From: Paludibacteraceae bacterium
GTDB taxonomy: Bacteria; Bacteroidota; Bacteroidia; Bacteroidales; Paludibacteraceae
Direction: 5' to 3'
NCBI GenBank assembly: GCA_017391525.1
Contig: JAFOYE010000003.1
Span: 42,497 to 106,496, forward strand
Length of the DNA: 64,000 bases
Shown here in pieces: positions 1 to 64,000 of this stretch. The first letter of the stretch is position 1, and the number at the start of each line of letters is the position of its first letter. Both the position numbers and the translations under genes were made by a program. A model generated the notes under the pieces. That model did not search any database and had not been told where the DNA came from. It was given only the letters and a program-made list of their open reading frames with translations.

Positions 1-1443
1 GCGGATGGCTATTGGTCCATCGTATCCTAGTGCTATGGTCATCATTTCTCGTAGATCATCTGCTGTCATAGGAGCTGCAATAACCATATTGGGGATAGGA
101 CGTAAATATGCCAAGTCCAACAGACCATGATGAGTTGCTCCGTCGTTACCTACGATGCCCGCACGATCTATGCAGAAGACCACAGGGAGTTTAGGTAATG
201 CAACGTCATGGATTATGTTGTCGTAGGCTCGTTGGAGGAAACTGGAGTAGATGTTGCAGTAAGGTTTGAGTCCTGCTTTTGCCATACCTGCTGAGAATGT
301 AACAGCATGACCTTCCGCGATGCCTACATCAAACACACGTTCTGGTAATTCCCTTTGCATAATATTCATGCTGCAACCACTTGGCATAGCAGGAGTGACT
401 CCTACGATATTAGCATTGTTTTTGGCGAGGGTAAGTAGTTGTTCGCCAAAAACATCTTGCCATAATGGCTCTTGTTGTTTGTCAGAATTAGTTTTTCGTG
501 TGCCGGTTTCTATGCTAAATTCACCTGGTGCGTGCCAGGTTGTTTGGTCGTTCTCTGCTGGCTCGTATCCTTTGCCTTTTTTGGTGATAATATGCAATAC
601 TTTAGGCCCTTGGTAGTCTTTGATTTCTTTAAAAATACGAACAAGATCTTTAACGTTATGTCCATCTGCAGGACCAAAGTAGCGTATGTTGAGGCCTTGG
701 AAAATATTATTTTCTTGCTTGCTGAGTACGGCTTTGATGTTATTGGTTAGATGGAGTATTCTTTTCTTTTTGTTATCGTTGATTAAGCGGAGCTTCTTCG
801 CAAATTTATACAATCCCCATCTCCATTTATTATATCTTTTGCTGGTTGTGATGTCAACCAAATACTGTGTGAATCCTCCTTTAATAGGATCGATGGCCAT
901 ATTGTTATCGTTGAGCACAATCAGAAGGTTGTTCGGTGTCATAGAGGTGTTGTTGAGTCCTTCAAATGCTAATCCACCTGTCATTGCACCATCACCAATG
1001 ATAGCAACCACGCGTCTATTACTAAGATCTTCTTGTTTGTTAATTTGATGGCCTATTTCCATACCTAAAGCTGCGGAAATACTATTGCTAGCATGTCCTG
1101 CTATAAAGGCGTCGTATTCGCTTTCTGCGGGGGTAGGGAATGGAGCTAATCCCTTGAATTGTCGGTTGGTATGAAAACGTTCTTTACGTCCGGTCAATAT
1201 TTTATGTGCATATGCTTGATGGCCGACATCCCACGTTAATAAGTCGTTGGGTGTATCAAAAACATAATGTAAGGCTACAGTCAGTTCTACTGTACCTAAC
1301 GAAGAACCTAAATGTCCTGGGTTGTGACTGAGTTCTTGTATGATAAAGTCTCGAAGTTCTGCGCAAACATCAGGTAATGCATCAATAGGCAACTGCTTGA
1401 GGTCGCTAGGAAATAATATTGTATCTAAATATTTGTAGTCCAT
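1..1443 (-). CDS. dxs: 1-deoxy-D-xylulose-5-phosphate synthase, C-terminus cut by window edge
   Basis: Makes 1-deoxyxylulose 5-phosphate from pyruvate and glyceraldehyde 3-phosphate with thiamine diphosphate, the first step of the MEP isoprenoid pathway, in the cytoplasm. The 481 visible residues start at [19 protein letters not shown]. They include [10 protein letters not shown] near residue 42, the ThDP motif GDGAMTGG near 150 followed by NDNNMAID near 176, and the second-domain motif [13 protein letters not shown] with the catalytic Glu. Family members are about 620-640 residues, so roughly 150 residues lie beyond base 1. A TTG-N20-TAACTTTG promoter lies just upstream, so it appears to be transcribed alone. 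Identification is secure. Confidence 0.97.
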
Positions 1444-1511
1444 TCTTTATCTGCAGACTCTATTGTGAGAGTGATTTTTTTTGTTTTAATAGTTGAAAAC
1501 TATTCAGCCTG

Positions 1512-1543
1512 CAAAGTTACAACAAAATTAGCAATTATGCAAA
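1512..1543 (-). promoter_or_regulatory. promoter of dxs
   Basis: Read on the minus strand: TTTG, 20 bases, TAACTTTG. This matches the Bacteroidota housekeeping pattern (TTG-N20-TAnnTTTG) and lies about 70 bases before the dxs start. Confidence 0.75.
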
Positions 1544-1573
1544 TAAAAACGCAGAAACTTGAATTTCTGCGTT
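1540..1573 (-). terminator. terminator after the histidine kinase gene
   Basis: AACGCAGAAA pairs perfectly with TTTCTGCGTT around a 6-base loop. On the minus strand it is followed by TTTTTATTT. It sits 40 bases after the histidine kinase stop and upstream of the dxs promoter, so it separates the two units. Confidence 0.8.
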
Positions 1574-1613
1574 AATTTGTGGTCTTTTAATAATTTATGT
1601 GGTAAGGAGTATC

Positions 1614-2405
1614 TTATTGTGTATTGTTAATTCTTGCTCTTCGAGCTAATGAGAATTGAAATTCTAATCCGCCTTCTATCCTATTTTGTGCGCTGATAGT
1701 TCCCTCGTGAAATAAAACTGCATGTTTGACGATACTTAATCCTAATCCTGTTCCACCAGCTTTGCGACTTCGTCCTTTATCGACTCGGTAAAAACGCTCA
1801 AATAAATGTGGTAGGGCTTCTGCGTTGACACCTGGTCCATTATCTACTATTGAGAAATAGATATGTGCAGGATCTTGATTGGTGCATTGAATATGAATTT
1901 GTGCGTTTTCTACATAATTCAGTGCATTATCCACTATGTTGTGGAAAATGGAGTATAGCAAAGTGTAATTACCTGATATGATGAGGTGTTTGGGGACGTC
2001 GTGGGTGATGCAAGCTCCTAACTGTGAGGCTCTCAAAGATAGATCTGCTACCACATTATCAACGATTGTGTATATATCTACTTCTAAACGGTTGTAGAAG
2101 GTAGAGTGTTCGTCTAATTTGTTGATGGTAGAGATGTCTTCTACTAGATTGCTTAAGCGACCTGCTTGATGGTAAGCTCTCTCTAAAAATTGCCTGCGTT
2201 GCGTTTCGGGCATATCTGGATGCATCAAAATAGTCTCTAATGCACCTCTAATACTAGCGACAGGTGTTTTTAACTCATGAGAGATATTTTCGGTAAGAAT
2301 TTGTCGTTGTTGTTCTCTAGCTTGATGTAGTTTGCGCTTGTGTATAAAATAAGCAATGATAGCGATGAGAATACAGATGATACATATGATAGTCCAGATA
2401 TTCAT
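1614..2405 (-). CDS. sensor histidine kinase without a periplasmic sensor domain
   Basis: A 263-residue transmembrane kinase that should autophosphorylate and pass phosphate to the response regulator encoded 35 bases upstream. One membrane helix covers residues 3-20. The H-box NISHELKTPVAS has its phospho-acceptor His at 43, then an N-box (VDNALNYV, near 150), DNGPGV, and the G2 box GTGLGLSIVKHA near 220. This is the PhoR/HisKA-HATPase_c architecture reduced to a membrane anchor plus catalytic core, with no PAS, HAMP or extracytoplasmic domain. Such short kinases often sense through a partner or the membrane; nothing here says what the signal is. Confidence 0.93.
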   Translation of the reverse strand: MNIWTIICIICILIAIIAYFIHKRKLHQAREQQRQILTENISHELKTPVASIRGALETILMHPDMPETQRRQFLERAYHQAGRLSNLVEDISTINKLDEHSTFYNRLEVDIYTIVDNVVADLSLRASQLGACITHDVPKHLIISGNYTLLYSIFHNIVDNALNYVENAQIHIQCTNQDPAHIYFSIVDNGPGVNAEALPHLFERFYRVDKGRSRKAGGTGLGLSIVKHAVLFHEGTISAQNRIEGGLEFQFSLARRARINNTQ

Positions 2406-2440
2406 AGATGGGGGATGTTATAGTGTGCCGATGTTAGTGG

Positions 2441-3151
2441 TTAGTTTTCAAACATATAACCATATCCCGACTTAGTGATGATATGTTTACCATAGGGACC
2501 TAATTTGCGGCGTAGATGGGTGATATGTACATCTACGGTTCGCTCTAATACGAAGCCATTGTCATCCCATACTTCATCGAGAAGTCGTTGGCGGGATAGT
2601 ACTTGTCCGCGGTGTGTTAGTAGGTAGCAGAGTAGGTCTATTTCTTTGCGAGTAATGGTGACAGGTGTTCCATCAACTGTTAGAGACATGTCATTCTTGT
2701 TGATGCTGACCCCTAAGTATTCTACGACATTTTCATTGGTAGATGTATTGTCAATAGGTAGTGGGTTTGGGTCGTAGTTCGTACGTCGAATCACAGCTGC
2801 AGTACGGGCTAGTACTTCAGAAATATGGAACGGTTTGGTGATATAGTCGTCTGCTCCTAGGCTAAATCCTTGTAAGATATTGGCCTCCGTGCTAAGTGCT
2901 GTTAGGAAGATGACAGGTGGAATATGCATCTGTTGTTCTTGCATATAGCGTATCATATCAGTACCAGACATTTGGTCCATCATTACGTCTAGCAAAATGA
3001 GATGGATCTTGTGTTGTGTGATTTGTAAAAAATGTAGTGCTTCTTCTGCGGAATGTGCAACAAAGGTTTGATAACCTGCTTGTTGCAATGAATACGCAAG
3101 AATCATGCAGATATCATCTTCGTCGTCGACTATAAGAATGGTGTGATTCAT
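2441..3151 (-). CDS. OmpR/PhoB-family response regulator
   Basis: DNA-binding partner of the kinase that follows it. The receiver domain (residues 1-120) has the acidic pocket VDDEDD, phospho-acceptor Asp55 in LLDVMMD, and the conserved Lys in DDYITKPFH near 106. The C-terminal winged helix (about 140-236) contains RKEIDLLCYLL and the recognition region RTVDVHITHLRRKLG, typical of the OmpR/PhoB group. Length 236 is normal. A TTG-N20-TACTTTTG promoter lies 20 bases upstream, so regulator and kinase form one operon with the regulator first. The target genes cannot be inferred. Confidence 0.95.
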   Translation of the reverse strand: MNHTILIVDDEDDICMILAYSLQQAGYQTFVAHSAEEALHFLQITQHKIHLILLDVMMDQMSGTDMIRYMQEQQMHIPPVIFLTALSTEANILQGFSLGADDYITKPFHISEVLARTAAVIRRTNYDPNPLPIDNTSTNENVVEYLGVSINKNDMSLTVDGTPVTITRKEIDLLCYLLTHRGQVLSRQRLLDEVWDDNGFVLERTVDVHITHLRRKLGPYGKHIITKSGYGYMFEN

Positions 3152-3170
3152 AATTATAACATTTAGCGCA

Positions 3171-3201
3171 CAAAAGTACTACTTTTTTCTTATATACACA
3201 A
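3171..3201 (-). promoter_or_regulatory. promoter of the response regulator-kinase operon
   Basis: Minus strand TTG, exactly 20 bases, TACTTTTG; predicted start point a few bases before the regulator ATG. Confidence 0.75.
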
Positions 3202-3220
3202 TAGAGAATTTATTCTTCAC

Positions 3221-3254
3221 AAAAAATTAACAATCCAGCCGTTATCGGTTGGAT
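3221..3254 (-). terminator. terminator after the dipeptidase-DUF2520 operon
   Basis: ATCCAACCG pairs with CGGCTGGAT (one G-T pair, 4-base loop) and on the minus strand runs into TGTTAATTTTTTG, 8 bases after the DUF2520 stop codon. Confidence 0.7.
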
Positions 3255-3261
3255 CGTAATG

Positions 3262-3972
3262 TTATGAACGTTTTTGAATTTGTTCAGAAAGTAATTGATA
3301 TATTTGCCGTTGTTCTTCGTTGGCAAGTATAGTTTTGTGGTGAGTCATCACATTTTCATCTCCTCGACGAGCAGGGCCAGTTTGTGCTTCCCGTGGCGAT
3401 AGTGTATGTATTTTGGCAGCAGTTTCGTCTATCAGTGGTAGTAAAGCAGTGAATGGGATATGTGTCCCAGATAACTGTTCTGCTGCTAGGGTATACATTA
3501 GATTGGTGAAATTGCATGCATATACTCCAGCTATATGTAATCGCTCTCGATCATACTGTGTGGTTTCGTATACATGGCTTGTGATGGTTAGCGCTAATGA
3601 ATATACTGCGCTTATGTCATCTATTCCTTTAGCTTCAAAAAATACGGGTATTTTGGAGAAGTCTTCGATGATATGGTTCTTGCTGAATGTTTGGAAGGGA
3701 TAGAAAACGCCTGCATGAGGTTTATCTGGCCCAAATACTGACATGGACATACTACCTGAAGTGTGTAGATGTAGTGCTTTCTCTTTGCCTGTTACTTTTG
3801 CTGCAACTTCGGTTAGTGCTTCATCCTTTACAGAGTAGATATACACATTTGCTGATGGCAATGTATCTAAATTTTCTCTGCTGCTAACCATTTGACAATC
3901 AACACCCTTTTTGCGAAATGCGTATTCTAGATTGGTAGCTACATTTCCTCTTCCAATGATGACGATTTTCAT
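3262..3972 (-). CDS. Rossmann-fold DUF2520-type oxidoreductase-like protein
   Basis: 236 residues. The N-terminus MKIVIIGRGNVATNLEYAF is a Rossmann dinucleotide-binding glycine motif (GRGNVA) like that of F420/NADP-dependent reductases. HTSGSMSMSVF and HAGVFYPFQTFSK in the middle and a C-terminal helical domain match the DUF2520 family often found beside M20 peptidases or HAD phosphatases in Bacteroidales. It follows the dipeptidase gene by 10 bases and shares its terminator, so the two are co-transcribed. The substrate is unknown; the nucleotide-binding role is inferred from the fold. Confidence 0.85.
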   Translation of the reverse strand: MKIVIIGRGNVATNLEYAFRKKGVDCQMVSSRENLDTLPSANVYIYSVKDEALTEVAAKVTGKEKALHLHTSGSMSMSVFGPDKPHAGVFYPFQTFSKNHIIEDFSKIPVFFEAKGIDDISAVYSLALTITSHVYETTQYDRERLHIAGVYACNFTNLMYTLAAEQLSGTHIPFTALLPLIDETAAKIHTLSPREAQTGPARRGDENVMTHHKTILANEEQRQIYQLLSEQIQKRS

Positions 3973-3982
3973 ACGCGCTAAC

Positions 3983-5353
3983 TTATTTTTGGGATTGTAA
4001 TGCTTGGTAGAATTCCGATACAGCTACGATACCATTTTCCCATACCTCGAGATCCATAGATTCGTTAGGGGAGTGGATAGCATTTTTCTCTAAACCAAAT
4101 CCCATAAGGATAGTTTTGACACCTAAAATCTGTTCAAAGCTACTAATGATCGGTATACTACCTCCTCGTCGTGCTGCTAAAGGACGTTTGCCAAAGGCTA
4201 CCTCAAATCCATGTTCGGCAGCTTTGTATGCGGGTATATCTATAGGACAAACATATCCTTGTCCTCCGTGCATAGGAGTCACTTTCACACGTACACCAGC
4301 AGGCGCTATGCTTTGTATATAGTCTGCAAATGCTTGACTTACTTTCTCGTGATCTTGATTGGCAACTAGTCGGCAACTAACTTTGGCATATGCTTTGCTT
4401 GGTAATACTGTTTTGCTGCCTTCTCCAGTGTATCCTCCCCATATACCACAAATGTCGAATGAAGGGCGGCAGGAGTTTCGTTCTAGGGTAGAGTAACCTT
4501 CTTCGCCGAAAGTACAATCTACATCGATAGCTTGACAGTATGCTTCTTCGGAGAATGGAATCTGCTTGATCATATCTCGTTCGCCTTGTGGAATAGGTAG
4601 CACGTCGTCGTAGAAGCCAGGAATAGTGATACGACCTTTGTCATCTACCACTTGTGCTAACATTTCGGTCAGTGCGTTGATTGGGTTTTTCACTGCTCCT
4701 CCAAAGTGTCCACTGTGTAGATCGCGATTAGGACCAGTAACTTCTATTTCCCAGTATGCTAATCCTCGCAGTCCGGTGGTGATAGAAGGGGTATCTTTGC
4801 CAATCATAGAGGTATCGCTTACGAGGATAATATCGCAGGCGAGTAGCTCTTTGTGCTCTTTGAGGAAAGCGTCTAGACTAGGGCTGCCAATCTCCTCTTC
4901 TCCTTCGAAGATAAACTTCACATGGCAGTTCATCAATCCGTTTTTGACTAGATACTCAAAAGCTTTAACTTGTATCATAGCTTGCCCTTTGTCATCGTCT
5001 GCGCCACGTGCATAGAGACGACCGTCACGAATATTTGGTTCCCATGGGTTTGAATGCCATAGTTCGAGTGGTTCTACTGGCATTACATCGTAATGGGAAT
5101 AAACCAATACGGTGGGGGTATTGGGTGATGAGGTTAGAGGCGAGTATTCTGCATACACGAATGGATGCCCTTCTGATGGCATTATCTGGGCTTTTTGTGC
5201 TCCTGCTTCTAGTAGAAGTTCGCACCAACGCTCAGCGCAACGAAGCATATCATCTTTGTGAACAGGTTGACAGCTGACACTAGGAATACGAATAAGACTA
5301 GCCCACTCCTCAAGGAAGCGGTCTCGATTATCTGCAATATAAGTACGAATCAT
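3983..5353 (-). CDS. M20-family dipeptidase
   Basis: A 456-residue zinc metallopeptidase expected to cleave dipeptides in the cytoplasm. Metal and catalytic residues are visible: the HxD of YSHYDVMPVEP near residue 91, ADDDKGQ, the catalytic EE in FEGEEEIGSPS, the Asp of ILVSDTS, and the final His in NAIHSPNES near the C-terminus. The internal dimerization domain begins near 215 (DLHSGHFGGAV). No signal peptide is seen. It is first in a two-gene unit with the DUF2520 protein. It starts 25 bases downstream of the putative 6S-like RNA, so some transcription may read through from there. Confidence 0.94.
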   Translation of the reverse strand: MIRTYIADNRDRFLEEWASLIRIPSVSCQPVHKDDMLRCAERWCELLLEAGAQKAQIMPSEGHPFVYAEYSPLTSSPNTPTVLVYSHYDVMPVEPLELWHSNPWEPNIRDGRLYARGADDDKGQAMIQVKAFEYLVKNGLMNCHVKFIFEGEEEIGSPSLDAFLKEHKELLACDIILVSDTSMIGKDTPSITTGLRGLAYWEIEVTGPNRDLHSGHFGGAVKNPINALTEMLAQVVDDKGRITIPGFYDDVLPIPQGERDMIKQIPFSEEAYCQAIDVDCTFGEEGYSTLERNSCRPSFDICGIWGGYTGEGSKTVLPSKAYAKVSCRLVANQDHEKVSQAFADYIQSIAPAGVRVKVTPMHGGQGYVCPIDIPAYKAAEHGFEVAFGKRPLAARRGGSIPIISSFEQILGVKTILMGFGLEKNAIHSPNESMDLEVWENGIVAVSEFYQALQSQK

Positions 5354-5378
5354 AATGTGTGATATATGTTTTTCAATA

Positions 5379-5577
5379 AAATTGCTGCACCGCTGTTACG
5401 CGAGAAAACTCCTAATAAACAGGATTTGAGGAGTACAGACCCTTTGTAATCTAACTGCCTCATCGCTACAACCCGAAGGCTGATCTCGGCGGAGAGTATT
5501 AGCACGCCATTGGAAAAGCACCTACCTCGTAAGATAAAATTTGTTGAGTTTTCCGGTCTCTAAGCAGTGCAGCAATA
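5379..5577 (-). ncRNA. putative 6S-like regulatory RNA
   Basis: A 284-base gap holds a roughly 197-nt segment whose two ends pair: ATTGCTGCAC with GTGCAGCAAT, extended by TGCT/AGCG (14 bp, one wobble). After a 9+9 base internal loop, GAAAACTC pairs with GAGTTTTC. The interior is a large loosely paired bubble plus short hairpins such as GGCG-CGCC. Size, end pairing and bubble fit 6S RNA, and a 6S family (6S-Flavo) is known in Bacteroidota. A promoter-like TTTG-N23-TTCTTTG places the start within a few bases of the predicted 5' end, and the closing stem is followed by TTTTATT like a terminator. The structured RNA is well supported; the 6S identity is inference. Confidence 0.55.
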
Positions 5578-5581
5578 TATT

Positions 5582-5617
5582 CAAAGAACGATAGTCGTAT
5601 ATTCAATAGTACAAATA
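5582..5617 (-). promoter_or_regulatory. promoter of the 6S-like RNA
   Basis: Minus strand TTTG (5612-5617 region), 23 bases, TTCTTTG, then 7 bases to the predicted RNA 5' end. Both spacing and -7 box are weaker than at other promoters here. Confidence 0.45.
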
Positions 5618-5637
5618 CTGTGCCACTATTGTTCTTA

Positions 5638-7065
5638 TTAAATTCTCCATGCTAATGTGCATACAAAGCGGTGAGTATTTGTGTACACGTTGGTCGCTTG
5701 ATTTTGATGTTCAGTGGCGTACTGATGTAGGAGTTGCCAACCATATTGGTATGCTACTCCAACCACTAGGAAGTCATTTCTATAGCCTAATCCTGCACTT
5801 GCATATTGAGAGGATTGTGTAAAGCGATAGTCGGTGTCTGTTCTAATAGAATTGTAAGATAGTTCTACTTTTCCATCTGGTTTAAATGTGGATTCGTAGA
5901 CGTATCCAGCGTTTAGGTACCATCCTTTGGCCACTTGAGCCTCTAAACCAGCTCGTAGTGTATGTATGTCATCCATTGGACTATAGTCTAACTCTCTATC
6001 GCGCAATGCGTGTGCGTAGTCATATTGTAGCGAGAGCATGCCGTGGTTCTTTAATTGGAATGCCACGCTTGCGCTACTACGTAGTGGTGCTGCATATTTT
6101 GTACTGATCGCTCCACTCGCGGGTGTGAGTATCTCGTATTCTTGACTATTGATCTTGCTGTATACATCACCTTCTGTTTGTACCGACGTGGATAGTACTG
6201 TAGGTGTGTGGAAGGAAGCTCCAAGACGTAACCATTGGGTGGGACGAGCGATGAGTCCAAAACTTGCGTTTACACCAACACCTGATACATGGAAAAGAGA
6301 TTTGAGTTCAGCGGACTGTAATCTGTTGGTTTCGTACAGCGAGAATCGTTTGGTATATGTGATCGTCGGCACATTCACGCTGAGTCCGATATACCATTGG
6401 TTGTTGATGTTGCCCGCCCATGACACGGTGTAAAGGTCTGAAGAACCACTTTCGCTAACGATGAGTTCGCCGTTGTTGAAATTCACGGCTGGTATCCATT
6501 GATTGTCCGCTACGGGATCAATTAAATATCCGTCATATGCTAGAATGCTTAACCAACCTATCTCATTGTTGTCCCAAATATTATCTATTCCCATGTCTGC
6601 TTCTGACAGTCCATTGGTTTGGGTGCACATCGTTTGTAGCATTCCTGTATTGTGTTCGTCAATGTGTACCTCTCGCTTGTAACTGTGCAGTCTATTGATG
6701 TTGACCATGAGGTTGCTATATATCAGTCCTCTTTGCTTTTCATGACGACCACTTGCCCAGATAGCTGATATTTGTGGTACTGTGAAGCGTGATGTTTGAT
6801 AGATAGTATTGGTGTTAGTTTGTAGTGTTTGGTCTAGTGTTTCTTCGACGCTTACGCTTATTTCGCTGCGGCGGTATAGACCCAATCCAGCAGGGTTGTC
6901 CATAGCTGCACTAGGATCGCCACCAATGGCAGTCATAGCGCCGCCCATACCCACGTACCGGGCAGTACCGGTAGGAGTACGTTCTGCAAAACGTTGTACA
7001 TCTTGGCCATATGCTATAGGCGATAAGCTGTAGGCGAGGAGCAATATGAATAGAAACTTTTTCAT
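5638..7065 (-). CDS. OmpP1/FadL-type outer membrane beta-barrel protein
   Basis: 475 residues with a signal peptide (residues 1-20, ending AYGQ). The N-terminal signature ARYVGMGGAMTAIGGDPSAA followed by NPAGLGLYR is that of OmpP1/FadL/TodX-like transport barrels and PorV-like proteins. The remainder is alternating amphipathic strands ending in an aromatic-rich strand (FVCTLAWRI). It probably sits in the outer membrane as a channel for hydrophobic or other small compounds; the substrate is not visible. Its ATG overlaps the stop of the upstream 74-residue gene by 4 bases (ATGA), implying translational coupling. Confidence 0.85.
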   Translation of the reverse strand: MKKFLFILLLAYSLSPIAYGQDVQRFAERTPTGTARYVGMGGAMTAIGGDPSAAMDNPAGLGLYRRSEISVSVEETLDQTLQTNTNTIYQTSRFTVPQISAIWASGRHEKQRGLIYSNLMVNINRLHSYKREVHIDEHNTGMLQTMCTQTNGLSEADMGIDNIWDNNEIGWLSILAYDGYLIDPVADNQWIPAVNFNNGELIVSESGSSDLYTVSWAGNINNQWYIGLSVNVPTITYTKRFSLYETNRLQSAELKSLFHVSGVGVNASFGLIARPTQWLRLGASFHTPTVLSTSVQTEGDVYSKINSQEYEILTPASGAISTKYAAPLRSSASVAFQLKNHGMLSLQYDYAHALRDRELDYSPMDDIHTLRAGLEAQVAKGWYLNAGYVYESTFKPDGKVELSYNSIRTDTDYRFTQSSQYASAGLGYRNDFLVVGVAYQYGWQLLHQYATEHQNQATNVYTNTHRFVCTLAWRI

Positions 7066-7286
7066 TTCCTTGTAATGCGCATGCGTATTGTGTCAGATTG
7101 TTGTGTAGTATCCTCTAGGAAGATGAATTCTCGCATGTTTCTATCATATACGGGTGTGGTGTTTACCACAGTGTCTACCTGTGGCCAATAATATGCATCG
7201 TCCACCAATTTATCTTTGGTAGATTGACCGTATGCCCATCCTATCAATGACAGTGCAGTTATACCTATGATGATACTTCTCCTCAT
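7062..7286 (-). CDS. small secreted protein of unknown function, coupled to the porin gene
   Basis: 74 residues starting with a signal peptide (MRRSIIIGITALSLIGWAYG) and followed by a short polar segment with many Asp/Thr. No family is recognised. It ends inside the start of the OmpP1-type gene (4-base overlap), so both are made from one message, and it may be exported with or act on that barrel. The signal peptide plus the coupled overlap make it likely to be a real gene despite its size. Confidence 0.65.
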   Translation of the reverse strand: MRRSIIIGITALSLIGWAYGQSTKDKLVDDAYYWPQVDTVVNTTPVYDRNMREFIFLEDTTQQSDTIRMRITRK

Positions 7287-7334
7287 TGTCTTATCGTCTT
7301 GGTTGCGACCGTTCTAGTTTAGTTCGCTTACCAT

Positions 7335-8321
7335 TTAATGGCGGAATCCAATGATCTCTCTTACTTCGCGGATTGTTTTCTCTGCGCTAGCTGCGGCAGC
7401 TTCTGCACCTTCTCTTGCAACTTTGGTGAGGTATTCGTCGTTGTTTTTGAAATCGATGATACGTTCACGGATAGGTGCGCAGAAGGCATTGATGTCGGCT
7501 GCTAGTTGCTTTTTCATATCGCCATAACGGATGGCCATATTGTTGTATTGGTCGTTGAAGTAGTCGTAGGTGTCTGGTGTAGAAACCAATGCCATCAGTG
7601 TGAATAGGTTTTCGATTGGTTCTGGTTTCTCTTGATTGAGCATAGTAGGTCCCGCATCTGTGACAGCACGCATCACTTTCTTCTTGATGGTAGCTTCATC
7701 ATCGCAGAGGTAGATTGCGTTGCCTTCGCTCTTACCCATCTTGCCGCTTCCGTCTAGTCCAGGAACCTTGACTGCTTTGTCGCTGAAGTGGAAAGATTGT
7801 GGTTCCTTGAAGTACTCAATATTGTAGATACGGTTGAAGCGACGTGCAAACAACCGTGCCATCTCCATGTTTTGCTCTTGGTCTTTACCTACAGGTACTT
7901 TATCTGCTTTGTGTACCAAGATGTCAGCAGCCATTAAGGCAGGATAGGTTAGTAGTCCAGCGTTTACGTTATCTGGTTGCTTGCGTGCTTTCTCTTTGAA
8001 AGATGTGACGCGCTCTAGCTCACCGAGATAAGCGTTCATATTGAGGTATAGATATAACTCCAATACTTGTTTTACGTCGCTCTGTACGTAGATAGATGCT
8101 TTTTGTGGGTCAATGCCACAGGCTAGGTATTCTGCCAAGATAGTTTTGACGGATGTACGTAGGTTCTCTGGTGTTGGGTGAGTGGTCAGTGAGTGCCAAT
8201 CAGCAATGAAGAACATACAATCATACTCCTCTTGCATTTTTACAAAACTCTTTACTGCACCAAAATAATTACCCAAGTGCAGGTTACCTGTTGGGCGAAT
8301 ACCGCTGATTACTTTTTCCAT
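7335..8321 (-). CDS. trpS: tryptophanyl-tRNA synthetase
   Basis: Charges tRNA-Trp in the cytoplasm. 328 residues, normal for class I TrpRS. The HIGH-equivalent GNLHLGNYFG is at residues 12-21, DWHSLTTHP near 42, and KMGKSEGNAIYL (KMSKS loop) near 194. The bacterial-type sequence AGLLTYPALMAADILVHKAD is present in the Rossmann core. It lies 20 bases after the Lrp gene on the same strand and is probably co-transcribed with it. Confidence 0.97.
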   Translation of the reverse strand: MEKVISGIRPTGNLHLGNYFGAVKSFVKMQEEYDCMFFIADWHSLTTHPTPENLRTSVKTILAEYLACGIDPQKASIYVQSDVKQVLELYLYLNMNAYLGELERVTSFKEKARKQPDNVNAGLLTYPALMAADILVHKADKVPVGKDQEQNMEMARLFARRFNRIYNIEYFKEPQSFHFSDKAVKVPGLDGSGKMGKSEGNAIYLCDDEATIKKKVMRAVTDAGPTMLNQEKPEPIENLFTLMALVSTPDTYDYFNDQYNNMAIRYGDMKKQLAADINAFCAPIRERIIDFKNNDEYLTKVAREGAEAAAASAEKTIREVREIIGFRH

Positions 8322-8341
8322 TATATTTTTATCTTTTATCT

Positions 8342-8812
8342 CTAAACTACATTAATAGGTAAGGTTCGATGTATACGTTGATCGAGGGCAGTGAGTGTCT
8401 CGGTGTTGGATACTCCGTGGATGCCTTGTAGCTTGTTGCTCAACAAGTCCATGAGGTGCATATCATCGCGAGCGTACAATTTAATCAACATAGAATAGGT
8501 ACCCAAAGTGAAGCGACTCTCTACTACCTCTGGTATCTTCTCCAATTCTTCGCTTACTTCATGATACATACTTCCTTTCTCTAGTGTTAATCCCACGTAG
8601 ACGCATAGGTTGTATCCCAATGCTTTTGGATTAACGGTATAGCCAGAACCAGTGATTATACCATTGTCGAACATTTTTTGTACACGTTGGTGTACAGCAG
8701 CACGACTGATACCTACAACCTCTGCCACGTCCTTGAATGGAGTGCGAGCGTTTTGGGTGATGACTTGAAGGATCTTGCGATCAATATCATCAATTTTGTC
8801 TACGAATTCCAT
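8342..8812 (-). CDS. Lrp/AsnC-family transcriptional regulator
   Basis: 156 residues. An N-terminal winged helix-turn-helix (about 8-60: IDRKILQVITQNARTPFKDV, then GISRAAVHQRVQKM) is followed by an alpha-beta RAM domain (about 70-150) that usually binds an amino acid. The order Lrp-trpS suggests that amino-acid supply may be the input. It is transcribed divergently from the O-methyltransferase gene from overlapping promoters, so autoregulation that also affects the neighbour is plausible but unproven. Confidence 0.93.
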   Translation of the reverse strand: MEFVDKIDDIDRKILQVITQNARTPFKDVAEVVGISRAAVHQRVQKMFDNGIITGSGYTVNPKALGYNLCVYVGLTLEKGSMYHEVSEELEKIPEVVESRFTLGTYSMLIKLYARDDMHLMDLLSNKLQGIHGVSNTETLTALDQRIHRTLPINVV

Positions 8813-8864
8813 GGTTTTTTATCTATATTATGTGTTTTTAATATTTAATGTATCATTTTGACTG

Positions 8865-8912
8865 CAAAATTAGTATATTTTTTGCACATATGCAAGTTTT
8901 TTTGTAATTTTG
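8865..8912. promoter_or_regulatory. overlapping divergent promoters of the Lrp and O-methyltransferase genes
   Basis: Minus: TTG (8893-8895), N20, TAATTTTG (8865-8872). Plus: TTG (8882-8884), N20, TAATTTTG (8905-8912). The two -33 boxes lie in one near-palindrome TTGCACATATGCAA, so both promoters cannot easily be occupied at once. The plus start point falls after 8912, fixing the methyltransferase start at 8933. Confidence 0.75.
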
Positions 8913-8932
8913 CAGTCAAAATAGCATTTTTT

Positions 8933-9568
8933 ATGGACATTTTGGAATATATTGAACAGCATTCTTCACCAGAAAGTGATGTTTTGCAACAAATAACACA
9001 CTCTACTCATATAGAGATGATCAATCCTCGTATGATGTCTGGTCATGTGCAGGGTCGAGTGTTGAGTATGATATCTCAGATGATTCAGCCTAGCCGTATA
9101 TTGGAGTTAGGTACTTTCACGGGTTACTCTGCACTGTGTCTTGCAGAGGGTTTGCGGGAGGATGGACGCCTTGTCTCGCTAGAGCATAATGATGAGTTAG
9201 AAGATATGATTCGTCGTAATCTATCTCTTTCGCCTCTTGGAGATCGCATAGATCTTGTTATTGGGGATGCTTGTGAATGGTTGGCTGCTCAAACCACAGA
9301 CCAGCTCTATGACTTAGTTTTTATTGATGCAGACAAACGCGAATACTGTGCTTATCTTGATGCGGTTCTTCCCTTAGTTCGTCCTGGCGGATGGATCTTG
9401 GCCGATAATACTCTATGGGATGGTCATATAGTAGAAGCGGCTTATGATAAGGATAAACAAACTATCGCATTGCGCGCTTTTAATGATCAAGTAGCACAAG
9501 ATCCTCGTTTAGAGAAAGTTATTTTGCCTATTCGCGATGGACTGACCATCATACGTGTCAAACCTTAA
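8933..9568 (+). CDS. SAM-dependent O-methyltransferase (class I, caffeoyl-CoA/catechol type)
   Basis: 211 residues from ATG 8933 (MDILEYIEQHSS). Longer in-frame starts are excluded because they lie at or before the promoter. The SAM-binding motif I is ILELGTFTGYSALCLAEGL, followed by an acidic strand end (LVSLEHNDELED), the metal/SAM region DLVFIDADKREYCAYLD and DNTLWDGHIV, all as in the O-methyltransferase_3 family. The physiological acceptor in Bacteroidota is unknown. folC follows 17 bases downstream. Confidence 0.9.
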   Translation: MDILEYIEQHSSPESDVLQQITHSTHIEMINPRMMSGHVQGRVLSMISQMIQPSRILELGTFTGYSALCLAEGLREDGRLVSLEHNDELEDMIRRNLSLSPLGDRIDLVIGDACEWLAAQTTDQLYDLVFIDADKREYCAYLDAVLPLVRPGGWILADNTLWDGHIVEAAYDKDKQTIALRAFNDQVAQDPRLEKVILPIRDGLTIIRVKP

Positions 9569-9585
9569 TATCATATGTAATAGAT

Positions 9586-10899
9586 ATGTCTACTGCCTAC
9601 CAACAAACACTTGATTACCTATACACCTCACAACCTGCTTTCCATCAAGTAGGTGCTGCGGCTTATAAACCCGGATTGGATAATACATGGCGTCTTATGG
9701 AGCATTTGGGTAATCCACATATCCAGCTGCGAGCCGTCCATATCGCAGGTACTAATGGTAAGGGTTCAACCTCTCACCTTATTGCTGCGGCACTGCAAGC
9801 GCAGGGATATAAAGTGGGATTGTTTACTTCTCCACACCTGGTGGATTTTCGTGAGCGCATACGTATCAACGGACAGATGATTCCTCAGCAACAAGTTGTT
9901 GATTTTGTTACAGATAACCGCTCATTCTTAGACCAACTGCGTCCCTCTTTCTTTGAAACCACTATGGCATTAGCTTTTTGGTATTTTGTCGAGCAAAAGG
10001 TGGATATAGCTGTGGTAGAGGTGGGACTAGGTGGTAGGTTGGATAGTACCAATGTGCTTACACCGTTGTTGAGTGTGATTACTAATATTGGTATTGATCA
10101 TACTGAATTTTTAGGGGATACTTTACCACAGATAGCGGCAGAGAAAGCCGGTATAATAAAATTGAATGTACCTTGTGTGGTAGGTGAAATGCAAGAAGAG
10201 ACGTTCCCTATATTTGAGGAACGTGCGCGTGCGTGCGAGATATGGGGTGAAGGACCAGAGACAACAGATTGCCGTATATGGTTTGCTAATCAATGCGGTT
10301 TTATGCGTAAGCGTAGAAAGAAGGAAGCGCCAGAATGTCAATTGAAGGGTGTATATCAGGAACACAATCTACAAACAGCTTTTGTGGCACTGCAAGTTTT
10401 ACGTAATATTTGTGGGGTAGAGTTGGATAGTCAATCTATTGCTGATGGTTTTGCACATGTATGCGATCTTACAGGATTACGTGGTAGATGGGAAATATTG
10501 TCAACTCAACCGCTGACTATCTGCGACACGGGACATAATAGCCATGGTATACGTTATGTGGCTGAGCAATTGAATGCTCTTCTTGTGGAGCATCGTTTGA
10601 CTAATCCTGATGCACAATTACGCATCGTATTGGGTATGGTCAATGACAAGGATATAGATGATGTGCTAGCGTTGTTGCCAGTAGATGCCGTGTATTATTT
10701 TACCCAACCTCATACATCACGTGCTTTGTCTGCAGAGGCGATCTATAGTAAATGGATGGCGTTGCATCCTGACCATCTTGTTTCTCGTTATTATGATCAA
10801 GCGCAAGAGGCCTTGCGTCTAGCGCAAAGCGAGGCTTCTTCTGCGGATATTATTTTCGTGGGAGGTAGTAACTACCTTGTTGGAGAGCTGCTTACTTGA
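9586..10899 (+). CDS. folC: folylpolyglutamate synthase/dihydrofolate synthase
   Basis: Adds glutamate to dihydropteroate or folates using ATP, in the cytoplasm. 437 residues, Mur-ligase fold: P-loop AGTNGKGSTSH near residue 53, the omega-loop/metal region SPHLVDFRERI near 85, VEVGLGGRLDSTNVL near 145, IGIDHTEFLGDT, and the C-terminal ligase domain beginning at ICDTGHNSHGI. It is the second gene after the O-methyltransferase. Its last 8 bases overlap the convergent phosphoesterase gene. Confidence 0.95.
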   Translation: MSTAYQQTLDYLYTSQPAFHQVGAAAYKPGLDNTWRLMEHLGNPHIQLRAVHIAGTNGKGSTSHLIAAALQAQGYKVGLFTSPHLVDFRERIRINGQMIPQQQVVDFVTDNRSFLDQLRPSFFETTMALAFWYFVEQKVDIAVVEVGLGGRLDSTNVLTPLLSVITNIGIDHTEFLGDTLPQIAAEKAGIIKLNVPCVVGEMQEETFPIFEERARACEIWGEGPETTDCRIWFANQCGFMRKRRKKEAPECQLKGVYQEHNLQTAFVALQVLRNICGVELDSQSIADGFAHVCDLTGLRGRWEILSTQPLTICDTGHNSHGIRYVAEQLNALLVEHRLTNPDAQLRIVLGMVNDKDIDDVLALLPVDAVYYFTQPHTSRALSAEAIYSKWMALHPDHLVSRYYDQAQEALRLAQSEASSADIIFVGGSNYLVGELLT

Positions 10900-12757
10900 C
10901 TTTTATTCTTGTAATAGTGCCTTCGCTGCTGGTGAAGATGCACTCTTTGTCACTGAGTGGTAGTGGGGTATTCAAAATAGAGTTACCTATTTTGTGGCGC
11001 CATAGCACTTTGCCTGTTTTAGCATCCATGCCAAGTAGTAATCCGTTCTTGGTGCTTACCCATAGTGTTCCATCTTTCTCCAGTGGCATGGCAGGGTTAT
11101 GTTCGTAACCAAAGTCAGCATGTACGGCCCATCGAGTAATAGGCTCGTAAGATGATTCTGTGTCATTTTGAATTTCTTGAGTTTTTGGCCACTCGGTGCT
11201 TATAGCTACTACTGTATCCCACATGCATTTGGAGTATACCGTTTTGCCATCTTCGCTAAGACCTACTGTTTCGCGCACTTTGTATTTGTTGGTACGCCAT
11301 ACGACTTGACCCGTTTCGGCGTCTAGACATGTGAAATAGCGGTCTGGTGCGGTGATAAAGATCTTACCGTCAGCGGCTACAGGCCATACGCTAGCAGGTG
11401 ATAGTTTAGGGTTTCCCTTGCCATTGGTCCATTTCCATACGAGCGAACCATCGGCTAGGTTAAGAGCATAGAAATAGGTGTCCCATGTGCCAAAGTATAG
11501 TTTGTTGTTGTATACTAGAGGACGTGTAAGGACGTAGTTCTTGAGTTCGTCAAAGGTCCATTTTACTTCGCCGGTTTTGATATCAAATGCGTACATTTTG
11601 CCATCACCACCTCCAATGTATGCTACTCCTTGGTGGATGGTAGCAGCTCCCATGACGGCTTGTTGGGTGGTGTATGTCCAGATTACTTGTCCGGTTTTGG
11701 CATCTAGTCCGTAGATATTGTAGTTGGCGCTACCGAAGACTACTACGCCATCGCTTACGGCAGGTGAACCTACGATGCGCATACCGGTATCGAAGGACCA
11801 ATTGGTGTTGCCGGTTTTGAGGTCTATGCTGTAGAAGGTACCTACGTCATCGCCTAAATAGAGGCTTTGTCCGTCAGTGACAGGGGTAGAATATATGCCG
11901 CCTTTGAGTGAGCGGTGCCATGTACGTTTGACTTGTTTGTATTGTTTGTTAACAGAGAAGTCTGGTCGTAGGCTCTTGTCGGATGGTCCGTATTTCTTGG
12001 GGCCGAAAGGTAGGCTTAACCAATGCTTTTTGGTTATTTCGCCCATAGTGCCTTGTTCTCCTACTGTGCGCTCATAAAACCGTATGCTATCGCTAACGGT
12101 GATGATAGAGTAGCCGTTGATGCTATCTTTGGCGCGTAGGTTAGATCGGTTGAGTACGTCGGTGATGCCGTCACAATCAAACATAAGATTGCGGTGGTAG
12201 TGTCCTCCCATGATGCATTGTACGTTGTGCTGACGTAGTACGTCGGTTACTTCGTACCAGTTATCAACGTCTCCATTGCGTAGTGGATAGTGTGTAAAAA
12301 CAAAGATAGGTGATTCTCCTGCAGCGCTTACGCTGTCCAGGTTATGTCGTAGCCATGCTATGTCTTGTGGTGCTACGTGTCCGTCAGCCATACGGATGAC
12401 AGGACCAGAATTGAATCCAATGAAGTATGCGCCAGCATGTGAGAAGGCGAATCGACTATCTCCAAACACGCGAGTGAAATCCATGACTCCAGATTCTGAC
12501 CATGTTGTTTCATGGTTGCCTGATGCAGCATAGTATGGTACACGCAATTGATCCAGTGCTTGCTTGATATCTTGTAGCGATGCAAGGTCTCCAGATTCGC
12601 TCAAGTCGCCGGTAACGACTACGAACTCGATATCAGGGTTCTGGTTGATATCTTCTATAGAGCGTTGTAGATCCTCCATAGGTTTGGGATTGGAGGTGCT
12701 GATATGCGTATCGGTTAGCAACGCAAAGGTAAACAAGAGGGTAGATAGGATGTTCAT
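10892..12757 (-). CDS. metallophosphoesterase fused to a PQQ-type beta-propeller
   Basis: 621 residues. The N-terminal half carries all calcineurin-like metal motifs: DTH (residues 17-19), GDLSESGD, GNHET, THYPLRN and GGHYHR. From about 270 the protein becomes a WD/PQQ-like propeller with repeated elements such as LKTGNTNWSFDTG, DAKTGQVIWTY, DIKTGEVKWTF and DAETGQVVWRT. A hydrophobic N-terminus suggests export, although the hydrophobic stretch runs directly into the first metal motif. Likely periplasmic; substrate unknown. It starts 29 bases after dnaX and probably shares its transcript. Its 3' end overlaps folC by 8 bases. Confidence 0.88.
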   Translation of the reverse strand: MNILSTLLFTFALLTDTHISTSNPKPMEDLQRSIEDINQNPDIEFVVVTGDLSESGDLASLQDIKQALDQLRVPYYAASGNHETTWSESGVMDFTRVFGDSRFAFSHAGAYFIGFNSGPVIRMADGHVAPQDIAWLRHNLDSVSAAGESPIFVFTHYPLRNGDVDNWYEVTDVLRQHNVQCIMGGHYHRNLMFDCDGITDVLNRSNLRAKDSINGYSIITVSDSIRFYERTVGEQGTMGEITKKHWLSLPFGPKKYGPSDKSLRPDFSVNKQYKQVKRTWHRSLKGGIYSTPVTDGQSLYLGDDVGTFYSIDLKTGNTNWSFDTGMRIVGSPAVSDGVVVFGSANYNIYGLDAKTGQVIWTYTTQQAVMGAATIHQGVAYIGGGDGKMYAFDIKTGEVKWTFDELKNYVLTRPLVYNNKLYFGTWDTYFYALNLADGSLVWKWTNGKGNPKLSPASVWPVAADGKIFITAPDRYFTCLDAETGQVVWRTNKYKVRETVGLSEDGKTVYSKCMWDTVVAISTEWPKTQEIQNDTESSYEPITRWAVHADFGYEHNPAMPLEKDGTLWVSTKNGLLLGMDAKTGKVLWRHKIGNSILNTPLPLSDKECIFTSSEGTITRIKVK

Positions 12758-12786
12758 GGTGTTATGGTTTCTTTGTAAGTATCAAA

Positions 12787-14520
12787 CTATTCTAGTTGAA
12801 GGTTGAGTTTGGTTCTAAGGTCTGCGATGTATGGATTCATTTGCTCTAGCACACGATATTTCTCCATTGCAGTGTACGCACGTCTAGTATACTCCACTTG
12901 GCTGACCTCTACGGTTAGTTTGAGGTGATCGTTTTGGAGTTTGTTGCGTACAATATCCATTACTTTTTTGCCAAACTTAGCAAACTCTTCTTTTTGCCAT
13001 GGGTTAGCTACCGTGATTCGGCAGAGTTGTGGATTGACGAGCTCAGGAATCAAGGTAGTTAGCATAGCGTGTAGACGCTCTTCTCCAGGGAAGTGTTGTG
13101 ATAGACCAACCCACGCGTCACTGAGTTGGTCCTGTGTAAAAGGGTTGTTACGTAGTTCTACTTGCTCCGCAGGTTGGTTGGTTGCTGCGGTGCTGTTGTT
13201 AGGGGTGTTTTTGTTCAAGCTGATGTTTCCCAGATTGCCCAATGAAGGCATTGCTCCTATTTGTGGCATAGCCTGAGGCGCAGGAGCTGTTTTGGGTGCC
13301 GGTGCTGGTTTAGCTTGAGGCGCAGGAGCAGGAGTAGCAGGTGCTACTGGTTTAGCTTGTGGTGCAGCAGGTTTGGTTTGAGGTGCTGTAGACTGAGCTG
13401 TTTGCACTCCTGCAGTCTGAACAGGGGTTTCAACGAGGCGACAAAGTTTGACCAATGCTAGTTCAACGGTTAGACGTTTGTTGCGTGCAGTGCGGTAATT
13501 GATGTCGCAAGTGTTGATGATATCTAGTGCATTGAATAGCCAGCGAGCGTTGCAGGTGACAGCTTGTTTTTGGTAGTGTTGACGAATAGCCTCTGAGGTT
13601 TCGAGTAGTTGAGCAGTAGCTGCATCTTTGCTTACGAGTACGTCTCGTAGGTGTTGTGCGAAACCAGTGATGAAGTTGCCTGCGTCGAATCCTTTTTGTA
13701 GTACTTCGTTGAGCAGCAGTAGTGCATCGCTTACAGCACCTTTAAGGGCTGCATCTACGAGGCGGAAGTAGTAGTCAGAATTGAGTACGTTGAGTACCTC
13801 GATAGCTTGTTCGTAACTGATGCTCTTGCCGCAGAAGGCCACCAATTGGTCAAAGATACTGAGTGCATCACGCATACCGCCGTCAGCTTTTTGTGCTACG
13901 ACGTTTAGAGCTTCTTCGCTAGCGTTGATATCTTCTTGTTTGGCTACATATTGCAAGTGATGTATGGTATCAGCAACGGTGATGCGGCTGAAGTCGTATA
14001 CTTGACAACGGCTGAGGATAGTAGGTAGGATTTTATGCTTCTCAGTGGTAGCAAGTATGAAGATAGCATATGAAGGTGGTTCTTCCAGAGTCTTGAGTAG
14101 GGCGTTAAATGCGCCTTGGGAGAGCATATGAACCTCATCAATGATGTATACGCTGTACTTACCTATTTGTGGTGGGATGCGTACTTGGTCAATGAGCGAT
14201 CGGATATCCTCAACAGAGTTGTTGGATGCTGCATCTAGCTCGTGGATGTTGAATGAGCGTTGCTCGTTGAAGGCTACGCATGACTCACATTGGTTACATG
14301 CCTCATGCTCCGCAGTTGGATTGAGGCAGTTGATGGTTTTGGCAAAGATGCGTGCGCAGGTCGTCTTACCTACACCGCGAGGTCCGCAGAAGAGGTACGC
14401 ATGGGCTAGACGATTGCTACGTATGGCATTACGTAGGGTTTGCGTCAAAGCTTCTTGACCTACTACACTCTCAAATGTGGTAGGGCGATACTTACGGGCT
14501 GATACGATATATTGATCCAT
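12787..14520 (-). CDS. dnaX: DNA polymerase III gamma/tau subunit
   Basis: Clamp-loader ATPase. 577 residues from MDQYIVSARKYRPTTFESVV; an upstream in-frame extension contains no conserved sequence. Walker A is GPRGVGKTTCARIFAK (about 44-59), the zinc module is CNQCESC with the preceding Cys, Walker B/DExx is VYIIDEVHM, and the sensor region is ATTEKHKILPTILSRCQ. Domain III is followed by a Pro/Ala/Lys-rich linker (about 375-430) and a tau-like C-terminal domain. No obvious gamma-producing frameshift signal was seen. A TTG-N20-TAATTTTG promoter lies about 50 bases upstream. Confidence 0.96.
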   Translation of the reverse strand: MDQYIVSARKYRPTTFESVVGQEALTQTLRNAIRSNRLAHAYLFCGPRGVGKTTCARIFAKTINCLNPTAEHEACNQCESCVAFNEQRSFNIHELDAASNNSVEDIRSLIDQVRIPPQIGKYSVYIIDEVHMLSQGAFNALLKTLEEPPSYAIFILATTEKHKILPTILSRCQVYDFSRITVADTIHHLQYVAKQEDINASEEALNVVAQKADGGMRDALSIFDQLVAFCGKSISYEQAIEVLNVLNSDYYFRLVDAALKGAVSDALLLLNEVLQKGFDAGNFITGFAQHLRDVLVSKDAATAQLLETSEAIRQHYQKQAVTCNARWLFNALDIINTCDINYRTARNKRLTVELALVKLCRLVETPVQTAGVQTAQSTAPQTKPAAPQAKPVAPATPAPAPQAKPAPAPKTAPAPQAMPQIGAMPSLGNLGNISLNKNTPNNSTAATNQPAEQVELRNNPFTQDQLSDAWVGLSQHFPGEERLHAMLTTLIPELVNPQLCRITVANPWQKEEFAKFGKKVMDIVRNKLQNDHLKLTVEVSQVEYTRRAYTAMEKYRVLEQMNPYIADLRTKLNLQLE

Positions 14521-14569
14521 ATGTTTGTGCGGAAAAACCGCAGTTTTAATAGTTTCAAAATAGAACATG

Positions 14570-14600
14570 CAAAATTACAAAAAAAACGGCATATATGCAA
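14570..14600 (-). promoter_or_regulatory. promoter of dnaX
   Basis: Minus strand TTG, N20, TAATTTTG, with the extended upstream box TTGCATATATGC seen at other promoters in the window. Confidence 0.75.
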
Positions 14601-14763
14601 CCTTTCTATATGTTTTTGTATTTTTTTTTGAATTTTTAGTTGAGTTATGAGATTTTGGCATATGTTTTGCATATATATTGATAGTTACCTAGAGCCCTGG
14701 AACTTTGACCTCCTTGGAAGCTTGGAACATTAAAGTTACAAACCCTTAAAAACAATTAGAAAA

Positions 14764-15198
14764 ATGAAAAAAATGATGGCCCTAATGGCAACCCTAATGA
14801 TTACGCTGACAGCGTGCGCAGATCGTCAGCAGATGATTCAATTCTCGGAACTTCCTGCTGAAGCGCAGAGTTTTGTACAAAAGTATTATAACGTTTCCGA
14901 TATCTCATATGTAGAACAAGAGTGGGATGATATGCGCTATGAATATACCGTCTATCTTAAGAACTCTACAGAGATGGAGTTTAATCATCAAGGTAATTTG
15001 AAATCCATTGACTGTAAGCGTTCTGCTATACCGGAAGGAATAGTATCTCCAGCTATTGCGAGTTATGTTAAGGAACATTATCCTAATGATTTCGTCGTAG
15101 AGTATGTGATAGACTATCGCCGTTTGAAAGTAGAGCTTAATAATGGTTGGGAACTAATCTTCGACCACAATGGCAATTTCTTAGGTATGGATGATTAA
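14764..15198 (+). CDS. PepSY-like domain lipoprotein or secreted protein
   Basis: 144 residues. The signal peptide MKKMMALMATLMITLTAC ends in a lipobox-like LTAC, so it is probably a lipoprotein. The mature part has two short beta repeats of the PepSY-like family (PF11396 type): FSELPAEAQSFVQKYY with YEYTVYLKNSTEMEFNHQGN, then VSPAIASYVKEHYPNDF with YRRLKVELNNGWELIFDHNG. Such proteins are common in Bacteroidales envelopes and are thought to bind other proteins; the function is unknown. It is a single gene, convergent with the giant T9SS gene and separated from it by a bidirectional hairpin. Confidence 0.82.
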   Translation: MKKMMALMATLMITLTACADRQQMIQFSELPAEAQSFVQKYYNVSDISYVEQEWDDMRYEYTVYLKNSTEMEFNHQGNLKSIDCKRSAIPEGIVSPAIASYVKEHYPNDFVVEYVIDYRRLKVELNNGWELIFDHNGNFLGMDD

Positions 15199-15205
15199 TA
15201 CAATG

Positions 15206-15232
15206 AGGCTATAAGGCGAAAGGCTAGAGGCC
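15206..15232 (+). repeat. heptamer-type array after the PepSY gene
   Basis: GGCTATAA-GGCGAAA-GGCTAGA-GGCC, 7-8 nt units of the GGYTARA/GGCGAAA family, starting 8 bases after the stop codon. Confidence 0.6.
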
Positions 15233-15236
15233 AATG

Positions 15237-15276
15237 AAAACAAATGAGGACGCAGTGTGGCGTCCTCATTTTGTTT
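15237..15276. terminator. bidirectional terminator
   Basis: AAAACAAATGAGGACGC and GCGTCCTCATTTTGTTT form a 17-bp perfect inverted repeat with a 6-base loop, flanked by A-rich and T-rich sides. It serves the PepSY gene (plus) and the giant T9SS gene (minus, stop at 15293). Confidence 0.85.
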
Positions 15277-15292
15277 GTATGGTGGTGGGTGT

Positions 15293-18200
15293 TTATTGTA
15301 CGATGACTTGTGTTCGTGCAGTCGTTCCGTTGCGTAGTGTGACATCTACGATATACACGCCAGCTGTGCCATTGTTTTGTAATGTGATGGAGTTAGACAA
15401 CAACTCTGCTTGTGTAGTCGTGATGAGACGACCTATGAGATCGTACAATCTAGCGCTCTCAATGATGTCGCTAGAGGATGCAATCACAGTGCTGCGGTCT
15501 GGTGAATATGCCCATACCTTGTTGCCTGTGTTTGACATATTAGGTTGGGTAGTAGAGGTGGTTACACCGTCTGAACCGCGGTAAGTATCAGGACCCTCGA
15601 TGTAATAGCGTTGCTCGTGGTTGAGTGGCATCTCTACGGAGATTACCAGTCCGTCCATGATACGGATCTTTTGACCGGTCTTAGTGTCGCAGAAATAACA
15701 CTTGCGCGACCACTTTGAAGAAAGGTAGAACGCTACTTGCATATACTGGCTACGATAACCATCCGCCACAAGCATACCCAATGGAATCTCGCTGATACCT
15801 TGACGCACATCTGCCATCATAGGCACTTGCTCCGCCACGGTGTACATGTTTAGTGGGGTAAGCACATAACTATTGCTTTCTATACCAGAAGATACGAAGA
15901 GCGCATCTTCGCCAACCAGGTAATAGTCGTTAGCCGCAGGGGTAGTCGCCAATACGGTGCGCGCGTATGCATTGTTGGTGTATGCGTAAATACTCATGAT
16001 CTCAGAGGCATCCTCCTCAGCAACTTTGGCACGAAGATTGACAGGCTTGATCTCTGGGTTCTCCTCACTAAATGGATCATCTGAATCCGTTAGCGTGAGG
16101 TGCAATGGAGAAAGTTGTACGCTCAATTCTGTCTTTTTGCTCTTGTCTTTTGTCTCCAACATCACCGAAGTCATAGGTGCCAGATATCGATTGTCTGTCA
16201 TGGTGTGTTCTGTTTCTGCGGACCAAGTAGCCCCCTCAAGACGGTAGAAGGTATGATTCAACACCTCTTTGTTTTCATGCAAGAAGTCATGCATATTGAT
16301 AAACGCCATCGTAGGGTTACCAAAGATGAAGTGCTCGCTTTCCTTCTTGTTGGTGAGGGTGATGGTCATAGGAGTAATGTTCTCCCCGGCATCTTGCGTT
16401 GCAGTAAAGGCCAATTTGTGCGATTTGCCGTCTCGTGGCACAGGCACCTGAGTTCCTGAAGAAGTGCTGTAGGTGTCTTCTTGTTTTGGCAAGCGGATAA
16501 CTATATTTCCTCCTGTAGCCACATCTGCTCCTTCTCCCCATAGAGCAAAACCAGAGCCGACTTCTAATGGCTGATTGAGTCCGTTGGACTGTTGGAAGGA
16601 TGATGATGTGGATTCGATATAACCTCCATCATTATACCAAGTCTTAACAGATTGGTTGTAGTAGGATGCCCAGAATGCATATGCTGATTCGCTGTGGCGC
16701 TTGCCTTTGAAAGCGCCTGTCTCAAATGGGGTCGCTGTTTCAAGCGAGCGACCGCTTTCCCAAGTACCTTCATGTGGCACATACATATCACCTGAATACA
16801 TCTTTTGCAATGGTGCAGACATCATAAACCAATTACCCTTAGGGATAGTCATATCCACAAATGCTTTCTCATATTGCAGCAAGTGCTGGTTGTGGATATG
16901 TGCTCCTGGTGCAAAGTAGATGTTGTTACAGATAGAAGGGTGCGCATTCACATCCATTGGATAGTGGTTGTGATCGTGGATATATGGATAGAGAGTGACG
17001 TCAAGCAAGGTTGGGATAATCACATCCGAACCTGCTACAGGCACAAAGCCCACTTCCATCAATTCGCTTGCATCATAAACACCATTAGTATTTTTATCAT
17101 CCCATCCTCGCCAGTTTTCGTCAAGTCCCCATCCGTTGTAACTACCTTCAGCAGGTGTCCAAACGACGGTATTAGGCAATATCATTAAGTAGAAGTAAAT
17201 GGTACCTACACGGCATTTCTCTGAATCACCTCCAATGTGGACATTACTTGCATTATCTCTCATGCGCATACGCATGAGATAACTTTGCCCAATTACAAGC
17301 TCTGGTGTTGTTGTAATATCCGTACCATTTTCTATGTCCACAAAGGCTACATCTTGACCAAGGGGGTTCAAATTAATTGTAATCTTTTTATCTGCCAATC
17401 CTGCAAGAGTAGTTTCGTCACCTATCTCGGTTACGGGTATTGTGATCGTTCCAGCTTCTGCTTGCGCTTTCGTAATGCGGACGGTAGGCAATTGCAGCCT
17501 TTGTAATCGAGATTTATCCCCTTTCTCTAGCGGAGCAATATTAGCAAAGTAGGTAGGTTGCTCTACAGAACTTACCCTCACCCAAATAGGTTCAGTACAA
17601 TCTTGGAGCGTGACGGTAACATCTTTGTTGTCCATATCCTTCATTGTGCCCGTTGCTGTGCCATCTATTGGAAAGAACCAGTAGCGTGCTGTGTCGTTAG
17701 ATGCCAAGTAGAAGGATGTTTGCGATTGACCCAATATCAATAATCCCTTCTCGTATAGATCTTTGATGATGGTGTAGTTGCGTGCAGGGTACTCAAACGC
17801 GTTGGCATCCAATTCTTCGAATCGGGTAACTAAGCGATTGGTGTTGGTTGGATCATTACGACGGAGGTCATAAACAATGGCAGAGGTCACCTCTTCGCGG
17901 TAATAGCCATAGGTCTTATAGAACTCAGTTCTTGCAGTTTCGATACTATCTTTATGGGACTTGTCATTACGTGTCTCTGTGTTTATGTACACATCGTCAA
18001 AAGGATATCCAACGAGCCAATCACCCATCACTGCACCCTCTATCTGCTGGATTGTACCACCCGTACCAGGTGAGATAGAGTTTTCAATCTTGGCTTGAAG
18101 CGTATAGTAATCATTCGCACAATTATTAGCGGACTCAGGAATAAAGTCATCCGCTGTTTGCTCTTTGTAGCCATTGTATAAATCAAAGTGGGTAGCTTGG

Positions 18201-21200
18201 GTAGCGTGCAATGGTGTCTGCATATTACACTCTGCCGCTGCTAACTCTTCAGGCACATTAGCCATACGAAGGGCATAATCATAACGCTCCCACAAGTATT
18301 TCTTTTCCTCTTCTGCGGTAATCTCACTATTATTCTCTTTTTTCTTATTAGGTATGATATGCATCACATAGAGCAACCATCGCTCTTGGCCCTTGATGGT
18401 AGAGCGAATATATGCTTTACCTTTGACATGTTTTTGATCCTCCGTAATTTGATCTACTAAGTAATCTTTAAAAGACTGCACGGTTGTGAAAATCATAGCC
18501 TTATCCTCTTCTAATGCCGATGATTGATTGTTTGGATCAAAGTCATTTCTTGGTATATGTACAGAACCGTACGTACGATTGGTTTCACCATCTACGTCGT
18601 GGTAGTATGCAGACTGGCCGTCCAATTTCGTTAATTCAACTACGTGATCTTCAGATGTGTTGTATATCTGGTAGTACATATAGTGGTCAGCAATACCCTC
18701 GAAAGCGGTATAGTCAATACGCAAGATAGCCGCCGTAGAGGAAGGTGTATTGGCATCGGAAGCGCAGTTGGTTTGTGCCTGGTAGGAAGCCAATGGCAAA
18801 CGCGAAGCAAAGAGGGTAATATCGTCCACCATAAAGTCGTTACCTGCACCACCTGTGGCAAAGTTGTAGATGGATACGCGGGTCTCATCATAGGTGTAGT
18901 CACTGGTTACAGGGAATACCACTTGTTGCCAACCTGAACCCTTAGGCAATTGTCCCACGAAGAATACGCTAATATCTTCCCAATCGCTCCAATTACCTTG
19001 CACATCCTTTCTCTTTCCTTGCACATTGCAGCGGAAAATAGGGTTGCGAGGATTGTTGTGGCTGAAGTTGGTTGGACATGGGTTGTTCAGCCATACCGAG
19101 CAATACAATGTCTGTCCCGCACAAATCACGGTGTCGGTAGAAATGCTGGCAACCAGACCAGGCTCGGTAGTACCATCCACATAGAGGGCATAATCATTCG
19201 TACCTCCATGTGCTGTTGCCTTCGCCCAATCCTTGTTGATTTGATTCACTAGGAAATACTCTCCATAGTATGGGATGTTCTGTCCCGAACGGTTTGGGCT
19301 AGTTTCACCTAGATTAGGATTGCCATTTTTGGGATAGTAATAGCCATACGAACTTTCATCCCAAGGCAAGTGAGCATTGAGTTGCTTATAACCGTTTTCG
19401 TATTCTACTGCATCTGCCTTATAATTGAAGTCAATTTTCTTGATTAGCTGGAAGTGCAATTCCATCTCATGGTCGGTAATGATAGGTGTAGTACGAGGAC
19501 CGCAACTATTGATATCCACAAAGTTGATTTCAAATTGGGCAATCAAGAGGTCCTTTTCCAAACCTGTGCTTGCCTTAGGTACCTTCAGCGCATATACTTG
19601 TACACCTTTGATATCTGAATCCACATTGAGGTAGTCATATACTTGGTAGTTCGGATTATCCACTTCTTCCCAATTGTCGCCATTCTTCTTATACCATTTC
19701 GCTTGCACATCTTTGCCCACGCGCTTGAGTTCCTGCCCTCCACCCGCTTTTGGAACAAGGTAGAAATAGCAGAGTTCGGATTCGTGGGTGTATTTGGTAT
19801 ATCGGAACTGCGTTGCCAAGTGCACATCAGCTCCCACGGCTGCCATATAGTGGTAATTCTCCAAGTATTTGTCGGCAGCAGAATAGGTGTTGAGTTTAGC
19901 CGCTATTTCTTCTGCGGGACGCAGGTGGAAGAGTTGGCGGTAGGAAAGAGTTGGTTCTGTGATAGAGGCGCGCTCTCCATTGTTGTCGGTAAGTGTATAA
20001 TCGGTATAAGCACTCACATCGCAGGCGATGGTGTGGATTGCTTTTGTCTTTTGCTCCTCTGTTGGTGCGTTTGGGTCGTAAGTGCCGTAATCCCAACCTT
20101 TGAGAACAGGTGCAGGATTATTTTCCGAGTTGCTAGTCAGTTGTCCATCTTGTGCCGTAGCATATAAGCCACGCGAGTCACCATAACTGGTGTTGATAGC
20201 ACGGAAGGCATTGCCGTTAGCACCACGAGGCGAAGTCACCCATGTGGTGCGTTTATTTTCTTCGTTATGCCACATTGGATCACCTCCATCACCATTGGAG
20301 TCGTAGTCATACCAACGCATATAGCCAAAGAAGTTGGATTCTGCCAATCGAAGTTCGATGTTTTGATTAGGCTGATAGTAAATAACACGCTCCGCTGTAT
20401 GTACTTGTTGGCGGTTGTTTTTTAAATCATTTGTGGGGTCATTATCTTTATTTTTATATGAAGCACCCTCTTGGTGGTAAAAATCAATTGTACCTTGCTT
20501 ACTGCGCTGGTTGATATTGATTGCTCGTATAGTATTGTGTGGGTCATCAATACCAGCTTGTGTTTGCTTTAAATCAACCTCTACGATTAATCGAGCTTGG
20601 CGATATCCATTGCTATTTGCCTGTGCATTCAAGGTGATAGTATTGTTGATCGCATCAATAGCGCCAACACTAAGCCAAGCACTTACTGCCTCAGAGTTAC
20701 GTTCTAAGCATGAAAACTTATACTCCAATTTTCCTTCGTCATCCTTCAGTGGCATATCTACTGGACCATAGATAAGCACGGTATCTACCAGGCGTGCATC
20801 CACATCGTAGTACCCCGTACCGTGTTGGTGCGTACCTTTGATGGTAAAAGTTTGTGAACCATCACCAGGACCAAAAGTATAGGTACTTGGTGAAACGGAA
20901 AATTCAAACTCTGGCAGTGGTTTAGTATGATAAGACTTGCGAATCACGCGCATGGAGTCGGTATAAGTATTACCGCCGTATTCCCATGAGGCTACTAGAT
21001 AATCCACATAGTTCACCCAAGATGTGACGCCTGTAGCAATCTGTCGCTTCAAACCTATAGGACTAGTACCTAAAGACTGAAGCGTAAGTTCGTATGCCAA
21101 ATTGTCATCGGAGATTTCACCCTTTTGAAACTGCAACATACCTCGTTCATGCTCATCAGCCTCCTCATAGAGATAGTTCTTGAGGTAGCCCGTTGTACCA

Positions 21201-22021
21201 GAAGCAGGAAGAGAAGAAACAGCAGTTTTACTCGATGACCATTGGAAGGTAGGGGAAAGATTAATATGGTTTAGATCGCTATCTACCGTTACTTTTTCGT
21301 CCAAACGTTTATCCGAAGTCTTATGTTTACAAGTTAGATAATTGCTTTCGCGCAGATCTACCACAAAGCGCACATTTCGTTGTTGCGCAATATCGGTGTC
21401 AGCATCAATGTTTGTATTATCAATACCTTTGTCCGCACTAGTAATGAGGTTAAAGTCATAGGTCTCAGGCGAGAAGTAAGAGGCAAAATCGGTGCCTGAT
21501 TGGCGCTCCCATTTTTCTACTTGAAGGGCTTGGTTGCCATTCTGCTGAAATACCCATGCATTGCTATTATTAACTGAAAGCTCGAATTTCTTATTATCAT
21601 ACGAGAAATACAACTTTCCCTCTTCATAAACTCCATTTTCTCCCGTATTTGGTTGATCTTGATAAAGGGTAGTGGGGTTTCCATTGGTAATCAAACTAGG
21701 CGTAATCGTGTAAGTCGAATTCCACCAATTGCCTGATTTAGAACCCTCTATTTTCAAATACCGTCCTGTTTTGTAGTGCTGAAGTGTATATTGGTTCTTG
21801 TTGCTAGCATATGAACAAGTATGAATCACCCATAGACTATTATCATTGGGTTCGTTATGCACCACTAGACCATTGTTTTCGTTCACGGTGAGATAGTTGC
21901 GGGTAGTACCATTCACGCGCGAGATGGTCACGATATCACCTGCCTGCAATTGATATCTAGTTTGCGCCTGCGCAGAGAGGGCCATCAAAATCGTTGCGAA
22001 TATAAACAGAAGCTTTTTCAT
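15293..22021 (-). CDS. giant secreted protein with T9SS type A sorting domain (copy 1)
   Basis: 2242 residues with a signal peptide (residues 1-20, ending AQAQ). Visible regions: a trefoil-like N-terminus (GDIVTISRVNG ... LWVIHTCSYAS, about 25-150); a BACON-like segment (FSVSPSTYTFGPGDGSQTF, near 375); a conserved VHTAERVIYY/SYRQLFHLRPAEE section (540-700); a jelly-roll-like module (YALYVDGTTEPGLVASIS ... DFMVDDITLF, about 940-1080); and a C-terminal T9SS type A domain (ARLYDLIGRLITT ... GVYIVDVTL, last ~75 residues). It should be exported by the Sec and T9SS machinery to the cell surface or medium. It is paralogous to the protein at 52125-58475. Its ATG overlaps the stop of the small anchor gene (ATGA). 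Adhesive or carbohydrate-binding function is inference. Confidence 0.85.
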   Translation of the reverse strand: MKKLLFIFATILMALSAQAQTRYQLQAGDIVTISRVNGTTRNYLTVNENNGLVVHNEPNDNSLWVIHTCSYASNKNQYTLQHYKTGRYLKIEGSKSGNWWNSTYTITPSLITNGNPTTLYQDQPNTGENGVYEEGKLYFSYDNKKFELSVNNSNAWVFQQNGNQALQVEKWERQSGTDFASYFSPETYDFNLITSADKGIDNTNIDADTDIAQQRNVRFVVDLRESNYLTCKHKTSDKRLDEKVTVDSDLNHINLSPTFQWSSSKTAVSSLPASGTTGYLKNYLYEEADEHERGMLQFQKGEISDDNLAYELTLQSLGTSPIGLKRQIATGVTSWVNYVDYLVASWEYGGNTYTDSMRVIRKSYHTKPLPEFEFSVSPSTYTFGPGDGSQTFTIKGTHQHGTGYYDVDARLVDTVLIYGPVDMPLKDDEGKLEYKFSCLERNSEAVSAWLSVGAIDAINNTITLNAQANSNGYRQARLIVEVDLKQTQAGIDDPHNTIRAININQRSKQGTIDFYHQEGASYKNKDNDPTNDLKNNRQQVHTAERVIYYQPNQNIELRLAESNFFGYMRWYDYDSNGDGGDPMWHNEENKRTTWVTSPRGANGNAFRAINTSYGDSRGLYATAQDGQLTSNSENNPAPVLKGWDYGTYDPNAPTEEQKTKAIHTIACDVSAYTDYTLTDNNGERASITEPTLSYRQLFHLRPAEEIAAKLNTYSAADKYLENYHYMAAVGADVHLATQFRYTKYTHESELCYFYLVPKAGGGQELKRVGKDVQAKWYKKNGDNWEEVDNPNYQVYDYLNVDSDIKGVQVYALKVPKASTGLEKDLLIAQFEINFVDINSCGPRTTPIITDHEMELHFQLIKKIDFNYKADAVEYENGYKQLNAHLPWDESSYGYYYPKNGNPNLGETSPNRSGQNIPYYGEYFLVNQINKDWAKATAHGGTNDYALYVDGTTEPGLVASISTDTVICAGQTLYCSVWLNNPCPTNFSHNNPRNPIFRCNVQGKRKDVQGNWSDWEDISVFFVGQLPKGSGWQQVVFPVTSDYTYDETRVSIYNFATGGAGNDFMVDDITLFASRLPLASYQAQTNCASDANTPSSTAAILRIDYTAFEGIADHYMYYQIYNTSEDHVVELTKLDGQSAYYHDVDGETNRTYGSVHIPRNDFDPNNQSSALEEDKAMIFTTVQSFKDYLVDQITEDQKHVKGKAYIRSTIKGQERWLLYVMHIIPNKKKENNSEITAEEEKKYLWERYDYALRMANVPEELAAAECNMQTPLHATQATHFDLYNGYKEQTADDFIPESANNCANDYYTLQAKIENSISPGTGGTIQQIEGAVMGDWLVGYPFDDVYINTETRNDKSHKDSIETARTEFYKTYGYYREEVTSAIVYDLRRNDPTNTNRLVTRFEELDANAFEYPARNYTIIKDLYEKGLLILGQSQTSFYLASNDTARYWFFPIDGTATGTMKDMDNKDVTVTLQDCTEPIWVRVSSVEQPTYFANIAPLEKGDKSRLQRLQLPTVRITKAQAEAGTITIPVTEIGDETTLAGLADKKITINLNPLGQDVAFVDIENGTDITTTPELVIGQSYLMRMRMRDNASNVHIGGDSEKCRVGTIYFYLMILPNTVVWTPAEGSYNGWGLDENWRGWDDKNTNGVYDASELMEVGFVPVAGSDVIIPTLLDVTLYPYIHDHNHYPMDVNAHPSICNNIYFAPGAHIHNQHLLQYEKAFVDMTIPKGNWFMMSAPLQKMYSGDMYVPHEGTWESGRSLETATPFETGAFKGKRHSESAYAFWASYYNQSVKTWYNDGGYIESTSSSFQQSNGLNQPLEVGSGFALWGEGADVATGGNIVIRLPKQEDTYSTSSGTQVPVPRDGKSHKLAFTATQDAGENITPMTITLTNKKESEHFIFGNPTMAFINMHDFLHENKEVLNHTFYRLEGATWSAETEHTMTDNRYLAPMTSVMLETKDKSKKTELSVQLSPLHLTLTDSDDPFSEENPEIKPVNLRAKVAEEDASEIMSIYAYTNNAYARTVLATTPAANDYYLVGEDALFVSSGIESNSYVLTPLNMYTVAEQVPMMADVRQGISEIPLGMLVADGYRSQYMQVAFYLSSKWSRKCYFCDTKTGQKIRIMDGLVISVEMPLNHEQRYYIEGPDTYRGSDGVTTSTTQPNMSNTGNKVWAYSPDRSTVIASSSDIIESARLYDLIGRLITTTQAELLSNSITLQNNGTAGVYIVDVTLRNGTTARTQVIVQ

Positions 22022-22413
22022 AGGGCTTGAGAAGTTTTACGGTTACGGAATAGTTTAACAACAACATAACCCAACACCATCACGAGCATTGGGAGAAGCA
22101 TATCGCCTACAGGTGAGCCTGGTTCATCTTCACCGATAGCAGGGCCTCCAGGACCAATACGGCGAGGACCTTGTGGTTGCTCAGTATAGAGCGCTTGGGC
22201 AGCAACCTCAACAGGATTGTAGGCTTTGTAGGTGTGACCAGGGGAATAAGTGACCGCTTGATGAGTTTCCTTCTGGATCGTAGCGAAGGACGCGGTCTTG
22301 GTCGTGGATAGTGAGTTCCAACCTCCAGTAGATGGGGTAGCAGAGGCATGTCCGGTTGCGCCGAAGACCTGTATGTTAGCAGTGCTGGAGATGGTATGTA
22401 ATGGTTGTGTCAT
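22018..22413 (-). CDS. small protein with C-terminal membrane anchor, partner of giant T9SS protein (copy 1)
   Basis: 131 residues of no recognised family. The first ~95 residues are polar and Ser/Thr/Pro-rich with no signal peptide. The end is acidic (GEDEPG), then SPVGD, about 17 hydrophobic residues (MLLPMLVMVLGYVVVKL) and a basic tail (FRNRKT). The same end (SPVGDVLLQLLLMAAAYAVV, then RWFKNWKRKR) closes the small gene at the second giant locus. It is coupled to the giant gene by a 4-base overlap. It may be tail-anchored, or the motif-helix-basic tail may be a processing signal. Confidence 0.7.
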   Translation of the reverse strand: MTQPLHTISSTANIQVFGATGHASATPSTGGWNSLSTTKTASFATIQKETHQAVTYSPGHTYKAYNPVEVAAQALYTEQPQGPRRIGPGGPAIGEDEPGSPVGDMLLPMLVMVLGYVVVKLFRNRKTSQAL

Positions 22414-22471
22414 TTAACAATATTTTTAATCTTTTTTCAAACAGACAATTCGCTAAAGCGAAAAATACATG

Positions 22472-22502
22472 CAAAGTTACAACTTTTTTATGGGTTTTCC
22501 AA
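22472..22502 (-). promoter_or_regulatory. promoter of the small-anchor/giant T9SS operon (copy 1)
   Basis: Minus strand TTG, N20, TAACTTTG, about 60 bases before the small gene. A short hairpin TTCGCT-AA-AGCGAA lies in the 5' leader. Confidence 0.7.
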
Positions 22503-22650
22503 ATGGGGGGGTGAAAAAATATAAATATTTTTAATTTTGTCATGTGGAGGTTGCAAAAGGGTGGGCTACCGCTTGCTGTTGCTTGCGAAATCTAAATAAA
22601 TCTTATTCCGCTAAATGCCACTATTGAAAAGATAGTAAAGGCTTCAAAAT

Positions 22651-22705
22651 AACTAACGAATAACTAATGAATCACTAACGAATCACTAACGAATCACTAA
22701 AGATT
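22651..22705 (+). repeat. 11-nt tandem array (5 units) upstream of giant locus 1
   Basis: AACTAACGAAT, AACTAATGAAT, CACTAACGAAT, CACTAACGAAT, CACTAAAGATT in perfect 11-nt register. The same five-unit array, inverted relative to its genes, occurs at 58523-58577. Confidence 0.85.
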
Positions 22706-22999
22706 TCTGTGGTGTTGGATGTCGCGGAAAGGAAGAGTATGGTAGATAGATGTTCTAATATTTGCAAAAGCAACGATGACCACTAGAGGTGCGCAATTAA
22801 ATTGGAAAGATCATGTTTTAACGACTATTATTTTTTACACAAAAATTATCAAAATTATTAAAAATTTTGTTGTTGCTTATAAAAAACAGTCACTGCTTGG
22901 GTAAGCAAAACCAAAAGAGATTATAACGACAGTTTCTATTTGTGAAACAAAAGTTATTAAAAATGCAACATTCGACATGTATTATCCGTGTGGTAGTTG

Positions 23000-23032
23000 C
23001 TGCTTATCTACTGCTTATCTACCGCTATTTGT
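23000..23032 (+). repeat. 11-nt tandem array (3 units)
   Basis: CTGCTTATCTA twice and CCGCTATTTGT once, in an 11-nt register but unrelated in sequence to the array at 22651. Confidence 0.6.
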
Positions 23033-23180
23033 CTGGAGGCTGAATGTAGAAAAAGTATGTAAACCTTGCATATTTCAAAAAATGTACTTCTAGGGCATCT
23101 ATATCCTCGAAGCTACGTTCGCAAACTGCAGACCATATGCCGAAAAATAACTTCAAAAGTTGAACTTTCGGTCATTTTTC

Positions 23181-23211
23181 TTGCATATGTGCATTTTTTG
23201 TTGTACCTTTG
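23181..23211 (+). promoter_or_regulatory. promoter of ygiQ
   Basis: TTG, N20, TACCTTTG with extended TTGCATATGTGC. The start point near 23218 rules out the upstream in-frame starts and leaves ATG 23231. Confidence 0.75.
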
Positions 23212-23230
23212 CGGCGCAAAGGTCACGCCA

Positions 23231-25123
23231 ATGAGCTCATTAATGGATCTAAAAGCCTATCTGCCTACCACCAAAAAGGAAGTGCAACTTCGTGGTTGGG
23301 ATGAACTAGACATTATCATTTTTAGTGGTGATGCCTATATTGATCATCCTGCTTTTGGAGCCGCCGTCATTGGTCGTGTACTCGAACATGCGGGGTACAA
23401 GGTGGCGATTGTGCCACAACCCGATTGGCGTGGAGATCACCGCGATTTCACCAAGCTGGGCAAGCCTAGACTCTTCTTTGCTATCACCGCAGGTAGTATG
23501 GATTCTATGGTCAATCACTACACCGCTGCCAAACGTCTGCGCTCCGACGATGCATACACCCCTGGAGGTAAAGCGGGTATGCGACCAGATTACTGCACCA
23601 TCACCTATAGCAATATCCTACGACAACTCTATCCAGATAGCCTGATTGTCATCGGTGGAATCGAGGCTTCTATGCGCCGATTGACCCACTACGACTACTG
23701 GTCAGATTCGTTGAAACCGAGCATTCTGGTGGATAGTCAAGCCGATGTACTAGTGTATGGCATGGGAGAGAAACAAGTAGTGGAGATCGCTGACGCTGTA
23801 GATCGCGTTGCTGTAGATCGCCCTGCGGGCTTGAAGATCGCTGCGCTTGAAGAGATTCCGCAGATTGCGTATGTGAGTTCAGGGGTTCAGGAGTTTAGGG
23901 GTTCAGGAGTTCTTATCTCGCCTGAAGGCTCGAACGATTATTCGCAAGCGAATGTTCAGGAGGTTAGGGGTTCAGGAGTGATTGTGTTGCGCAGTCACGA
24001 GGAGGCAATAAAGAGTAAGCGTGTGCATGCGGAGAACTTCCGAGTGATTGAGATCGAAAGCAACAAGATTAATGCGGCGACAATAGTGCAGCCCGTAGGC
24101 AAGCAATATGTGGTGGTCAATCCACCATATCCCACGATGAAATCGGAGGAACTAGATGCCATCTACGATTTGCCATTTATGTATCATCCACACCCTAAAT
24201 ATAAAGATAAACACATACCTGCCTATGAGATGATACGCTTCTCGGTTTGTATGCATCGTGGATGCTTCGGAGGATGTAGTTTTTGTACGATTTCAGCGCA
24301 CCAAGGCAAGCAGATCACCTCGCGTTCACAGGATAGTATTTTGAGGCAAATAGTCATCCTCAAAGACCTGCCTGAGTGGAAAGGATACTTGAGCGACCTA
24401 GGCGGTCCATCGGCGAATATGTACGGCATGCAGGGCAAAGATATGTCGCTTTGTGAGCAATGTGCTCGAGCGAGTTGTCTATTCCCTAAGATATGCAAGA
24501 ACCTTAACCAGGATTTTGCACCATTGATGCAGGTATACAAGCGCGTAGACGCATTACCATACATCAAAAAATCCTTCGTAGGCAGCGGCGTACGCTACGA
24601 CCTAATGAACGATGGATACGGCAGAGAGTTGATACTCAATCACGTGTCAGGACGACTGAAAGTGGCACCTGAACATACGGCTACAAGCGTGCTACAAATC
24701 ATGCGCAAACCTGCATGGGAGCAGTATGAGAAGTTCTATCGCTTCTTTGAACAAGTCAACCGCGAAGCGGGCTTAAAGCAACAAATCATACCATACTTCA
24801 TCTCCTCGCACCCAGGGTGCACCAATGCGGATATGAAGCAGTTGGCGGAGAAATGCAAACAGATGCACTATCGCCCAGAACAAGTTCAGGACTTCACACC
24901 CACACCGATGACATTGGCTACGACGATGTTCTACACAGGACTCAATCCTTACACGATGGAACCTGTGTATGTGGCACGAACCAAAGAGGACAAACAAAAG
25001 CAGAATTCCTTCTTTTTCTGGTGGAAACCAGTAAGAGAGGAAGGTTCCAAAGGTTCTAAAGGTTCTAACGGTTCCAAAGGTTCTAATGGTTCCAAAGGTT
25101 CTAAAGGTTCTGGTAAATATTAG
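23231..25123 (+). CDS. ygiQ: YgiQ-family radical SAM protein, with in-frame repeat insertions
   Basis: 630 residues from MSSLMDLKAYLPTTKKEV; the promoter sets the start. The [4Fe-4S] radical SAM motif is CFGGCSFC within HRGCFGGCSFCTISAHQGK near residue 345, preceded by the YgiQ N-terminal domain (IIFSGDAYIDHPAFGAAVIG). Further conserved blocks are YLSDLGGPSANMYGM, KVAPEHT and PYFISSHPGCT. Reaction unknown. Two oddities: about 30 residues near 216-248 (VQEFRGSG ... NVQEVRGSG) are encoded by the dispersed repeat element and break a conserved stretch, and the C-terminus is a nonamer-encoded GSKGSKGSN run. The M23 peptidase gene follows after 3 bases. Confidence 0.9.
   Translation: MSSLMDLKAYLPTTKKEVQLRGWDELDIIIFSGDAYIDHPAFGAAVIGRVLEHAGYKVAIVPQPDWRGDHRDFTKLGKPRLFFAITAGSMDSMVNHYTAAKRLRSDDAYTPGGKAGMRPDYCTITYSNILRQLYPDSLIVIGGIEASMRRLTHYDYWSDSLKPSILVDSQADVLVYGMGEKQVVEIADAVDRVAVDRPAGLKIAALEEIPQIAYVSSGVQEFRGSGVLISPEGSNDYSQANVQEVRGSGVIVLRSHEEAIKSKRVHAENFRVIEIESNKINAATIVQPVGKQYVVVNPPYPTMKSEELDAIYDLPFMYHPHPKYKDKHIPAYEMIRFSVCMHRGCFGGCSFCTISAHQGKQITSRSQDSILRQIVILKDLPEWKGYLSDLGGPSANMYGMQGKDMSLCEQCARASCLFPKICKNLNQDFAPLMQVYKRVDALPYIKKSFVGSGVRYDLMNDGYGRELILNHVSGRLKVAPEHTATSVLQIMRKPAWEQYEKFYRFFEQVNREAGLKQQIIPYFISSHPGCTNADMKQLAEKCKQMHYRPEQVQDFTPTPMTLATTMFYTGLNPYTMEPVYVARTKEDKQKQNSFFFWWKPVREEGSKGSKGSNGSKGSNGSKGSKGSGKY
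23875..23970 (+). repeat. dispersed repeat element inserted in frame inside ygiQ
   Basis: Words of the GTTCAGGAG/GTTTAGGGG type flank the core GTTCTTATCTCGC-CTGAAG-GCTCGAACGAT (23909-23938), followed by the palindrome ATTCGCAAGCGAAT and more GTTCAGGAG words. The same core lies at 36091-36120 and, inverted, 52062-52108. Confidence 0.8.
25044..25115 (+). repeat. 9-nt tandem array encoding the ygiQ C-terminus
   Basis: Eight nonamers of the type GGTTCYAAA/GGTTCTAAY read in frame as Gly-Ser-Lys or Gly-Ser-Asn repeats, ending three codons before the stop. Confidence 0.85.
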
Positions 25124-25126
25124 ACT

Positions 25127-26098
25127 ATGACAAGAAAAAAGAAATACAAGATTAATCCCGATACGCTTGCAATGGAGCAAGTGGATCATGGTTTCAAATA
25201 CTGGTTGCGAAAAACCGGTAAATACCTCTTTGTGGGTATCATATTGGGTGTGCTGTTTTTGTATGTGCTGTTGAAGTTTATTCCTACTACTCGTGAGCAA
25301 GAACTTATCAAAGATAAAGGCGATCTAGAGACCAAACTGGAGGCACTGAATCAACAAGTAGACCAAATGCAATTGGTGATGGCAGACTTGCAACAGCGCG
25401 ATGATAATCTCTATCGTGTGTTGTTTGGCGCAGAACCTATACCCATGAGTGTGAGACAAGGTGCACAACGTGATATCGAATATTATGATCAGATAGCCAA
25501 ACTCACGGACAGCCAATTAGCTGCGGATTTAACGCTGAAAGTGGATATGTTGGCCAAAGAGATGTATGTCCAATCTAAGTCATATGATGAAATCGTAGAA
25601 TTGGTGAAACAACAGGAGATGCGTATGGAGAATATTCCAGCTATTCAACCTGTGCTCAACCAAGATTTAACCCGTGTGGCGTCCGGTTATGGTATGCGTA
25701 CGGACCCAGTATATCACGTGAGACGTTTCCACCATGGTATGGACTTTACTGCTCCTACAGGTACCGATGTGTATGCTACTGGTAATGGTGAGGTTACGTT
25801 TAGTGGATGGAAACAAGGTTATGGCAATACCGTGATTATCGATCATGGATATGGTTATCAAACATTGTATGCTCACTTGTTCAAAACACTGGCGAAAAAA
25901 GGACAACAGGTTAAACGGTCAGACATTATAGGATTGGTTGGTAATACCGGTAAATCCACTGGTCCGCACTTGCATTACGAAGTGCGTCTCAATGGTAAGG
26001 CTGTAGACCCACGTAACTATTACTACTTGGATCTCTCTCCAGAAGAGTATGATAGAATGATTCAGTTGTCTAACAACTTCGGTCAGTTGTTGGATTGA
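25127..26098 (+). CDS. M23-family metallopeptidase, membrane-anchored
   Basis: 323 residues, probably a peptidoglycan endopeptidase or an inactive LytM regulator at the inner membrane. One membrane helix (about 34-52: YLFVGIILGVLFLYVLLKF) is followed by a coiled coil (about 60-105: KDKGDLETKLEALNQQVDQM). A C-terminal LytM domain has HHGMDFTAPTGTDVYATG (first metal ligands HxxxD), GYGYQTLYAHL and the final HLHYEV, so the zinc ligands look intact. The gene is 3 bases after ygiQ and likely co-transcribed. Confidence 0.93.
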   Translation: MTRKKKYKINPDTLAMEQVDHGFKYWLRKTGKYLFVGIILGVLFLYVLLKFIPTTREQELIKDKGDLETKLEALNQQVDQMQLVMADLQQRDDNLYRVLFGAEPIPMSVRQGAQRDIEYYDQIAKLTDSQLAADLTLKVDMLAKEMYVQSKSYDEIVELVKQQEMRMENIPAIQPVLNQDLTRVASGYGMRTDPVYHVRRFHHGMDFTAPTGTDVYATGNGEVTFSGWKQGYGNTVIIDHGYGYQTLYAHLFKTLAKKGQQVKRSDIIGLVGNTGKSTGPHLHYEVRLNGKAVDPRNYYYLDLSPEEYDRMIQLSNNFGQLLD

Positions 26099-26174
26099 TG
26101 GTGGGATCGCTGCGCTGAGGGATTATTGTGTTGAGAGATGAGATGTGGGAGGCTGACGACGACTAAGTCACGGT

Positions 26175-27119
26175 CTAGGCGAGCAATTCGCTGATAGTTT
26201 GTTTGGCGCGTTCGCCAACGACGATGAGTCGGTATACCATCAAGTTGCGCATTTGTGACGCTAGTTCAAATGGTTGGGCTTTGGTGTGTGGAGCTAATCG
26301 GAAGAATCGATAAAGCTGTTGTACATATCCGTTGGTGACGATAGGATTGCTGTTCATACCTATACCTAATTCACGTAGTGAATCCACAGAGAGTTGGCTC
26401 TGTATAACTCCCTTAAACGAATGATACATTTGGCAAAGTGCATACTTGTCGCTATCGCATAGTGGCCATAGTTGCATAAGTCCGCTAACATCTTCTCGAT
26501 CTTCCTCGTTGAGATTGAGGAGTGCTTTGTCGTTCCAAGGCAGTAGCCAGTTAGCGGCATCGTTGCGGAAGAATGGAGTGGAGTAGAACTCGCGGAAGAT
26601 GAGGAAGTTCTGGTCTAGATGCATCTGTGCTATACGTTCCATCTCGCTTTGACGGCTCCGTACGATATCGTAAAACTCGTTGGAGTGTCTATCTTGCATG
26701 AGCGGCATAAGCTCTTGTGTGAGCTGCATATTGAATTGCTCAATGCGTTTGACTTGCGTGGTGCGTGCGATATTACATAAGGCAGTATAGCTGAGTTCAG
26801 GAGCGAAAGTGAGTACCTCTTGTAGATCTTCGAGTAGGGCTTGGTTATGACGAATCTCTCGGTCGTATTTCATCATAATAAGTATCACGCCCACAAGAAT
26901 ACGCTCAAACATCTCAGGAGCTATGCCATCGCAGCTGGTTAGGATGGTCATGAGTTTGCTTTCGTTCCAGTCGTTCTCTAGCAGATTAAGTGTCAAGCCC
27001 GCTACGGCCATCAATCCGTCTTCGAGATTATCGGGGTCTTGGAGGTAGACACGAAAATCCGCCTCATCTTCGTGAGTGAGGGTGTCTAAGAAGCGATAAT
27101 TATCGAAGATAGCGTTCAT
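26175..27119 (-). CDS. uncharacterised helical protein
   Basis: 314 residues, no signal peptide or membrane helix, rich in Leu, Glu and Asp and predicted by eye to be almost all helical (MNAIFDNYRFLDTLTHEDEA; LLEDLQEVLTFAPELSYTAL). I recognise no family or catalytic motif. The long open frame, the typical codon use and the start just after an ordinary gap support a real gene. Its neighbours (M23 peptidase, convergent; glycosyltransferase, upstream on the same strand 115 bases away) give no clear functional hint. Confidence 0.7.
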   Translation of the reverse strand: MNAIFDNYRFLDTLTHEDEADFRVYLQDPDNLEDGLMAVAGLTLNLLENDWNESKLMTILTSCDGIAPEMFERILVGVILIMMKYDREIRHNQALLEDLQEVLTFAPELSYTALCNIARTTQVKRIEQFNMQLTQELMPLMQDRHSNEFYDIVRSRQSEMERIAQMHLDQNFLIFREFYSTPFFRNDAANWLLPWNDKALLNLNEEDREDVSGLMQLWPLCDSDKYALCQMYHSFKGVIQSQLSVDSLRELGIGMNSNPIVTNGYVQQLYRFFRLAPHTKAQPFELASQMRNLMVYRLIVVGERAKQTISELLA

Positions 27120-27234
27120 ATCTGGTTGACGGTTAAGGCATCAAAGATGCGGTGAAAGCTTCGCGGTAAAAGGGTTAACCGGTCATTATTCACCGACTTT
27201 CACCATTACTTTCGCCGATATCACCGTTTCAAGA
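27120..27234 (-). repeat. word-and-palindrome spacer after the glycosyltransferase gene
   Basis: On the minus strand, directly after the stop, GGTGATATC, GGCGAAAGT, GGTGAAAGTC, GGTGAATAA and GGTTAACC follow one another, then the small palindrome GCATCTTTGATGC. This is the same style as the other spacers but with a loose period. Confidence 0.5.
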
Positions 27235-28185
27235 TCAAAGTTTTTCGCGAATGAGGTAGTTGTTTCTTTCGTGTGAATTGCGAATGATCAATTCTCCTAA
27301 GAAACCTGCTAAGAACAGCATACAACCCAATACCATGGTCAATATACCGAGGTGGAAGTATGGTGTGTCCGCCACTAGCATAGCAGCTGTGTGGTTCGCT
27401 AGTGCGTATAGTTTCATGCTTCCAACAACAATAACTGCGATGAAACCGAGGATAAACATGATGCTACCGATGAGTCCAAAGAAGTGCATAGGTTGTTTGC
27501 CAAACTTGTTGAGGAACCACAGGGTCATCAAGTCTAGATAGCCGTTGACAAATCGGTTGATACCAAATTTGCTTTCGCCAAACTCGCGTTTGCGGTGTTG
27601 TACTACCTTCTCTCCAATGCGGGTGAAACCGGCATTTTTAGCCAAGTATGGGATGTAGCGGTGCATTTCAGAGAAGAGTTCGATGTTTTTGATAACCTCT
27701 TTCTTGTATGCCTTGAGACCGCAGTTCATATCGTGAAGTTTGATGCCAGTGACCCAGCGCGCAGTAGCGTTGAAGAGTTTGCTAGGGATGTTCTTGGTAA
27801 ACTTGTTGTCATAGCGTTTTTGCTTCCAACCGCTCACCAAATCGTAGTCCTCCTCTACAATCATTCGATAGAGCTCTGGGATCTCGTCTGGCGAGTCCTG
27901 TAGGTCAGCGTCCATCGTGATGACTACATCGCCTTGTGCGGCTTCGAAACCGCAATATAGGGCAGCAGATTTGCCATAATTGCGGCGGAAACAGATAGCG
28001 TGTACATTGTCATCCTTCTCGCGAAGTTCTTTGATAACTTTCCAAGAACTGTCGGTAGAACCGTCGTTGATGAAGATCACTTCGTATGTGAAGTTGTGCT
28101 CGTGCATGACGCGAACAATCCACTCGTGAAGAACAGGCAAACTCTCTGCTTCGTTGTATAAAGGTACTACTACTGAAATATTCAT
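27235..28185 (-). CDS. family 2 glycosyltransferase of the DPM1/GtrB type
   Basis: 316 residues, predicted to move a sugar from a nucleotide donor to undecaprenyl phosphate at the inner membrane. GT-A domain: ISVVVPLYNEAESLPVLHEW, FINDGSTDSSWKVI, and the DXD-type DADLQDSPDEI near residue 93. LHDMNCGLKAYKKEV and the QHRKREFGESKF acceptor region are also family-typical. Two C-terminal membrane helices (about 235-257 and 274-296) match the GtrB/ArnC-like architecture. A -7 box TACTTTTG (minus, 28227-28234) lies 42 bases upstream. Confidence 0.92.
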   Translation of the reverse strand: MNISVVVPLYNEAESLPVLHEWIVRVMHEHNFTYEVIFINDGSTDSSWKVIKELREKDDNVHAICFRRNYGKSAALYCGFEAAQGDVVITMDADLQDSPDEIPELYRMIVEEDYDLVSGWKQKRYDNKFTKNIPSKLFNATARWVTGIKLHDMNCGLKAYKKEVIKNIELFSEMHRYIPYLAKNAGFTRIGEKVVQHRKREFGESKFGINRFVNGYLDLMTLWFLNKFGKQPMHFFGLIGSIMFILGFIAVIVVGSMKLYALANHTAAMLVADTPYFHLGILTMVLGCMLFLAGFLGELIIRNSHERNNYLIREKL

Positions 28186-28274
28186 ATTAAAATCTTAAAA
28201 AACAATATTAAAAATAGTTTCGGCTGCAAAAGTACAAAAAAATATCGATATATTCATAAAAATCTGCTTTTTTT

Positions 28275-28305
28275 TTGCATGTTTAAATAAAAATGACTAT
28301 CTTTG
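28275..28305 (+). promoter_or_regulatory. promoter of the Crp-like regulator/PagL-like operon
   Basis: TTG, N20, TATCTTTG. The in-frame TTG codon at 28303 lies inside the -7 box and so cannot be the start; ATG 28324 is chosen. Confidence 0.75.
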
Positions 28306-28323
28306 CAGCAAAAATCCGTAGAT

Positions 28324-29022
28324 ATGCGCAAGATTCAAGAAGAAATGGATAAGATTTGGGAACTGAGTCCGGTCTGGGATTTGTTGTCTCCAGGCCAGAA
28401 GAAGTATATCGAAGAGCATACTGAAGTCAAGAAGTACCGTAAGAACGAGGTTATTCACCAGGAAGATGATTCACCAGACTATGTGATGGTGATAGCTTCT
28501 GGTACTATTCGCCTTACCAAAGAGGGTGTAGGACAACGTGTGCAGATTATTCGTTTGTTGAACCGCCGTGATTCGTTCGGTTATCGTAGTGCTGTGGCTG
28601 GTGATAGACACTCTTCTTGTGCAACAGCTATTGAACCTACCGTGGTATATCGTGTAGAGCGCTTGGCGTTCTTGGAGGTGATAAAGCTGAATAATGAGTT
28701 CTGCTTTGGAGTCTTGGAGTTGATGTCTAAGGATTTGGCTATATCAGAGTCTCGAACAGTCAATCTGACCCAAAAGCACATTCGTGGTCGTTTGGCAGAG
28801 ACATTGTTGACGCTCAAAGCTACTTATGGTTTGGATGAAGATGGCGTGACTATCGCGATGTATATGGCGCGTGAGGACTTGGCTAATATGTCCAATATGA
28901 CAACATCTAATGCGATCCGTACATTGTCTCAATTTGCTTCAGAAGGCATTATCAGTTTGGATGGTCGTAAGATTAAATTGCTGGATGAGGCGGAGTTGAC
29001 CCGTATTAGTCGTTTGGGATGA
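28324..29022 (+). CDS. Crp/Fnr-family transcriptional regulator
   Basis: 232 residues from MRKIQEEMDKIWELSPVWDL. An N-terminal cyclic-nucleotide-binding-like beta roll (about 20-130; VMVIASGTIRLTKEGV, DSFGYRSAVAGDRHSSCATA) leads through a long helix to a C-terminal winged helix (about 150-225) with the HTH MAREDLANMSNMTTSNAIRT. No Cys cluster of the FNR type is present, so an iron-sulfur sensor is unlikely. Its stop overlaps the ATG of the PagL-like gene (ATGA), so the two are translated together. Confidence 0.93.
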   Translation: MRKIQEEMDKIWELSPVWDLLSPGQKKYIEEHTEVKKYRKNEVIHQEDDSPDYVMVIASGTIRLTKEGVGQRVQIIRLLNRRDSFGYRSAVAGDRHSSCATAIEPTVVYRVERLAFLEVIKLNNEFCFGVLELMSKDLAISESRTVNLTQKHIRGRLAETLLTLKATYGLDEDGVTIAMYMAREDLANMSNMTTSNAIRTLSQFASEGIISLDGRKIKLLDEAELTRISRLG

Positions 29023-30221
29023 TATTCTCTGTACTTTTGTTGATCAATTCGGTGACTGTTTCTCTGCAAGGAGGAGCAGTGATGCCTGATGGTAAGGTGG
29101 ATAAGGTGGTAGAAGCACCAAAAGAATGGCATGGTCCGGTGTGGGGTGTGGATGTGAATATGGATTTTGCGCCTGATTGGGAAGCTCTGCAACATTGGAA
29201 TGACGCCACAGTAGGTGTGGGCTTGACTTATTGGAATATGGGTCATGAGCAGTTGGGACATGCGATAGCACCTTATATATATATGAACGTACCGTTCGTA
29301 AAGAAACCGCATTTTGAGTTGGGAGTTCGACCGGGTTTAGGTGCAGCATTTATGACCAAGACCTACCGTAATACTGTGCCCGATGGGCATATGTTTGTGG
29401 ATGTTGTGGGAGCCAATCAGTGTGTGGGTAGTGTGACTAATTTGTATTTTCCTGAGGAACTGTATATGAATTTTCCGTTGATCAATGGTTGGAGTATTGG
29501 TCTGACGGGAGGATGGTATCATATTAGTAATGGTAGTATTCGACAACCTAATTCCGGATATAATATTTTCGGTGGCGAATTGGGTGTGAGGAAATTGATG
29601 GAAGATGATGAGGCGAAGAGGCGAAAAGGCGAAGAGGCGAAAGACGAAAGGCGAGAAGGTATTGGGGATAAAAAATGGTCTGTTGCTATAGCTGGCACGA
29701 TGGGTGGACGACAGGTGTATTATCGTGATCAACAGTCTTTTATGGTAGGGTCAATGCATGCTGTGGCGTATTGGCATGCACATAATGTTTTTCGTTTAGG
29801 CGGTGGTGTGGATGTGTTTTATGATGGCGCTTATGTGCAGCGCAAAACATATTTCGGTAAGACTAATTTGTCATTGGCGCAACCTGGTGACTGTTGGCGT
29901 GTGGGCGTGAGTTTGCAACCAGAGTTTGTGGTGGGTAACTTTACGGCTGGTCTACATGTGGGAGCTTATATGTACGACCCAGTCAAAGCTTTGGAGCCTC
30001 AGTGGAAAGAGGATGGGTTGCCACAGGAGAGATTGGATAAACCGGTGTTCTATGCTTACGATTTACTCAATGCAGGTAGTGCGGGTTATCCTGATGGTTG
30101 GTTGTATACAGAAGTGGTGCTGCGCTACCATCTGCCATGGCATGTGTTTGTTCAGGCTATGATGAAGAGTCACTTGACCAAGGTGGAGTTTGTGAGTTTG
30201 GGAATTGGCTTCTGGTATTAG
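29019..30221 (+). CDS. PagL-like outer membrane protein (lipid A deacylase/acyloxyacyl hydrolase family)
   Basis: 400 residues. A hydrophobic N-terminus and many amphipathic strands suggest an outer-membrane barrel. The segment GGWYHISNGSIRQPNSGYN near residue 165-183 resembles the PagL active site (His-x-Ser-Asn), so removal of a lipid A acyl chain is plausible. PagL itself is about 170 residues, and here a second barrel-like half follows. Between the halves, residues about 199-216 (AKRRKGEEAKDERREG) are encoded by an in-frame 8-nt repeat and look like an insertion in a loop. Coupled by 4-base overlap to the Crp-like gene. Confidence 0.75.
   Translation: MIFSVLLLINSVTVSLQGGAVMPDGKVDKVVEAPKEWHGPVWGVDVNMDFAPDWEALQHWNDATVGVGLTYWNMGHEQLGHAIAPYIYMNVPFVKKPHFELGVRPGLGAAFMTKTYRNTVPDGHMFVDVVGANQCVGSVTNLYFPEELYMNFPLINGWSIGLTGGWYHISNGSIRQPNSGYNIFGGELGVRKLMEDDEAKRRKGEEAKDERREGIGDKKWSVAIAGTMGGRQVYYRDQQSFMVGSMHAVAYWHAHNVFRLGGGVDVFYDGAYVQRKTYFGKTNLSLAQPGDCWRVGVSLQPEFVVGNFTAGLHVGAYMYDPVKALEPQWKEDGLPQERLDKPVFYAYDLLNAGSAGYPDGWLYTEVVLRYHLPWHVFVQAMMKSHLTKVEFVSLGIGFWY
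29612..29662 (+). repeat. in-frame 8-nt array inside the PagL-like gene
   Basis: GGCGAAGA, GGCGAAAA, GGCGAAGA, GGCGAAAG and two decayed units. It encodes the charged segment between two barrel halves and is related to the GGCGAAA/GGCTAGA words found between genes. Confidence 0.8.
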
Positions 30222-30281
30222 GACTAGGAGGATTAGTAGGATTAGTAGGACTAGTGGTGCTAGTAGTACTAGCCGTACTAG
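30219..30281 (+). repeat. 9-nt array starting in the stop codon of the PagL-like gene
   Basis: Seven nonamers (TAGGACTAG, GAGGATTAG, TAGGATTAG, TAGGACTAG, TGGTGCTAG, TAGTACTAG, CCGTACTAG). The first three bases are the stop codon and every unit ends in TAG. Confidence 0.85.
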
Positions 30282-30313
30282 TAATTTTTTTTCTATGAAA
30301 AATAAGGAAAAAT

Positions 30314-30344
30314 TTGCGTATGTGAGAAAAATGTAGTATCTTTG
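30314..30344 (+). promoter_or_regulatory. promoter of the TPR-ribH-aspartate kinase operon
   Basis: TTG, N20, TATCTTTG with extended TTGCGTATGTG; 60 bases before the TPR gene. Confidence 0.75.
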
Positions 30345-30403
30345 CACGCTAATTGGAATACAAGGTAGAAATTTAGTTTGATTGAAATTAAAATAACAAG
30401 AAT

Positions 30404-31144
30404 ATGACAAAGAAAAATGTAAAAGCAGAAGGTCAAAATTTAGAGTTAGAAGGTCTTCAAAAAGTCTCATGGATTGAGAAAAACAAAAAGAAATTAATTA
30501 TCATCCTTAGCGTACTATTAGCGTTAGGTGTAGCTGCTTATGCTTACTGTGCATTTGTGATTGAGCCTAATCGTGAATTGATTAAGAATGAGAGCGTGGC
30601 ATGTCAAAATGCGTTAGACGAGGTTAGTGTTTACGAGATGCAAGCTGCATACGCAGACTCTTTGACACGTGATTCTCTAGAAGCATTGGTAAGCGCTAAG
30701 TTGAATGTAGCGTTGAATGGTGACGATGCTGAGGTTGTTGGCTTTAAGTATTTAGCTGATGAGTATTCTAGTTATCAAAGTGGTAAATTGGCTGCTCTCT
30801 ATACCGGTATTTGCTATTATGAGTTGGGTCAATACGCAGAGGCTATTGAGTATTTGGATCAATTTGAGGCAGATGACTTGAATGTGATGCCAGCTGCTTT
30901 GCAATTGAAGGGTGATGCTTATGTATGTCTCCAAGATTATGCAAAAGCTCTTGAGGTTTATGCAGAGGTGGTAGAGACAGGTAACAAATTGATTGCTCCT
31001 ATGAGTTTGATGAAGTCTGGTTTGGTTCATCTTGAGTTGGGCGACAAAGCTTCAGCTAAGAAAGCATTTGAGTCTATCAAGAACGATTACCCTGCTTCAA
31101 CAGAGGCGCAAAATATCGACAAATATATTGCAATCGCAGAATAA
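30404..31144 (+). CDS. membrane-anchored tetratricopeptide-repeat protein
   Basis: 246 residues. A cytoplasmic N-terminus (about 1-30, Lys-rich) precedes one membrane helix (KKLIIILSVLLALGVAAYAYC, about 30-50). The extracytoplasmic part contains TPR-like helix pairs (LAALYTGICYYELGQYAEAI; PAALQLKGDAYVCLQDYAKA; MKSGLVHLELGDKASAKKAF). The layout resembles YfgM-type proteins that assist secretion chaperones, but here it is only called by topology and repeats. First gene of a run that continues with ribH 15 bases downstream. Confidence 0.85.
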   Translation: MTKKNVKAEGQNLELEGLQKVSWIEKNKKKLIIILSVLLALGVAAYAYCAFVIEPNRELIKNESVACQNALDEVSVYEMQAAYADSLTRDSLEALVSAKLNVALNGDDAEVVGFKYLADEYSSYQSGKLAALYTGICYYELGQYAEAIEYLDQFEADDLNVMPAALQLKGDAYVCLQDYAKALEVYAEVVETGNKLIAPMSLMKSGLVHLELGDKASAKKAFESIKNDYPASTEAQNIDKYIAIAE

Positions 31145-31159
31145 TATATCTGTTGGGTT

Positions 31160-31690
31160 ATGACAACTGATTTGTCGCAATATAATGCGAATGAATTGCC
31201 TAGCGCTGACGTGCTTTCACGTCAGCGCTATGCTATTGTAGTGGCTGATTGGAATAGCGAAATCACCCATAAGCTGGCGCAAGGTGCTATCGATACGCTC
31301 TTGAAGCATGGTGTGAAGGAAGAAAATATTGACGTCATGCATGTGCCAGGTACGGTGGAGTTGACCTATGGTGCTGCCTTGTATGTGAGTGGAAGGAAGA
31401 ATTTTGGGTTGCTCAAACATGCAGATGCTGTCATCGCTATAGGTTGCGTTATTAAAGGCGATACTCCTCACTTTGACTATGTGTGTCAATCTGTCACACA
31501 GGGTGTGACTTTATTGAATGCGCAGGGGGGTGGAGCAGGAGGATACTATCAACCTAATTCTTGTCCAGTCATCTTCTCTGTCCTGACTACTTTGGATAAG
31601 CAACAAGCGTTGGATCGTGCGGGTGGTCGCTTGGGTAATAAAGGCGTAGAAGGTGCAGTGACGGCTATTAAGATGGCTAATCTTGTTTAG
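31160..31690 (+). CDS. ribH: 6,7-dimethyl-8-ribityllumazine synthase
   Basis: Condenses the ribityl-diaminopyrimidine with dihydroxybutanone phosphate in riboflavin synthesis. 176 residues. Conserved blocks: IVVADWNSEITHKLAQGA (substrate loop), MHVPGTVELTYGAA, VIAIGCVIKGDTPHFDYVCQ with the catalytic His, and the end RAGGRLGNKGVEGA. A glycine-rich AQGGGAGGYYQ segment near 130 replaces a shorter loop in most relatives. It ends in GTT TAG, and this final codon plus stop is the first word of the heptamer array that follows. Confidence 0.93.
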   Translation: MTTDLSQYNANELPSADVLSRQRYAIVVADWNSEITHKLAQGAIDTLLKHGVKEENIDVMHVPGTVELTYGAALYVSGRKNFGLLKHADAVIAIGCVIKGDTPHFDYVCQSVTQGVTLLNAQGGGAGGYYQPNSCPVIFSVLTTLDKQQALDRAGGRLGNKGVEGAVTAIKMANLV

Positions 31691-31712
31691 GGTTTAGTGT
31701 TTAGAGTTTAGG
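31685..31712 (+). repeat. 7-nt array beginning at the ribH stop codon
   Basis: GTTTAGG, GTTTAGT, GTTTAGA, GTTTAGG. The first unit contains the last codon and stop of ribH; the last abuts the ATG of the aspartate kinase gene and supplies a weak AGGG. Confidence 0.8.
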
Positions 31713-31713
31713 G

Positions 31714-32943
31714 ATGAAAGTTTATAAGTTTGGTGGTGCTTCGGTCAAGGATGCGGCAGGTGTTCGCAACTTGCGAGAGATAGTGGCTCATGCGGGTGAC
31801 GATCTGATGGTTGTGATCTCTGCTATGGGCAAGACTACGAATGCTTTGGAGCGTGTGGTGGCGGCTCTCTCTCAGAAAGATGAGGCGACGGCAGAAAATG
31901 AGTGGCTAGGCATATTGGATAGTCATGTGCATATAGCAATGGAGTTGGGGTTGAAACCCAATGAGGACATTCGTTTTCCTATGATGCCAGAGTATGACCA
32001 TGCTTGTTCTTATGACCAAAACTACGATCAGATAGTCAGTTTGGGTGAGATCATGTCCACACAGATCGTGGCGGTGTTCTTGCTCAAGAGTGGCATTCTA
32101 ACCGAGTGGTGGAATATGCCTAAATTGTTGCGCACGGATGCTACTTTCCGTGAAGCGCAAGTAGATATGCAAGCCTCTGCACAAATTATACGTGCAGGAT
32201 GGGACCGCCCTAATCGCCCCAAAGTGGTGGTGGCACAAGGATTCATCGGTGGTACAACAGATGGCTTGCGTACTACATTGGGTAGAGAGGGTTCGGATTA
32301 TACAGCAGCATTGATGGGTAATTTCTTAGGCGCAGAATCTGTAACTATATGGAAAGATGTGCCAGGAATATTGAATGCTGATCCACGACTAGTAGCTAAT
32401 ACGGTTAAGATCGATCGCTTGACCTATTACGATGCAGTGGAGTTGGCGTATAGTGGTGCACAGGTGATTCACCCAAAGACTATTCGTCCTTTGGAGAATA
32501 AGTCTATACCTTTGTATGTTAAGCCTTTTGGTGATCATACTGCTCCTGGATCAGTGATTGCGGCTGAGGCTGAGCCAATCAATGTTCCAGTATATATTTG
32601 GAGAACTAATCAAGTGTTGATCACTCTTCGAGCTAAAGATTTTGCCTTCGTTTTGGAAGAGAGTCTAACACATATTTTTAATATTATTCACCAAAATCGT
32701 TTAAAAGTGTCCTTGATTCAGTCTAGTGCCGTAACGATATCGGTTTGCGTGGATAATTCTCGATTTGTTCAACAGGCTATTGCTCAGTTGAACGAAGCCT
32801 ATCGTGTGGTTTGGAACGATGGATTGAGTCTATTGACCATTCGTGGCACAAACCCAGAAATACTTAAGCGTGAGCAGGAAGGAAGAGATATCTTGCTCAG
32901 CCAAATAACACGTCGTACAGCCAAACTTGTAATAAAAGACTAA
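31714..32943 (+). CDS. lysC: aspartate kinase
   Basis: Phosphorylates aspartate, the first step to lysine, threonine and methionine. 409 residues, monofunctional. Nucleotide/aspartate-binding motifs: KFGGASVKDAAGVRNL at the start, VISAMGKTTN, FIGGTTDGLRTTLGREGSDY near 180-200, and IWKDVPGILNADPR. The kinase domain ends with SGAQVIHPKTIRPL near 250, and two ACT-like halves fill about 295-405, so feedback control by an amino acid is likely. The gene symbol follows function; several paralogues may exist in the genome. Confidence 0.92.
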   Translation: MKVYKFGGASVKDAAGVRNLREIVAHAGDDLMVVISAMGKTTNALERVVAALSQKDEATAENEWLGILDSHVHIAMELGLKPNEDIRFPMMPEYDHACSYDQNYDQIVSLGEIMSTQIVAVFLLKSGILTEWWNMPKLLRTDATFREAQVDMQASAQIIRAGWDRPNRPKVVVAQGFIGGTTDGLRTTLGREGSDYTAALMGNFLGAESVTIWKDVPGILNADPRLVANTVKIDRLTYYDAVELAYSGAQVIHPKTIRPLENKSIPLYVKPFGDHTAPGSVIAAEAEPINVPVYIWRTNQVLITLRAKDFAFVLEESLTHIFNIIHQNRLKVSLIQSSAVTISVCVDNSRFVQQAIAQLNEAYRVVWNDGLSLLTIRGTNPEILKREQEGRDILLSQITRRTAKLVIKD

Positions 32944-32946
32944 TAT

Positions 32947-34059
32947 ATGAAATCATTCAACCGCTATTTTACCGCTCAATATTGGCAGGAGCTACTTCGG
33001 GATTGTGGGAAAGCATTGCGTACAAAGAAATTCTGGAAGGAGTTTATCGTCATCAATATTGGTATCGCCATTGGCGCCGTTGCGGTGTATTATTTCTTGA
33101 TGCCAAGTAATTTGATTATTGGTACTATTTCTGGTTTGAGTATCGTATTGAACTCCGTATTTGGTGGTGATGCAGACTCTTTCTCGTATTGGGTGATGGG
33201 TATCAATGCCGTGTTGTTGGTGATGGCTTTCTTGCTCATTGGTAATGAGTTTGGAGTCAAAACTGTCTATACAGCTATGATACTTGGTCCATTGACCCAG
33301 TTGTGCGACCGTATTTATCCTTATACAAATTTGACACATACGGTGATAGAAAATCCAGAAGTCTTAACTCAATTGCAAGCAGGTCAAACGGTACTGGATG
33401 GTAATGGCAATCCTTATTTATTGAGTCGAGCTGGAGAGGTGTTAGAACAGGTCAAAGATTCGGTGATGTCTTCCGGATTAGGTATGGGAGATGTGTGGTT
33501 TGACTTGGTTTGCTTCGTGTTGTTGCTTTCTGCATGTCAGGCGATCTTGTTCCGTGTCAATGCTTCCTCTGGAGGATTGGATATCTTGGCAAAGATCATC
33601 AATAAGTATATGCACTTTGATATCGGCATGTCGGTGTCAATTGGTGGAGCATTGATTTGTTGTACCGCTTTTCTGATCAATGACTTCCGCATGGTAGTCA
33701 TAGGATTAATCGGTACATGGATCAACGGCGTTGTTGTGAATTACTTTATGGCATCGATGGATTTGCGCAAGCGCGTATGTATTATTACAACGGAGTACGA
33801 GAAGGTGCGCAATTATATTGTGAAAGACCTACTACGTGGTTGCTCTTTGTATCGCGTGGAAGGTGGATATAGCCGTGAGGAATATATTGAGATACAGGCT
33901 CTATTGACGCAAGAAGAGTTTGCCAATGTACTTGCATTTATGCGCGATAATGAAATTAAGGCATTCACAACAGCAGGTAACTGCTCTGAGGTATATGGAT
34001 TGTGGGTTAAACACCGCAAACGTAATGGAAAACTAGAAATTGAAATGGACGATAAATAA
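32947..34059 (+). CDS. YitT-family membrane protein
   Basis: 370 residues, starting 3 bases after the aspartate kinase gene. An N-terminal amphipathic region is followed by several membrane helices (for example FIVINIGIAIGAVAVYYFLM and SYWVMGINAVLLVMAFLLI) with the YitT/DUF161 sequence SSGGLDILAKIINKY near 215. The cytoplasmic C-terminal DUF2179 domain (about 280-355) has ITTEYEKVRNYIVKDLLRGC. Transport activity has been proposed for the family, but the substrate is unknown. Confidence 0.9.
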   Translation: MKSFNRYFTAQYWQELLRDCGKALRTKKFWKEFIVINIGIAIGAVAVYYFLMPSNLIIGTISGLSIVLNSVFGGDADSFSYWVMGINAVLLVMAFLLIGNEFGVKTVYTAMILGPLTQLCDRIYPYTNLTHTVIENPEVLTQLQAGQTVLDGNGNPYLLSRAGEVLEQVKDSVMSSGLGMGDVWFDLVCFVLLLSACQAILFRVNASSGGLDILAKIINKYMHFDIGMSVSIGGALICCTAFLINDFRMVVIGLIGTWINGVVVNYFMASMDLRKRVCIITTEYEKVRNYIVKDLLRGCSLYRVEGGYSREEYIEIQALLTQEEFANVLAFMRDNEIKAFTTAGNCSEVYGLWVKHRKRNGKLEIEMDDK

Positions 34060-34077
34060 CATTAAATTTATATTACA

Positions 34078-34977
34078 ATGAAACCAACTCTTTTTATTCT
34101 CGCAGCGGGTATGGGTAGCCGCTATGGAGGTCTTAAACAATTGGACGGTCTAGGTCCTAATGGTGAAACAATCATGGATTATAGCGTGTTTGACGCTATG
34201 CGTGCTGGTTTTGGTAAAGTAGTTTTCGTTATCCGTAAGGATTTTGAAGAGGATTTCCGCAAAGTAGTACTCAGCAAATATGCAGATCACGTACCATGCG
34301 AAGTATGCTTCCAAGGTATTGACAACTTGCCAGAGGGCTTTACTCGCAATCCAGAGCGTACCAAACCTTGGGGAACTAACCACGCGGTATTGATGGCTAA
34401 AGATTTGATCAAAGAACCATTCATGGTAATCAATGCGGATGACTTCTATGGTAAAGAGTCATTTGAGGTTATGGCTAAGTTCTTGTTGGACGTACATGGT
34501 CAAGAGGGTAAATATTGTATGGCAGGTTACCGTGTCGGTAATACTCTTAGCGAGCATGGAACAGTGAGTCGCGGTGTTTGCGCAACCGATAAGATGGGCT
34601 TCCTTACTGATGTAGTAGAGCGTACAGCTATTGAAAATAAGAATGGTCACGTAGTTTACCATGATAATGGTGTAGATGTAGAGATTCCATTTGAGACTCC
34701 AGTAAGTATGAATATGTGGGGCTTCACTCCAGAGTATTTTACCTATGCAGAGGAGGCATTCAAGGCATTCTTGACAGAGAACTCTCAAGAGTTGAAGGCT
34801 GAGTTCTATATTCCAACCTTGGTGAACGATATGATCAAGTCAGGCAAAGCTACTTGCCAAGTGCTTGATACTACAGCTAAATGGTTCGGTGTAACTTATG
34901 CTGATGATCGCCAAATGGTAGTGGATAAGATCCAAGCATTGGTAGATGCTGGTGTATATCCTAACAAATTGTTTTAA
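34078..34977 (+). CDS. sugar-phosphate nucleotidyltransferase family protein
   Basis: 299 residues, NTP_transferase fold. The nucleotide-binding signature is LAAGMGSRYGGLKQLDGLGP at residues 8-27 and the metal-binding Asp pair is in MVINADDFYGKESF near 118. Conserved MNMWGFTPEYFTY occurs near 215. It should activate a sugar phosphate with NTP, but the substrate cannot be read; similar genes in Bacteroidales are annotated only as nucleotidyltransferase. galE follows, consistent with nucleotide-sugar metabolism. Confidence 0.88.
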   Translation: MKPTLFILAAGMGSRYGGLKQLDGLGPNGETIMDYSVFDAMRAGFGKVVFVIRKDFEEDFRKVVLSKYADHVPCEVCFQGIDNLPEGFTRNPERTKPWGTNHAVLMAKDLIKEPFMVINADDFYGKESFEVMAKFLLDVHGQEGKYCMAGYRVGNTLSEHGTVSRGVCATDKMGFLTDVVERTAIENKNGHVVYHDNGVDVEIPFETPVSMNMWGFTPEYFTYAEEAFKAFLTENSQELKAEFYIPTLVNDMIKSGKATCQVLDTTAKWFGVTYADDRQMVVDKIQALVDAGVYPNKLF

Positions 34978-35018
34978 TAACTCATCACTTATCACTCATA
35001 ACTCATAACTTATAATTC
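34976..35018 (+). repeat. 8-9 nt word array between nucleotidyltransferase and galE
   Basis: TAATAACTCATCACTTATCA continues as CTCATAACTCATAACTTATAA. It starts with the stop codon TAA, repeats TCATAACT-like words, and ends 5 bases before the galE ATG. Confidence 0.7.
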
Positions 35019-35019
35019 T

Positions 35020-36054
35020 ATGGCTCGTATTTTAGTTACAGGAGGAACAGGCTACATTGGTTCACACACGGTGGTTGAACTGATGCAGCAGGGTTATGAT
35101 GTGGTTATAGTGGATAATTTGAGTAATTCCGATCAAGCTGTCCTCGATGGCATCACTGCCATCGTGGGCACTTGTCCTGAATTTGTACATGCCGACTGTA
35201 CAGATATGTCTGCAATGGATGCGTTGTTTGCGCGTTATAACGATATTGCAGGAGTGATACATTTTGCGGCAAGCAAGGCTGTGAATGAGTCGGTAGAGCA
35301 ACCATTGAAGTATTATCGCAATAATGTAATGTCGCTGGTGACAGTGCTAGAGGCGATGAAGAAGCATGGTGTGCACAATGTGGTGTTCTCTAGTTCATGT
35401 ACGGTCTATGGTCAACCTACTGCGCAGCACCTGCCTGTGGATGAGACTGCACCTTTGCAAAAAGCCACCTCGCCATATGGTAATACCAAGCAGATCAACG
35501 AGGATATTATTCGTGACGAAGCGCACGCTAATAGTGCACTCCATGCCACTATTCTACGCTATTTCAATCCGATAGGTGCCCATCCGTCTGCTTTGATCGG
35601 TGAGTTGCCTAATGGTGTACCACAGAACCTCCTACCTTTTGTGACACAGACTGCCATTGGACTGCGTGCTGAATTGAAGGTCTTTGGCAATGATTACCAT
35701 ACTCCAGATGGATCGTGTATCCGAGACTATATCTACGTCGTTGATTTAGCCAAGGCGCACGTCAAAGCAGTGGAGCGTATGCTTAGCGACAAGCCAGAGG
35801 AGCAAGTAGAGGTGTTTAACCTGGGTACGGGTACGGGACTAAGTGTCCTAGAGATCGTCAATACCTTTATGCACGTCACAGGAGTTAATGTTCCTTATCA
35901 GATAGTAGGACGCCGTGAGGGAGATATAGAGCAAGTATGGGCTAAAGCTGATAAGGCTAATGAGGTATTAGGTTGGAGAGCTGATACGCCTATCGAACAA
36001 GTGCTAATGAGCGCATGGAAATGGGAACAGAAGATTAGGGGAGTTGAGGGGTAA
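35020..36054 (+). CDS. galE: UDP-glucose 4-epimerase
   Basis: Interconverts UDP-glucose and UDP-galactose with bound NAD. 344 residues. The Rossmann glycine motif is VTGGTGYIGSHTVVEL (residues 5-20), then DNLSNSD, IHFAASKAV, the catalytic Ser in SSSCTVYG near 124 and the YxxxK in SPYGNTK near 149. RYFNPIGAHPSALIGE and DYIYVVDLAKAH are typical of GalE. It is the last gene of the run that began at the TPR protein and is followed by a repeat module and a strong terminator. Confidence 0.96.
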   Translation: MARILVTGGTGYIGSHTVVELMQQGYDVVIVDNLSNSDQAVLDGITAIVGTCPEFVHADCTDMSAMDALFARYNDIAGVIHFAASKAVNESVEQPLKYYRNNVMSLVTVLEAMKKHGVHNVVFSSSCTVYGQPTAQHLPVDETAPLQKATSPYGNTKQINEDIIRDEAHANSALHATILRYFNPIGAHPSALIGELPNGVPQNLLPFVTQTAIGLRAELKVFGNDYHTPDGSCIRDYIYVVDLAKAHVKAVERMLSDKPEEQVEVFNLGTGTGLSVLEIVNTFMHVTGVNVPYQIVGRREGDIEQVWAKADKANEVLGWRADTPIEQVLMSAWKWEQKIRGVEG

Positions 36055-36156
36055 ATGTTTACAGTTGAAAGTTAAATGTTGAAAGTTTAAAGTTCTTATC
36101 TCGCATAAGCTCGAACGATCACTCGCAGAACTCGCGTACGAAAGTTGAAAGTAAAA
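36052..36156 (+). repeat. dispersed repeat module (array-core-array) after galE
   Basis: Starts in the galE stop codon with AGTTGAAAGTTAAATG and TTGAAAG heptamers. Next comes the core AGTTCTTATCTCGC-ATAA-GCTCGAACGATC (36091-36120), a variable segment with CTCGCAGAACTCGCGTACG, and more GTTGAAAG words. Same core as in ygiQ and after the second giant gene. Confidence 0.85.
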
Positions 36157-36178
36157 GGGGATACCTTATTATATATAG

Positions 36179-36209
36179 CAATCGCACCTTCAAGGTGCGA
36201 TTGTTTTTT
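36179..36209 (+). terminator. terminator of the galE operon
   Basis: CAATCGCACCTT/AAGGTGCGATTG, a 12-bp perfect stem around one C (effective loop TTCAA), followed by TTTTTT. Confidence 0.9.
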
Positions 36210-36253
36210 CTAGTTGCTCTAGTTAATCTAGTATGTCTAGTTGGTCTAGTTTA
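36209..36253 (-). repeat. 9-nt array ending in the rsmD stop codon
   Basis: Plus-strand TCTAGTTGC, TCTAGTTAA, TCTAGTATG, TCTAGTTGG, TCTAGTTTA. The last three bases are the complement of the rsmD stop codon. Confidence 0.8.
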
Positions 36254-36781
36254 CTGGAAGAAGGTGAAGTGTACGTTGCCATATTTGCGCTCTTCTAGGA
36301 AGTGTGGGTGGTCTTTGAAGTTGTTGTTCTTAGAGTGCTCTAAGACAAAGTATCCTCCTTCTTTGAGTAGCCCTTGCTCGAAGATCAAGTTAGGTATGGT
36401 AGGCAATAACTCTAGATCATATGGAGGGTCAGCATAAATGAAATCGTATTGTATGTGGCATGTCTTGACATATTTGAAAACATCTCCTCGGATGACATGC
36501 AAGTTGTTTATGCCAAGTTGTTTACAGGCCGATATGATGAAGTTTTGTTGTGTGTGCGCCATCTCCACTGCAGTCACTTCGCGTGCTCCACGAGAGATAA
36601 ACTCTATACCGATACCGCCTGTTCCTGCAAACAGATCCAACATCTCCACGCCTTCAAAATCCATACGGTTAGTGAGGAGATTAAATAGACTCTCCTTGGC
36701 AAAATCCGTTGTTGGACGTGCTGTTATATTTTTAGGGGGCATCAATCGACGCCCCCTAAATGTTCCTGAAATAATTCTCAT
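36251..36781 (-). CDS. rsmD: 16S rRNA (guanine966-N2)-methyltransferase
   Basis: 176 residues. It starts with the family signature RIISGTFRGRRLMPP, has the SAM site LDLFAGTGGIGIEFISRGA, and ends the catalytic core with the (D/N)PPY motif YADPPYDLE near 118. It methylates G966 of 16S rRNA during 30S assembly. It lies downstream of the 266-residue membrane protein gene; the 116 bases between them hold two small palindromes and a heptamer array that ends close to the start codon and may supply its ribosome-binding sequence. Confidence 0.95.
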   Translation of the reverse strand: MRIISGTFRGRRLMPPKNITARPTTDFAKESLFNLLTNRMDFEGVEMLDLFAGTGGIGIEFISRGAREVTAVEMAHTQQNFIISACKQLGINNLHVIRGDVFKYVKTCHIQYDFIYADPPYDLELLPTIPNLIFEQGLLKEGGYFVLEHSKNNNFKDHPHFLEERKYGNVHFTFFQ

Positions 36782-36798
36782 TATATTCTTGCTTTATC

Positions 36799-36855
36799 GC
36801 CTCTTCGCCTCTAACCTCTAGCCTTTCGCCTCTAGCCTATAACCTATAACCTATA
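36799..36855 (-). repeat. 7-nt array upstream of rsmD
   Basis: Minus strand TATAGGT, TATAGGT, TATAGGC, TAGAGGC, GAAAGGC, TAGAGGT, TAGAGGC, then GAAGAGGC. It follows palindromes GCCCTTCGGGC and GGCGCAAGCGCC that lie just after the preceding gene's stop. The same palindrome-plus-heptamer order occurs after oadB (41760-41823). Confidence 0.85.
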
Positions 36856-36897
36856 GGCGCTTGCGCCGTCCCATAGCCCGAAGGGCGTCCCAGAATA

Positions 36898-37698
36898 TTA
36901 TTCCCAGTTACCTGCGTTGTTGTTAGGACCGTAGAGCGAACCGATCTTCGTACCAGCGAAGTTAGGCTCTGCAAAAGGATCTTTAGCTAACTTCTCTTCG
37001 TTGAGCTTCTCTACTTTGTCAATGAGGTTTACCAACTCTTGAGCATCAAGGTCATAGAGGTACTCATTGTAGTGTGCAGAGATTTGAATGAGAGGCATAG
37101 CGATGGTGCTAGTAGTATACTCGTTGTCAACTTCAACAGCGAACTTAGCATTATCTTTGCCGTATGGGATATATTTAATCTCATCAATAGTCTTCTCGGT
37201 ATACTTACCACCGTAGAGTGTTTGAATCATATTGCTTTCGAGCGTGTCGCGGCGGAAACCAACCAAGCTATCTTTGATCACAATATCCTCTTGCCAAACG
37301 TAAGTATAGAGGCTGTCCAAACTTACTTTCTCCAACTCAGGATTCTTCTTTAGAACCTCTAAACGAGCTTTGTATAGTGTTTTAGCGATAGAATCTTCAG
37401 TCAATTTTCTCTTCATTTGGTCCTCGCTCAAAGAACCCTCTTTGTAAATTTCTCGCTTAGGGGTGTTCTTAAGGAAATAAACCAAAGAGTCTAGGTTGTC
37501 TGTGTAGCAACCATTAACAATCTTGTACTCGTTTACAGCAGTACGTAGATCAAGAAGTCTCTCTTGAATTTTAGCTTCACGTTCTGCTTTAGTTTCTTCG
37601 AACTGAATAGGAGTCAAGACGCTATCTATGCTGAGGTATCCAACGAATAACGCAGCTGCAGCTAGCAAAATGCTGATGATAATTTTAGTAACTTTCAT
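36898..37698 (-). CDS. uncharacterised membrane-anchored protein
   Basis: 266 residues. An N-terminal membrane helix (VTKIIISILLAAAALFVGYL) is followed by a charged, largely helical extracytoplasmic part (TKAEREAKIQERLLDLRTAV; KNPELEKVSLDSLYTYVW). The N-terminal helix followed by a long amphipathic helix and NEYKIVNGCYTDNLDSLVYF resembles a pseudopilin-like layout, but there is no prepilin peptidase site, so I do not assign it. It has its own promoter, divergent from that of the Rel gene, and is followed by rsmD. Confidence 0.7.
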   Translation of the reverse strand: MKVTKIIISILLAAAALFVGYLSIDSVLTPIQFEETKAEREAKIQERLLDLRTAVNEYKIVNGCYTDNLDSLVYFLKNTPKREIYKEGSLSEDQMKRKLTEDSIAKTLYKARLEVLKKNPELEKVSLDSLYTYVWQEDIVIKDSLVGFRRDTLESNMIQTLYGGKYTEKTIDEIKYIPYGKDNAKFAVEVDNEYTTSTIAMPLIQISAHYNEYLYDLDAQELVNLIDKVEKLNEEKLAKDPFAEPNFAGTKIGSLYGPNNNAGNWE

Positions 37699-37741
37699 AT
37701 CGTTTTATAATTTATTTACAAGTAGTTTATCAAATTTGCTG

Positions 37742-37789
37742 CAAAATTACAAATTCTTTTTTATATATGCAAATTTTTTTGTAACTTTG
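37742..37789. promoter_or_regulatory. divergent promoters of the membrane protein and Rel genes
   Basis: Minus: TTG (37770-37772), N20, TAATTTTG (37742-37749). Plus: TTT (37759-37761), N20, TAACTTTG (37782-37789). The two interleave as at 8865-8912. The plus start point leaves ATG 37817 as the first usable start of the Rel gene. Confidence 0.65.
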
Positions 37790-37816
37790 CAGCCGAAATT
37801 AACGATTTTTATTTTT

Positions 37817-39277
37817 ATGGCAGCCGAAGATAGTAACAAAGTCTTATACGACATTTTGATGGAGCGTTTAGAATTGCTTCGTGTGTTGGATAAGGAGGGT
37901 GATGGTGAACGTCGTCGTCACGTTGCGCGTGAGACGGCTGCTTTGCATGCTCCTTTGGCCCATCGTCTGGGTTTATATGCCATCAAAACGGAGATGGAGG
38001 ATCTGGCACTGAAGTTTACGGATTACAAGACCTATAAGTATATTGCACATGCGCTCAATGAGAAAAAAGCTCAACGTGATGCCTATATAGCGTCCTTTAT
38101 TACTCCCTTGGAGCAGAAGCTCAAAGCGAATGGTTTTGAATTTACTATCAAGGGTCGTCCTAAGTCAATCCATAGTATCTACAACAAGATGCAGGCGCAG
38201 AGATGCGATGTAGATCGTATCTACGACTTGTTTGCTATACGTATTATCTTAGACTCGCCGTTGGATCGCGAGAAGCTAGATTGTTGGCAGGTTTATTCCA
38301 TTATCACGGATATGTATAAGCCTAATCCAAAGCGTTTGCGTGATTGGTTGAGTGTGCCTAAGGAGAATGGTTATGAGAGTTTGCATACCACCGTGTTAGG
38401 TCCTGAGGATAAGTGGGTTGAGGTGCAAATTCGTACTCGTCGAATGGACGAGGTGGCTGAGAAAGGTGTAGCGGCTCACTGGTCGTACAAAGGAGTCGAT
38501 GGCAATAAACTCAATACAGATACGCAGAGCGTCTATGTTTTTACTCCAACAGGCGATTTGAAACGTCTTCAGGCAGGAGCTACGGTTTTGGATTTTGCGT
38601 TTTCAATCCATAGCGATGTGGGATGCAAATGCGTGGGTGGACGTATACGAAACCAAAATGTAAGTATTCGTCAGAAACTCCAAAATGGCGATCAAGTGGA
38701 GATAATGACTGCTCCTAACCAACGTCCAACAGCTGATTGGCTCAATGTGGTAGTGACGAGCAAGGCTAAGAACAAGATTCGCCAAGCACTCAAAGAAGTG
38801 GAATACCGCAATGCCGCGGAGGGAAGAGAGTTGCTAGAGCGTCGTTTCAAGAACTGGAAACTAGATTATACAGAAGGAGATATCTCTCGTCTTGCCCTCA
38901 AATTGGGATATAAGATAACCACCGACCTCTATCAGTCCATTGCATTGGGCAAAGAGGATTTGTTGCGTATCAAGGAAGTCTTCCAAATGATGGATGAGCC
39001 ACGTCAAGACTTGCGTGAGAATACGCCTTATGTACCTAAAGATCCGCAGGAAGCATTGGCGCTAGAGGTGGATATCAATGTCAAGAGCGTGGAGTATAAC
39101 CTAGCTACATGTTGTAACCCCAAACCGGGTGATCCTATTTTTGCGTTTATCAGCATTATGAAAGGTATACGTATACACCGATTTGATTGTCCTAATGCAG
39201 ATAATATGCGTGAGAAATACCCCTATCGTCTCCTCCCTGCTCGCTGGGCGAAGAAAGATGGGGAGGCTAAAGGTTAG
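37817..39277 (+). CDS. short RelA/SpoT-family (p)ppGpp synthetase lacking HD and ACT domains
   Basis: 486 residues from MAAEDSNKVLYDILMERLEL. Sequence begins in the last part of the usual HD region (RRRHVARETAALHAPLAHRLG) and has a full synthetase domain: GRPKSIHSIYNKMQ, DRIYDLFAIRII, KENGYESLHTTV, VEVQIRTRRMDEVAEKGVAA. A TGS domain (YVFTPTGDLKRLQAGATVLD) and a Cys-containing segment (YNLATCCNPKPGDP) follow, then it stops before an ACT domain. Full-length relatives are about 730 residues. No HD coding sequence lies upstream and a promoter sits there, so it is probably a synthetase-only enzyme rather than a broken gene. The stop lies inside a heptamer array. Confidence 0.88.
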   Translation: MAAEDSNKVLYDILMERLELLRVLDKEGDGERRRHVARETAALHAPLAHRLGLYAIKTEMEDLALKFTDYKTYKYIAHALNEKKAQRDAYIASFITPLEQKLKANGFEFTIKGRPKSIHSIYNKMQAQRCDVDRIYDLFAIRIILDSPLDREKLDCWQVYSIITDMYKPNPKRLRDWLSVPKENGYESLHTTVLGPEDKWVEVQIRTRRMDEVAEKGVAAHWSYKGVDGNKLNTDTQSVYVFTPTGDLKRLQAGATVLDFAFSIHSDVGCKCVGGRIRNQNVSIRQKLQNGDQVEIMTAPNQRPTADWLNVVVTSKAKNKIRQALKEVEYRNAAEGRELLERRFKNWKLDYTEGDISRLALKLGYKITTDLYQSIALGKEDLLRIKEVFQMMDEPRQDLRENTPYVPKDPQEALALEVDINVKSVEYNLATCCNPKPGDPIFAFISIMKGIRIHRFDCPNADNMREKYPYRLLPARWAKKDGEAKG

Positions 39278-39294
39278 AGGTTAAAGGCTAAAGG
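39265..39294 (+). repeat. 7-nt array across the rel stop codon
   Basis: GGCTAAA, GGTTAGA, GGTTAAA, GGCTAAA, GG. The rel stop TAG is in the second unit, and the final AAAGG is spaced as a ribosome-binding site for recR (ATG 39296 region). Confidence 0.8.
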
Positions 39295-39295
39295 A

Positions 39296-39937
39296 ATGAA
39301 CAACTATCCATCCATATTACTAAGCGACGCAGTGGAGCAGATGGCTTCGCTGCCAGGTGTTGGTCGCAAGACTGCGTTGCGCTTGGTGCTGCATTTACTT
39401 CGTCAGAGTGGTAGAGATGTAGAGGCTTTTGCGGGTGCGATGCTGCGCCTCAAACAAGAGGTGAAGTATTGCAAGGTGTGCCATACGATATCGGATCAGG
39501 AGGTGTGTTCTATCTGTCAGTCGCATTCCCGAGATAAGCAGACGATTTGTGTGGTGGAGAATGTACAAGATGTGATGTCTATTGAGAACACGGGACAGTA
39601 CAATGGTCTATACCATGTCTTAGGTGGCATTATCTCTCCTATGGATGGGGTAGGACCTGCACAGTTGGAGATAGACTCGCTTGTAGCGCGAATAGCACCA
39701 GAGGGAATCAAAGAGGTGATATTGGCTTTGCCTACCACTATGGAAGGTGATACAACCAACTTCTATATATACAAGAAGTTGCAAAACCTCCAGATGGACA
39801 AGGATAATCAAGCTGATATTGCTCCAATTAAAATTTCCCAAATAGCCCGTGGCGTAGCCATAGGCAATGAAATAGAATATACAGATGAGATCACACTTGG
39901 ACGATCCATCGTTAACCGAATAGAATTTAAAGTATAA
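39296..39937 (+). CDS. recR: recombination mediator RecR
   Basis: 213 residues. Helix-hairpin-helix near the start ([17 protein letters not shown]), a four-Cys zinc finger ([16 protein letters not shown], about 58-73) and a Toprim domain beginning [14 protein letters not shown] near 82, with the Walker-like [20 protein letters not shown]. It works with RecF/RecO in loading RecA at gaps. It follows the Rel gene by 18 bases and precedes a small membrane protein gene by 4 bases. Confidence 0.96.
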
Positions 39938-39941
39938 ATAT

Positions 39942-40445
39942 ATGGAAAAGAAAATTATTCGTACACTCAATGTGTATTACTACGGAGTTATGGTTTTGAG
40001 CCTATTGGCTTGTGTGTTGGTATGGTTCTTAGTAGATAAAGGGCATATTCCATGGATAGATATGAATTCTGAATTGGGAAAAATCATACAAACTGTTATC
40101 GTGGTAGATGCGTTATTGACTATTCCTGCTGGTTTGTATTTTTGTAAGCGCAAATGCAAAGCACTTAGTCTGCTTACCGATGAGAATGAGAAATTACAAG
40201 GCTATTTCAAAGCAGCTAGAATGCGTATTTTGCTGGTAAGCAATACCATGTTCTTTGCGCTTATTGCTAATTGTTTGTTGGTGTCGGTTGTTACTAATCC
40301 AGAGCAATTATCTTCTGAACCTCAAATTTCATCTATGATGGCGCTAGCGGCTATGTCTGCTATAGCTTGGTGGTTCACCAAGCCTAGTGAGCAGAAGATG
40401 CAGGCAGAACTAGAACCACAAGATCCAAATCAAGAACAATACTAA
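39942..40445 (+). CDS. uncharacterised small integral membrane protein
   Basis: 167 residues with about four membrane segments (YYYGVMVLSLLACVLVWFLV; IIQTVIVVDALLTIPAGLYF; MRILLVSNTMFFALIANCLL; MMALAAMSAIAWWF) and an acidic, Gln-rich C-terminus. No family motif recognised. Its start lies 4 bases after recR, so it is co-transcribed with rel-recR. Comparable recR-linked membrane proteins are annotated as hypothetical in Bacteroidales. Confidence 0.75.
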   Translation: MEKKIIRTLNVYYYGVMVLSLLACVLVWFLVDKGHIPWIDMNSELGKIIQTVIVVDALLTIPAGLYFCKRKCKALSLLTDENEKLQGYFKAARMRILLVSNTMFFALIANCLLVSVVTNPEQLSSEPQISSMMALAAMSAIAWWFTKPSEQKMQAELEPQDPNQEQY

Positions 40446-40595
40446 AGATATAATCATTTAACCCCTCCGACGGCAAGGAGGAGTCTCCCTCGAAAACATC
40501 CGAGAAGCTCGTGGCTTCGAGGATAGAGTGGAGGCATCGAGCACCTCAACGGCGACGAGTTCGTCGGTCAATGCGCGAGATTGCCGAACACGAAT

Positions 40596-41015
40596 ATGAC
40601 TATTGCTATTGATTTTGACGGCACTATCGTTACTCATGCGTATCCGGCTATTGGAAAACCTATCCCATTTGCGATTGATACGCTCAAGAAACTTCAACAA
40701 GAAGATCATCATCAGCTCATCCTTTGGACTTGTCGTGAGGGAGAGTTGTTGCAGGAGGCTATTGACTACTGTGCTTCACGTGGATTGGAGTTCTATGCTG
40801 TGAACTCTAATTTCCCAGAAGAAACTTCGGATATTGTGCGTGCACGCAAGTTGGAAGCTGACCTTTTTATCGACGATCGTAATCTAGGTGGTATACCTGA
40901 TTGGGGAGTGATCTACCAAATGATTCATTCTGGCAATCAATTCAAACCTGCACCAACAAGTGGAGTGGTAGAAGAACCTCAACGCAAAAAAGGACTCTTT
41001 GGTCTATTTGGATAA
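40596..41015 (+). CDS. BT0820-type HAD-like phosphatase
   Basis: 139 residues from ATG 40596 (MTIAIDFDGTIVTHAYPAIG). The nucleophile motif DFDGT is at residues 6-10. HQLILWTCREGELLQEAIDY supplies the Thr motif, and the acidic motif is LFIDDRNLGG near 97. This is the compact Bacteroides BT0820-like HAD subfamily of unknown substrate. The 150 bases before it contain short inverted repeats (for example CCTCCGACGGCAAGGAGG) and no gene. Confidence 0.87.
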   Translation: MTIAIDFDGTIVTHAYPAIGKPIPFAIDTLKKLQQEDHHQLILWTCREGELLQEAIDYCASRGLEFYAVNSNFPEETSDIVRARKLEADLFIDDRNLGGIPDWGVIYQMIHSGNQFKPAPTSGVVEEPQRKKGLFGLFG

Positions 41016-41150
41016 CTATAAAAGAATAGTTTATTATTTGTATAAGATTCAGCGACGAGCGTGCGAAGGAGCGGTGGTAATAAAATCATAGTCGTTGAAA
41101 ATAAGATTGATTTAGATTTCTGCGCGTAGCGCAAGGAGATATTGTACCAA

Positions 41151-41683
41151 ATGAAACTGCGCAAAATTGAACCTTCTGATCTCCCGTTCTTGTTTCAATG
41201 GGAGAACGATGCCACCATGTGGGCTGATTCGGATACGCATAATCCGCTCTCTCGCCACGACTTGCACCAGTATATCGAGAATACTACGGGCGATATCTAC
41301 CGTGATGGTCAACTGCGTTTGATCATTGAAGATTCTCAACTCTCAACTCTCAACTCTCAACTTTCAACTTTCAACTTTCAACTAAAATTGTGGGTTGCAT
41401 CGACCTTTTTGATTTTGATGCGCGCAACCGCAAAGCGGCTATAGGTATGTATATCGCTCCTGACGCACGAGGCAAGGGAGTAGGGAAGCAAGCGGTACAA
41501 TTATTAGAGGACTATGCTTTTGGGTTCTTGCATCTACGTATGATCTATGCCATCATCAGTGTGCATAATACAGCCTGCTCGCATATCTATGAGCAGATGG
41601 GTTATACGCCATCCTCTGTGCTCAAGGACTGGACCCTTGAAGGAGACGCTATCCTTTGGCAGAAGTGTAGTTCAGGAGTTTAG
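41151..41683 (+). pseudogene. GNAT-family N-acetyltransferase broken by a heptamer repeat (possible phase-variable gene)
   Basis: The first frame from ATG 41151 reads MKLRKIEPSDLPFLFQWEND ... LRLIIED; the rest (VGCIDLFDFDARNRKAAIGM, IAPDARGKGVGKQAVQLLED, and NTACSHIYEQMGY) is in another frame from 41384. Between GAT (41331-41333) and AAA (41384) lie exactly 50 bases: seven 7-nt units (four TCTCAAC, three TTTCAAC) plus one T. Removing them joins IIED to KIVGCIDLF, a normal GNAT strand, so the array is an insertion and the 50-base length gives the frameshift. One more heptamer (57 bases) or two fewer (36) would restore the frame. The acetyl-CoA motif RGKGVGKQA is intact. Confidence 0.85.
41334..41382 (+). 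repeat. 7-nt array (7 units) inside the GNAT gene
   Basis: Four TCTCAAC followed by three TTTCAAC in perfect register. The reverse complements GTTGAGA/GTTGAAA are the words that flank the dispersed core after galE and after the second giant gene. Confidence 0.9.
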
Positions 41684-41725
41684 AAGTTCAGGAGTTCAGT
41701 ACTTTAGCCATACGCATTACACAAT

Positions 41726-41760
41726 AATAAGAGAGTCGCCATCAGCGACTCTCTTATTTT
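41726..41760 (+). terminator. terminator after the GNAT gene
   Basis: AATAAGAGAGTCGC and GCGACTCTCTTATT pair perfectly around CATCA and are followed by TT; A-rich upstream side suggests it may act in both directions (oadB ends on the other strand at 41821). Confidence 0.85.
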
Positions 41761-41820
41761 CTAGCCTCTAGCCTTTAGCCTATATGCGCTTGCGCCGCTC
41801 TAAACGGCGCTTTGCGCATA
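41760..41820 (-). repeat. palindromes plus 7-nt array after oadB
   Basis: Minus strand, directly after the oadB stop: palindromes GCGCAAAGCGC and GGCGCAAGCGC, then TATAGGC, TAAAGGC, TAGAGGC, TAGAAAA. Same composition as the spacer at 36799-36897. Confidence 0.8.
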
Positions 41821-42999
41821 TTATCCGAGCATGGTGAGCAGGATACCTGCAGCAACTGCTGAACCAATCACACCAGCTACGTTAGGACCCATAGCGTGCA
41901 TCAAAAGGAAGTTGCTAGGATCTGCTTTTTGTCCCTCAGACTGGCTTACACGAGCAGCCATTGGCACAGCAGATACACCTGCAGAACCGATCAATGGGTT
42001 GATCTTATCTTTAGAGAAGAGGTTCATGAACTTAGCTAGAAGTACACCACCGGCACTACCCATACCGAACGCTACGATACCCATACAGAGAATCAAGATT
42101 GTTTGTACGTTGAGGAAGGTTGCACCAGTTGCGGTAGCACCTACTGACAAACCGAGGAAGATCACCACGATGTTCATCAACTCGTTTTGAGCCACTTTGC
42201 TCAAACGATCCACTACGCCAGACTCTTTCATCAAGTTACCCAACATCAAGCAGCCAATCAATGGAGCTGCATCAGGCAATACCAATGCGATGATAGCAGT
42301 GATGATGATAGGGAAGACAATCTTCTCCGTCTTGCTCACTGAACGCAATTGCTTCATCTTGATCTTACGTTCAGCAGGAGTAGTCAACGCACGCATGATA
42401 GGTGGTTGGATTACTGGTACTAAAGCCATATACGAATAAGCCGCAATAGCGATAGGGCCGAGCAAGTGAGGAGCCAACTTCGAGGTCAAGAAGATAGAAG
42501 TAGGACCGTCAGCACCACCGATGATACCGATTGAACCTGCCTCTGCAGGGGTGAAGAATGCACTTGCGCAAAGGAAAGTGATGAAGATACCCAACTGAGC
42601 TGCAGCACCCAACATCAGTGATTTAGGGTTAGCAATCAGCGGACCAAAGTCGGTCATCGCACCTACACCGATGAAAATCAAGCAAGGATATACACCCGCT
42701 TTCACACCGATATAGAGTACATCCAATAGACCAGCATTCTTCATGATGTAACCATAGCTATGATAGCCCTCGTGGTTTGCATCGAGGAAGTTAGCCCACA
42801 ACTCTGGGTGGTACATTTCTGCTCCTGGTAAGTTGGTAAGCAACATACCAAAAGCGATAGGCAATAGGAGCAATGGCTCATATTGCTTCTTAATCGCCAA
42901 GTACAAGAGGAGGAATGAGATAAGGAGCATGACACCTTGTTGCCAGTCCATCTGCATAAATCCCATGCCTTGGAAGAAATTTATAAAGTCATTCCACAT
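41821..42999 (-). CDS. sodium-translocating decarboxylase beta subunit
   Basis: 392 residues, about ten membrane helices; it decarboxylates the carboxybiotin and pumps Na+ out of the cell. Signatures: [19 protein letters not shown], the re-entrant motif [20 protein letters not shown] with the Na+-site Asp, and a second repeat with [14 protein letters not shown] and [14 protein letters not shown]. Last gene of the epimerase-carboxyltransferase-gamma-biotin-beta operon, so its substrate is carboxybiotin derived from methylmalonyl-CoA. Confidence 0.93.
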
Positions 43000-43121
43000 A
43001 ATTTCTTAATGGTTTTATTGTTCAAAATTGTTCAAAATAGTTCAGCGTTGTTCACAATTGTTCAATGTTGAACTATATTGAACAGCCCGTAGGGCGATTG
43101 AACCATGTTGAACGCGAAGCA
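43000..43121 (-). repeat. 10-nt word array between oadB-like and biotin-subunit genes
   Basis: GTTCAAAATT, GTTCAAAATA, GTTCAGCGTT, GTTCACAATT, GTTCAATGTT, then TTGAAC words and the palindrome GCCCGTAGGGC. The same words fill the spacers at 43869-44011 and 46151-46302. Confidence 0.85.
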
Positions 43122-43868
43122 TTATCCGATAACTACGAGCAAGTCGTCTTGCATTACACTTTGACCAGCAGCTACAGCGATCTTGGTAACAGTACCGTCG
43201 CAGTCAGACAAGATAGGGTTCTCCATCTTCATTGACTCGAGTACGAGCAAGGTGTCACCTTTCTTGACAGCTTGACCCTCTTTTACTGCTACAGAGATCA
43301 CAGAACCTGGCAATGGGCTATTGATCTTGTTACCACCTACAGGTGCAGCAGCAGGAGCTGGAGCAGGAGCTGGTGCAGGAGCTGGAGCTGGTTTTGGTTG
43401 AGGAGCAGCCACTGGTTGTGGAGCAGGAGCAGCAGCTACGGCTACAGTCTCAATCTCAACGAGCTTGTCGTCTTGCATTACGTTTTGACCAGCTTGTACA
43501 AGCACGTTCTTCACTGTACCTGTGTACTCGCTAGCTACTACGTTCTCCATCTTCATACTCTCCATGGTGAGGAGGGTATCACCCTTCTTCACGCTGTCGC
43601 CTGGTTTCACCATTACCTTAACGATGCTACCTGGCAGTGGGCTCTTAACAGTAGCAGCACCAGCTGGCTTAGCTGCCACAGGAACTGCACTAGGAGCAGC
43701 GGTAGGAGCAGCTACGCGAGCAGCTTTCACTTTCTTAGACTCATTCTTTTGGAACTCAACGATGAAAGAAGTACCGTTCACTACTACTTCTGCTACGTTT
43801 GGTTCTATTTCTTTAACGGTTGTCTCGTATTTTTGACCACCGATAGTAAAATTAAATCCTTTTTTCAT
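43122..43868 (-). CDS. biotin carrier subunit with two tandem biotinyl domains
   Basis: 248 residues from MKKGFNFTIGGQKYETTVKE; an in-frame TTG seven codons earlier is less likely. After an N-terminal domain (1-60) come an Ala/Pro linker, biotinyl domain 1 (about 80-147: SPLPGSIVKVMVKPGDSVKK, ESMKMENVV), a second Ala/Pro linker (PAPAPAPAPAP), and domain 2 (about 180-248: SPLPGSVISVAVKEGQAVKK, ESMKMENPI). Both keep the biotin-accepting Lys of MKM. Most homologues have a single carrier domain of about 140 residues in total, so the duplication is notable. It carries CO2 from methylmalonyl-CoA to the beta subunit. Confidence 0.92.
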   Translation of the reverse strand: MKKGFNFTIGGQKYETTVKEIEPNVAEVVVNGTSFIVEFQKNESKKVKAARVAAPTAAPSAVPVAAKPAGAATVKSPLPGSIVKVMVKPGDSVKKGDTLLTMESMKMENVVASEYTGTVKNVLVQAGQNVMQDDKLVEIETVAVAAAPAPQPVAAPQPKPAPAPAPAPAPAPAAAPVGGNKINSPLPGSVISVAVKEGQAVKKGDTLLVLESMKMENPILSDCDGTVTKIAVAAGQSVMQDDLLVVIG

Positions 43869-44011
43869 AACTTTCTCAATTTTGTTCAATATTGTTCAGT
43901 ATTGTTCAATTTTGTTCAGTATTGTTCAATGTTGAACTACTTTGAACCATTTTGAACTACTTTGAACCATTTAGAACTACCTTGAACCATTTTGAACGCG
44001 CCATCGGCGCC
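43869..44011 (-). repeat. 10-nt word array between biotin-subunit and gamma-subunit genes
   Basis: ATTGTTCAAT/ATTGTTCAGT decamers (about five) switch to their inverted form TTGAACTACT/TTGAACCATT (about six), then the palindrome GCGCCATCGGCGC next to the gamma-subunit stop. Direct and inverted halves could pair over about 50 bases. Confidence 0.85.
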
Positions 44012-44386
44012 TTATCTATGTAAATTGTTCATGCCGTACATCTTGTTGTTCCATTGTGTACGGTGTGGTTGAATAGTAATTTTGGTATCTTCCTCATCGT
44101 GTACACCATTATAATAAAGGTGCAACGCGAGGGCAATGGCAGCGGTACTATCAGCAGTCAATGTGATCGTGTCGCTCAATGTACTCTTGGTATGGGTAAC
44201 TGTTTCTGTGGTAGTTGGTTGCACTTTCTTGGCTTTCACGCGTGGTTGCATGATCCAACCTAGAAGTTTCATTACGTAAACGAAAACCAACAGCAATAGT
44301 ACCACCATACCAAAGCCAAGACCGGTGATAAACCAAGTCTGAGCTGTAATGCCGGCAGTTTCGGCTGCAACTTGAAGTAACATCAT
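44012..44386 (-). CDS. OadG-type gamma subunit of the sodium pump decarboxylase
   Basis: 124 residues: one N-terminal membrane helix (WFITGLGFGMVVLLLLVFVY) and a soluble tail (KAKKVQPTTTETVTHTKSTL ... HDEEDTKITIQPHR). The small size, single helix and position between the carboxyltransferase and biotin-carrier genes identify it as the gamma subunit that holds the complex at the membrane. The C-terminal region (IALALHLYYNGVHDEEDTKI) is typical of the Bacteroidales version. Confidence 0.85.
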   Translation of the reverse strand: MMLLQVAAETAGITAQTWFITGLGFGMVVLLLLVFVYVMKLLGWIMQPRVKAKKVQPTTTETVTHTKSTLSDTITLTADSTAAIALALHLYYNGVHDEEDTKITIQPHRTQWNNKMYGMNNLHR

Positions 44387-44593
44387 ATTCTTAGTTTTTT
44401 GTTTCGTTTCACTTCACGTTACCTGTCGCTTTGCGACGTAATCTGCTTCGCGTTGTCTGCTTTGCGTTGTCTGTCGCTTTGCGACGTTGTCTGCTTCGCG
44501 TTAACGTTTACTTCAAACGTCCGCAGGACTTATAACTTGATAACGTCGAAGACCTATAACGTCTAAAAGACATGTAACGTTCACATCGTGAAC
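44387..44593 (-). repeat. string of short palindromes separated by 7-nt words between mmdA and gamma-subunit genes
   Basis: Minus strand after the mmdA stop: GTTCACGATGTGAAC, GTCTTTTAGAC, GTCTTCGAC, GTCCTGCGGAC, GTCGCAAAGCGAC (twice), with GCGAAGC/GCAAAGC units, separated by AGACAAC, GTTATAG or GTTACAT-like heptamers. The first palindrome ends exactly at the stop codon. Confidence 0.9.
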
Positions 44594-46150
44594 TTAAAGT
44601 GGAATATTAGAGTGTTTCTTGAGAGGGTTGGTCAAGCGCTTGGTTTGCAAGTTCTCGAATGCGCGAACGATACGCTTACGAGTGTTGCGTGGCTCGATGA
44701 TATCATCGATATAACCGCGGTTAGCTGCTTGATATGGGCTAGCGAACAAGTCTTTGTACTCAGCCTCCTTCTCAGCAATAAATTTCTTTCTCTCTTCTGG
44801 ATCCTCGATAGCCTTGATAGCTTTAGCTTGCAATACACCTACGGCGCCACTTGCACCCATCACAGCGATCTCAGCGTTTGGCCATGCATAGCATACATCG
44901 CCGCGGAGTTGCTTACAACTCATCACGATGTGGCTACCACCGTAAGACTTACGGATAGTCACTGTCACCTTAGGCACAGTTGCCTCGCCGAAAGCAAACA
45001 TCAACTTTGCTCCGTGATCGATGATACCAGCGTACTCTTGACCTGTACCGCAGAGGAAACCAGGAACGTCTACGAGGGTAAGGATTTGGATATTAAATGC
45101 GTCGCAGAAACGAACGAAACGAGCTGCCTTACGACTAGCGTCGCAGTCCAATACACCTGCCAACCAGTTTGGTTGGTTAGCGATGATACCGGTAGAACGG
45201 CCGTTGAAACGTGCGAAACCGCAGATGATGTTCTTAGCGTAGTCTTTTTGAACCTCCATGAAGTCGCCGTTATCTACGATGGTGTAGATGATGTCCTTCA
45301 TGTTGTATGGTTTGTTTGGATCATCTGGAACGATCTCGTTCAAGCTCTCCTCTACACGCATTGGATCATCGGTGCAGTTCATGAGTGGAGCCTCCTCCAT
45401 GTTGTTTTGTGGGATGAAGCTTACCAAGCGGCGAACCTCTGCCAATGCCTCTTCCTCAGTAGCTGCTACGAAGTGAGTAACACCAGACTTGGTTGCGTGC
45501 ACTTTAGCACCACCCAATTGCTCTACGGTTACGTCTTCACCTGTCACGCTCTTTACTACCTTTGGACCAGTGATGAACATATATGAGTTGTTCTCGGTCA
45601 TCATGATGAAGTCGGTCAACGCTGGGCTATATACCGCACCACCGGCGCAAGGGCCAAAGATCACAGAGATTTGTGGCACTACACCAGAAGCCAAGATGTT
45701 ACGCTCGAAGATCTCAGCGTAGCCTGCCAATGCGCAAGCACCTTCTTGAATACGAGCACCACCTGAATCGTTCAAACCGATGATAGGAGCACCGAGTTTA
45801 ACAGCTTGATCCATTACGTTGCAGATCTTGAGAGCCATGGTCTCGCTGAGTGAACCACCGATTACGGTAGCGTCTTGTGCGAATACGAATACGAGGCGGC
45901 CGTCGATAGTACCACTACCTACTGCTACACCGTCACCCAAGAATACTTTTTTCTCCATACCGAAGTCGTGGCAACGGTGTGTGAGGAACATGTTTACTTC
46001 CTCGAATGAACCCTCATCGAGGAGCATGTTGATACGCTCGCGAGCAGTGTAGCTGCCCTTAGCGTGATGTTTTTCTACTGCTGCTTCACCGCCACCGGCT
46101 GCTACCTTCACGCGGTTGTCAATCAGTTTTTGCAATTTTGTTGTATCCAT
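44594..46150 (-). CDS. mmdA: methylmalonyl-CoA decarboxylase carboxyltransferase (alpha) subunit
   Basis: 518 residues. It moves the carboxyl group of (S)-methylmalonyl-CoA to biotin, giving propionyl-CoA. Crotonase-like carboxyltransferase signatures: AAVEKHHAKGSYTARERINM, FAQDATVIGGSLSETMALKI, GLNDSGGARIQEGACALAGY, FGPCAGGAVYSPALTDFIMM, and the C-terminal DVPGFLCGTGQEYAGIIDHG. The operon context (epimerase upstream, biotin carrier and Na+ pump downstream) favours the decarboxylase over a biotin-dependent propionyl-CoA carboxylase. Confidence 0.93.
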   Translation of the reverse strand: MDTTKLQKLIDNRVKVAAGGGEAAVEKHHAKGSYTARERINMLLDEGSFEEVNMFLTHRCHDFGMEKKVFLGDGVAVGSGTIDGRLVFVFAQDATVIGGSLSETMALKICNVMDQAVKLGAPIIGLNDSGGARIQEGACALAGYAEIFERNILASGVVPQISVIFGPCAGGAVYSPALTDFIMMTENNSYMFITGPKVVKSVTGEDVTVEQLGGAKVHATKSGVTHFVAATEEEALAEVRRLVSFIPQNNMEEAPLMNCTDDPMRVEESLNEIVPDDPNKPYNMKDIIYTIVDNGDFMEVQKDYAKNIICGFARFNGRSTGIIANQPNWLAGVLDCDASRKAARFVRFCDAFNIQILTLVDVPGFLCGTGQEYAGIIDHGAKLMFAFGEATVPKVTVTIRKSYGGSHIVMSCKQLRGDVCYAWPNAEIAVMGASGAVGVLQAKAIKAIEDPEERKKFIAEKEAEYKDLFASPYQAANRGYIDDIIEPRNTRKRIVRAFENLQTKRLTNPLKKHSNIPL

Positions 46151-46302
46151 TTCTATTTTTTTGTATTTGATATTTGTTCAACATTGTTCAATATTGTTCA
46201 CTGTGGTTCAACATTGTTTTCGAAAAACAACTCTGAACGCGCTTTTGCGCTTTGAACCATCCTGAACGCGCCGCAGGCGCATTGAACGGAAGTTGCACTT
46301 CC
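46151..46302 (-). repeat. 10-nt words and palindromes between mce and mmdA
   Basis: GTTCAACATT/GTTCAATATT decamers and TTGAAC words are interrupted by the palindromes CGCTTTTGCG, GCGCCGCAGGCGC and GGAAGTTGCACTTCC, the last ending near the mce stop codon. Confidence 0.85.
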
Positions 46303-46716
46303 TTATTTTGGTTGCTCGCAGAGCTCTGTCAAGATACCCTTGGTTGATTTTGGGTGCAAGAATGCGATCATGAGGTTCTCAGCGCCTTTGCGTGGAGCTT
46401 TGTCGATGAGTTGGATGCCAGCTGCCTCTGCCTCTGCCAATGCCTCCTCTACGCTTTCAACGTTGAATGCAACGTGGTGAATACCACCCTTGCCACCGTT
46501 CTTCTCGATGAACTTAGCGATAGATGACTCTGGGCTAGTTGCCTCAAGAAGCTCGATCTTCACTTCACCTACTTTGAAGAAAGCGGTTTTTACTTTTTGG
46601 TCAGCTACCTCTTCGATAGAGTAGCACTTACCACCAGTTAAGAACTCGAAGAAAGGCATTGCCTCCTCCAAACTTGTTACAGCGATTCCAAGATGCTCAA
46701 TGTGAGTTGGTTTCAT
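46303..46716 (-). CDS. mce: methylmalonyl-CoA epimerase
   Basis: 137 residues of the vicinal-oxygen-chelate fold. Metal ligands: His8 in HIEHLGIAV, then the second repeat with GGIHHVAFNVESVEEALAEA and the late Glu in GILTELCE. It converts (R)- to (S)-methylmalonyl-CoA, feeding the decarboxylase encoded next. First gene of the operon: a TTG-N20-TACCTTTG promoter lies about 120 bases upstream, giving a fairly long leader. Confidence 0.95.
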   Translation of the reverse strand: MKPTHIEHLGIAVTSLEEAMPFFEFLTGGKCYSIEEVADQKVKTAFFKVGEVKIELLEATSPESSIAKFIEKNGGKGGIHHVAFNVESVEEALAEAEAAGIQLIDKAPRKGAENLMIAFLHPKSTKGILTELCEQPK

Positions 46717-46839
46717 TGTTTTTTTTTAGATTTTGTGACTCTGGACTCGGGGATACTAATTCCTGTTCTCCTTGCTCAAAAGTCGGGTTAATAATTTATG
46801 GTTTGTTGTTGAATTTCCCTATTTTTGCAAATTAGCGTA

Positions 46840-46870
46840 CAAAGGTACTACAAAAAATGCACATACGCAA
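46840..46870 (-). promoter_or_regulatory. promoter of the methylmalonyl-CoA operon
   Basis: Minus strand TTG, N20, TACCTTTG with extended TTGCGTATGTGC. The leader to the mce start is about 115 bases. Confidence 0.75.
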
Positions 46871-47532
46871 GTAAAGTGAGAAATATTTGCAAAAAAAGAT
46901 AGATACATCTATCTCATAGTCATTAAATAGCCGATGGGAACTTGTTCATAATTGGCTATTTGAGGACTATGATAGGGTGCAACCCATTTTGCAAATATTT
47001 CGAGCGATCTTGTGTATGTGCTGCATTGAGCGTGAAGGAGTGCGACGGAACGCACTCCGAGTGTTGTGCCCGAAGAGTTCCCACTCTGAGGAATCAGCAC
47101 AACACATAGAATGGCGCGACCCTACGGGGTCCCCGACCAATTTCGTGAATTGGTGGGGTGTTGAATTGCGGTCACGCAGCCGTATGGCTATAGGGTAGTG
47201 CCGTACAGGGTAGGCACGACCGCCTATGGTCTATGATATTACATCAACGATGTTGTTGCTTTATAATAGCAGGCAGATGTTCGAAGGTACTACTTTTTTC
47301 TGAATCGTGCAAATAATAATTGTTAATTATTAGTTAATTCCTGTTTTGCTACATAAAAGTGACAAATATATGAATGGTTTAGTGCGTAATTTTTCCGCTT
47401 TGATTGGAGCCGTGTTCTTGCCCCTATTAAGTATGTATATATTCCCCTATATAGGGGGAATAATACTTAAGGGGCTACGGCTCCTGTTCAAAAGCCACCA
47501 AACAATAGAACCATTAGTCCGCCCTCTAAACA
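46871..47532. other. palindrome-rich intergenic region with no recognisable gene
   Basis: Contains an interrupted stem CATAGTC..AAATAGCC/GGCTATTT..GACTATG (46915-46971), GAGTGCG/CGCACTC (47038-47057), GTGTTGTGC/GCACAACAC (47061-47105), GACCCTACGGGGTC (47118-47131), CCAATT/AATTGG (47138-47153) and a long hairpin (47406-47484). Short open frames here are interrupted by these structures and look random. Confidence 0.6.
47406..47484. repeat. 79-base imperfect hairpin
   Basis: GGAGCCGT pairs with ACGGCTCC, CCCCTATTAAGTAT with ATACTTAAGGGG, and the centre is CCCCTATATAGGGG. It lies 48 bases after the stop of the minus-strand gene at 47533. It could be a terminator-like structure or a miniature inverted element. 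Confidence 0.7.
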
Positions 47533-47907
47533 CTAAACTTTTAGTTTTTCATGCATCCTTGCTATCACAAATCCGCGCAGAGTAGAGTAGTGTTTTTCGC
47601 CCTGCTTTGGATGTAGAAATTGCTGCTCAAAAAGGGACTGCCAATAGGCTACTCGTTCAGGATTGCTAAGTTCTTCTTTAGCAAGTAGTTGCACCTGCTG
47701 AAAGAGTTCGCGATTTTTAGTTGCTGCTTCCGACCATTTACCTTCATGACGATGGTATATGTACGTCTCAGATGGACCATAAATTGGTCTGCCTTTGGCA
47801 TCTCTGCCATAGCATTTGCGACGAGTGACAGTCACGCGACCATCACGAGTAGATGACAACTTGCCAGTCATATTCTCAACTGGCGAAATAAATGTAGTTT
47901 GTGACAT
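47533..47907 (-). CDS. conserved-looking small protein of unknown function
   Basis: 124 residues, basic, no signal peptide or membrane helix. The first half is strand-rich (MTGKLSSTRDGRVTVTRRKC, then YGRDAKGRPIYGPSETYIYH), the second half helical (KNRELFQQVQLLAKEELSNP). It resembles small Bacteroidales hypothetical proteins that often have several copies. I cannot name a function. It is a single gene; the upstream 540 bases contain an 11-nt array. Confidence 0.65.
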   Translation of the reverse strand: MSQTTFISPVENMTGKLSSTRDGRVTVTRRKCYGRDAKGRPIYGPSETYIYHRHEGKWSEAATKNRELFQQVQLLAKEELSNPERVAYWQSLFEQQFLHPKQGEKHYSTLRGFVIARMHEKLKV

Positions 47908-48004
47908 AATTAATTAAGAGTTTTAGTTAGGTTAGATATATATAAATTTTTAATTTTCGGCTTGGTTTTCTCTAATTTTTGTTATGAAGCATTACTGTCA
48001 ATTA

Positions 48005-48070
48005 CGCACAATACACGCACTATTCACGCACTATTCACGCACTATTCACGCACAATAGACGCACAATAAG
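48005..48070 (+). repeat. 11-nt tandem array (6 units)
   Basis: CGCACAATACA, CGCACTATTCA (three times), CGCACAATAGA, CGCACAATAAG in perfect 11-nt register. Confidence 0.9.
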
Positions 48071-48227
48071 CGTATCATTTAGCACATTTCTTTATAAGAT
48101 TCTGCTGCTAAATATGAGTACAAAGATACAACAAAATTCTCATTTTTCCAAATTTTTAGAGGACTTTTTTGTAAAAAAATACCACTCGTTTACTAGTGTA
48201 AGGTATCCGGCGACAGGCGTGTTCGAA

Positions 48228-48319
48228 AAAGACAGAAAGACAGATAGACAGAACTTTTTTAATCTTCGTCCGCGCACGTACGGGGACGAGATAGAGAATT
48301 CTTCTGTCTTTCTGTCTTT
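48228..48319. repeat. 16-bp perfect inverted repeat with inner palindrome
   Basis: AAAGACAGAAAGACAG (48228-48243) and its exact reverse complement (48304-48319) flank 60 bases that contain CGTCC/GGACG (48267-48288). Confidence 0.8.
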
Positions 48320-48343
48320 ATGGCTAAAAAATTCAACAAACTC

Positions 48344-48374
48344 TTGCACATCTCAAAAAAAAACACTACCTTTG
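48344..48374 (+). promoter_or_regulatory. promoter of the 153-residue protein gene
   Basis: TTG, N20, TACCTTTG, 78 bases before ATG 48452. Confidence 0.7.
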
Positions 48375-48451
48375 CGCGCAAAGGTCAAAATACTTTGACT
48401 TTTTGCATAAAATAGCAACTAGAATCCGCGCGATGTTCAAATGAATACAAT

Positions 48452-48913
48452 ATGACAACTTTAACACCAGAACAGAAAGAGGCTCAAATGGCGAGCATGA
48501 AATCCTTTGATGAGGAGATGCCTTCAGTGGGTATCTTTTGGTATGACCCTCAAGAACACGAGTTCTTTGGTGTGTATAAGAAAGAGCTGACACCAAAGAT
48601 GATTGAGGAGGCTGCTGACAAGGGATTACCTTTTATCAATTATCCTAAATTGCATCGTCAAATATGGAAAGAGCGGTATTTCCGTGCATTGGCATCGCAT
48701 AAACCCACTCGTTTCACGGGAGATTATACGATGATACCTCGAGGTCGTGTCGCATGGAATATTGATAAGTTCATTGTTTTTGTTGGCAAGTGGGCGGAAG
48801 ATATACAAGACGAGTTGACAGAGTTGATCAATCAGCACTTTGCATTGCCATTTTTTGAGTTTGTCTATGATGAGCATTGGGACTTAGGGCATGGCTGGTC
48901 TGGTGACTTCTAA
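48452..48913 (+). CDS. uncharacterised soluble protein
   Basis: 153 residues, no signal peptide. Aromatic-rich with several short conserved-looking blocks: VGIFWYDPQEHEFFGVYKKE, FINYPKLHRQIWKERYFRAL, DYTMIPRGRVAWNIDKFIVF, and an acidic C-terminus with YDEHWDLGHGWSGDF. I do not recognise a named domain. Own promoter; the BspA/TonB gene follows 61 bases later and might be partly co-transcribed. Confidence 0.72.
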   Translation: MTTLTPEQKEAQMASMKSFDEEMPSVGIFWYDPQEHEFFGVYKKELTPKMIEEAADKGLPFINYPKLHRQIWKERYFRALASHKPTRFTGDYTMIPRGRVAWNIDKFIVFVGKWAEDIQDELTELINQHFALPFFEFVYDEHWDLGHGWSGDF

Positions 48914-48974
48914 CCCACCCAACTCCTATACATTAAGGCATCTTAAAGGAAATTAGTAACCATAAAAGAATATA

Positions 48975-50378
48975 ATGATTATGAAAAAGTTACTCACAAT
49001 TATTGCCCTTGCTATCAGCGCTATGACGGTGATGGCAGAGGAGTTTAAGATCGGCAAACTGACATTTGAAATTACATCGCCAACTGAGGTTCGTCTGTCG
49101 GATGCTGCTGATGATATCACAACAGTCAATCTTGACAAGACCATCGATTATCAAGGCAAAATGTATATGGTAACGAGTATAGGAGATAGGGCGTTCTATT
49201 ATTGCTCTTCTTTGACTTCCGTGACTATTCCTAATAGCGTAACGAGTATTGGAGATTTTGCATTCTTTGGTTGCGAATCATTGAGTTCTCCTATCTACAA
49301 TATACATTGTTTTGCTTTTATGCCTACTTCGTATTCTGGTGCATATACAATTCCAAACAGCATAAAGCAAATCGCAGGTGGGGCGTTCTGGGATTGCTCC
49401 TCGATGAAATCCGTGACTATTCCTAACAGCGTAACAAGTATTGGAGGTGGAGCGTTCTCTAATTGCTCCTCATTAACTTCCGTTACTATCCCTAATAGCG
49501 TAATGAGTATTGGAGATTGTGCGTTCTCTGATTGCTCCTCATTGACTTCCGTCACTATCCCTAATAGCGTGACGAGTATTGGATATGGGGCGTTCTGGGG
49601 TTGCTCCTCTTTGACTTCGGTCACTATCCCTAATAGCGTGACGAATATTGGATATAAGGCGTTCTCTGGTTGCACTGGTTTAACTTCCATTACCATCCCT
49701 AATAGCGTAACGAGTATAGGATATTGGGCGTTCGAGGATTGCTCCTCATTGACTTCTATTGCTATCCCTAACAGCGTAACGAGTATTGCAGGTTTGGCGT
49801 TCGAGGATTGCTCCTCGCTGACTTCCGTGACTATTCCTAATAGTGTGACATGGATTGGAACTGGTGCGTTCTCTGGTTGTGAGGCCCTAACTAAGCTTAA
49901 CTACAATGGTATGCAAGCTCAATGGAAACAAATAGAAAAGGATGGCGATTGGATGGAAGGTTCTAGTGTTGAACTTATCCATTGTTTGGATGTGATGATC
50001 GTCATGACGAAAGAAGATGACATAGTTGAATTAGAGGACGAGATTTTCATGATTGTAGAGACAATGCCTGAGTTCCCTGGTGGTCAACAAGCGATGATGA
50101 AGTTTATTGCTGAGAACGTCCAATATCCAGCCAATGCAATGGAGAAAGGAGGTCGTGTGGTTTGCCAATTCGTGGTTGAGAAAGATGGTCACATTGGTGA
50201 TATTCAAGTTGTTCGTACATCTGGTGATGCATCCTTGGACAAAGAGGCTGTACGTGTGATTGGTACTATGCCTAAGTGGAAACCAGGAATACAACTTGGA
50301 AAGCCTGTACGTGTGACTTTCACTCTCCCAATAAACTTTAAACTAAGCGACGAACCAAAGGAAAGTACTAAGCCCTAG
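48975..50378 (+). CDS. BspA-like leucine-rich-repeat protein with TonB C-terminal domain
   Basis: 467 residues. Signal peptide (about 3-21, ending TVMA), a short beta domain, then about ten 23-residue LRR_5 repeats (consensus TIPNSVTSIGxxAFxxCSSL) from residue 55 to 310. These are encoded by near-identical 69-base DNA repeats. After a linker, residues about 365-460 form a TonB C-terminal domain (PEFPGGQQAMMKFIAENVQY, GRVVCQFVVEKDGHIGDIQV, ASLDKEAVRVIGTMPKWKPG). LRR_5 proteins are usually surface adhesins, whereas TonB domains work in the periplasm. The combination in one exported protein without a TonB membrane anchor other than the signal helix is unusual. Confidence 0.85.
   Translation: MIMKKLLTIIALAISAMTVMAEEFKIGKLTFEITSPTEVRLSDAADDITTVNLDKTIDYQGKMYMVTSIGDRAFYYCSSLTSVTIPNSVTSIGDFAFFGCESLSSPIYNIHCFAFMPTSYSGAYTIPNSIKQIAGGAFWDCSSMKSVTIPNSVTSIGGGAFSNCSSLTSVTIPNSVMSIGDCAFSDCSSLTSVTIPNSVTSIGYGAFWGCSSLTSVTIPNSVTNIGYKAFSGCTGLTSITIPNSVTSIGYWAFEDCSSLTSIAIPNSVTSIAGLAFEDCSSLTSVTIPNSVTWIGTGAFSGCEALTKLNYNGMQAQWKQIEKDGDWMEGSSVELIHCLDVMIVMTKEDDIVELEDEIFMIVETMPEFPGGQQAMMKFIAENVQYPANAMEKGGRVVCQFVVEKDGHIGDIQVVRTSGDASLDKEAVRVIGTMPKWKPGIQLGKPVRVTFTLPINFKLSDEPKESTKP
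49180..49890 (+). repeat. 69-base coding repeats of the LRR gene
   Basis: About ten units containing CCTAATAGCGTAACGAGTAT and GGCGTTCT-type words at 69-base spacing. Units are close enough at DNA level for recombination, which could change repeat number. Confidence 0.85.
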
Positions 50379-50431
50379 GGTAATACTTTTTTATCATATC
50401 TCAAAAAAATGCGCATAATAGCAACTTTTTC

Positions 50432-50462
50432 TTGCGTATTTGAAAAGATCTTTGTAATTTTG
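50432..50462 (+). promoter_or_regulatory. promoter of the 279-residue secreted protein gene
   Basis: TTG, N20, TAATTTTG with TTGCGTAT. It rules out the in-frame start at 50409 and selects ATG 50499. Confidence 0.75.
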
Positions 50463-50498
50463 CGGCATATACCGAATAACTTATTAACTCAGATACCT

Positions 50499-51338
50499 AT
50501 GAAACATTATTTATCTCTATTGTTCTGTTTGCTGATCTGCGTATCATCTATGGCGCAAGGCAAGGGTAAGTTCCTAAAATCAGTTGGTAATGCTCTCATG
50601 GGCAAGGGGGGAGTGGAACTTATTAAAAGTCATGAGCGGATAGAAGATTTCCGTCGTCGAGCAAGCAGTCTAAATATGCAAACTAAGTTTGTTGTTCCTG
50701 TGCGTGAGAATATATCCAAGTTGGTCACTCCGCATGTTAGGATGCAACCTGGATTGCTTTTTTCTGATTCGCTTCGTCTATCTATGCAGCAAGACTATAT
50801 TCCTACCCAATGGCGACAACCAGATACGATAGCGTTTGCATCCGAAAGATTAGTCGCTTGTGACACGACAGGCAAAGTATTTCAATTGCCTTCTTTAATT
50901 TTGAAACTGCACAAGGATTGTGCCGCTATGGAGCCTGTGTTTGTGGATTTGGGTTTGCCTAGTGGTACTCTGTGGAAGTCGCATGATGAGCCGGGTTTCT
51001 TCTCTCAGTCAGCTAAGGACAGTTTGTATGCGGGCCAGTTGCCTACTATGTTGCAGTTTTATGAATTGTGGACGGAATGTACATGGATACGTGAGCAGTT
51101 TGGTTATAGGGTAGAGGGTAAAAATGGCAATCATATTATGATGCCTAGTTATGCGTATTGTGCGTCCAATGGTAAGGTGTATGCTGTGAGGAAATATGCA
51201 TCTTATTGGCTTGCTCCGGATAGTAGCCGCAACACGGCGTATTATGTCTTTGCTAATATGAAGAATGTGGGGCTCGCTATAAATCCTTTCTATACCAATC
51301 GTATCAGTCGTACGGTCCGCCTTGTCCAGAATCGTTAG
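50499..51338 (+). CDS. secreted protein with a VDLGLPSG-type domain
   Basis: 279 residues from MKHYLSLLFCLLICVSSMAQ, a signal peptide. The C-terminal ~110 residues (FVDLGLPSGTLWKSHDEPGF; GQLPTMLQFYELWTECTW; IMMPSYAYCASNGKVYAVRK; YYVFANMKNVGLAINPF) resemble the Bacteroidota surface-protein module that begins VDLGLPSGxxWA. The N-terminal part (KFLKSVGNALMGKGGVELIK) is unassigned. No T9SS tail is visible. Function unknown. It has its own promoter and no clear partner. Confidence 0.75.
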   Translation: MKHYLSLLFCLLICVSSMAQGKGKFLKSVGNALMGKGGVELIKSHERIEDFRRRASSLNMQTKFVVPVRENISKLVTPHVRMQPGLLFSDSLRLSMQQDYIPTQWRQPDTIAFASERLVACDTTGKVFQLPSLILKLHKDCAAMEPVFVDLGLPSGTLWKSHDEPGFFSQSAKDSLYAGQLPTMLQFYELWTECTWIREQFGYRVEGKNGNHIMMPSYAYCASNGKVYAVRKYASYWLAPDSSRNTAYYVFANMKNVGLAINPFYTNRISRTVRLVQNR

Positions 51339-51485
51339 AAATCCTCCCAGATCCTCAAAAAAAGTCCACTCCAAGATGATTAAGGAGTAATAGTAAATAT
51401 GGAACGCATTTGATTAACACTATGTGTATTCCTATCTACCCGCCTAATGTGAGCATAGGATAGGTTTACTATCGGTAAATAGTCT

Positions 51486-51532
51486 ATCACTATCCCTAAT
51501 AGCGTAACGACTATTGGAAATAGGGCGTTCGA
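51486..51532 (+). pseudogene. orphan BspA-type LRR repeat fragment
   Basis: About 47 bases (ATCACTATCCCTAATAGCGT, then AACGACTATTGGAAATAGGG and CGTTCGA) match the 69-base unit of the LRR gene 1.1 kb upstream with few changes. No open frame, start or further repeat accompanies it, so it is a leftover of a deleted LRR gene or a copied single unit. Confidence 0.8.
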
Positions 51533-51540
51533 TTACCACA

Positions 51541-51782
51541 CTAAAGTGATTCGTCAATAATTCGAACTTTATATCTAAAGCACAAGAGCACGCTCACGGC
51601 GTGCTCTTGTTTTTCTATCTCGATTGGGCGATGAGGCGCTATAGGTCCATATTCATACATCTTGCCTAATTTGAATTGTGCAACTGCATCCCCTTGCTCG
51701 GCCTTAGCATGAGTGGTAGAGAAGTCATCAGCATTACATGGAAGAAAAGCCACAAGGGTTAGGAGAAGAAGAGTGATTTTTT
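51541..51782 (-). pseudogene. degraded Sel1-repeat protein gene
   Basis: Minus strand reads KITLLLLTLVAFLPCNADD, a signal peptide, then AEQGDAVAQFKLGKMYEYG, the start of a Sel1/TPR-like repeat, before unrelated residues. The expected ATG is ATT, with one A fewer than needed for ATGAAAAAAATC, and the frame downstream runs through a transcription terminator. Intact Sel1 proteins have several repeats, so this is a truncated remnant. Confidence 0.7.
51583..51614 (+). terminator. strong hairpin terminator
   Basis: CAAGAGCACGC and GCGTGCTCTTG, 11 bp, loop TCACG, followed by TTTTT. It probably ends plus-strand transcription from the secreted-protein gene. Confidence 0.85.
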
Positions 51783-52044
51783 AATGGTTAGTATGTCTTC
51801 TGATAGTTGAAAATTCTATGATTGGCAATTTTGCGGCAAAGGTACAACTTTTTTTAGTTTATGCAAACTTTTAATACAATTTATCACTACACGAATAATT
51901 CTAGTAATTAGTTAAATTCGCCGTTCTAATTATCTAACGGCTTACGCTAATTTCTTGGAAAATTCGTATAATTCGCCTCTCGCCTTTCGCCTCTCCTGCT
52001 CCCCTGTTATTAATAGGGGAGCTGTCGCAAAGCGACTGAGGGGT

Positions 52045-52119
52045 TCTCTCAACTTTCAACTTTCGTACAGCGAAGCAGATCGTTCGAGCGAATGCGAGAT
52101 AAGAACTCTCAACTCTCAA
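52045..52119 (-). repeat. dispersed repeat module after giant gene 2 (array-core-array)
   Basis: Minus strand, 5 bases after the giant gene stop: TTGAGAG words, core GAGTTCTTATCTCGC-ATTC-GCTCGAACGATC (52079-52108), CTGCTTCGCTGTACG, then GTTGAAAG and GTTGAGAG words. Then the palindrome GTCGCTTTGCGAC. Confidence 0.85.
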
Positions 52120-52124
52120 TGGAC

Positions 52125-55100
52125 TTATCGTACAATAGTTCTAGTAAACTCTTTGCTGTTATCACGCATGATAGCCTCTATCATATACACACCAGCGGGT
52201 ACACTAATGGTAGCGCTATTGTATTGTAAATCAAGTTCTTTGTGATTGATTAATCGACCCGACAAATCATATACATTGATGGCTTTAAAAATATCACTCG
52301 ACCATACTACCATCTGTCCTTGCTCTGGCGAATAAGCCCATATTTGACACTCGCCTTCTTCTAGGGTAGGGTGGGTCGTAGATGTGGTGATGTCGCTATT
52401 AGAACCTCTGTCAGGACCCTCTATGTAGTACCTGTTTTCATGATTGATAGGCATTTCCATTTTTAATAGTAGACCATCCAAGATGCGATAGCGTGCACCT
52501 GTTACTGCATCGCAGAAATAGCACTTCTTGTTCCAGTTTTGTGACAAATAGAACGAGAATACCACTTCCTCTGTGCGATAGCTATCATGCACCAACATAG
52601 ACACGGGTACAGTGTCAATATTCTCTCTCACATCCACCATCATAGGCACTTGTTGAGCGATGGTATACATATTGATTGGCGAAGTGGCAGTGGCGCTACT
52701 TCCGCCGTCTTCTACACCTGAAGAAATAAACAAAGCATCTTCATCACCAACATATATATCATTCGCATACGCATGAGATGCTAATATACAACGGGCTTGG
52801 CCATTCTCGCAAGTAGCGTAGATAGTCATTAGTTGGGCTTCTTCGGCATCTTGTGCAGGCGATTTTTTACTAGGTACTCGTGCTGCATTTTGAACTGGGG
52901 TGCTCATATGATCTGCCGACAGCGTGATGGTGATGGATTTTCTATTTTCCAATCCATCTTTTAGTTTGAGCAATACCGAACGCATCGGTTCCAACACACC
53001 AGCCGTAAGCGGCGTTTCTGCTTGCCAGGTGCTATTCTGCATTTTGTAGTAGGCAGATATATGTGTGTTGTCTGCCAAGAACTTCTGCATGTCAATATTC
53101 GCCATAGTAGGATTGCCAAACATAAACTGATTGCTTGCGATATCATTCGTAAGCGTGATAGTCATATTACCCGATTGGTTGGGTTCAAAAGCCAGTCTGT
53201 TGGAGTGGCTAACCGATACGCGTTGGCTAGATTCTGTACCATCTTTGTTGTAATAACTATAATAGGTATCTGGCTTAGGCAAGCGAACAATGATTTCATC
53301 TTCACCTCCTCTAGTAGGACCAAAACCAAGGACTTGATATCCGCTACCGACTGGTAAGGCTTGACCCAACGAATTGGTTTGTAAGAAATTAGCCGACTCG
53401 GTCAATGCAGGGTAAGACTGGTTACCATTCTCATGGTAGATGGTCACGCGTTTGTTGTAGAGCGACTGCCAGAACACGTATGGAGCTTTGCTAGTACGTG
53501 TACCTTGGAAAGGACTGACCGCAAACGGATAGTTGCTATGGTCGGTTATGCTTTGGTATTCAGCGTTGTTGTTATCCACATGTGGCACGAACATATCACC
53601 GGTGTACATACCCTTGAGCGGAGGAGCCATAGAGTTCCAGTTGGCTGCCTCGATCTTCATGTCCACAAAAGCCTTGTTGTATTGCAATAGATGCTGATTG
53701 TAGACCATTGCCCCATCGGCAAAATAGATGTTGTTACATGCGTGAGGACTATAATTCACATCCATAGGGTGTAGGTTCTCCGTTGTTATTATCGGTGCGG
53801 CACCTTGCGGTATAATCACATTCGTAGCTGCCAATGGAGCAAAACCCTTAGCCATTAGACTTCCATCTGCTCTCACACCTCTCCAGTTGCCATCATCGCC
53901 CCAGATATTGGATACACCACCTACCCATTGTACTGTTTTAGGTACGATACTGAGGTAGAAATAGACATAACCCACACGGCACTCTGTTGGATCTCCTTTG
54001 ATATACGCATTACCTGCTTGATCATAGAAGGCAAGACGCATCAGGTAGTCTTCGCCAATCTCCAATGATGCAGGGGCATTTACCACCTGAATAGCCGCAT
54101 CACTGATGGTGATATATTCCAGTACGTGTGGAATAGGTTCGTTGTACGTGAATCGCACCGAATCCTTACCCGGTGATAGCTGAAGGCTTAACTCGGTATT
54201 CTTCAATAGTTCCTTGATAGGAATGACAATCTCGCTAGTGCCTTCTAATATGCGGATAGAAGGGATATCTAGGCGTTGCTTGTGAGTTTGGTCTTCCTTA
54301 TCCAAAGGAGATAAGTTCACCGCGTATTCGGAGTAACTAGACTGTACTTTTACCCACAGCGGTTCGTCACAGTCAAAGAGCGGATAGGTGCTTCCGTTGA
54401 ACACGATGCTTGTGTCTTGTGCCACAGGGTATGCCCAATAGCGAACAATCTCCTCGGAACCCATATAGAATTGTACATATTTCTTGTACAATGACAATTT
54501 ACCTTCGGCGCACAAACGCTGGATGAGTGCTAATTCTTCTACCTGGAAGAAATCAGTGGTAACGAGTTGGTTAACATCCGCCTGCTTGTAGTTGGGGTTA
54601 GCGTGTTCTGCTGAAGGCATCTGACGCATATGGCTGATAGCTTCGCGCAGTTGGTGTCGGCTGCAACCATATTTCTCTTGAAATTTCTCGTCTGCTTTTT
54701 GGCGCTCCTCTTTGGTCATTGTACGTGCGTGGCAGTACGCATCGTCTGTCTCTTCTCCAATCAGCCAATCCGCATGTACCTGAGCGCCCATCGTCTCTAA
54801 TCCACCACCAATACCCGAAGCAAACGTGTTCTCTACTCGTACATTGAGGAAGTAGATATTGTTAGCACAGAGTTCGTCTTTACACTCTACACGTTCTATA
54901 CTACCCTCCGTGTCTCGCAATTCAACATAGGTGTCCGTCGTAGGGCGGATCGGAGTGGTGGATGAACAGAGCGGCTTGGCTAGCTCGACAGGATCGTTGG
55001 CTATAACCAATAGATAGTCTTTATCCTTCTCCAGGTAGATATCCGCATCGTCACCTACCACATCTTGCTGGGTGTTAGGGATAACGTGGATAACATATAG

Positions 55101-58100
55101 ATACCACTTGGTGTTGCTGGCATCGCGTACATAACATTTGCTATGTCTAGTGCCATTATCTACCAATGTGTGTAAATGTGCTTCCAACTGAGGCACCCGT
55201 TCCGTTTCTGCAGGTTCATATCCTCTTCCTGGAATCTGTACCGAACCAAAAGCCTCAGAGACCTTGTCTGGGTTTTCAGCGTAATATGCCGATATGATAT
55301 TTCCCTCGCCATCCAGGGTCTTGAGTTTTACCACGCGATCATCTGTGGTATTATGCAGCTGGTAGTACACCCATTTGTTTTCCATGTCTGGGTTTAGTTG
55401 TGTATAGTCCATACGTACCACTACCGCTGTACTCGCTTCTTCAACATTAGTTGCTGAACGACAACCCATAGTGGCCATATAGGCAGCTAAGGATAGAGGT
55501 GAGACATACAAACGAATATCATCAATCATAAAGTCATTACCGCCAGCACTGGTGGCAAAATTGTAGATGGATACACGCGTCTGAGCATAGGACTCTTGAT
55601 CGCTCAGTATAGGGAAATTGATCTGTGACCACTTGCCGTCGTTTCGTTCAAGTGCACCCACAAAGAACACTCCAACATCTTCCCAAGGATCATCATCGCT
55701 ATTACGACCTTGGATATTGCAGCGGAACACAGGATTAACGGCATTAGCGCTACCATCGTTACTTACATTGTTGAGCCACATCGAGCAGTACATCGTTTGT
55801 CCTGAACATACAGTAGCCTTAGTGGAAATACTCGCCACCAATCCGGGTTCGCTGGTTCCATCCACATACAGTGCATAGCCATTGGCTGCACCGGTATAGT
55901 TTTCCACCTTGTGTGCCCATGTTACGTTACTAGACAGCTTGTTGGTAATGAAATACTCGCCCCAATATGGGGTATAGAGGCTTCCTCCACTTGTTCGACT
56001 CCTTGGAATACCTGCTACAGCGGGGTAGGTGTATCCATAGGAAGCATCTGCCCATGGAAGATGGGTGTTCAAAGGCTGTGGATCGGATGTGCCTGGCGCT
56101 GGGTGACCTAGGTTGAAATCAATCTCTTCGAGCAGTACATACTTGTTCAATATCTCATTACGAGTGATGAGTGGGGTGGTAGAAGGACCACAGTCACTCA
56201 CGAAATCCACGACGAATCGTGCGATGCGCAGATCGCCGTCGTCAATCTTATTGTTGCCATTATTGTCCACACCTAGCTCATATACCTTTCTTCCAACCGC
56301 AGAGACGGTTATCGGCAGATAATCTTTGGCAGTATAACTCTGAGGAGTAATATTGGTATATGTATCACCATTGACCTCAAACCACTTGGCAGTAATTTTA
56401 TCTTTACCGACACACTTATAGCCGCCTGATGCGTCCGTGCCGTTGGTATAATAGTAATAGCTTCTGTCGGATTCATCGCCTCTCGCATAGCGGTAGTCGG
56501 TGGTCAGATAGATGGTTTGACCGACAGGTGCGGTGTATTTATGGTTTTCTACAAACTCTTGTTTAGCGGCAGCGGCTTTGAAGCGTTCTGCCATCTCCTG
56601 TGCGGGACGCAAATGGAAAAGTTGGCGATACGACAATGTTGGCTCAATAATGGTGTCGCTGGTGCCAGCGTTTCTAAAATCGAGGTAGTTGCTGATATCG
56701 CAGGCGATGATATGTGCCTTACCATCTGCCCAACCACGGATAACAGGGATGGTACCTCCTTCAGAATTGGTAGAATATATACCATAGGTGTCTCCGTCAG
56801 AATAATTGATGGAAGCTCCTTCAGGGTGGGTTACCCATGTTGTTTGGTCTGATGGGTTGGCATTGTAGTAGGGGTTGCCACCTGTTTGGTAATCATACCA
56901 ACGATAATAACCATTGAAGGTTGTTTCTGCTATGCGTAAGGTGATGTCCTCTCCAGGTAAGTAGTAGATGGTCTTTTCTGCGGTATGCACCTTCTGCTCG
57001 TCTCTACCAGTATATGGGTTCTTTCCAAACTCCGTGTTGCTAAAGCCTTTTTGAGGCAGAAAGGTTATCTTGCCATCTTTTACCCTCTGTTTGATAGGAA
57101 TGACTACTGTTTCGGTATGTGTGTCGTTTGCGTCATCCGGATCTGTATAAGTGATGACGCCCACTAAACGAGCTTCGCGTTCGGTTGTATTCTGCGAGTT
57201 ATCGCTAGCAGAAACTGTTACCTCACCATTGTTGATGGACTCAACAGTCAGCCAATCCACATTGGTCTCATCCAACATGCTTTTCGCTGCAAAACTAATT
57301 TTCGCTGCGTTAGTTACATTTTCATTTGCCGCGCGAACTATTTCCCCTGCTTTCGTTACTCCGTCAGATTTGATGATATTAGCACCATTTTGGTGGGTAC
57401 ATGTTAAATTGAAGGTGGTTTGTCCACCTGCTTTACCAAAAGTGTAATTTGTTGGCGATACTCCTACCTCAAATGTAGGCCATTCTAGCAAGTGGTATGC
57501 TTCTCGTTTGACGGCGGCAGACACACGGTGTGTCGTCTCAGAATCCTTGCCGCGGAATGTAGCTACTACCTCGTCTGTATAATCTATCCAATCACCGTTG
57601 GCATCTACTAGATTCGTTGGACTTGCACCTTTTGCTGTTATCGTTATATTCCATGTGTCCTCTTCGGTAGTACTCTTCTCCCAACTTAATTCTAGCATAT
57701 CGCGCTCCTTTACTTCGCTATCGGTCAGTGTGTTACAGTTTACCTTCGAGATAGCACTATTGCCGTTCTTTCGCCATTTAAAACTGATTTCAGCTAAGTC
57801 TATCGCTTTTCTCTTCTCCTTGATGTTATTTGCAACTGCTGGAACAGGAATTTGAGCGTCTTGTCGATTTACGCAGTAGTAATAACCACCTGCGCCACTG
57901 CCACCGCTTGGCTTAAGCGTGAATTTCAAATTCTTAACTTCGTTATTACCTGTTTGATTGCAACCAAATTCAAGGGAACCTGGTTCAAATTTTCCAGTTA
58001 ATTCTCCACCTGCACCTCCAGCTATTTCCCATTTTTCGATTTCAAGAGCTAGGGCGTTATTGATTTGAGTTGCACCTGACCAATATTGGTTGTTGGTTAT

Positions 58101-58475
58101 GTATGCGTAAAATGTATAATTATATCTGAAAAATGACAAGTGTTTATCATTATCATATGTAAAGGCTGTTCCTGTGTTTGCTGTGGTAAACGTGTAGTTA
58201 CCTGATATATGTTTTGTGGGGTTGGCAATACTTTGGAATGCATATTGATTTTGACCTCCCTCTATAACCTTCCATAAGCATTCAATACTTTGAGATGTAG
58301 TGCTTTTGATTCCGTAATAGCCGGATTCATTTAGGGCCATATAATAATATGTGTCGCCATCTTTATAACTTATCGACACGATATCTCCATCTTTTATTTG
58401 CGCAGACGCCGACATACTGCCGCATACCATTGACAGCACAACTAGCAATATTCGTATAATTCTTCTTTTCTTCAT
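52125..58475 (-). CDS. giant secreted protein with T9SS type A sorting domain (copy 2)
   Basis: 2116 residues, paralogous along its length to the protein at 15293-22021. Signal peptide (1-25, ending ASAQ), trefoil-like N-terminus (GDIVSISYKDGDTYYYMALN), BACON-like module (VGVSPTNYTFGKAGGQTTF, near 340), VHTAEKTIYYLPGEDITLRI and EPTLSYRQLFHLRPAQEM (500-640), jelly-roll-like YALYVDGTSEPGLVASIS ... NDFMIDDIRLY (880-1015), and a C-terminal T9SS type A domain (AINVYDLSGRLINHKEL ... AGVYMIEAIM). Predicted to be surface-bound or released by T9SS. Unlike copy 1 it is separated from its small partner by 147 bases carrying two 11-nt arrays. Confidence 0.85.
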   Translation of the reverse strand: MKKRRIIRILLVVLSMVCGSMSASAQIKDGDIVSISYKDGDTYYYMALNESGYYGIKSTTSQSIECLWKVIEGGQNQYAFQSIANPTKHISGNYTFTTANTGTAFTYDNDKHLSFFRYNYTFYAYITNNQYWSGATQINNALALEIEKWEIAGGAGGELTGKFEPGSLEFGCNQTGNNEVKNLKFTLKPSGGSGAGGYYYCVNRQDAQIPVPAVANNIKEKRKAIDLAEISFKWRKNGNSAISKVNCNTLTDSEVKERDMLELSWEKSTTEEDTWNITITAKGASPTNLVDANGDWIDYTDEVVATFRGKDSETTHRVSAAVKREAYHLLEWPTFEVGVSPTNYTFGKAGGQTTFNLTCTHQNGANIIKSDGVTKAGEIVRAANENVTNAAKISFAAKSMLDETNVDWLTVESINNGEVTVSASDNSQNTTEREARLVGVITYTDPDDANDTHTETVVIPIKQRVKDGKITFLPQKGFSNTEFGKNPYTGRDEQKVHTAEKTIYYLPGEDITLRIAETTFNGYYRWYDYQTGGNPYYNANPSDQTTWVTHPEGASINYSDGDTYGIYSTNSEGGTIPVIRGWADGKAHIIACDISNYLDFRNAGTSDTIIEPTLSYRQLFHLRPAQEMAERFKAAAAKQEFVENHKYTAPVGQTIYLTTDYRYARGDESDRSYYYYTNGTDASGGYKCVGKDKITAKWFEVNGDTYTNITPQSYTAKDYLPITVSAVGRKVYELGVDNNGNNKIDDGDLRIARFVVDFVSDCGPSTTPLITRNEILNKYVLLEEIDFNLGHPAPGTSDPQPLNTHLPWADASYGYTYPAVAGIPRSRTSGGSLYTPYWGEYFITNKLSSNVTWAHKVENYTGAANGYALYVDGTSEPGLVASISTKATVCSGQTMYCSMWLNNVSNDGSANAVNPVFRCNIQGRNSDDDPWEDVGVFFVGALERNDGKWSQINFPILSDQESYAQTRVSIYNFATSAGGNDFMIDDIRLYVSPLSLAAYMATMGCRSATNVEEASTAVVVRMDYTQLNPDMENKWVYYQLHNTTDDRVVKLKTLDGEGNIISAYYAENPDKVSEAFGSVQIPGRGYEPAETERVPQLEAHLHTLVDNGTRHSKCYVRDASNTKWYLYVIHVIPNTQQDVVGDDADIYLEKDKDYLLVIANDPVELAKPLCSSTTPIRPTTDTYVELRDTEGSIERVECKDELCANNIYFLNVRVENTFASGIGGGLETMGAQVHADWLIGEETDDAYCHARTMTKEERQKADEKFQEKYGCSRHQLREAISHMRQMPSAEHANPNYKQADVNQLVTTDFFQVEELALIQRLCAEGKLSLYKKYVQFYMGSEEIVRYWAYPVAQDTSIVFNGSTYPLFDCDEPLWVKVQSSYSEYAVNLSPLDKEDQTHKQRLDIPSIRILEGTSEIVIPIKELLKNTELSLQLSPGKDSVRFTYNEPIPHVLEYITISDAAIQVVNAPASLEIGEDYLMRLAFYDQAGNAYIKGDPTECRVGYVYFYLSIVPKTVQWVGGVSNIWGDDGNWRGVRADGSLMAKGFAPLAATNVIIPQGAAPIITTENLHPMDVNYSPHACNNIYFADGAMVYNQHLLQYNKAFVDMKIEAANWNSMAPPLKGMYTGDMFVPHVDNNNAEYQSITDHSNYPFAVSPFQGTRTSKAPYVFWQSLYNKRVTIYHENGNQSYPALTESANFLQTNSLGQALPVGSGYQVLGFGPTRGGEDEIIVRLPKPDTYYSYYNKDGTESSQRVSVSHSNRLAFEPNQSGNMTITLTNDIASNQFMFGNPTMANIDMQKFLADNTHISAYYKMQNSTWQAETPLTAGVLEPMRSVLLKLKDGLENRKSITITLSADHMSTPVQNAARVPSKKSPAQDAEEAQLMTIYATCENGQARCILASHAYANDIYVGDEDALFISSGVEDGGSSATATSPINMYTIAQQVPMMVDVRENIDTVPVSMLVHDSYRTEEVVFSFYLSQNWNKKCYFCDAVTGARYRILDGLLLKMEMPINHENRYYIEGPDRGSNSDITTSTTHPTLEEGECQIWAYSPEQGQMVVWSSDIFKAINVYDLSGRLINHKELDLQYNSATISVPAGVYMIEAIMRDNSKEFTRTIVR

Positions 58476-58522
58476 CTCTTAATCTCCTATTTTATACTTG
58501 ATTACTCTTGATTTCTCCTATA

Positions 58523-58577
58523 AATCTTTAGTGATTCTTTAGTGATTCTTAGGTGATTCATTAGTGATTCATTAGTT
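58523..58577 (-). repeat. 11-nt tandem array (5 units) upstream of giant gene 2
   Basis: Minus strand AACTAATGAAT, CACTAATGAAT, CACCTAAGAAT, CACTAAAGAAT, CACTAAAGATT. Unit number, order of A- and C-starting units and the closing CACTAAAGATT match the array at 22651-22705. Confidence 0.9.
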
Positions 58578-58582
58578 ATTTA

Positions 58583-58626
58583 GCTACCTTTGCGCTACCT
58601 TTGCGCTACCCTTACGCTAATTTTAT
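58583..58626 (+). repeat. second 11-nt array (4 units) between small gene 2 and giant gene 2
   Basis: GCTACCTTTGC twice, GCTACCCTTAC, GCTAATTTTAT. It continues into the last codons of the small gene, whose stop is at 58623. Confidence 0.8.
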
Positions 58627-59084
58627 TTTATGCAAAATAATCTCTTTCCAGTACGTTTCCTTTTCCAATTCTTAAACCACCGCACTACAGCATATGCCGC
58701 CGCCATTAGTAACAATTGGAGTAGCACATCGCCTACAGGACTAGCAAAACTATCATCTAACTCACCTGTAGGTGGGGTCTCGTAGTCTTCTCCGGGGAAC
58801 TGAATGACGCGACGCAAAGATTGTGCACCGGACTCTCCATCGTTTATCGCTATGTTGTTGCGATGTATGGTTACAAATGAACCGGAAGTGGTGCGCGTAG
58901 ATTGGTTGTTGATGGAGTTCTTTGAGGCGTACGACGAATGGGAGGTAGTACTTTTGTGACTACTTCCACAAAATCCTTCTCCCAAACTTGTCCTTGTAGA
59001 GAATGACTGATTGTTACTGCCTGTAAAACTTGAGCCTACTGTGCCATATGTATTGCTCGTTTCGAACACTATATCTTGTACCAA
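58623..59084 (-). CDS. small protein with C-terminal membrane anchor, partner of giant T9SS protein (copy 2)
   Basis: 153 residues. The first ~110 are Ser/Thr/Asn-rich and low in hydrophobics (TSLGEGFCGSSHKSTTSHSS), without a signal peptide. The end has an acidic stretch (GELDDSFA), SPVGD, a hydrophobic helix (VLLQLLLMAAAYAVVRW) and a strongly basic tail (KNWKRKRTGKR). Only this C-terminal block is shared with the 131-residue protein of locus 1. It is placed immediately upstream of the giant gene on the same strand, as in locus 1. A -7 box TAATTTTG lies at 59133-59140 (minus). Confidence 0.7.
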   Translation of the reverse strand: MVQDIVFETSNTYGTVGSSFTGSNNQSFSTRTSLGEGFCGSSHKSTTSHSSYASKNSINNQSTRTTSGSFVTIHRNNIAINDGESGAQSLRRVIQFPGEDYETPPTGELDDSFASPVGDVLLQLLLMAAAYAVVRWFKNWKRKRTGKRLFCIK

Positions 59085-59233
59085 TTATTCGCTGAAAAAC
59101 TCTTCAGCCTATTATACCTAATAAAAATCGCGCAAAATTACTGCTTTATTTTGATAAATATGTTTTATAACATAAAAATAGTGTTTCATTTTGGCAAAAT
59201 TTAACAAAAAATCACTTTGAAATGTGTTTATAG

Positions 59234-59264
59234 TTGTACATGCGAAAATAAATCACTATCTTTG
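59234..59264 (+). promoter_or_regulatory. promoter of the AraC-type regulator
   Basis: TTG, N20, TATCTTTG, 29 bases before the ATG at 59294. Confidence 0.7.
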
Positions 59265-59293
59265 CAAACGAAAACAACTTCTACTATTATAGC

Positions 59294-60400
59294 ATGCATT
59301 TTAACGATTCGACATCCATTATCAATCTGATTGTACTGGGCATACATGTCTTTGTGCAACTGGTAGCTGCTATCCTTATATATATTAAACATCACGAGCC
59401 ACAGAATCGCTCGTGGAAGTATATCTTCGCGTTCTTTGTTGTGTCCGCCATTGCTTCCACCGTAGAGATTGCTTTAGTAACCAATCAGGCGTTTGCACCA
59501 CAATCCTATAAGTTACTTGACCCCTTAATCAATATCCCCGGATTTTATATCTTTGCCATCCTCTTTTGCTATGTCATCGAACTGATCCGTCCACATTGGC
59601 TCAACCTAAAAAGAATAATCCTCATTCTCTTACCTAGTCTCGTCGCTGCAGCTGGAGTCCTGTTCTTTGTGGCGAAGGGTGATATCGCTGTCTTGTCTAG
59701 TATGCGTGATCTCAAAGCGCATATAGCTGAGCCTAACATAATTGCACGAATGGTATTCTTGGGGATGTATATTCCATACGCTGTCTATTTGATTGCTGTA
59801 CGCATACGTATAACTGCCAATCAAGCAAGCAAATACTTTGATATCCTTGTTGCGATAACAGTTTGCTTGTGTTTGTCCTATGTCCTTAGTCGTGGCTTGC
59901 AGTTGTATATGGGATATATTATCCATGAAATACTATATCTATTGTTGTCTGTGACCGTTGTCTATTTTGAACACTACGAGCGATTGCATGTGCCTCTCGA
60001 GAAGGTGCGCGATTACTATACCTGGGATCAATTACCACATACTACGCAAACTACTGTCAATTCTGTGACGCAAGCTCTGCAACGACTCATGGATGACCCT
60101 GCCGTATGGCAAGACTCCGAACTCACGGGTGACAAGATTGTGCACCTTGTAGGTACTAATCGCACATACATTCAGCAGGCTGCCAAACAGCTCGGTTTTG
60201 AAAACCTATCTGATATGATCAACCGTCGCCGTATTGACTATGTTTGTCAACAACTGCGCAAAGATCCTAATACCCCTGTTCAAACGCTCTTTATTGACGC
60301 TGGCTACCGCTCACGCACAACTGCTTGGAGGCACTTTACAACCATAGTCGGTTGCACACCTAGTGAGTTCGTAGAGCGACATGCTAATGCAGACAAATAA
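59294..60400 (+). CDS. membrane-embedded AraC-family regulator
   Basis: 368 residues. The N-terminal ~225 residues contain about six to seven membrane helices (for example IINLIVLGIHVFVQLVAAIL and YIFAFFVVSAIASTVEIALV). The C-terminal ~100 residues are an AraC/XylS double HTH (LTGDKIVHLVGTNRTYIQQA; PVQTLFIDAGYRSRTTAWRH; FTTIVGCTPSEFVERH). A DNA-binding domain tethered to the membrane suggests sensing of an envelope or lipophilic signal. It is transcribed divergently from the small-anchor/giant T9SS locus 2 and is a candidate regulator of it; this is inference from position only. Confidence 0.88.
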   Translation: MHFNDSTSIINLIVLGIHVFVQLVAAILIYIKHHEPQNRSWKYIFAFFVVSAIASTVEIALVTNQAFAPQSYKLLDPLINIPGFYIFAILFCYVIELIRPHWLNLKRIILILLPSLVAAAGVLFFVAKGDIAVLSSMRDLKAHIAEPNIIARMVFLGMYIPYAVYLIAVRIRITANQASKYFDILVAITVCLCLSYVLSRGLQLYMGYIIHEILYLLLSVTVVYFEHYERLHVPLEKVRDYYTWDQLPHTTQTTVNSVTQALQRLMDDPAVWQDSELTGDKIVHLVGTNRTYIQQAAKQLGFENLSDMINRRRIDYVCQQLRKDPNTPVQTLFIDAGYRSRTTAWRHFTTIVGCTPSEFVERHANADK

Positions 60401-60600
60401 TGAATTTAGATGTTTGGTAATAGTGGTAAGTGAGGGTTAGGTTTCGGGAGTGCTATTTTTTTGCGAGAATGAAACATTATTTTTTAGTATTAAAACCTAC
60501 TTTTTGCAAAAAAATACTACTTTTGCGAAACTTTTACGATACATCCCTCTAGTGGGGTGAGCCAATAAACACTATTATTAACATATTAAATTCAAACATT

Positions 60601-61080
60601 ATGAAAAAACTTCTCCTCGTTGCTGTTTTTGCAGTTGCTGGTATCGCAGCGGCAGTAGCGCAACCACGCGCAATCGGTGTGAACATTGGTTATGGTGTAG
60701 ATGTTTCTTACCAACACTCTATCGGTGAGTCTAATATGGTAGACTTGTCAGTTAATATTCCTGCTTTTAATGGTATTGGTGCAACAGCTACATACGATTG
60801 GGTGAATCCATTCGGTACCCAAATTCCATGGGATTACAAGGGTGATTGGAATTGGAACCTTGGTGTAGGTGCTGGTGCGGGTATCTATGGTTTTCGTGCT
60901 CCCTCTGTTTATGCAGGTGTTGTGGGGCACGTAGGTGTAGAATATAACTTCTGGTTCCCATTGCAGTTGTCAGTTGACTGGCGTCCAAATATTGGTATCG
61001 TAGCTGCAGGTGGTGGCGTAGGATTTAACACTGCAGGTTTGTATACCGGTGTCACTCTAGGTGTTCGCTATTTGTTTTAA
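60601..61080 (+). CDS. small outer membrane beta-barrel-like protein
   Basis: 159 residues with a signal peptide (MKKLLLVAVFAVAGIAAAVA). The mature part alternates glycine-rich amphipathic strands (IGVNIGYGVDVSYQHSIG; WNLGVGAGAGIYGF; AGVVGHVGVEYNFW) and ends with TLGVRYLF, a C-terminal Phe as in many outer-membrane barrels. An eight-strand barrel is likely; role unknown. A -7 box TACTTTTG near 60520 may serve it. A hairpin terminator follows 37 bases after the stop. Confidence 0.75.
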   Translation: MKKLLLVAVFAVAGIAAAVAQPRAIGVNIGYGVDVSYQHSIGESNMVDLSVNIPAFNGIGATATYDWVNPFGTQIPWDYKGDWNWNLGVGAGAGIYGFRAPSVYAGVVGHVGVEYNFWFPLQLSVDWRPNIGIVAAGGGVGFNTAGLYTGVTLGVRYLF

Positions 61081-61116
61081 TTAGCGAGTAGAACTTAAAT
61101 ACAGAGTATTTCGCAT

Positions 61117-61168
61117 GCACAGATAGCGGTTGCGCCCGCTATTTGTGCGTGCGCTTGTGCGTTTTTTT
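61117..61168 (+). terminator. terminator after the small beta-barrel gene
   Basis: GCACAGATAGCGG and CCGCTATTTGTGC pair around a short GTTGCGC-type loop, followed by GTGCGCTTGTGC and a T7 run. Confidence 0.8.
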
Positions 61169-61178
61169 CATATTTTTT

Positions 61179-61209
61179 TTGCGTATATCAAATAAATTCA
61201 CTACCTTTG
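61179..61209 (+). promoter_or_regulatory. promoter of the 173-residue exported protein gene
   Basis: TTG, N20, TACCTTTG with TTGCGTATAT; 47 bases before the ATG. Confidence 0.75.
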
Positions 61210-61256
61210 CACCTGAATTTGGACCCTTGGGTCAATCTTAGTTTGTAATTAAAAAA

Positions 61257-61778
61257 ATGAAAAAGATTGTATTTTTAATTGTGGTGCTTGTGATGGCAAC
61301 TTCAGCTATCAATGCACAAGTAGTTACTCCAGCAGGTGGTAACAATGCTACTCTTCTTCAACCTGCAGGTAGTTATATCTTTTATGGAGATCAAGTAATG
61401 AATAAACAGCAATGTGCAGAGTTTCTTTCAACTCACCATCAACCTGCTTATGAGAAGTTCCAAAGTGGTTTGAAATGCACAAAGGCTGGATGGTGGACCC
61501 TTGGTGCTGGTTTGGCAGTAGACTTGGCTGGTTCTATGTTGGTTGCATTTTCTCCAAAAGATGATAGTGAAGTTAATGGTGCTATGTTCTGGTCTGGAGC
61601 TGGTTGTATCATTGCTGGTGGTCTTGCAGTCATTGCCTCTCTTCCTACTCTTTATATTGGATATGTTCGTATGGACCAAGCAATTGATATGTTCAATGTA
61701 TCACAAGCTACTGCACCTCGTGCTTCATTGACTATCCGAGGTAGTGAGAGTGGTATTGGTTTGGCATTGCACTTCTAA
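61257..61778 (+). CDS. uncharacterised exported membrane protein
   Basis: 173 residues. Signal peptide (MKKIVFLIVVLVMATSAINA), a polar segment with LLQPAGSYIFYGDQVMNKQQ, then two hydrophobic glycine-rich segments (TLGAGLAVDLAGSMLVAF; MFWSGAGCIIAGGLAVIASL) and a polar C-terminus ending IGLALHF. Similar small proteins occur in many Bacteroidales without known role. Single gene with own promoter and terminator. Confidence 0.75.
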   Translation: MKKIVFLIVVLVMATSAINAQVVTPAGGNNATLLQPAGSYIFYGDQVMNKQQCAEFLSTHHQPAYEKFQSGLKCTKAGWWTLGAGLAVDLAGSMLVAFSPKDDSEVNGAMFWSGAGCIIAGGLAVIASLPTLYIGYVRMDQAIDMFNVSQATAPRASLTIRGSESGIGLALHF

Positions 61779-61827
61779 TAATTAACAAATTTTAGATTAA
61801 TCTAAAATAGACGCAAACATATGATGA

Positions 61828-61855
61828 AAAATAGCGGTTTGCCCGCTATTTTTTT
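61828..61855 (+). terminator. terminator after the 173-residue protein gene
   Basis: AAATAGCGG/CCGCTATTT around TTTGC plus T-run. Nearly the same stem (ATAGCGG/CCGCTAT) is used at 61117-61168. Confidence 0.85.
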
Positions 61856-61897
61856 GGACGATATAGCAATAATTTTTACTTTTTTGGCTGCTTTTTC

Positions 61898-61928
61898 TTG
61901 CATATGTCAAAAAAATGTAGTAATTTTG
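61898..61928 (+). promoter_or_regulatory. rpsA: promoter of rpsA
   Basis: TTG, N20, TAATTTTG with extended TTGCATATGTC; gives a leader of about 215 bases. Confidence 0.8.
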
Positions 61929-62039
61929 CACGCTTTTTTGCGTATATGCGCACTTATGCGTATGTATAAGTGAGTAATTCGCACGAGAAAAAAGCATAAT
62001 TATTGTTTAACTTTTTAACGGAAAGTGAAGTCGTTTTTA

Positions 62040-62112
62040 GGTTAAAGGTGATAGGTTAAAGGTTAGAGGCTAGGATACTCCTAAACTTCTGAACTCCTAA
62101 ACTCCTGAACCT
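62040..62112 (+). repeat. 7-nt and 9-nt word arrays in the rpsA leader
   Basis: GGTTAAA, GGTGATA, GGTTAAA, GGTTAGA, GGCTAGG, then CTCCTAAAC, TTCTGAA, CTCCTAAAC, TCCTGAAC. The first family also occurs at 15206, 36799, 39265 and 41760; the second is the inverse of the GTTCAGGAG words in ygiQ. Confidence 0.8.
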
Positions 62113-62148
62113 CAAAAGACCAATAGGCTTTCCACAAAATGCTAAATT

Positions 62149-63939
62149 ATGGCAGAAAATCTTTCACTCCAGAACTTCGACTGGGATGCTTTTGAGAACG
62201 AAGCTCATGGCAAACAAAACGAAGAAATCCTTGGTAAGTATGACGCTACCCTCAATGCAATCAAAGATCAAGAGGTAGTAGAGGGTACTGTAATGTCTAT
62301 CAACAAACGTGAGGTAGTAGTAAGCGTTGGCTTCAAGTCTGACGGTATCGTTCCTGCTGCTGAGTTCCGCTACAACCCAGAGTTGAAAGTAGGTGACAAA
62401 GTAGAGGTTTACGTAGAGAGCCAAGAGGACAAGAATGGTCAACTCGTACTCTCACACAAAGAGGCTCGCGCTGCTCGTAGCTGGGATCGCGTTAACGAGG
62501 CTCTTGACAACAACGAGGTAGTTAAGGGTTACATCAAGTGCCGTACTAAGGGCGGTATGATCGTTGACATCCTTGGCACTGAGGCATTCTTGCCAGGTAG
62601 CCAAATCGATGTTAAGCCAATCCACGACTACGATGTATTCGTTGGCAAAACAATGGAATTCAAGATCGTTAAAGTTAATCCTGACTTCCGCAATGTAGTA
62701 GTTTCTCACAAAGCTCTCATCGAGGCTGAAATGGAAGCTCAAAAACAAGAGATCATCTCTCACCTTGAGAAAGGTCAAGTACTTGAGGGTACCGTTAAAG
62801 CAGTTATGCCTTACGGTGTATTCATGGACTTGGGTGGCGTAGACGGTCTTATCCACATCACCGACCTCAGCTGGGGCCGCGTAAGCGATCCTAACGAGTT
62901 GCTTAAAGCAGGTGATAAAATCAATGTTGTTATCCTTGACTTCGATGATGACAAGAAGCGTATCGCTCTTGGCTTGAAGCAATTGACTCCACACCCATGG
63001 GAGGCTTTGGGCGCTGACTTGAAGGTAGGTGATAAGATTGGTGGTAAGGTAGTAGTGATGGCTGACTACGGAGCATTCGTTGAGGTTGCTCCTGGCGTAG
63101 AGGGTCTCATCCACGTAAGCGAGATGAGCTGGAGCCAACACCTACGTTCTGCTAATGACTTCTTGAAAGTTGGTCAAGACGTTGAGGCTGTTATCTTGAC
63201 TCTCGATCGCGATGAGCGCAAGATGTCTCTCGGTTTGAAACAACTCAAGAACGATCCTTGGGAGACCATCGATACCAAGTATGCTGTAGGTACACGCCAC
63301 TTCGCTAAGGTTCGCAACTTCACCAACTTCGGTGTATTTGTTGAGATAGAGGAAGGCGTTGACGGTTTGATCCACATCAGCGACTTGAGCTGGACCAAGA
63401 AAATTAAACACCCTAACGAGTTCACACAAATTGGTGCTGAGATCGAGGTAGCTGTTCTCGAAATCGACAAAGAGAATCGTCGTCTCTCTCTCGGTCACAA
63501 ACAATTGGAGGAGAACCCATGGGAGGAACTCGCTGCTAAATACGGTGTAGATACAGTTGTATCTGGTAAAGTAGCAGAGGTTACTGACAAGGGTGCTGTA
63601 GTTGTACTCGAGGATGGCGTTGAAGGTTATTGCACCGCTCGTCACCTCCAAAAAGAGGACAAAGGCGCTACTACCGTTGGCGAGGAAATGAACTTCAAGG
63701 TTATTGAGTTCAACCGCGACGCTAAGCGTATCCTTCTCTCTCACCTCCGCACTTGGGAGGAGCGCAAAGAGGCTCCTGTTAAGGAAGTGAAGGTTAAGAA
63801 AGAGAAAGAGGCTCAACCAGAGTTGCCAAAGATGGAGAAAACTACTCTTGGTGACCTCGGCGCTTTGGCTGACTTGCACGCTTCATTGGCAGCTGCTGAG
63901 AAGCCAGCAAAGAAGTCTAAAAAAGAGTCTGCTGAGTAA
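62149..63939 (+). CDS. rpsA: 30S ribosomal protein S1
   Basis: 596 residues with six S1 (OB-fold) RNA-binding domains starting near 40, 125, 208, 295, 382 and 467; typical blocks are GVFMDLGGVDGLIHITDLSW, GAFVEVAPGVEGLIHVSEMS and GVFVEIEEGVDGLIHISDLS. The C-terminus is a Lys/Glu/Ala tail (VKEVKVKKEKEAQPELPKME) as in Bacteroidota S1. In this group, where Shine-Dalgarno pairing is weak, S1 is expected to be important for mRNA binding. Codon use is noticeably more optimised (many GTA, CTC, AAC) than in neighbours, as expected for a highly expressed gene. Confidence 0.97.
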   Translation: MAENLSLQNFDWDAFENEAHGKQNEEILGKYDATLNAIKDQEVVEGTVMSINKREVVVSVGFKSDGIVPAAEFRYNPELKVGDKVEVYVESQEDKNGQLVLSHKEARAARSWDRVNEALDNNEVVKGYIKCRTKGGMIVDILGTEAFLPGSQIDVKPIHDYDVFVGKTMEFKIVKVNPDFRNVVVSHKALIEAEMEAQKQEIISHLEKGQVLEGTVKAVMPYGVFMDLGGVDGLIHITDLSWGRVSDPNELLKAGDKINVVILDFDDDKKRIALGLKQLTPHPWEALGADLKVGDKIGGKVVVMADYGAFVEVAPGVEGLIHVSEMSWSQHLRSANDFLKVGQDVEAVILTLDRDERKMSLGLKQLKNDPWETIDTKYAVGTRHFAKVRNFTNFGVFVEIEEGVDGLIHISDLSWTKKIKHPNEFTQIGAEIEVAVLEIDKENRRLSLGHKQLEENPWEELAAKYGVDTVVSGKVAEVTDKGAVVVLEDGVEGYCTARHLQKEDKGATTVGEEMNFKVIEFNRDAKRILLSHLRTWEERKEAPVKEVKVKKEKEAQPELPKMEKTTLGDLGALADLHASLAAAEKPAKKSKKESAE

Positions 63940-63959
63940 TTAACTCACTCATAAAAAAT

Positions 63960-63992
63960 GAGAGTCGAAGTTTTGCTTCGGCTCTCTTTTTT
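63960..63992 (+). terminator. rpsA: terminator of rpsA
   Basis: GAGAGTCGAAG pairs with CTTCGGCTCTC (one wobble, loop TTTTG), followed by a T-run; 20 bases after the stop. Confidence 0.88.
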
Positions 63993-64000
63993 ATACTCTC

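Follow-up and report, generated by a model that had tools for sequence, protein, structure and literature searches.

Is a gene that has been thrown out of frame by an array of short tandem repeats a switch in its off position, or the product of an accident? The question is raised by a locus in a 64,000-nucleotide stretch of DNA (the window) from a member of the Paludibacteraceae, an uncultured gut bacterium, in which heptamers interrupt the gene of a GNAT N-acetyltransferase. An initial annotation, made from the sequence alone, had proposed a phase-variation switch. Here we compare the gene, its repeat and the genomes around it with those of related bacteria.

Results

One acetyltransferase gene with an interrupted frame

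The array occupies positions 41334..41383 of the forward strand. Upstream of it is the N-half of a SpeG-like GNAT N-acetyltransferase (41151..41333, +, 61 codons, MKLRKI...LRLIIED), and downstream a C-half of 99 codons (41384..41680, +, KIVGCIDLFDFD...) that contains RGKGVG, which we take to be the acetyl-CoA motif, and is read in a different frame. The initial annotation had described a 50-base array (7 x 7 + 1) between two acetyltransferase halves, out of frame because 50 mod 3 is 2, and the sequence agrees on both points. The array is, however, less pure than was claimed, with two blocks of unit variants instead of a single pure unit: four copies of TCTCAAC, three of TTTCAAC and a final T. 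The frame of the N-half continues through the array to a stop at 41442-41444, giving a product of 97 amino acids without the RGKGVG motif, and the frame of the C-half, which is the -1 frame relative to it, is open upstream no further than 41330. The repeat leaves all three frames open on the forward strand and has a TGA in one frame of the opposite strand. As in a contingency locus, the number of units in an in-gene tandem array thus sets the frame. The 20-base core of the array has five overlapping matches in the window and none in 100 dinucleotide-preserving shuffles.

When both halves were run as separate queries against profiles, the C-half matched Acetyltransf_3 (PF13302, profile positions 66-138, E 1.1e-11) and Acetyltransf_1 (PF00583, 2.2e-13), in each case above the cut-off. 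The N-half matched Acetyltransf_3 at profile positions 3-48 with E 0.0065 and 17.6 bits, under the curated cut-off of 25.4. Taken as a profile match together with an acetyl-CoA motif, membership of the GNAT class is strong on the side of the C-half and weak on that of the N-half. Since both match Acetyltransf_3 and intact relatives encode both in a single frame, comparison of the predicted proteins confirms that they are one GNAT gene, whose frame is interrupted by the array.

The enzyme is SpeG-like. Among PDB entries, an intact relative matches 5wif_A best, which is labelled spermidine N1-acetyltransferase (E 3.3e-14), and the NCBIfam model that scores best in three intact relatives bears the same name. 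Membership of the SpeG equivalog itself was rejected, as these three score 53-56 bits against a cut-off of 218. A drug-resistance GNAT was considered as well, and we do not call the gene a resistance gene because AAC(6') models score far under their cut-offs. Upstream of it lies a BT0820-family HAD phosphatase (40596..41015, +; NF046079 on 40599-41012, 196 bits against a cut-off of 165). By motif search, such a phosphatase precedes the GNAT gene in 22 of 65 relatives, including all seven at loci L039-L045.

Both halves remain constrained

The N-half is 92-97% identical to the same half in the nearest relatives (L039-L045). Ratios of dN to dS were computed against nine relatives and were estimable in six of nine for the N-half and in five of nine for the C-half, the others being saturated at silent sites. 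For the N-half they amount to 0.01-0.02 in the five estimable of the seven relatives L039-L045 and to 0.04 against L048, and for the C-half to 0.03-0.06 in its five estimable comparisons; all are rough, as in many pairs dS approaches or exceeds 1 or is not estimable. After its divergence from L042, the window gene accumulated 7 replacement and 27 silent changes, against 8 and 35 in the intact L042 gene, with 8 sites undecided. The claim that the rest of the gene carries no other lesion is thus supported by ratios of 0.01-0.06 wherever these are estimable. To judge from these substitutions the frame break is recent or reversible, as both halves are still constrained and a C-half that had long been untranslated should differ. 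Among the estimable pairs, the nearest relative at silent sites is L039 for the C-half (dS 0.65) and L042 for the N-half (dS 1.08), which may be a weak hint of recombination near the insert.

The frame is kept across the genus

In a first draw, 91 of 101 genomes of the window's genus had a match to the gene. At E 1e-10 a match was found in 158 of 178 genus genomes and in 66 of the 68 near-complete ones; 18 of the 20 genomes without a match are under 90% complete. Frames were seen in 152 of the 158 matching genomes. Two of these were set aside as cut by contig ends (in G025, locus L018 begins just before the C-half; in G094 the match lies at base 133 of the contig), which leaves 150 judged. The frame is open in 149 of them, each time over at least 162 codons, and the sole interrupted one is the window genome. 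The N-half was read directly and found in frame at 28 of the 29 loci L010-L038 and 64 of the 65 loci L039-L103 (overlapping sets), the two loci without a readable N-half being L018 and L056 at contig edges; in the remaining genomes its frame was deduced from the length of the open frame, and the weak matches, of 34-45% identity, may represent other GNATs. On and off states are thus not both common, as they would be in a contingency locus: one state in 150 is off, in a comparison between species with one genome per species, in which a mixed on/off population would not show.

The same turn receives different repeats

Of 120 named loci, 80 were retained in a search with the C-half, and 65 of these (L039-L103) are titled Paludibacteraceae, Bacteroidales or similar; these are mostly metagenome-assembled genomes (MAGs), from ruminants, horse or pig where a host is stated. 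Relatives differ strongly in the turn between LRLIIE and GCIDLFD. Across 107 measured rows, which come from two overlapping sets, it has 5-7 residues in 49 and 8-33 in the others.

Three relatives carry the window's own type of array at this place, all in frame: two units plus one base in L041 (15 nt, one mismatch), five plus one in L045 (36 nt, one mismatch) and eight plus one in L042 (57 nt). The prediction that 57 or 36 nt would restore the frame is thus matched by L042 and L045. The expected variability in length also stands, with 2, 5 and 8 units between species; the phase-variation switch that had been built on it is not supported, as only one of 150 judged genus genomes is interrupted. 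Other relatives have different repeats at the turn, again in frame: TGTCAAC heptamers in L043 and L044, CAATCAG heptamers in L077, CTCTAAC-type repeats in L062, L073, L076 and L090, a 15-mer (AATGACCAAATGGTA) in L075, L084 and L093, and a 16-mer (GTCAGCGAAGCGGTCT) in L055 and L063. A tree of both halves (65 rows, with L056 left out because its contig ends within the gene) requires at least 25 changes of insert state and at least 19 between presence and absence; the minimum of 25 is a rough guide, since 35 of 62 inner branches are open and insert states were labelled by eye. Seen in these alignments, the turn is a recurrent target of differing short repeats that keep the frame. It probably lies at the surface of the protein, to judge from how an intact relative aligns with SpeG chains and from GNAT topology, in which the array site would be a surface turn.

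The insert tends to match its genome

Exact-pattern counts were made for five of about nine insert families in 51 genomes, namely the window genome (G000) and 50 of the 65 relatives, of which 30 have an insert and 20 have none; copies in the GNAT gene were subtracted. The insert at the GNAT turn tends to be a repeat that its genome also carries at other places. Of the 14 carriers tested, 10 have the repeat of the turn in abundance elsewhere. The window genome ranks first for TCAACTY (40 after removal of the GNAT copies), and in the same ranking of genomes the carriers of the other families stand as follows: G105 is first (21) and G106 third (8) for TGTCAAY, G115 and G111 are first and second for the 16-mer, G123 is first for CAATCAG (9, the next genome having 8) and G121 ties for first place for the 15-mer (21). 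A permutation of turn repeat against genome abundance gave P 3e-5 for the 51 genomes and 8e-5 for the 14 carriers alone. In the other four carriers the repeat is rare elsewhere (TCAACTY: 1 in G103, none in G107 and G127; 15-mer: 2 in G126), and some genomes are rich in a repeat without the matching insert (G110, 15-mer, 21; G123, TCAACTY, 29).

A repeat family dispersed through the genome

The core pattern has 45 matches in the window genome, and the 20 stretches around them merge to 25 TCAACTC/TCAACTT loci, 17 outside predicted genes and 8 inside, the GNAT gene included. One genome thus holds many arrays of one unit, as in dispersed short tandem repeats. Nor is the array special to the GNAT gene, seven of these 25 loci lying in other conserved frames. 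Those seven belong to the families DHH/DHHA1, CobW, 2-hydroxyacid dehydrogenase, serine dehydratase, methylmalonyl-CoA mutase, bacterial topoisomerase and glycosyltransferase-28; for proteins of these matched families we use PdxB-like, TopA (topoisomerase I) and MurG, which we presume to be the proper names. As the core pattern reads the same backwards, a reversed-pattern control was uninformative. The GNAT array is the longest uninterrupted one among 31 segments in the fetched stretches (50 nt, the next 43); if one interrupted unit is allowed, a run at L131 (71 nt) exceeds it.

In-gene loci make up 8 of 25 for TCAACTY in G000 and 3 of 13 in G104, 4 of 8 for TGTCAAY in G106 and 7 of 13 in G105, all 9 fetched (of 10) for the 16-mer in G115 and 6 of 8 in G111, and 7 of the 12 fetched (of 21) for the 15-mer in G121; these counts are upper bounds, because genes were taken as open reading frames of at least 100 codons picked by length. 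A Pfam scan of 20 of these repeat-bearing proteins found a family in 19. Without exception, the 22 heptamer arrays inside genes are in frame and on the strand free of stops. This is no independent support, since three units on the other strand would end open frames; of the 22 in-gene cases of the 15-mer and 16-mer, 3 are on the opposite strand.

The 16-mer of G115 and G111 (GTCAGCGAAGCGGTCT, loci L199-L214) was in-gene at 15 of 17 fetched loci and occurs twice within one M20 peptidase-like protein at L199; it contains GCGAAGC, which forms a very stable DNA mini-hairpin. The idea that intergenic arrays hide further split genes gained no support from four same-strand arrays out of the 17 outside genes: among the 8 open reading frames beside them, 6 have a family and no pair resembles two halves of one gene.

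Repeats in MurG, TopA and other proteins

Orthologues of MurG in 12 genomes differ at one internal loop, which has TCAACTC heptamers in G000 and G104, AATTCAA-type repeats in G105 and another insert in G102, G106 and G107, and is plain in G131, G103, G101, G109 and G123. TopA, aligned for 11 of the 12 genomes (G107 yielded only a paralogue), contains sequence of the TCAACTC type in G000 and G104; in G101, G102, G103, G105 and G106, sequence of the TGTCAAC type lies nearby. The repeat-bearing segment of TopA (L153-L161) is of about the same length in relatives without TGTCAAC repeats. The MurG loop of G000 is one residue shorter than that of G131. In some of the MurG and TopA cases a variable loop seems to have been overwritten rather than enlarged by an insert, as the TopA loop hardly changes in length and the MurG loop of G000 is the shorter one. 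In the PdxB-like protein, both heptamer families are found at the same place, one in G000 and the other in G105.

The window holds further coding repeats. An 8-mer/16-mer tandem repeat at 23875..23912 (+; TRF, translation) falls within the Radical_SAM_N domain (PF08497, residues 65-393) of a radical-SAM gene (23066-25120; Radical_SAM_N, DUF3362). This gene also has an in-frame repeat at 23784-23821 and a (GSKGSN)n tail encoded by a 9-mer array at 25041-25111. An octamer repeat (GAGGCGAA) lies at 29610..29659 (+; TRF, PF09411, translation) in the open frame of a PagL-like gene (29019-30218). Of 23 tandem-repeat stretches listed for the window, 15 are outside predicted genes, many of them with units of 7-11 bases.

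Discussion

We think that the interrupted GNAT gene is probably a recent slippage allele in a repeat-invaded loop and not a dedicated switch. The lineage has a TCAACTC/TCAACTT heptamer family dispersed at about 25 loci, one copy of which occupies the turn of the SpeG-like acetyltransferase. Because the repeat is open in all three frames, unit numbers that keep the frame, such as those of the relatives, would merely lengthen the turn. The number in the sequenced strain does not fit, and its protein ends soon after the array. We infer that slippage brought about this out-of-frame number and that the off state is accidental, not adaptive.

That the array is instead maintained as an on/off switch of the acetyltransferase through slipped-strand mispairing, as in neuO, is less likely than a slippage allele and in our view unlikely. 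A heptamer array with three open frames and a unit number that varies between species would suit a switch, and a contingency locus would be expected to look like this, a long array in a gene that may be dispensable. However, a maintained switch would let one expect off states to be common in relatives, and only the window genome is off; a frame so strongly kept across the genus argues against it. Moreover, short arrays of the same family occur in MurG and TopA, which are essential proteins and in which an off state should be lethal, and the best curated models of intact relatives are polyamine and sugar-nucleotide acetylases, all under their cut-offs. The closest parallel, as far as the available part of its description goes, is neuO itself, a phase-variable O-acetyltransferase with AAGACTC heptamers in its 5' region, for which 42 of 64 complete genomes show the off state (PMC13001214). 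By our computation its repeat also has three open frames in the sense direction, and in both genes a heptamer array in an acetyltransferase coding sequence sets the frame by its unit number; the likeness is one of arrays. The neuO array, however, sits in the 5' region and that of the GNAT gene in a mid-protein turn whose gene is open in 149 of 150 judged genomes, although the neuO figure compares strains and ours species.

We consider it quite improbable that the gene is dispensable to the strain and that an uncorrected frameshift marks the first step of its permanent loss. The interruption itself and the 20 of 178 genus genomes without a match would fit such a course, but 18 of those 20 are less than 90% complete and 66 of 68 near-complete genomes have a match. 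Nor is there a second lesion, and the share of replacements on the window branch (7 of 34) is no higher than that of the intact L042 (8 of 43). It is very unlikely that the unit number is an artefact of assembly or consensus calling in this draft, probably metagenome-assembled, genome. Tandem arrays are prone to such errors, the genome is in 41 contigs and 90.9% complete, and most relatives named by title are MAGs; common short reads, however, exceed an array of 50 bases. That the halves are joined by frameshifting during translation or transcription, at the array or beyond it, is scarcely credible. The frame of the C-half is indeed the -1 frame, but by eye no canonical -1 slippery heptamer is seen at the end of the array, and the 149 other judged genomes require no recoding.

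Beyond the slippage allele, we tentatively propose, at somewhat less than even chances, that in this genus short tandem-repeat families are active genome colonisers, which would invade surface loops of conserved, even essential proteins and overwrite and displace one another at the same sites. Selection for frame would turn them into lineage-specific peptide inserts, and the interrupted GNAT gene would be one such event in mid-change. Small repeated DNA inserted in frame into genes whose proteins are likely functional has a counterpart in the Rickettsia palindromic elements (RPEs), as far as the accessible descriptions go. As with these, GNAT and MurG have in-frame inserts in conserved genes that are absent or different in orthologues, and TopA may be a case of overwriting rather than insertion. 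RPEs are palindromic, though, whereas the heptamer units of the GNAT type are tandem and not inverted, and we presume that the arrays are shorter than RPEs.

Dispersed heptamers are described for TAACTGA in Beggiatoaceae, cyanobacteria and five Bacteroidetes (PMC4679880) and for GGGAATC and GGGGA(C/T)T in Xanthomonas and Nostoc (PMC4692102). In the parts of these two papers available to us, the units studied differ from TCAACTC/TCAACTT. The likeness extends to many short arrays per genome, mostly intergenic both in Beggiatoaceae and in the window genome (17 of 25 loci), and to some in-gene copies, with MurG in one case. In-gene TAACTGA copies of Beggiatoaceae are, in the same portion of text, mainly at the protein periphery (PMC4679880); here, in contrast, several copies are internal to conserved enzymes and recur at the same loops of different species, and the repeat family differs between lineages. 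The accessible literature on dispersed and in-gene repeats holds such related cases, and within it we did not find recurrent lineage-specific repeats in the same loops.

These observations advise caution, as a single out-of-frame array is insufficient for calling phase variation. The switch story is weak, and the part worth following is the recurrence of lineage-specific repeats in the same loops. Repeat-derived peptide inserts arise repeatedly at the same protein loops, often from a family that is common in the genome concerned. They offer a natural series for studying how short repeats spread through genomes and how proteins tolerate new sequence, a series that also bears on how the slippage of coding arrays is restrained in essential genes.
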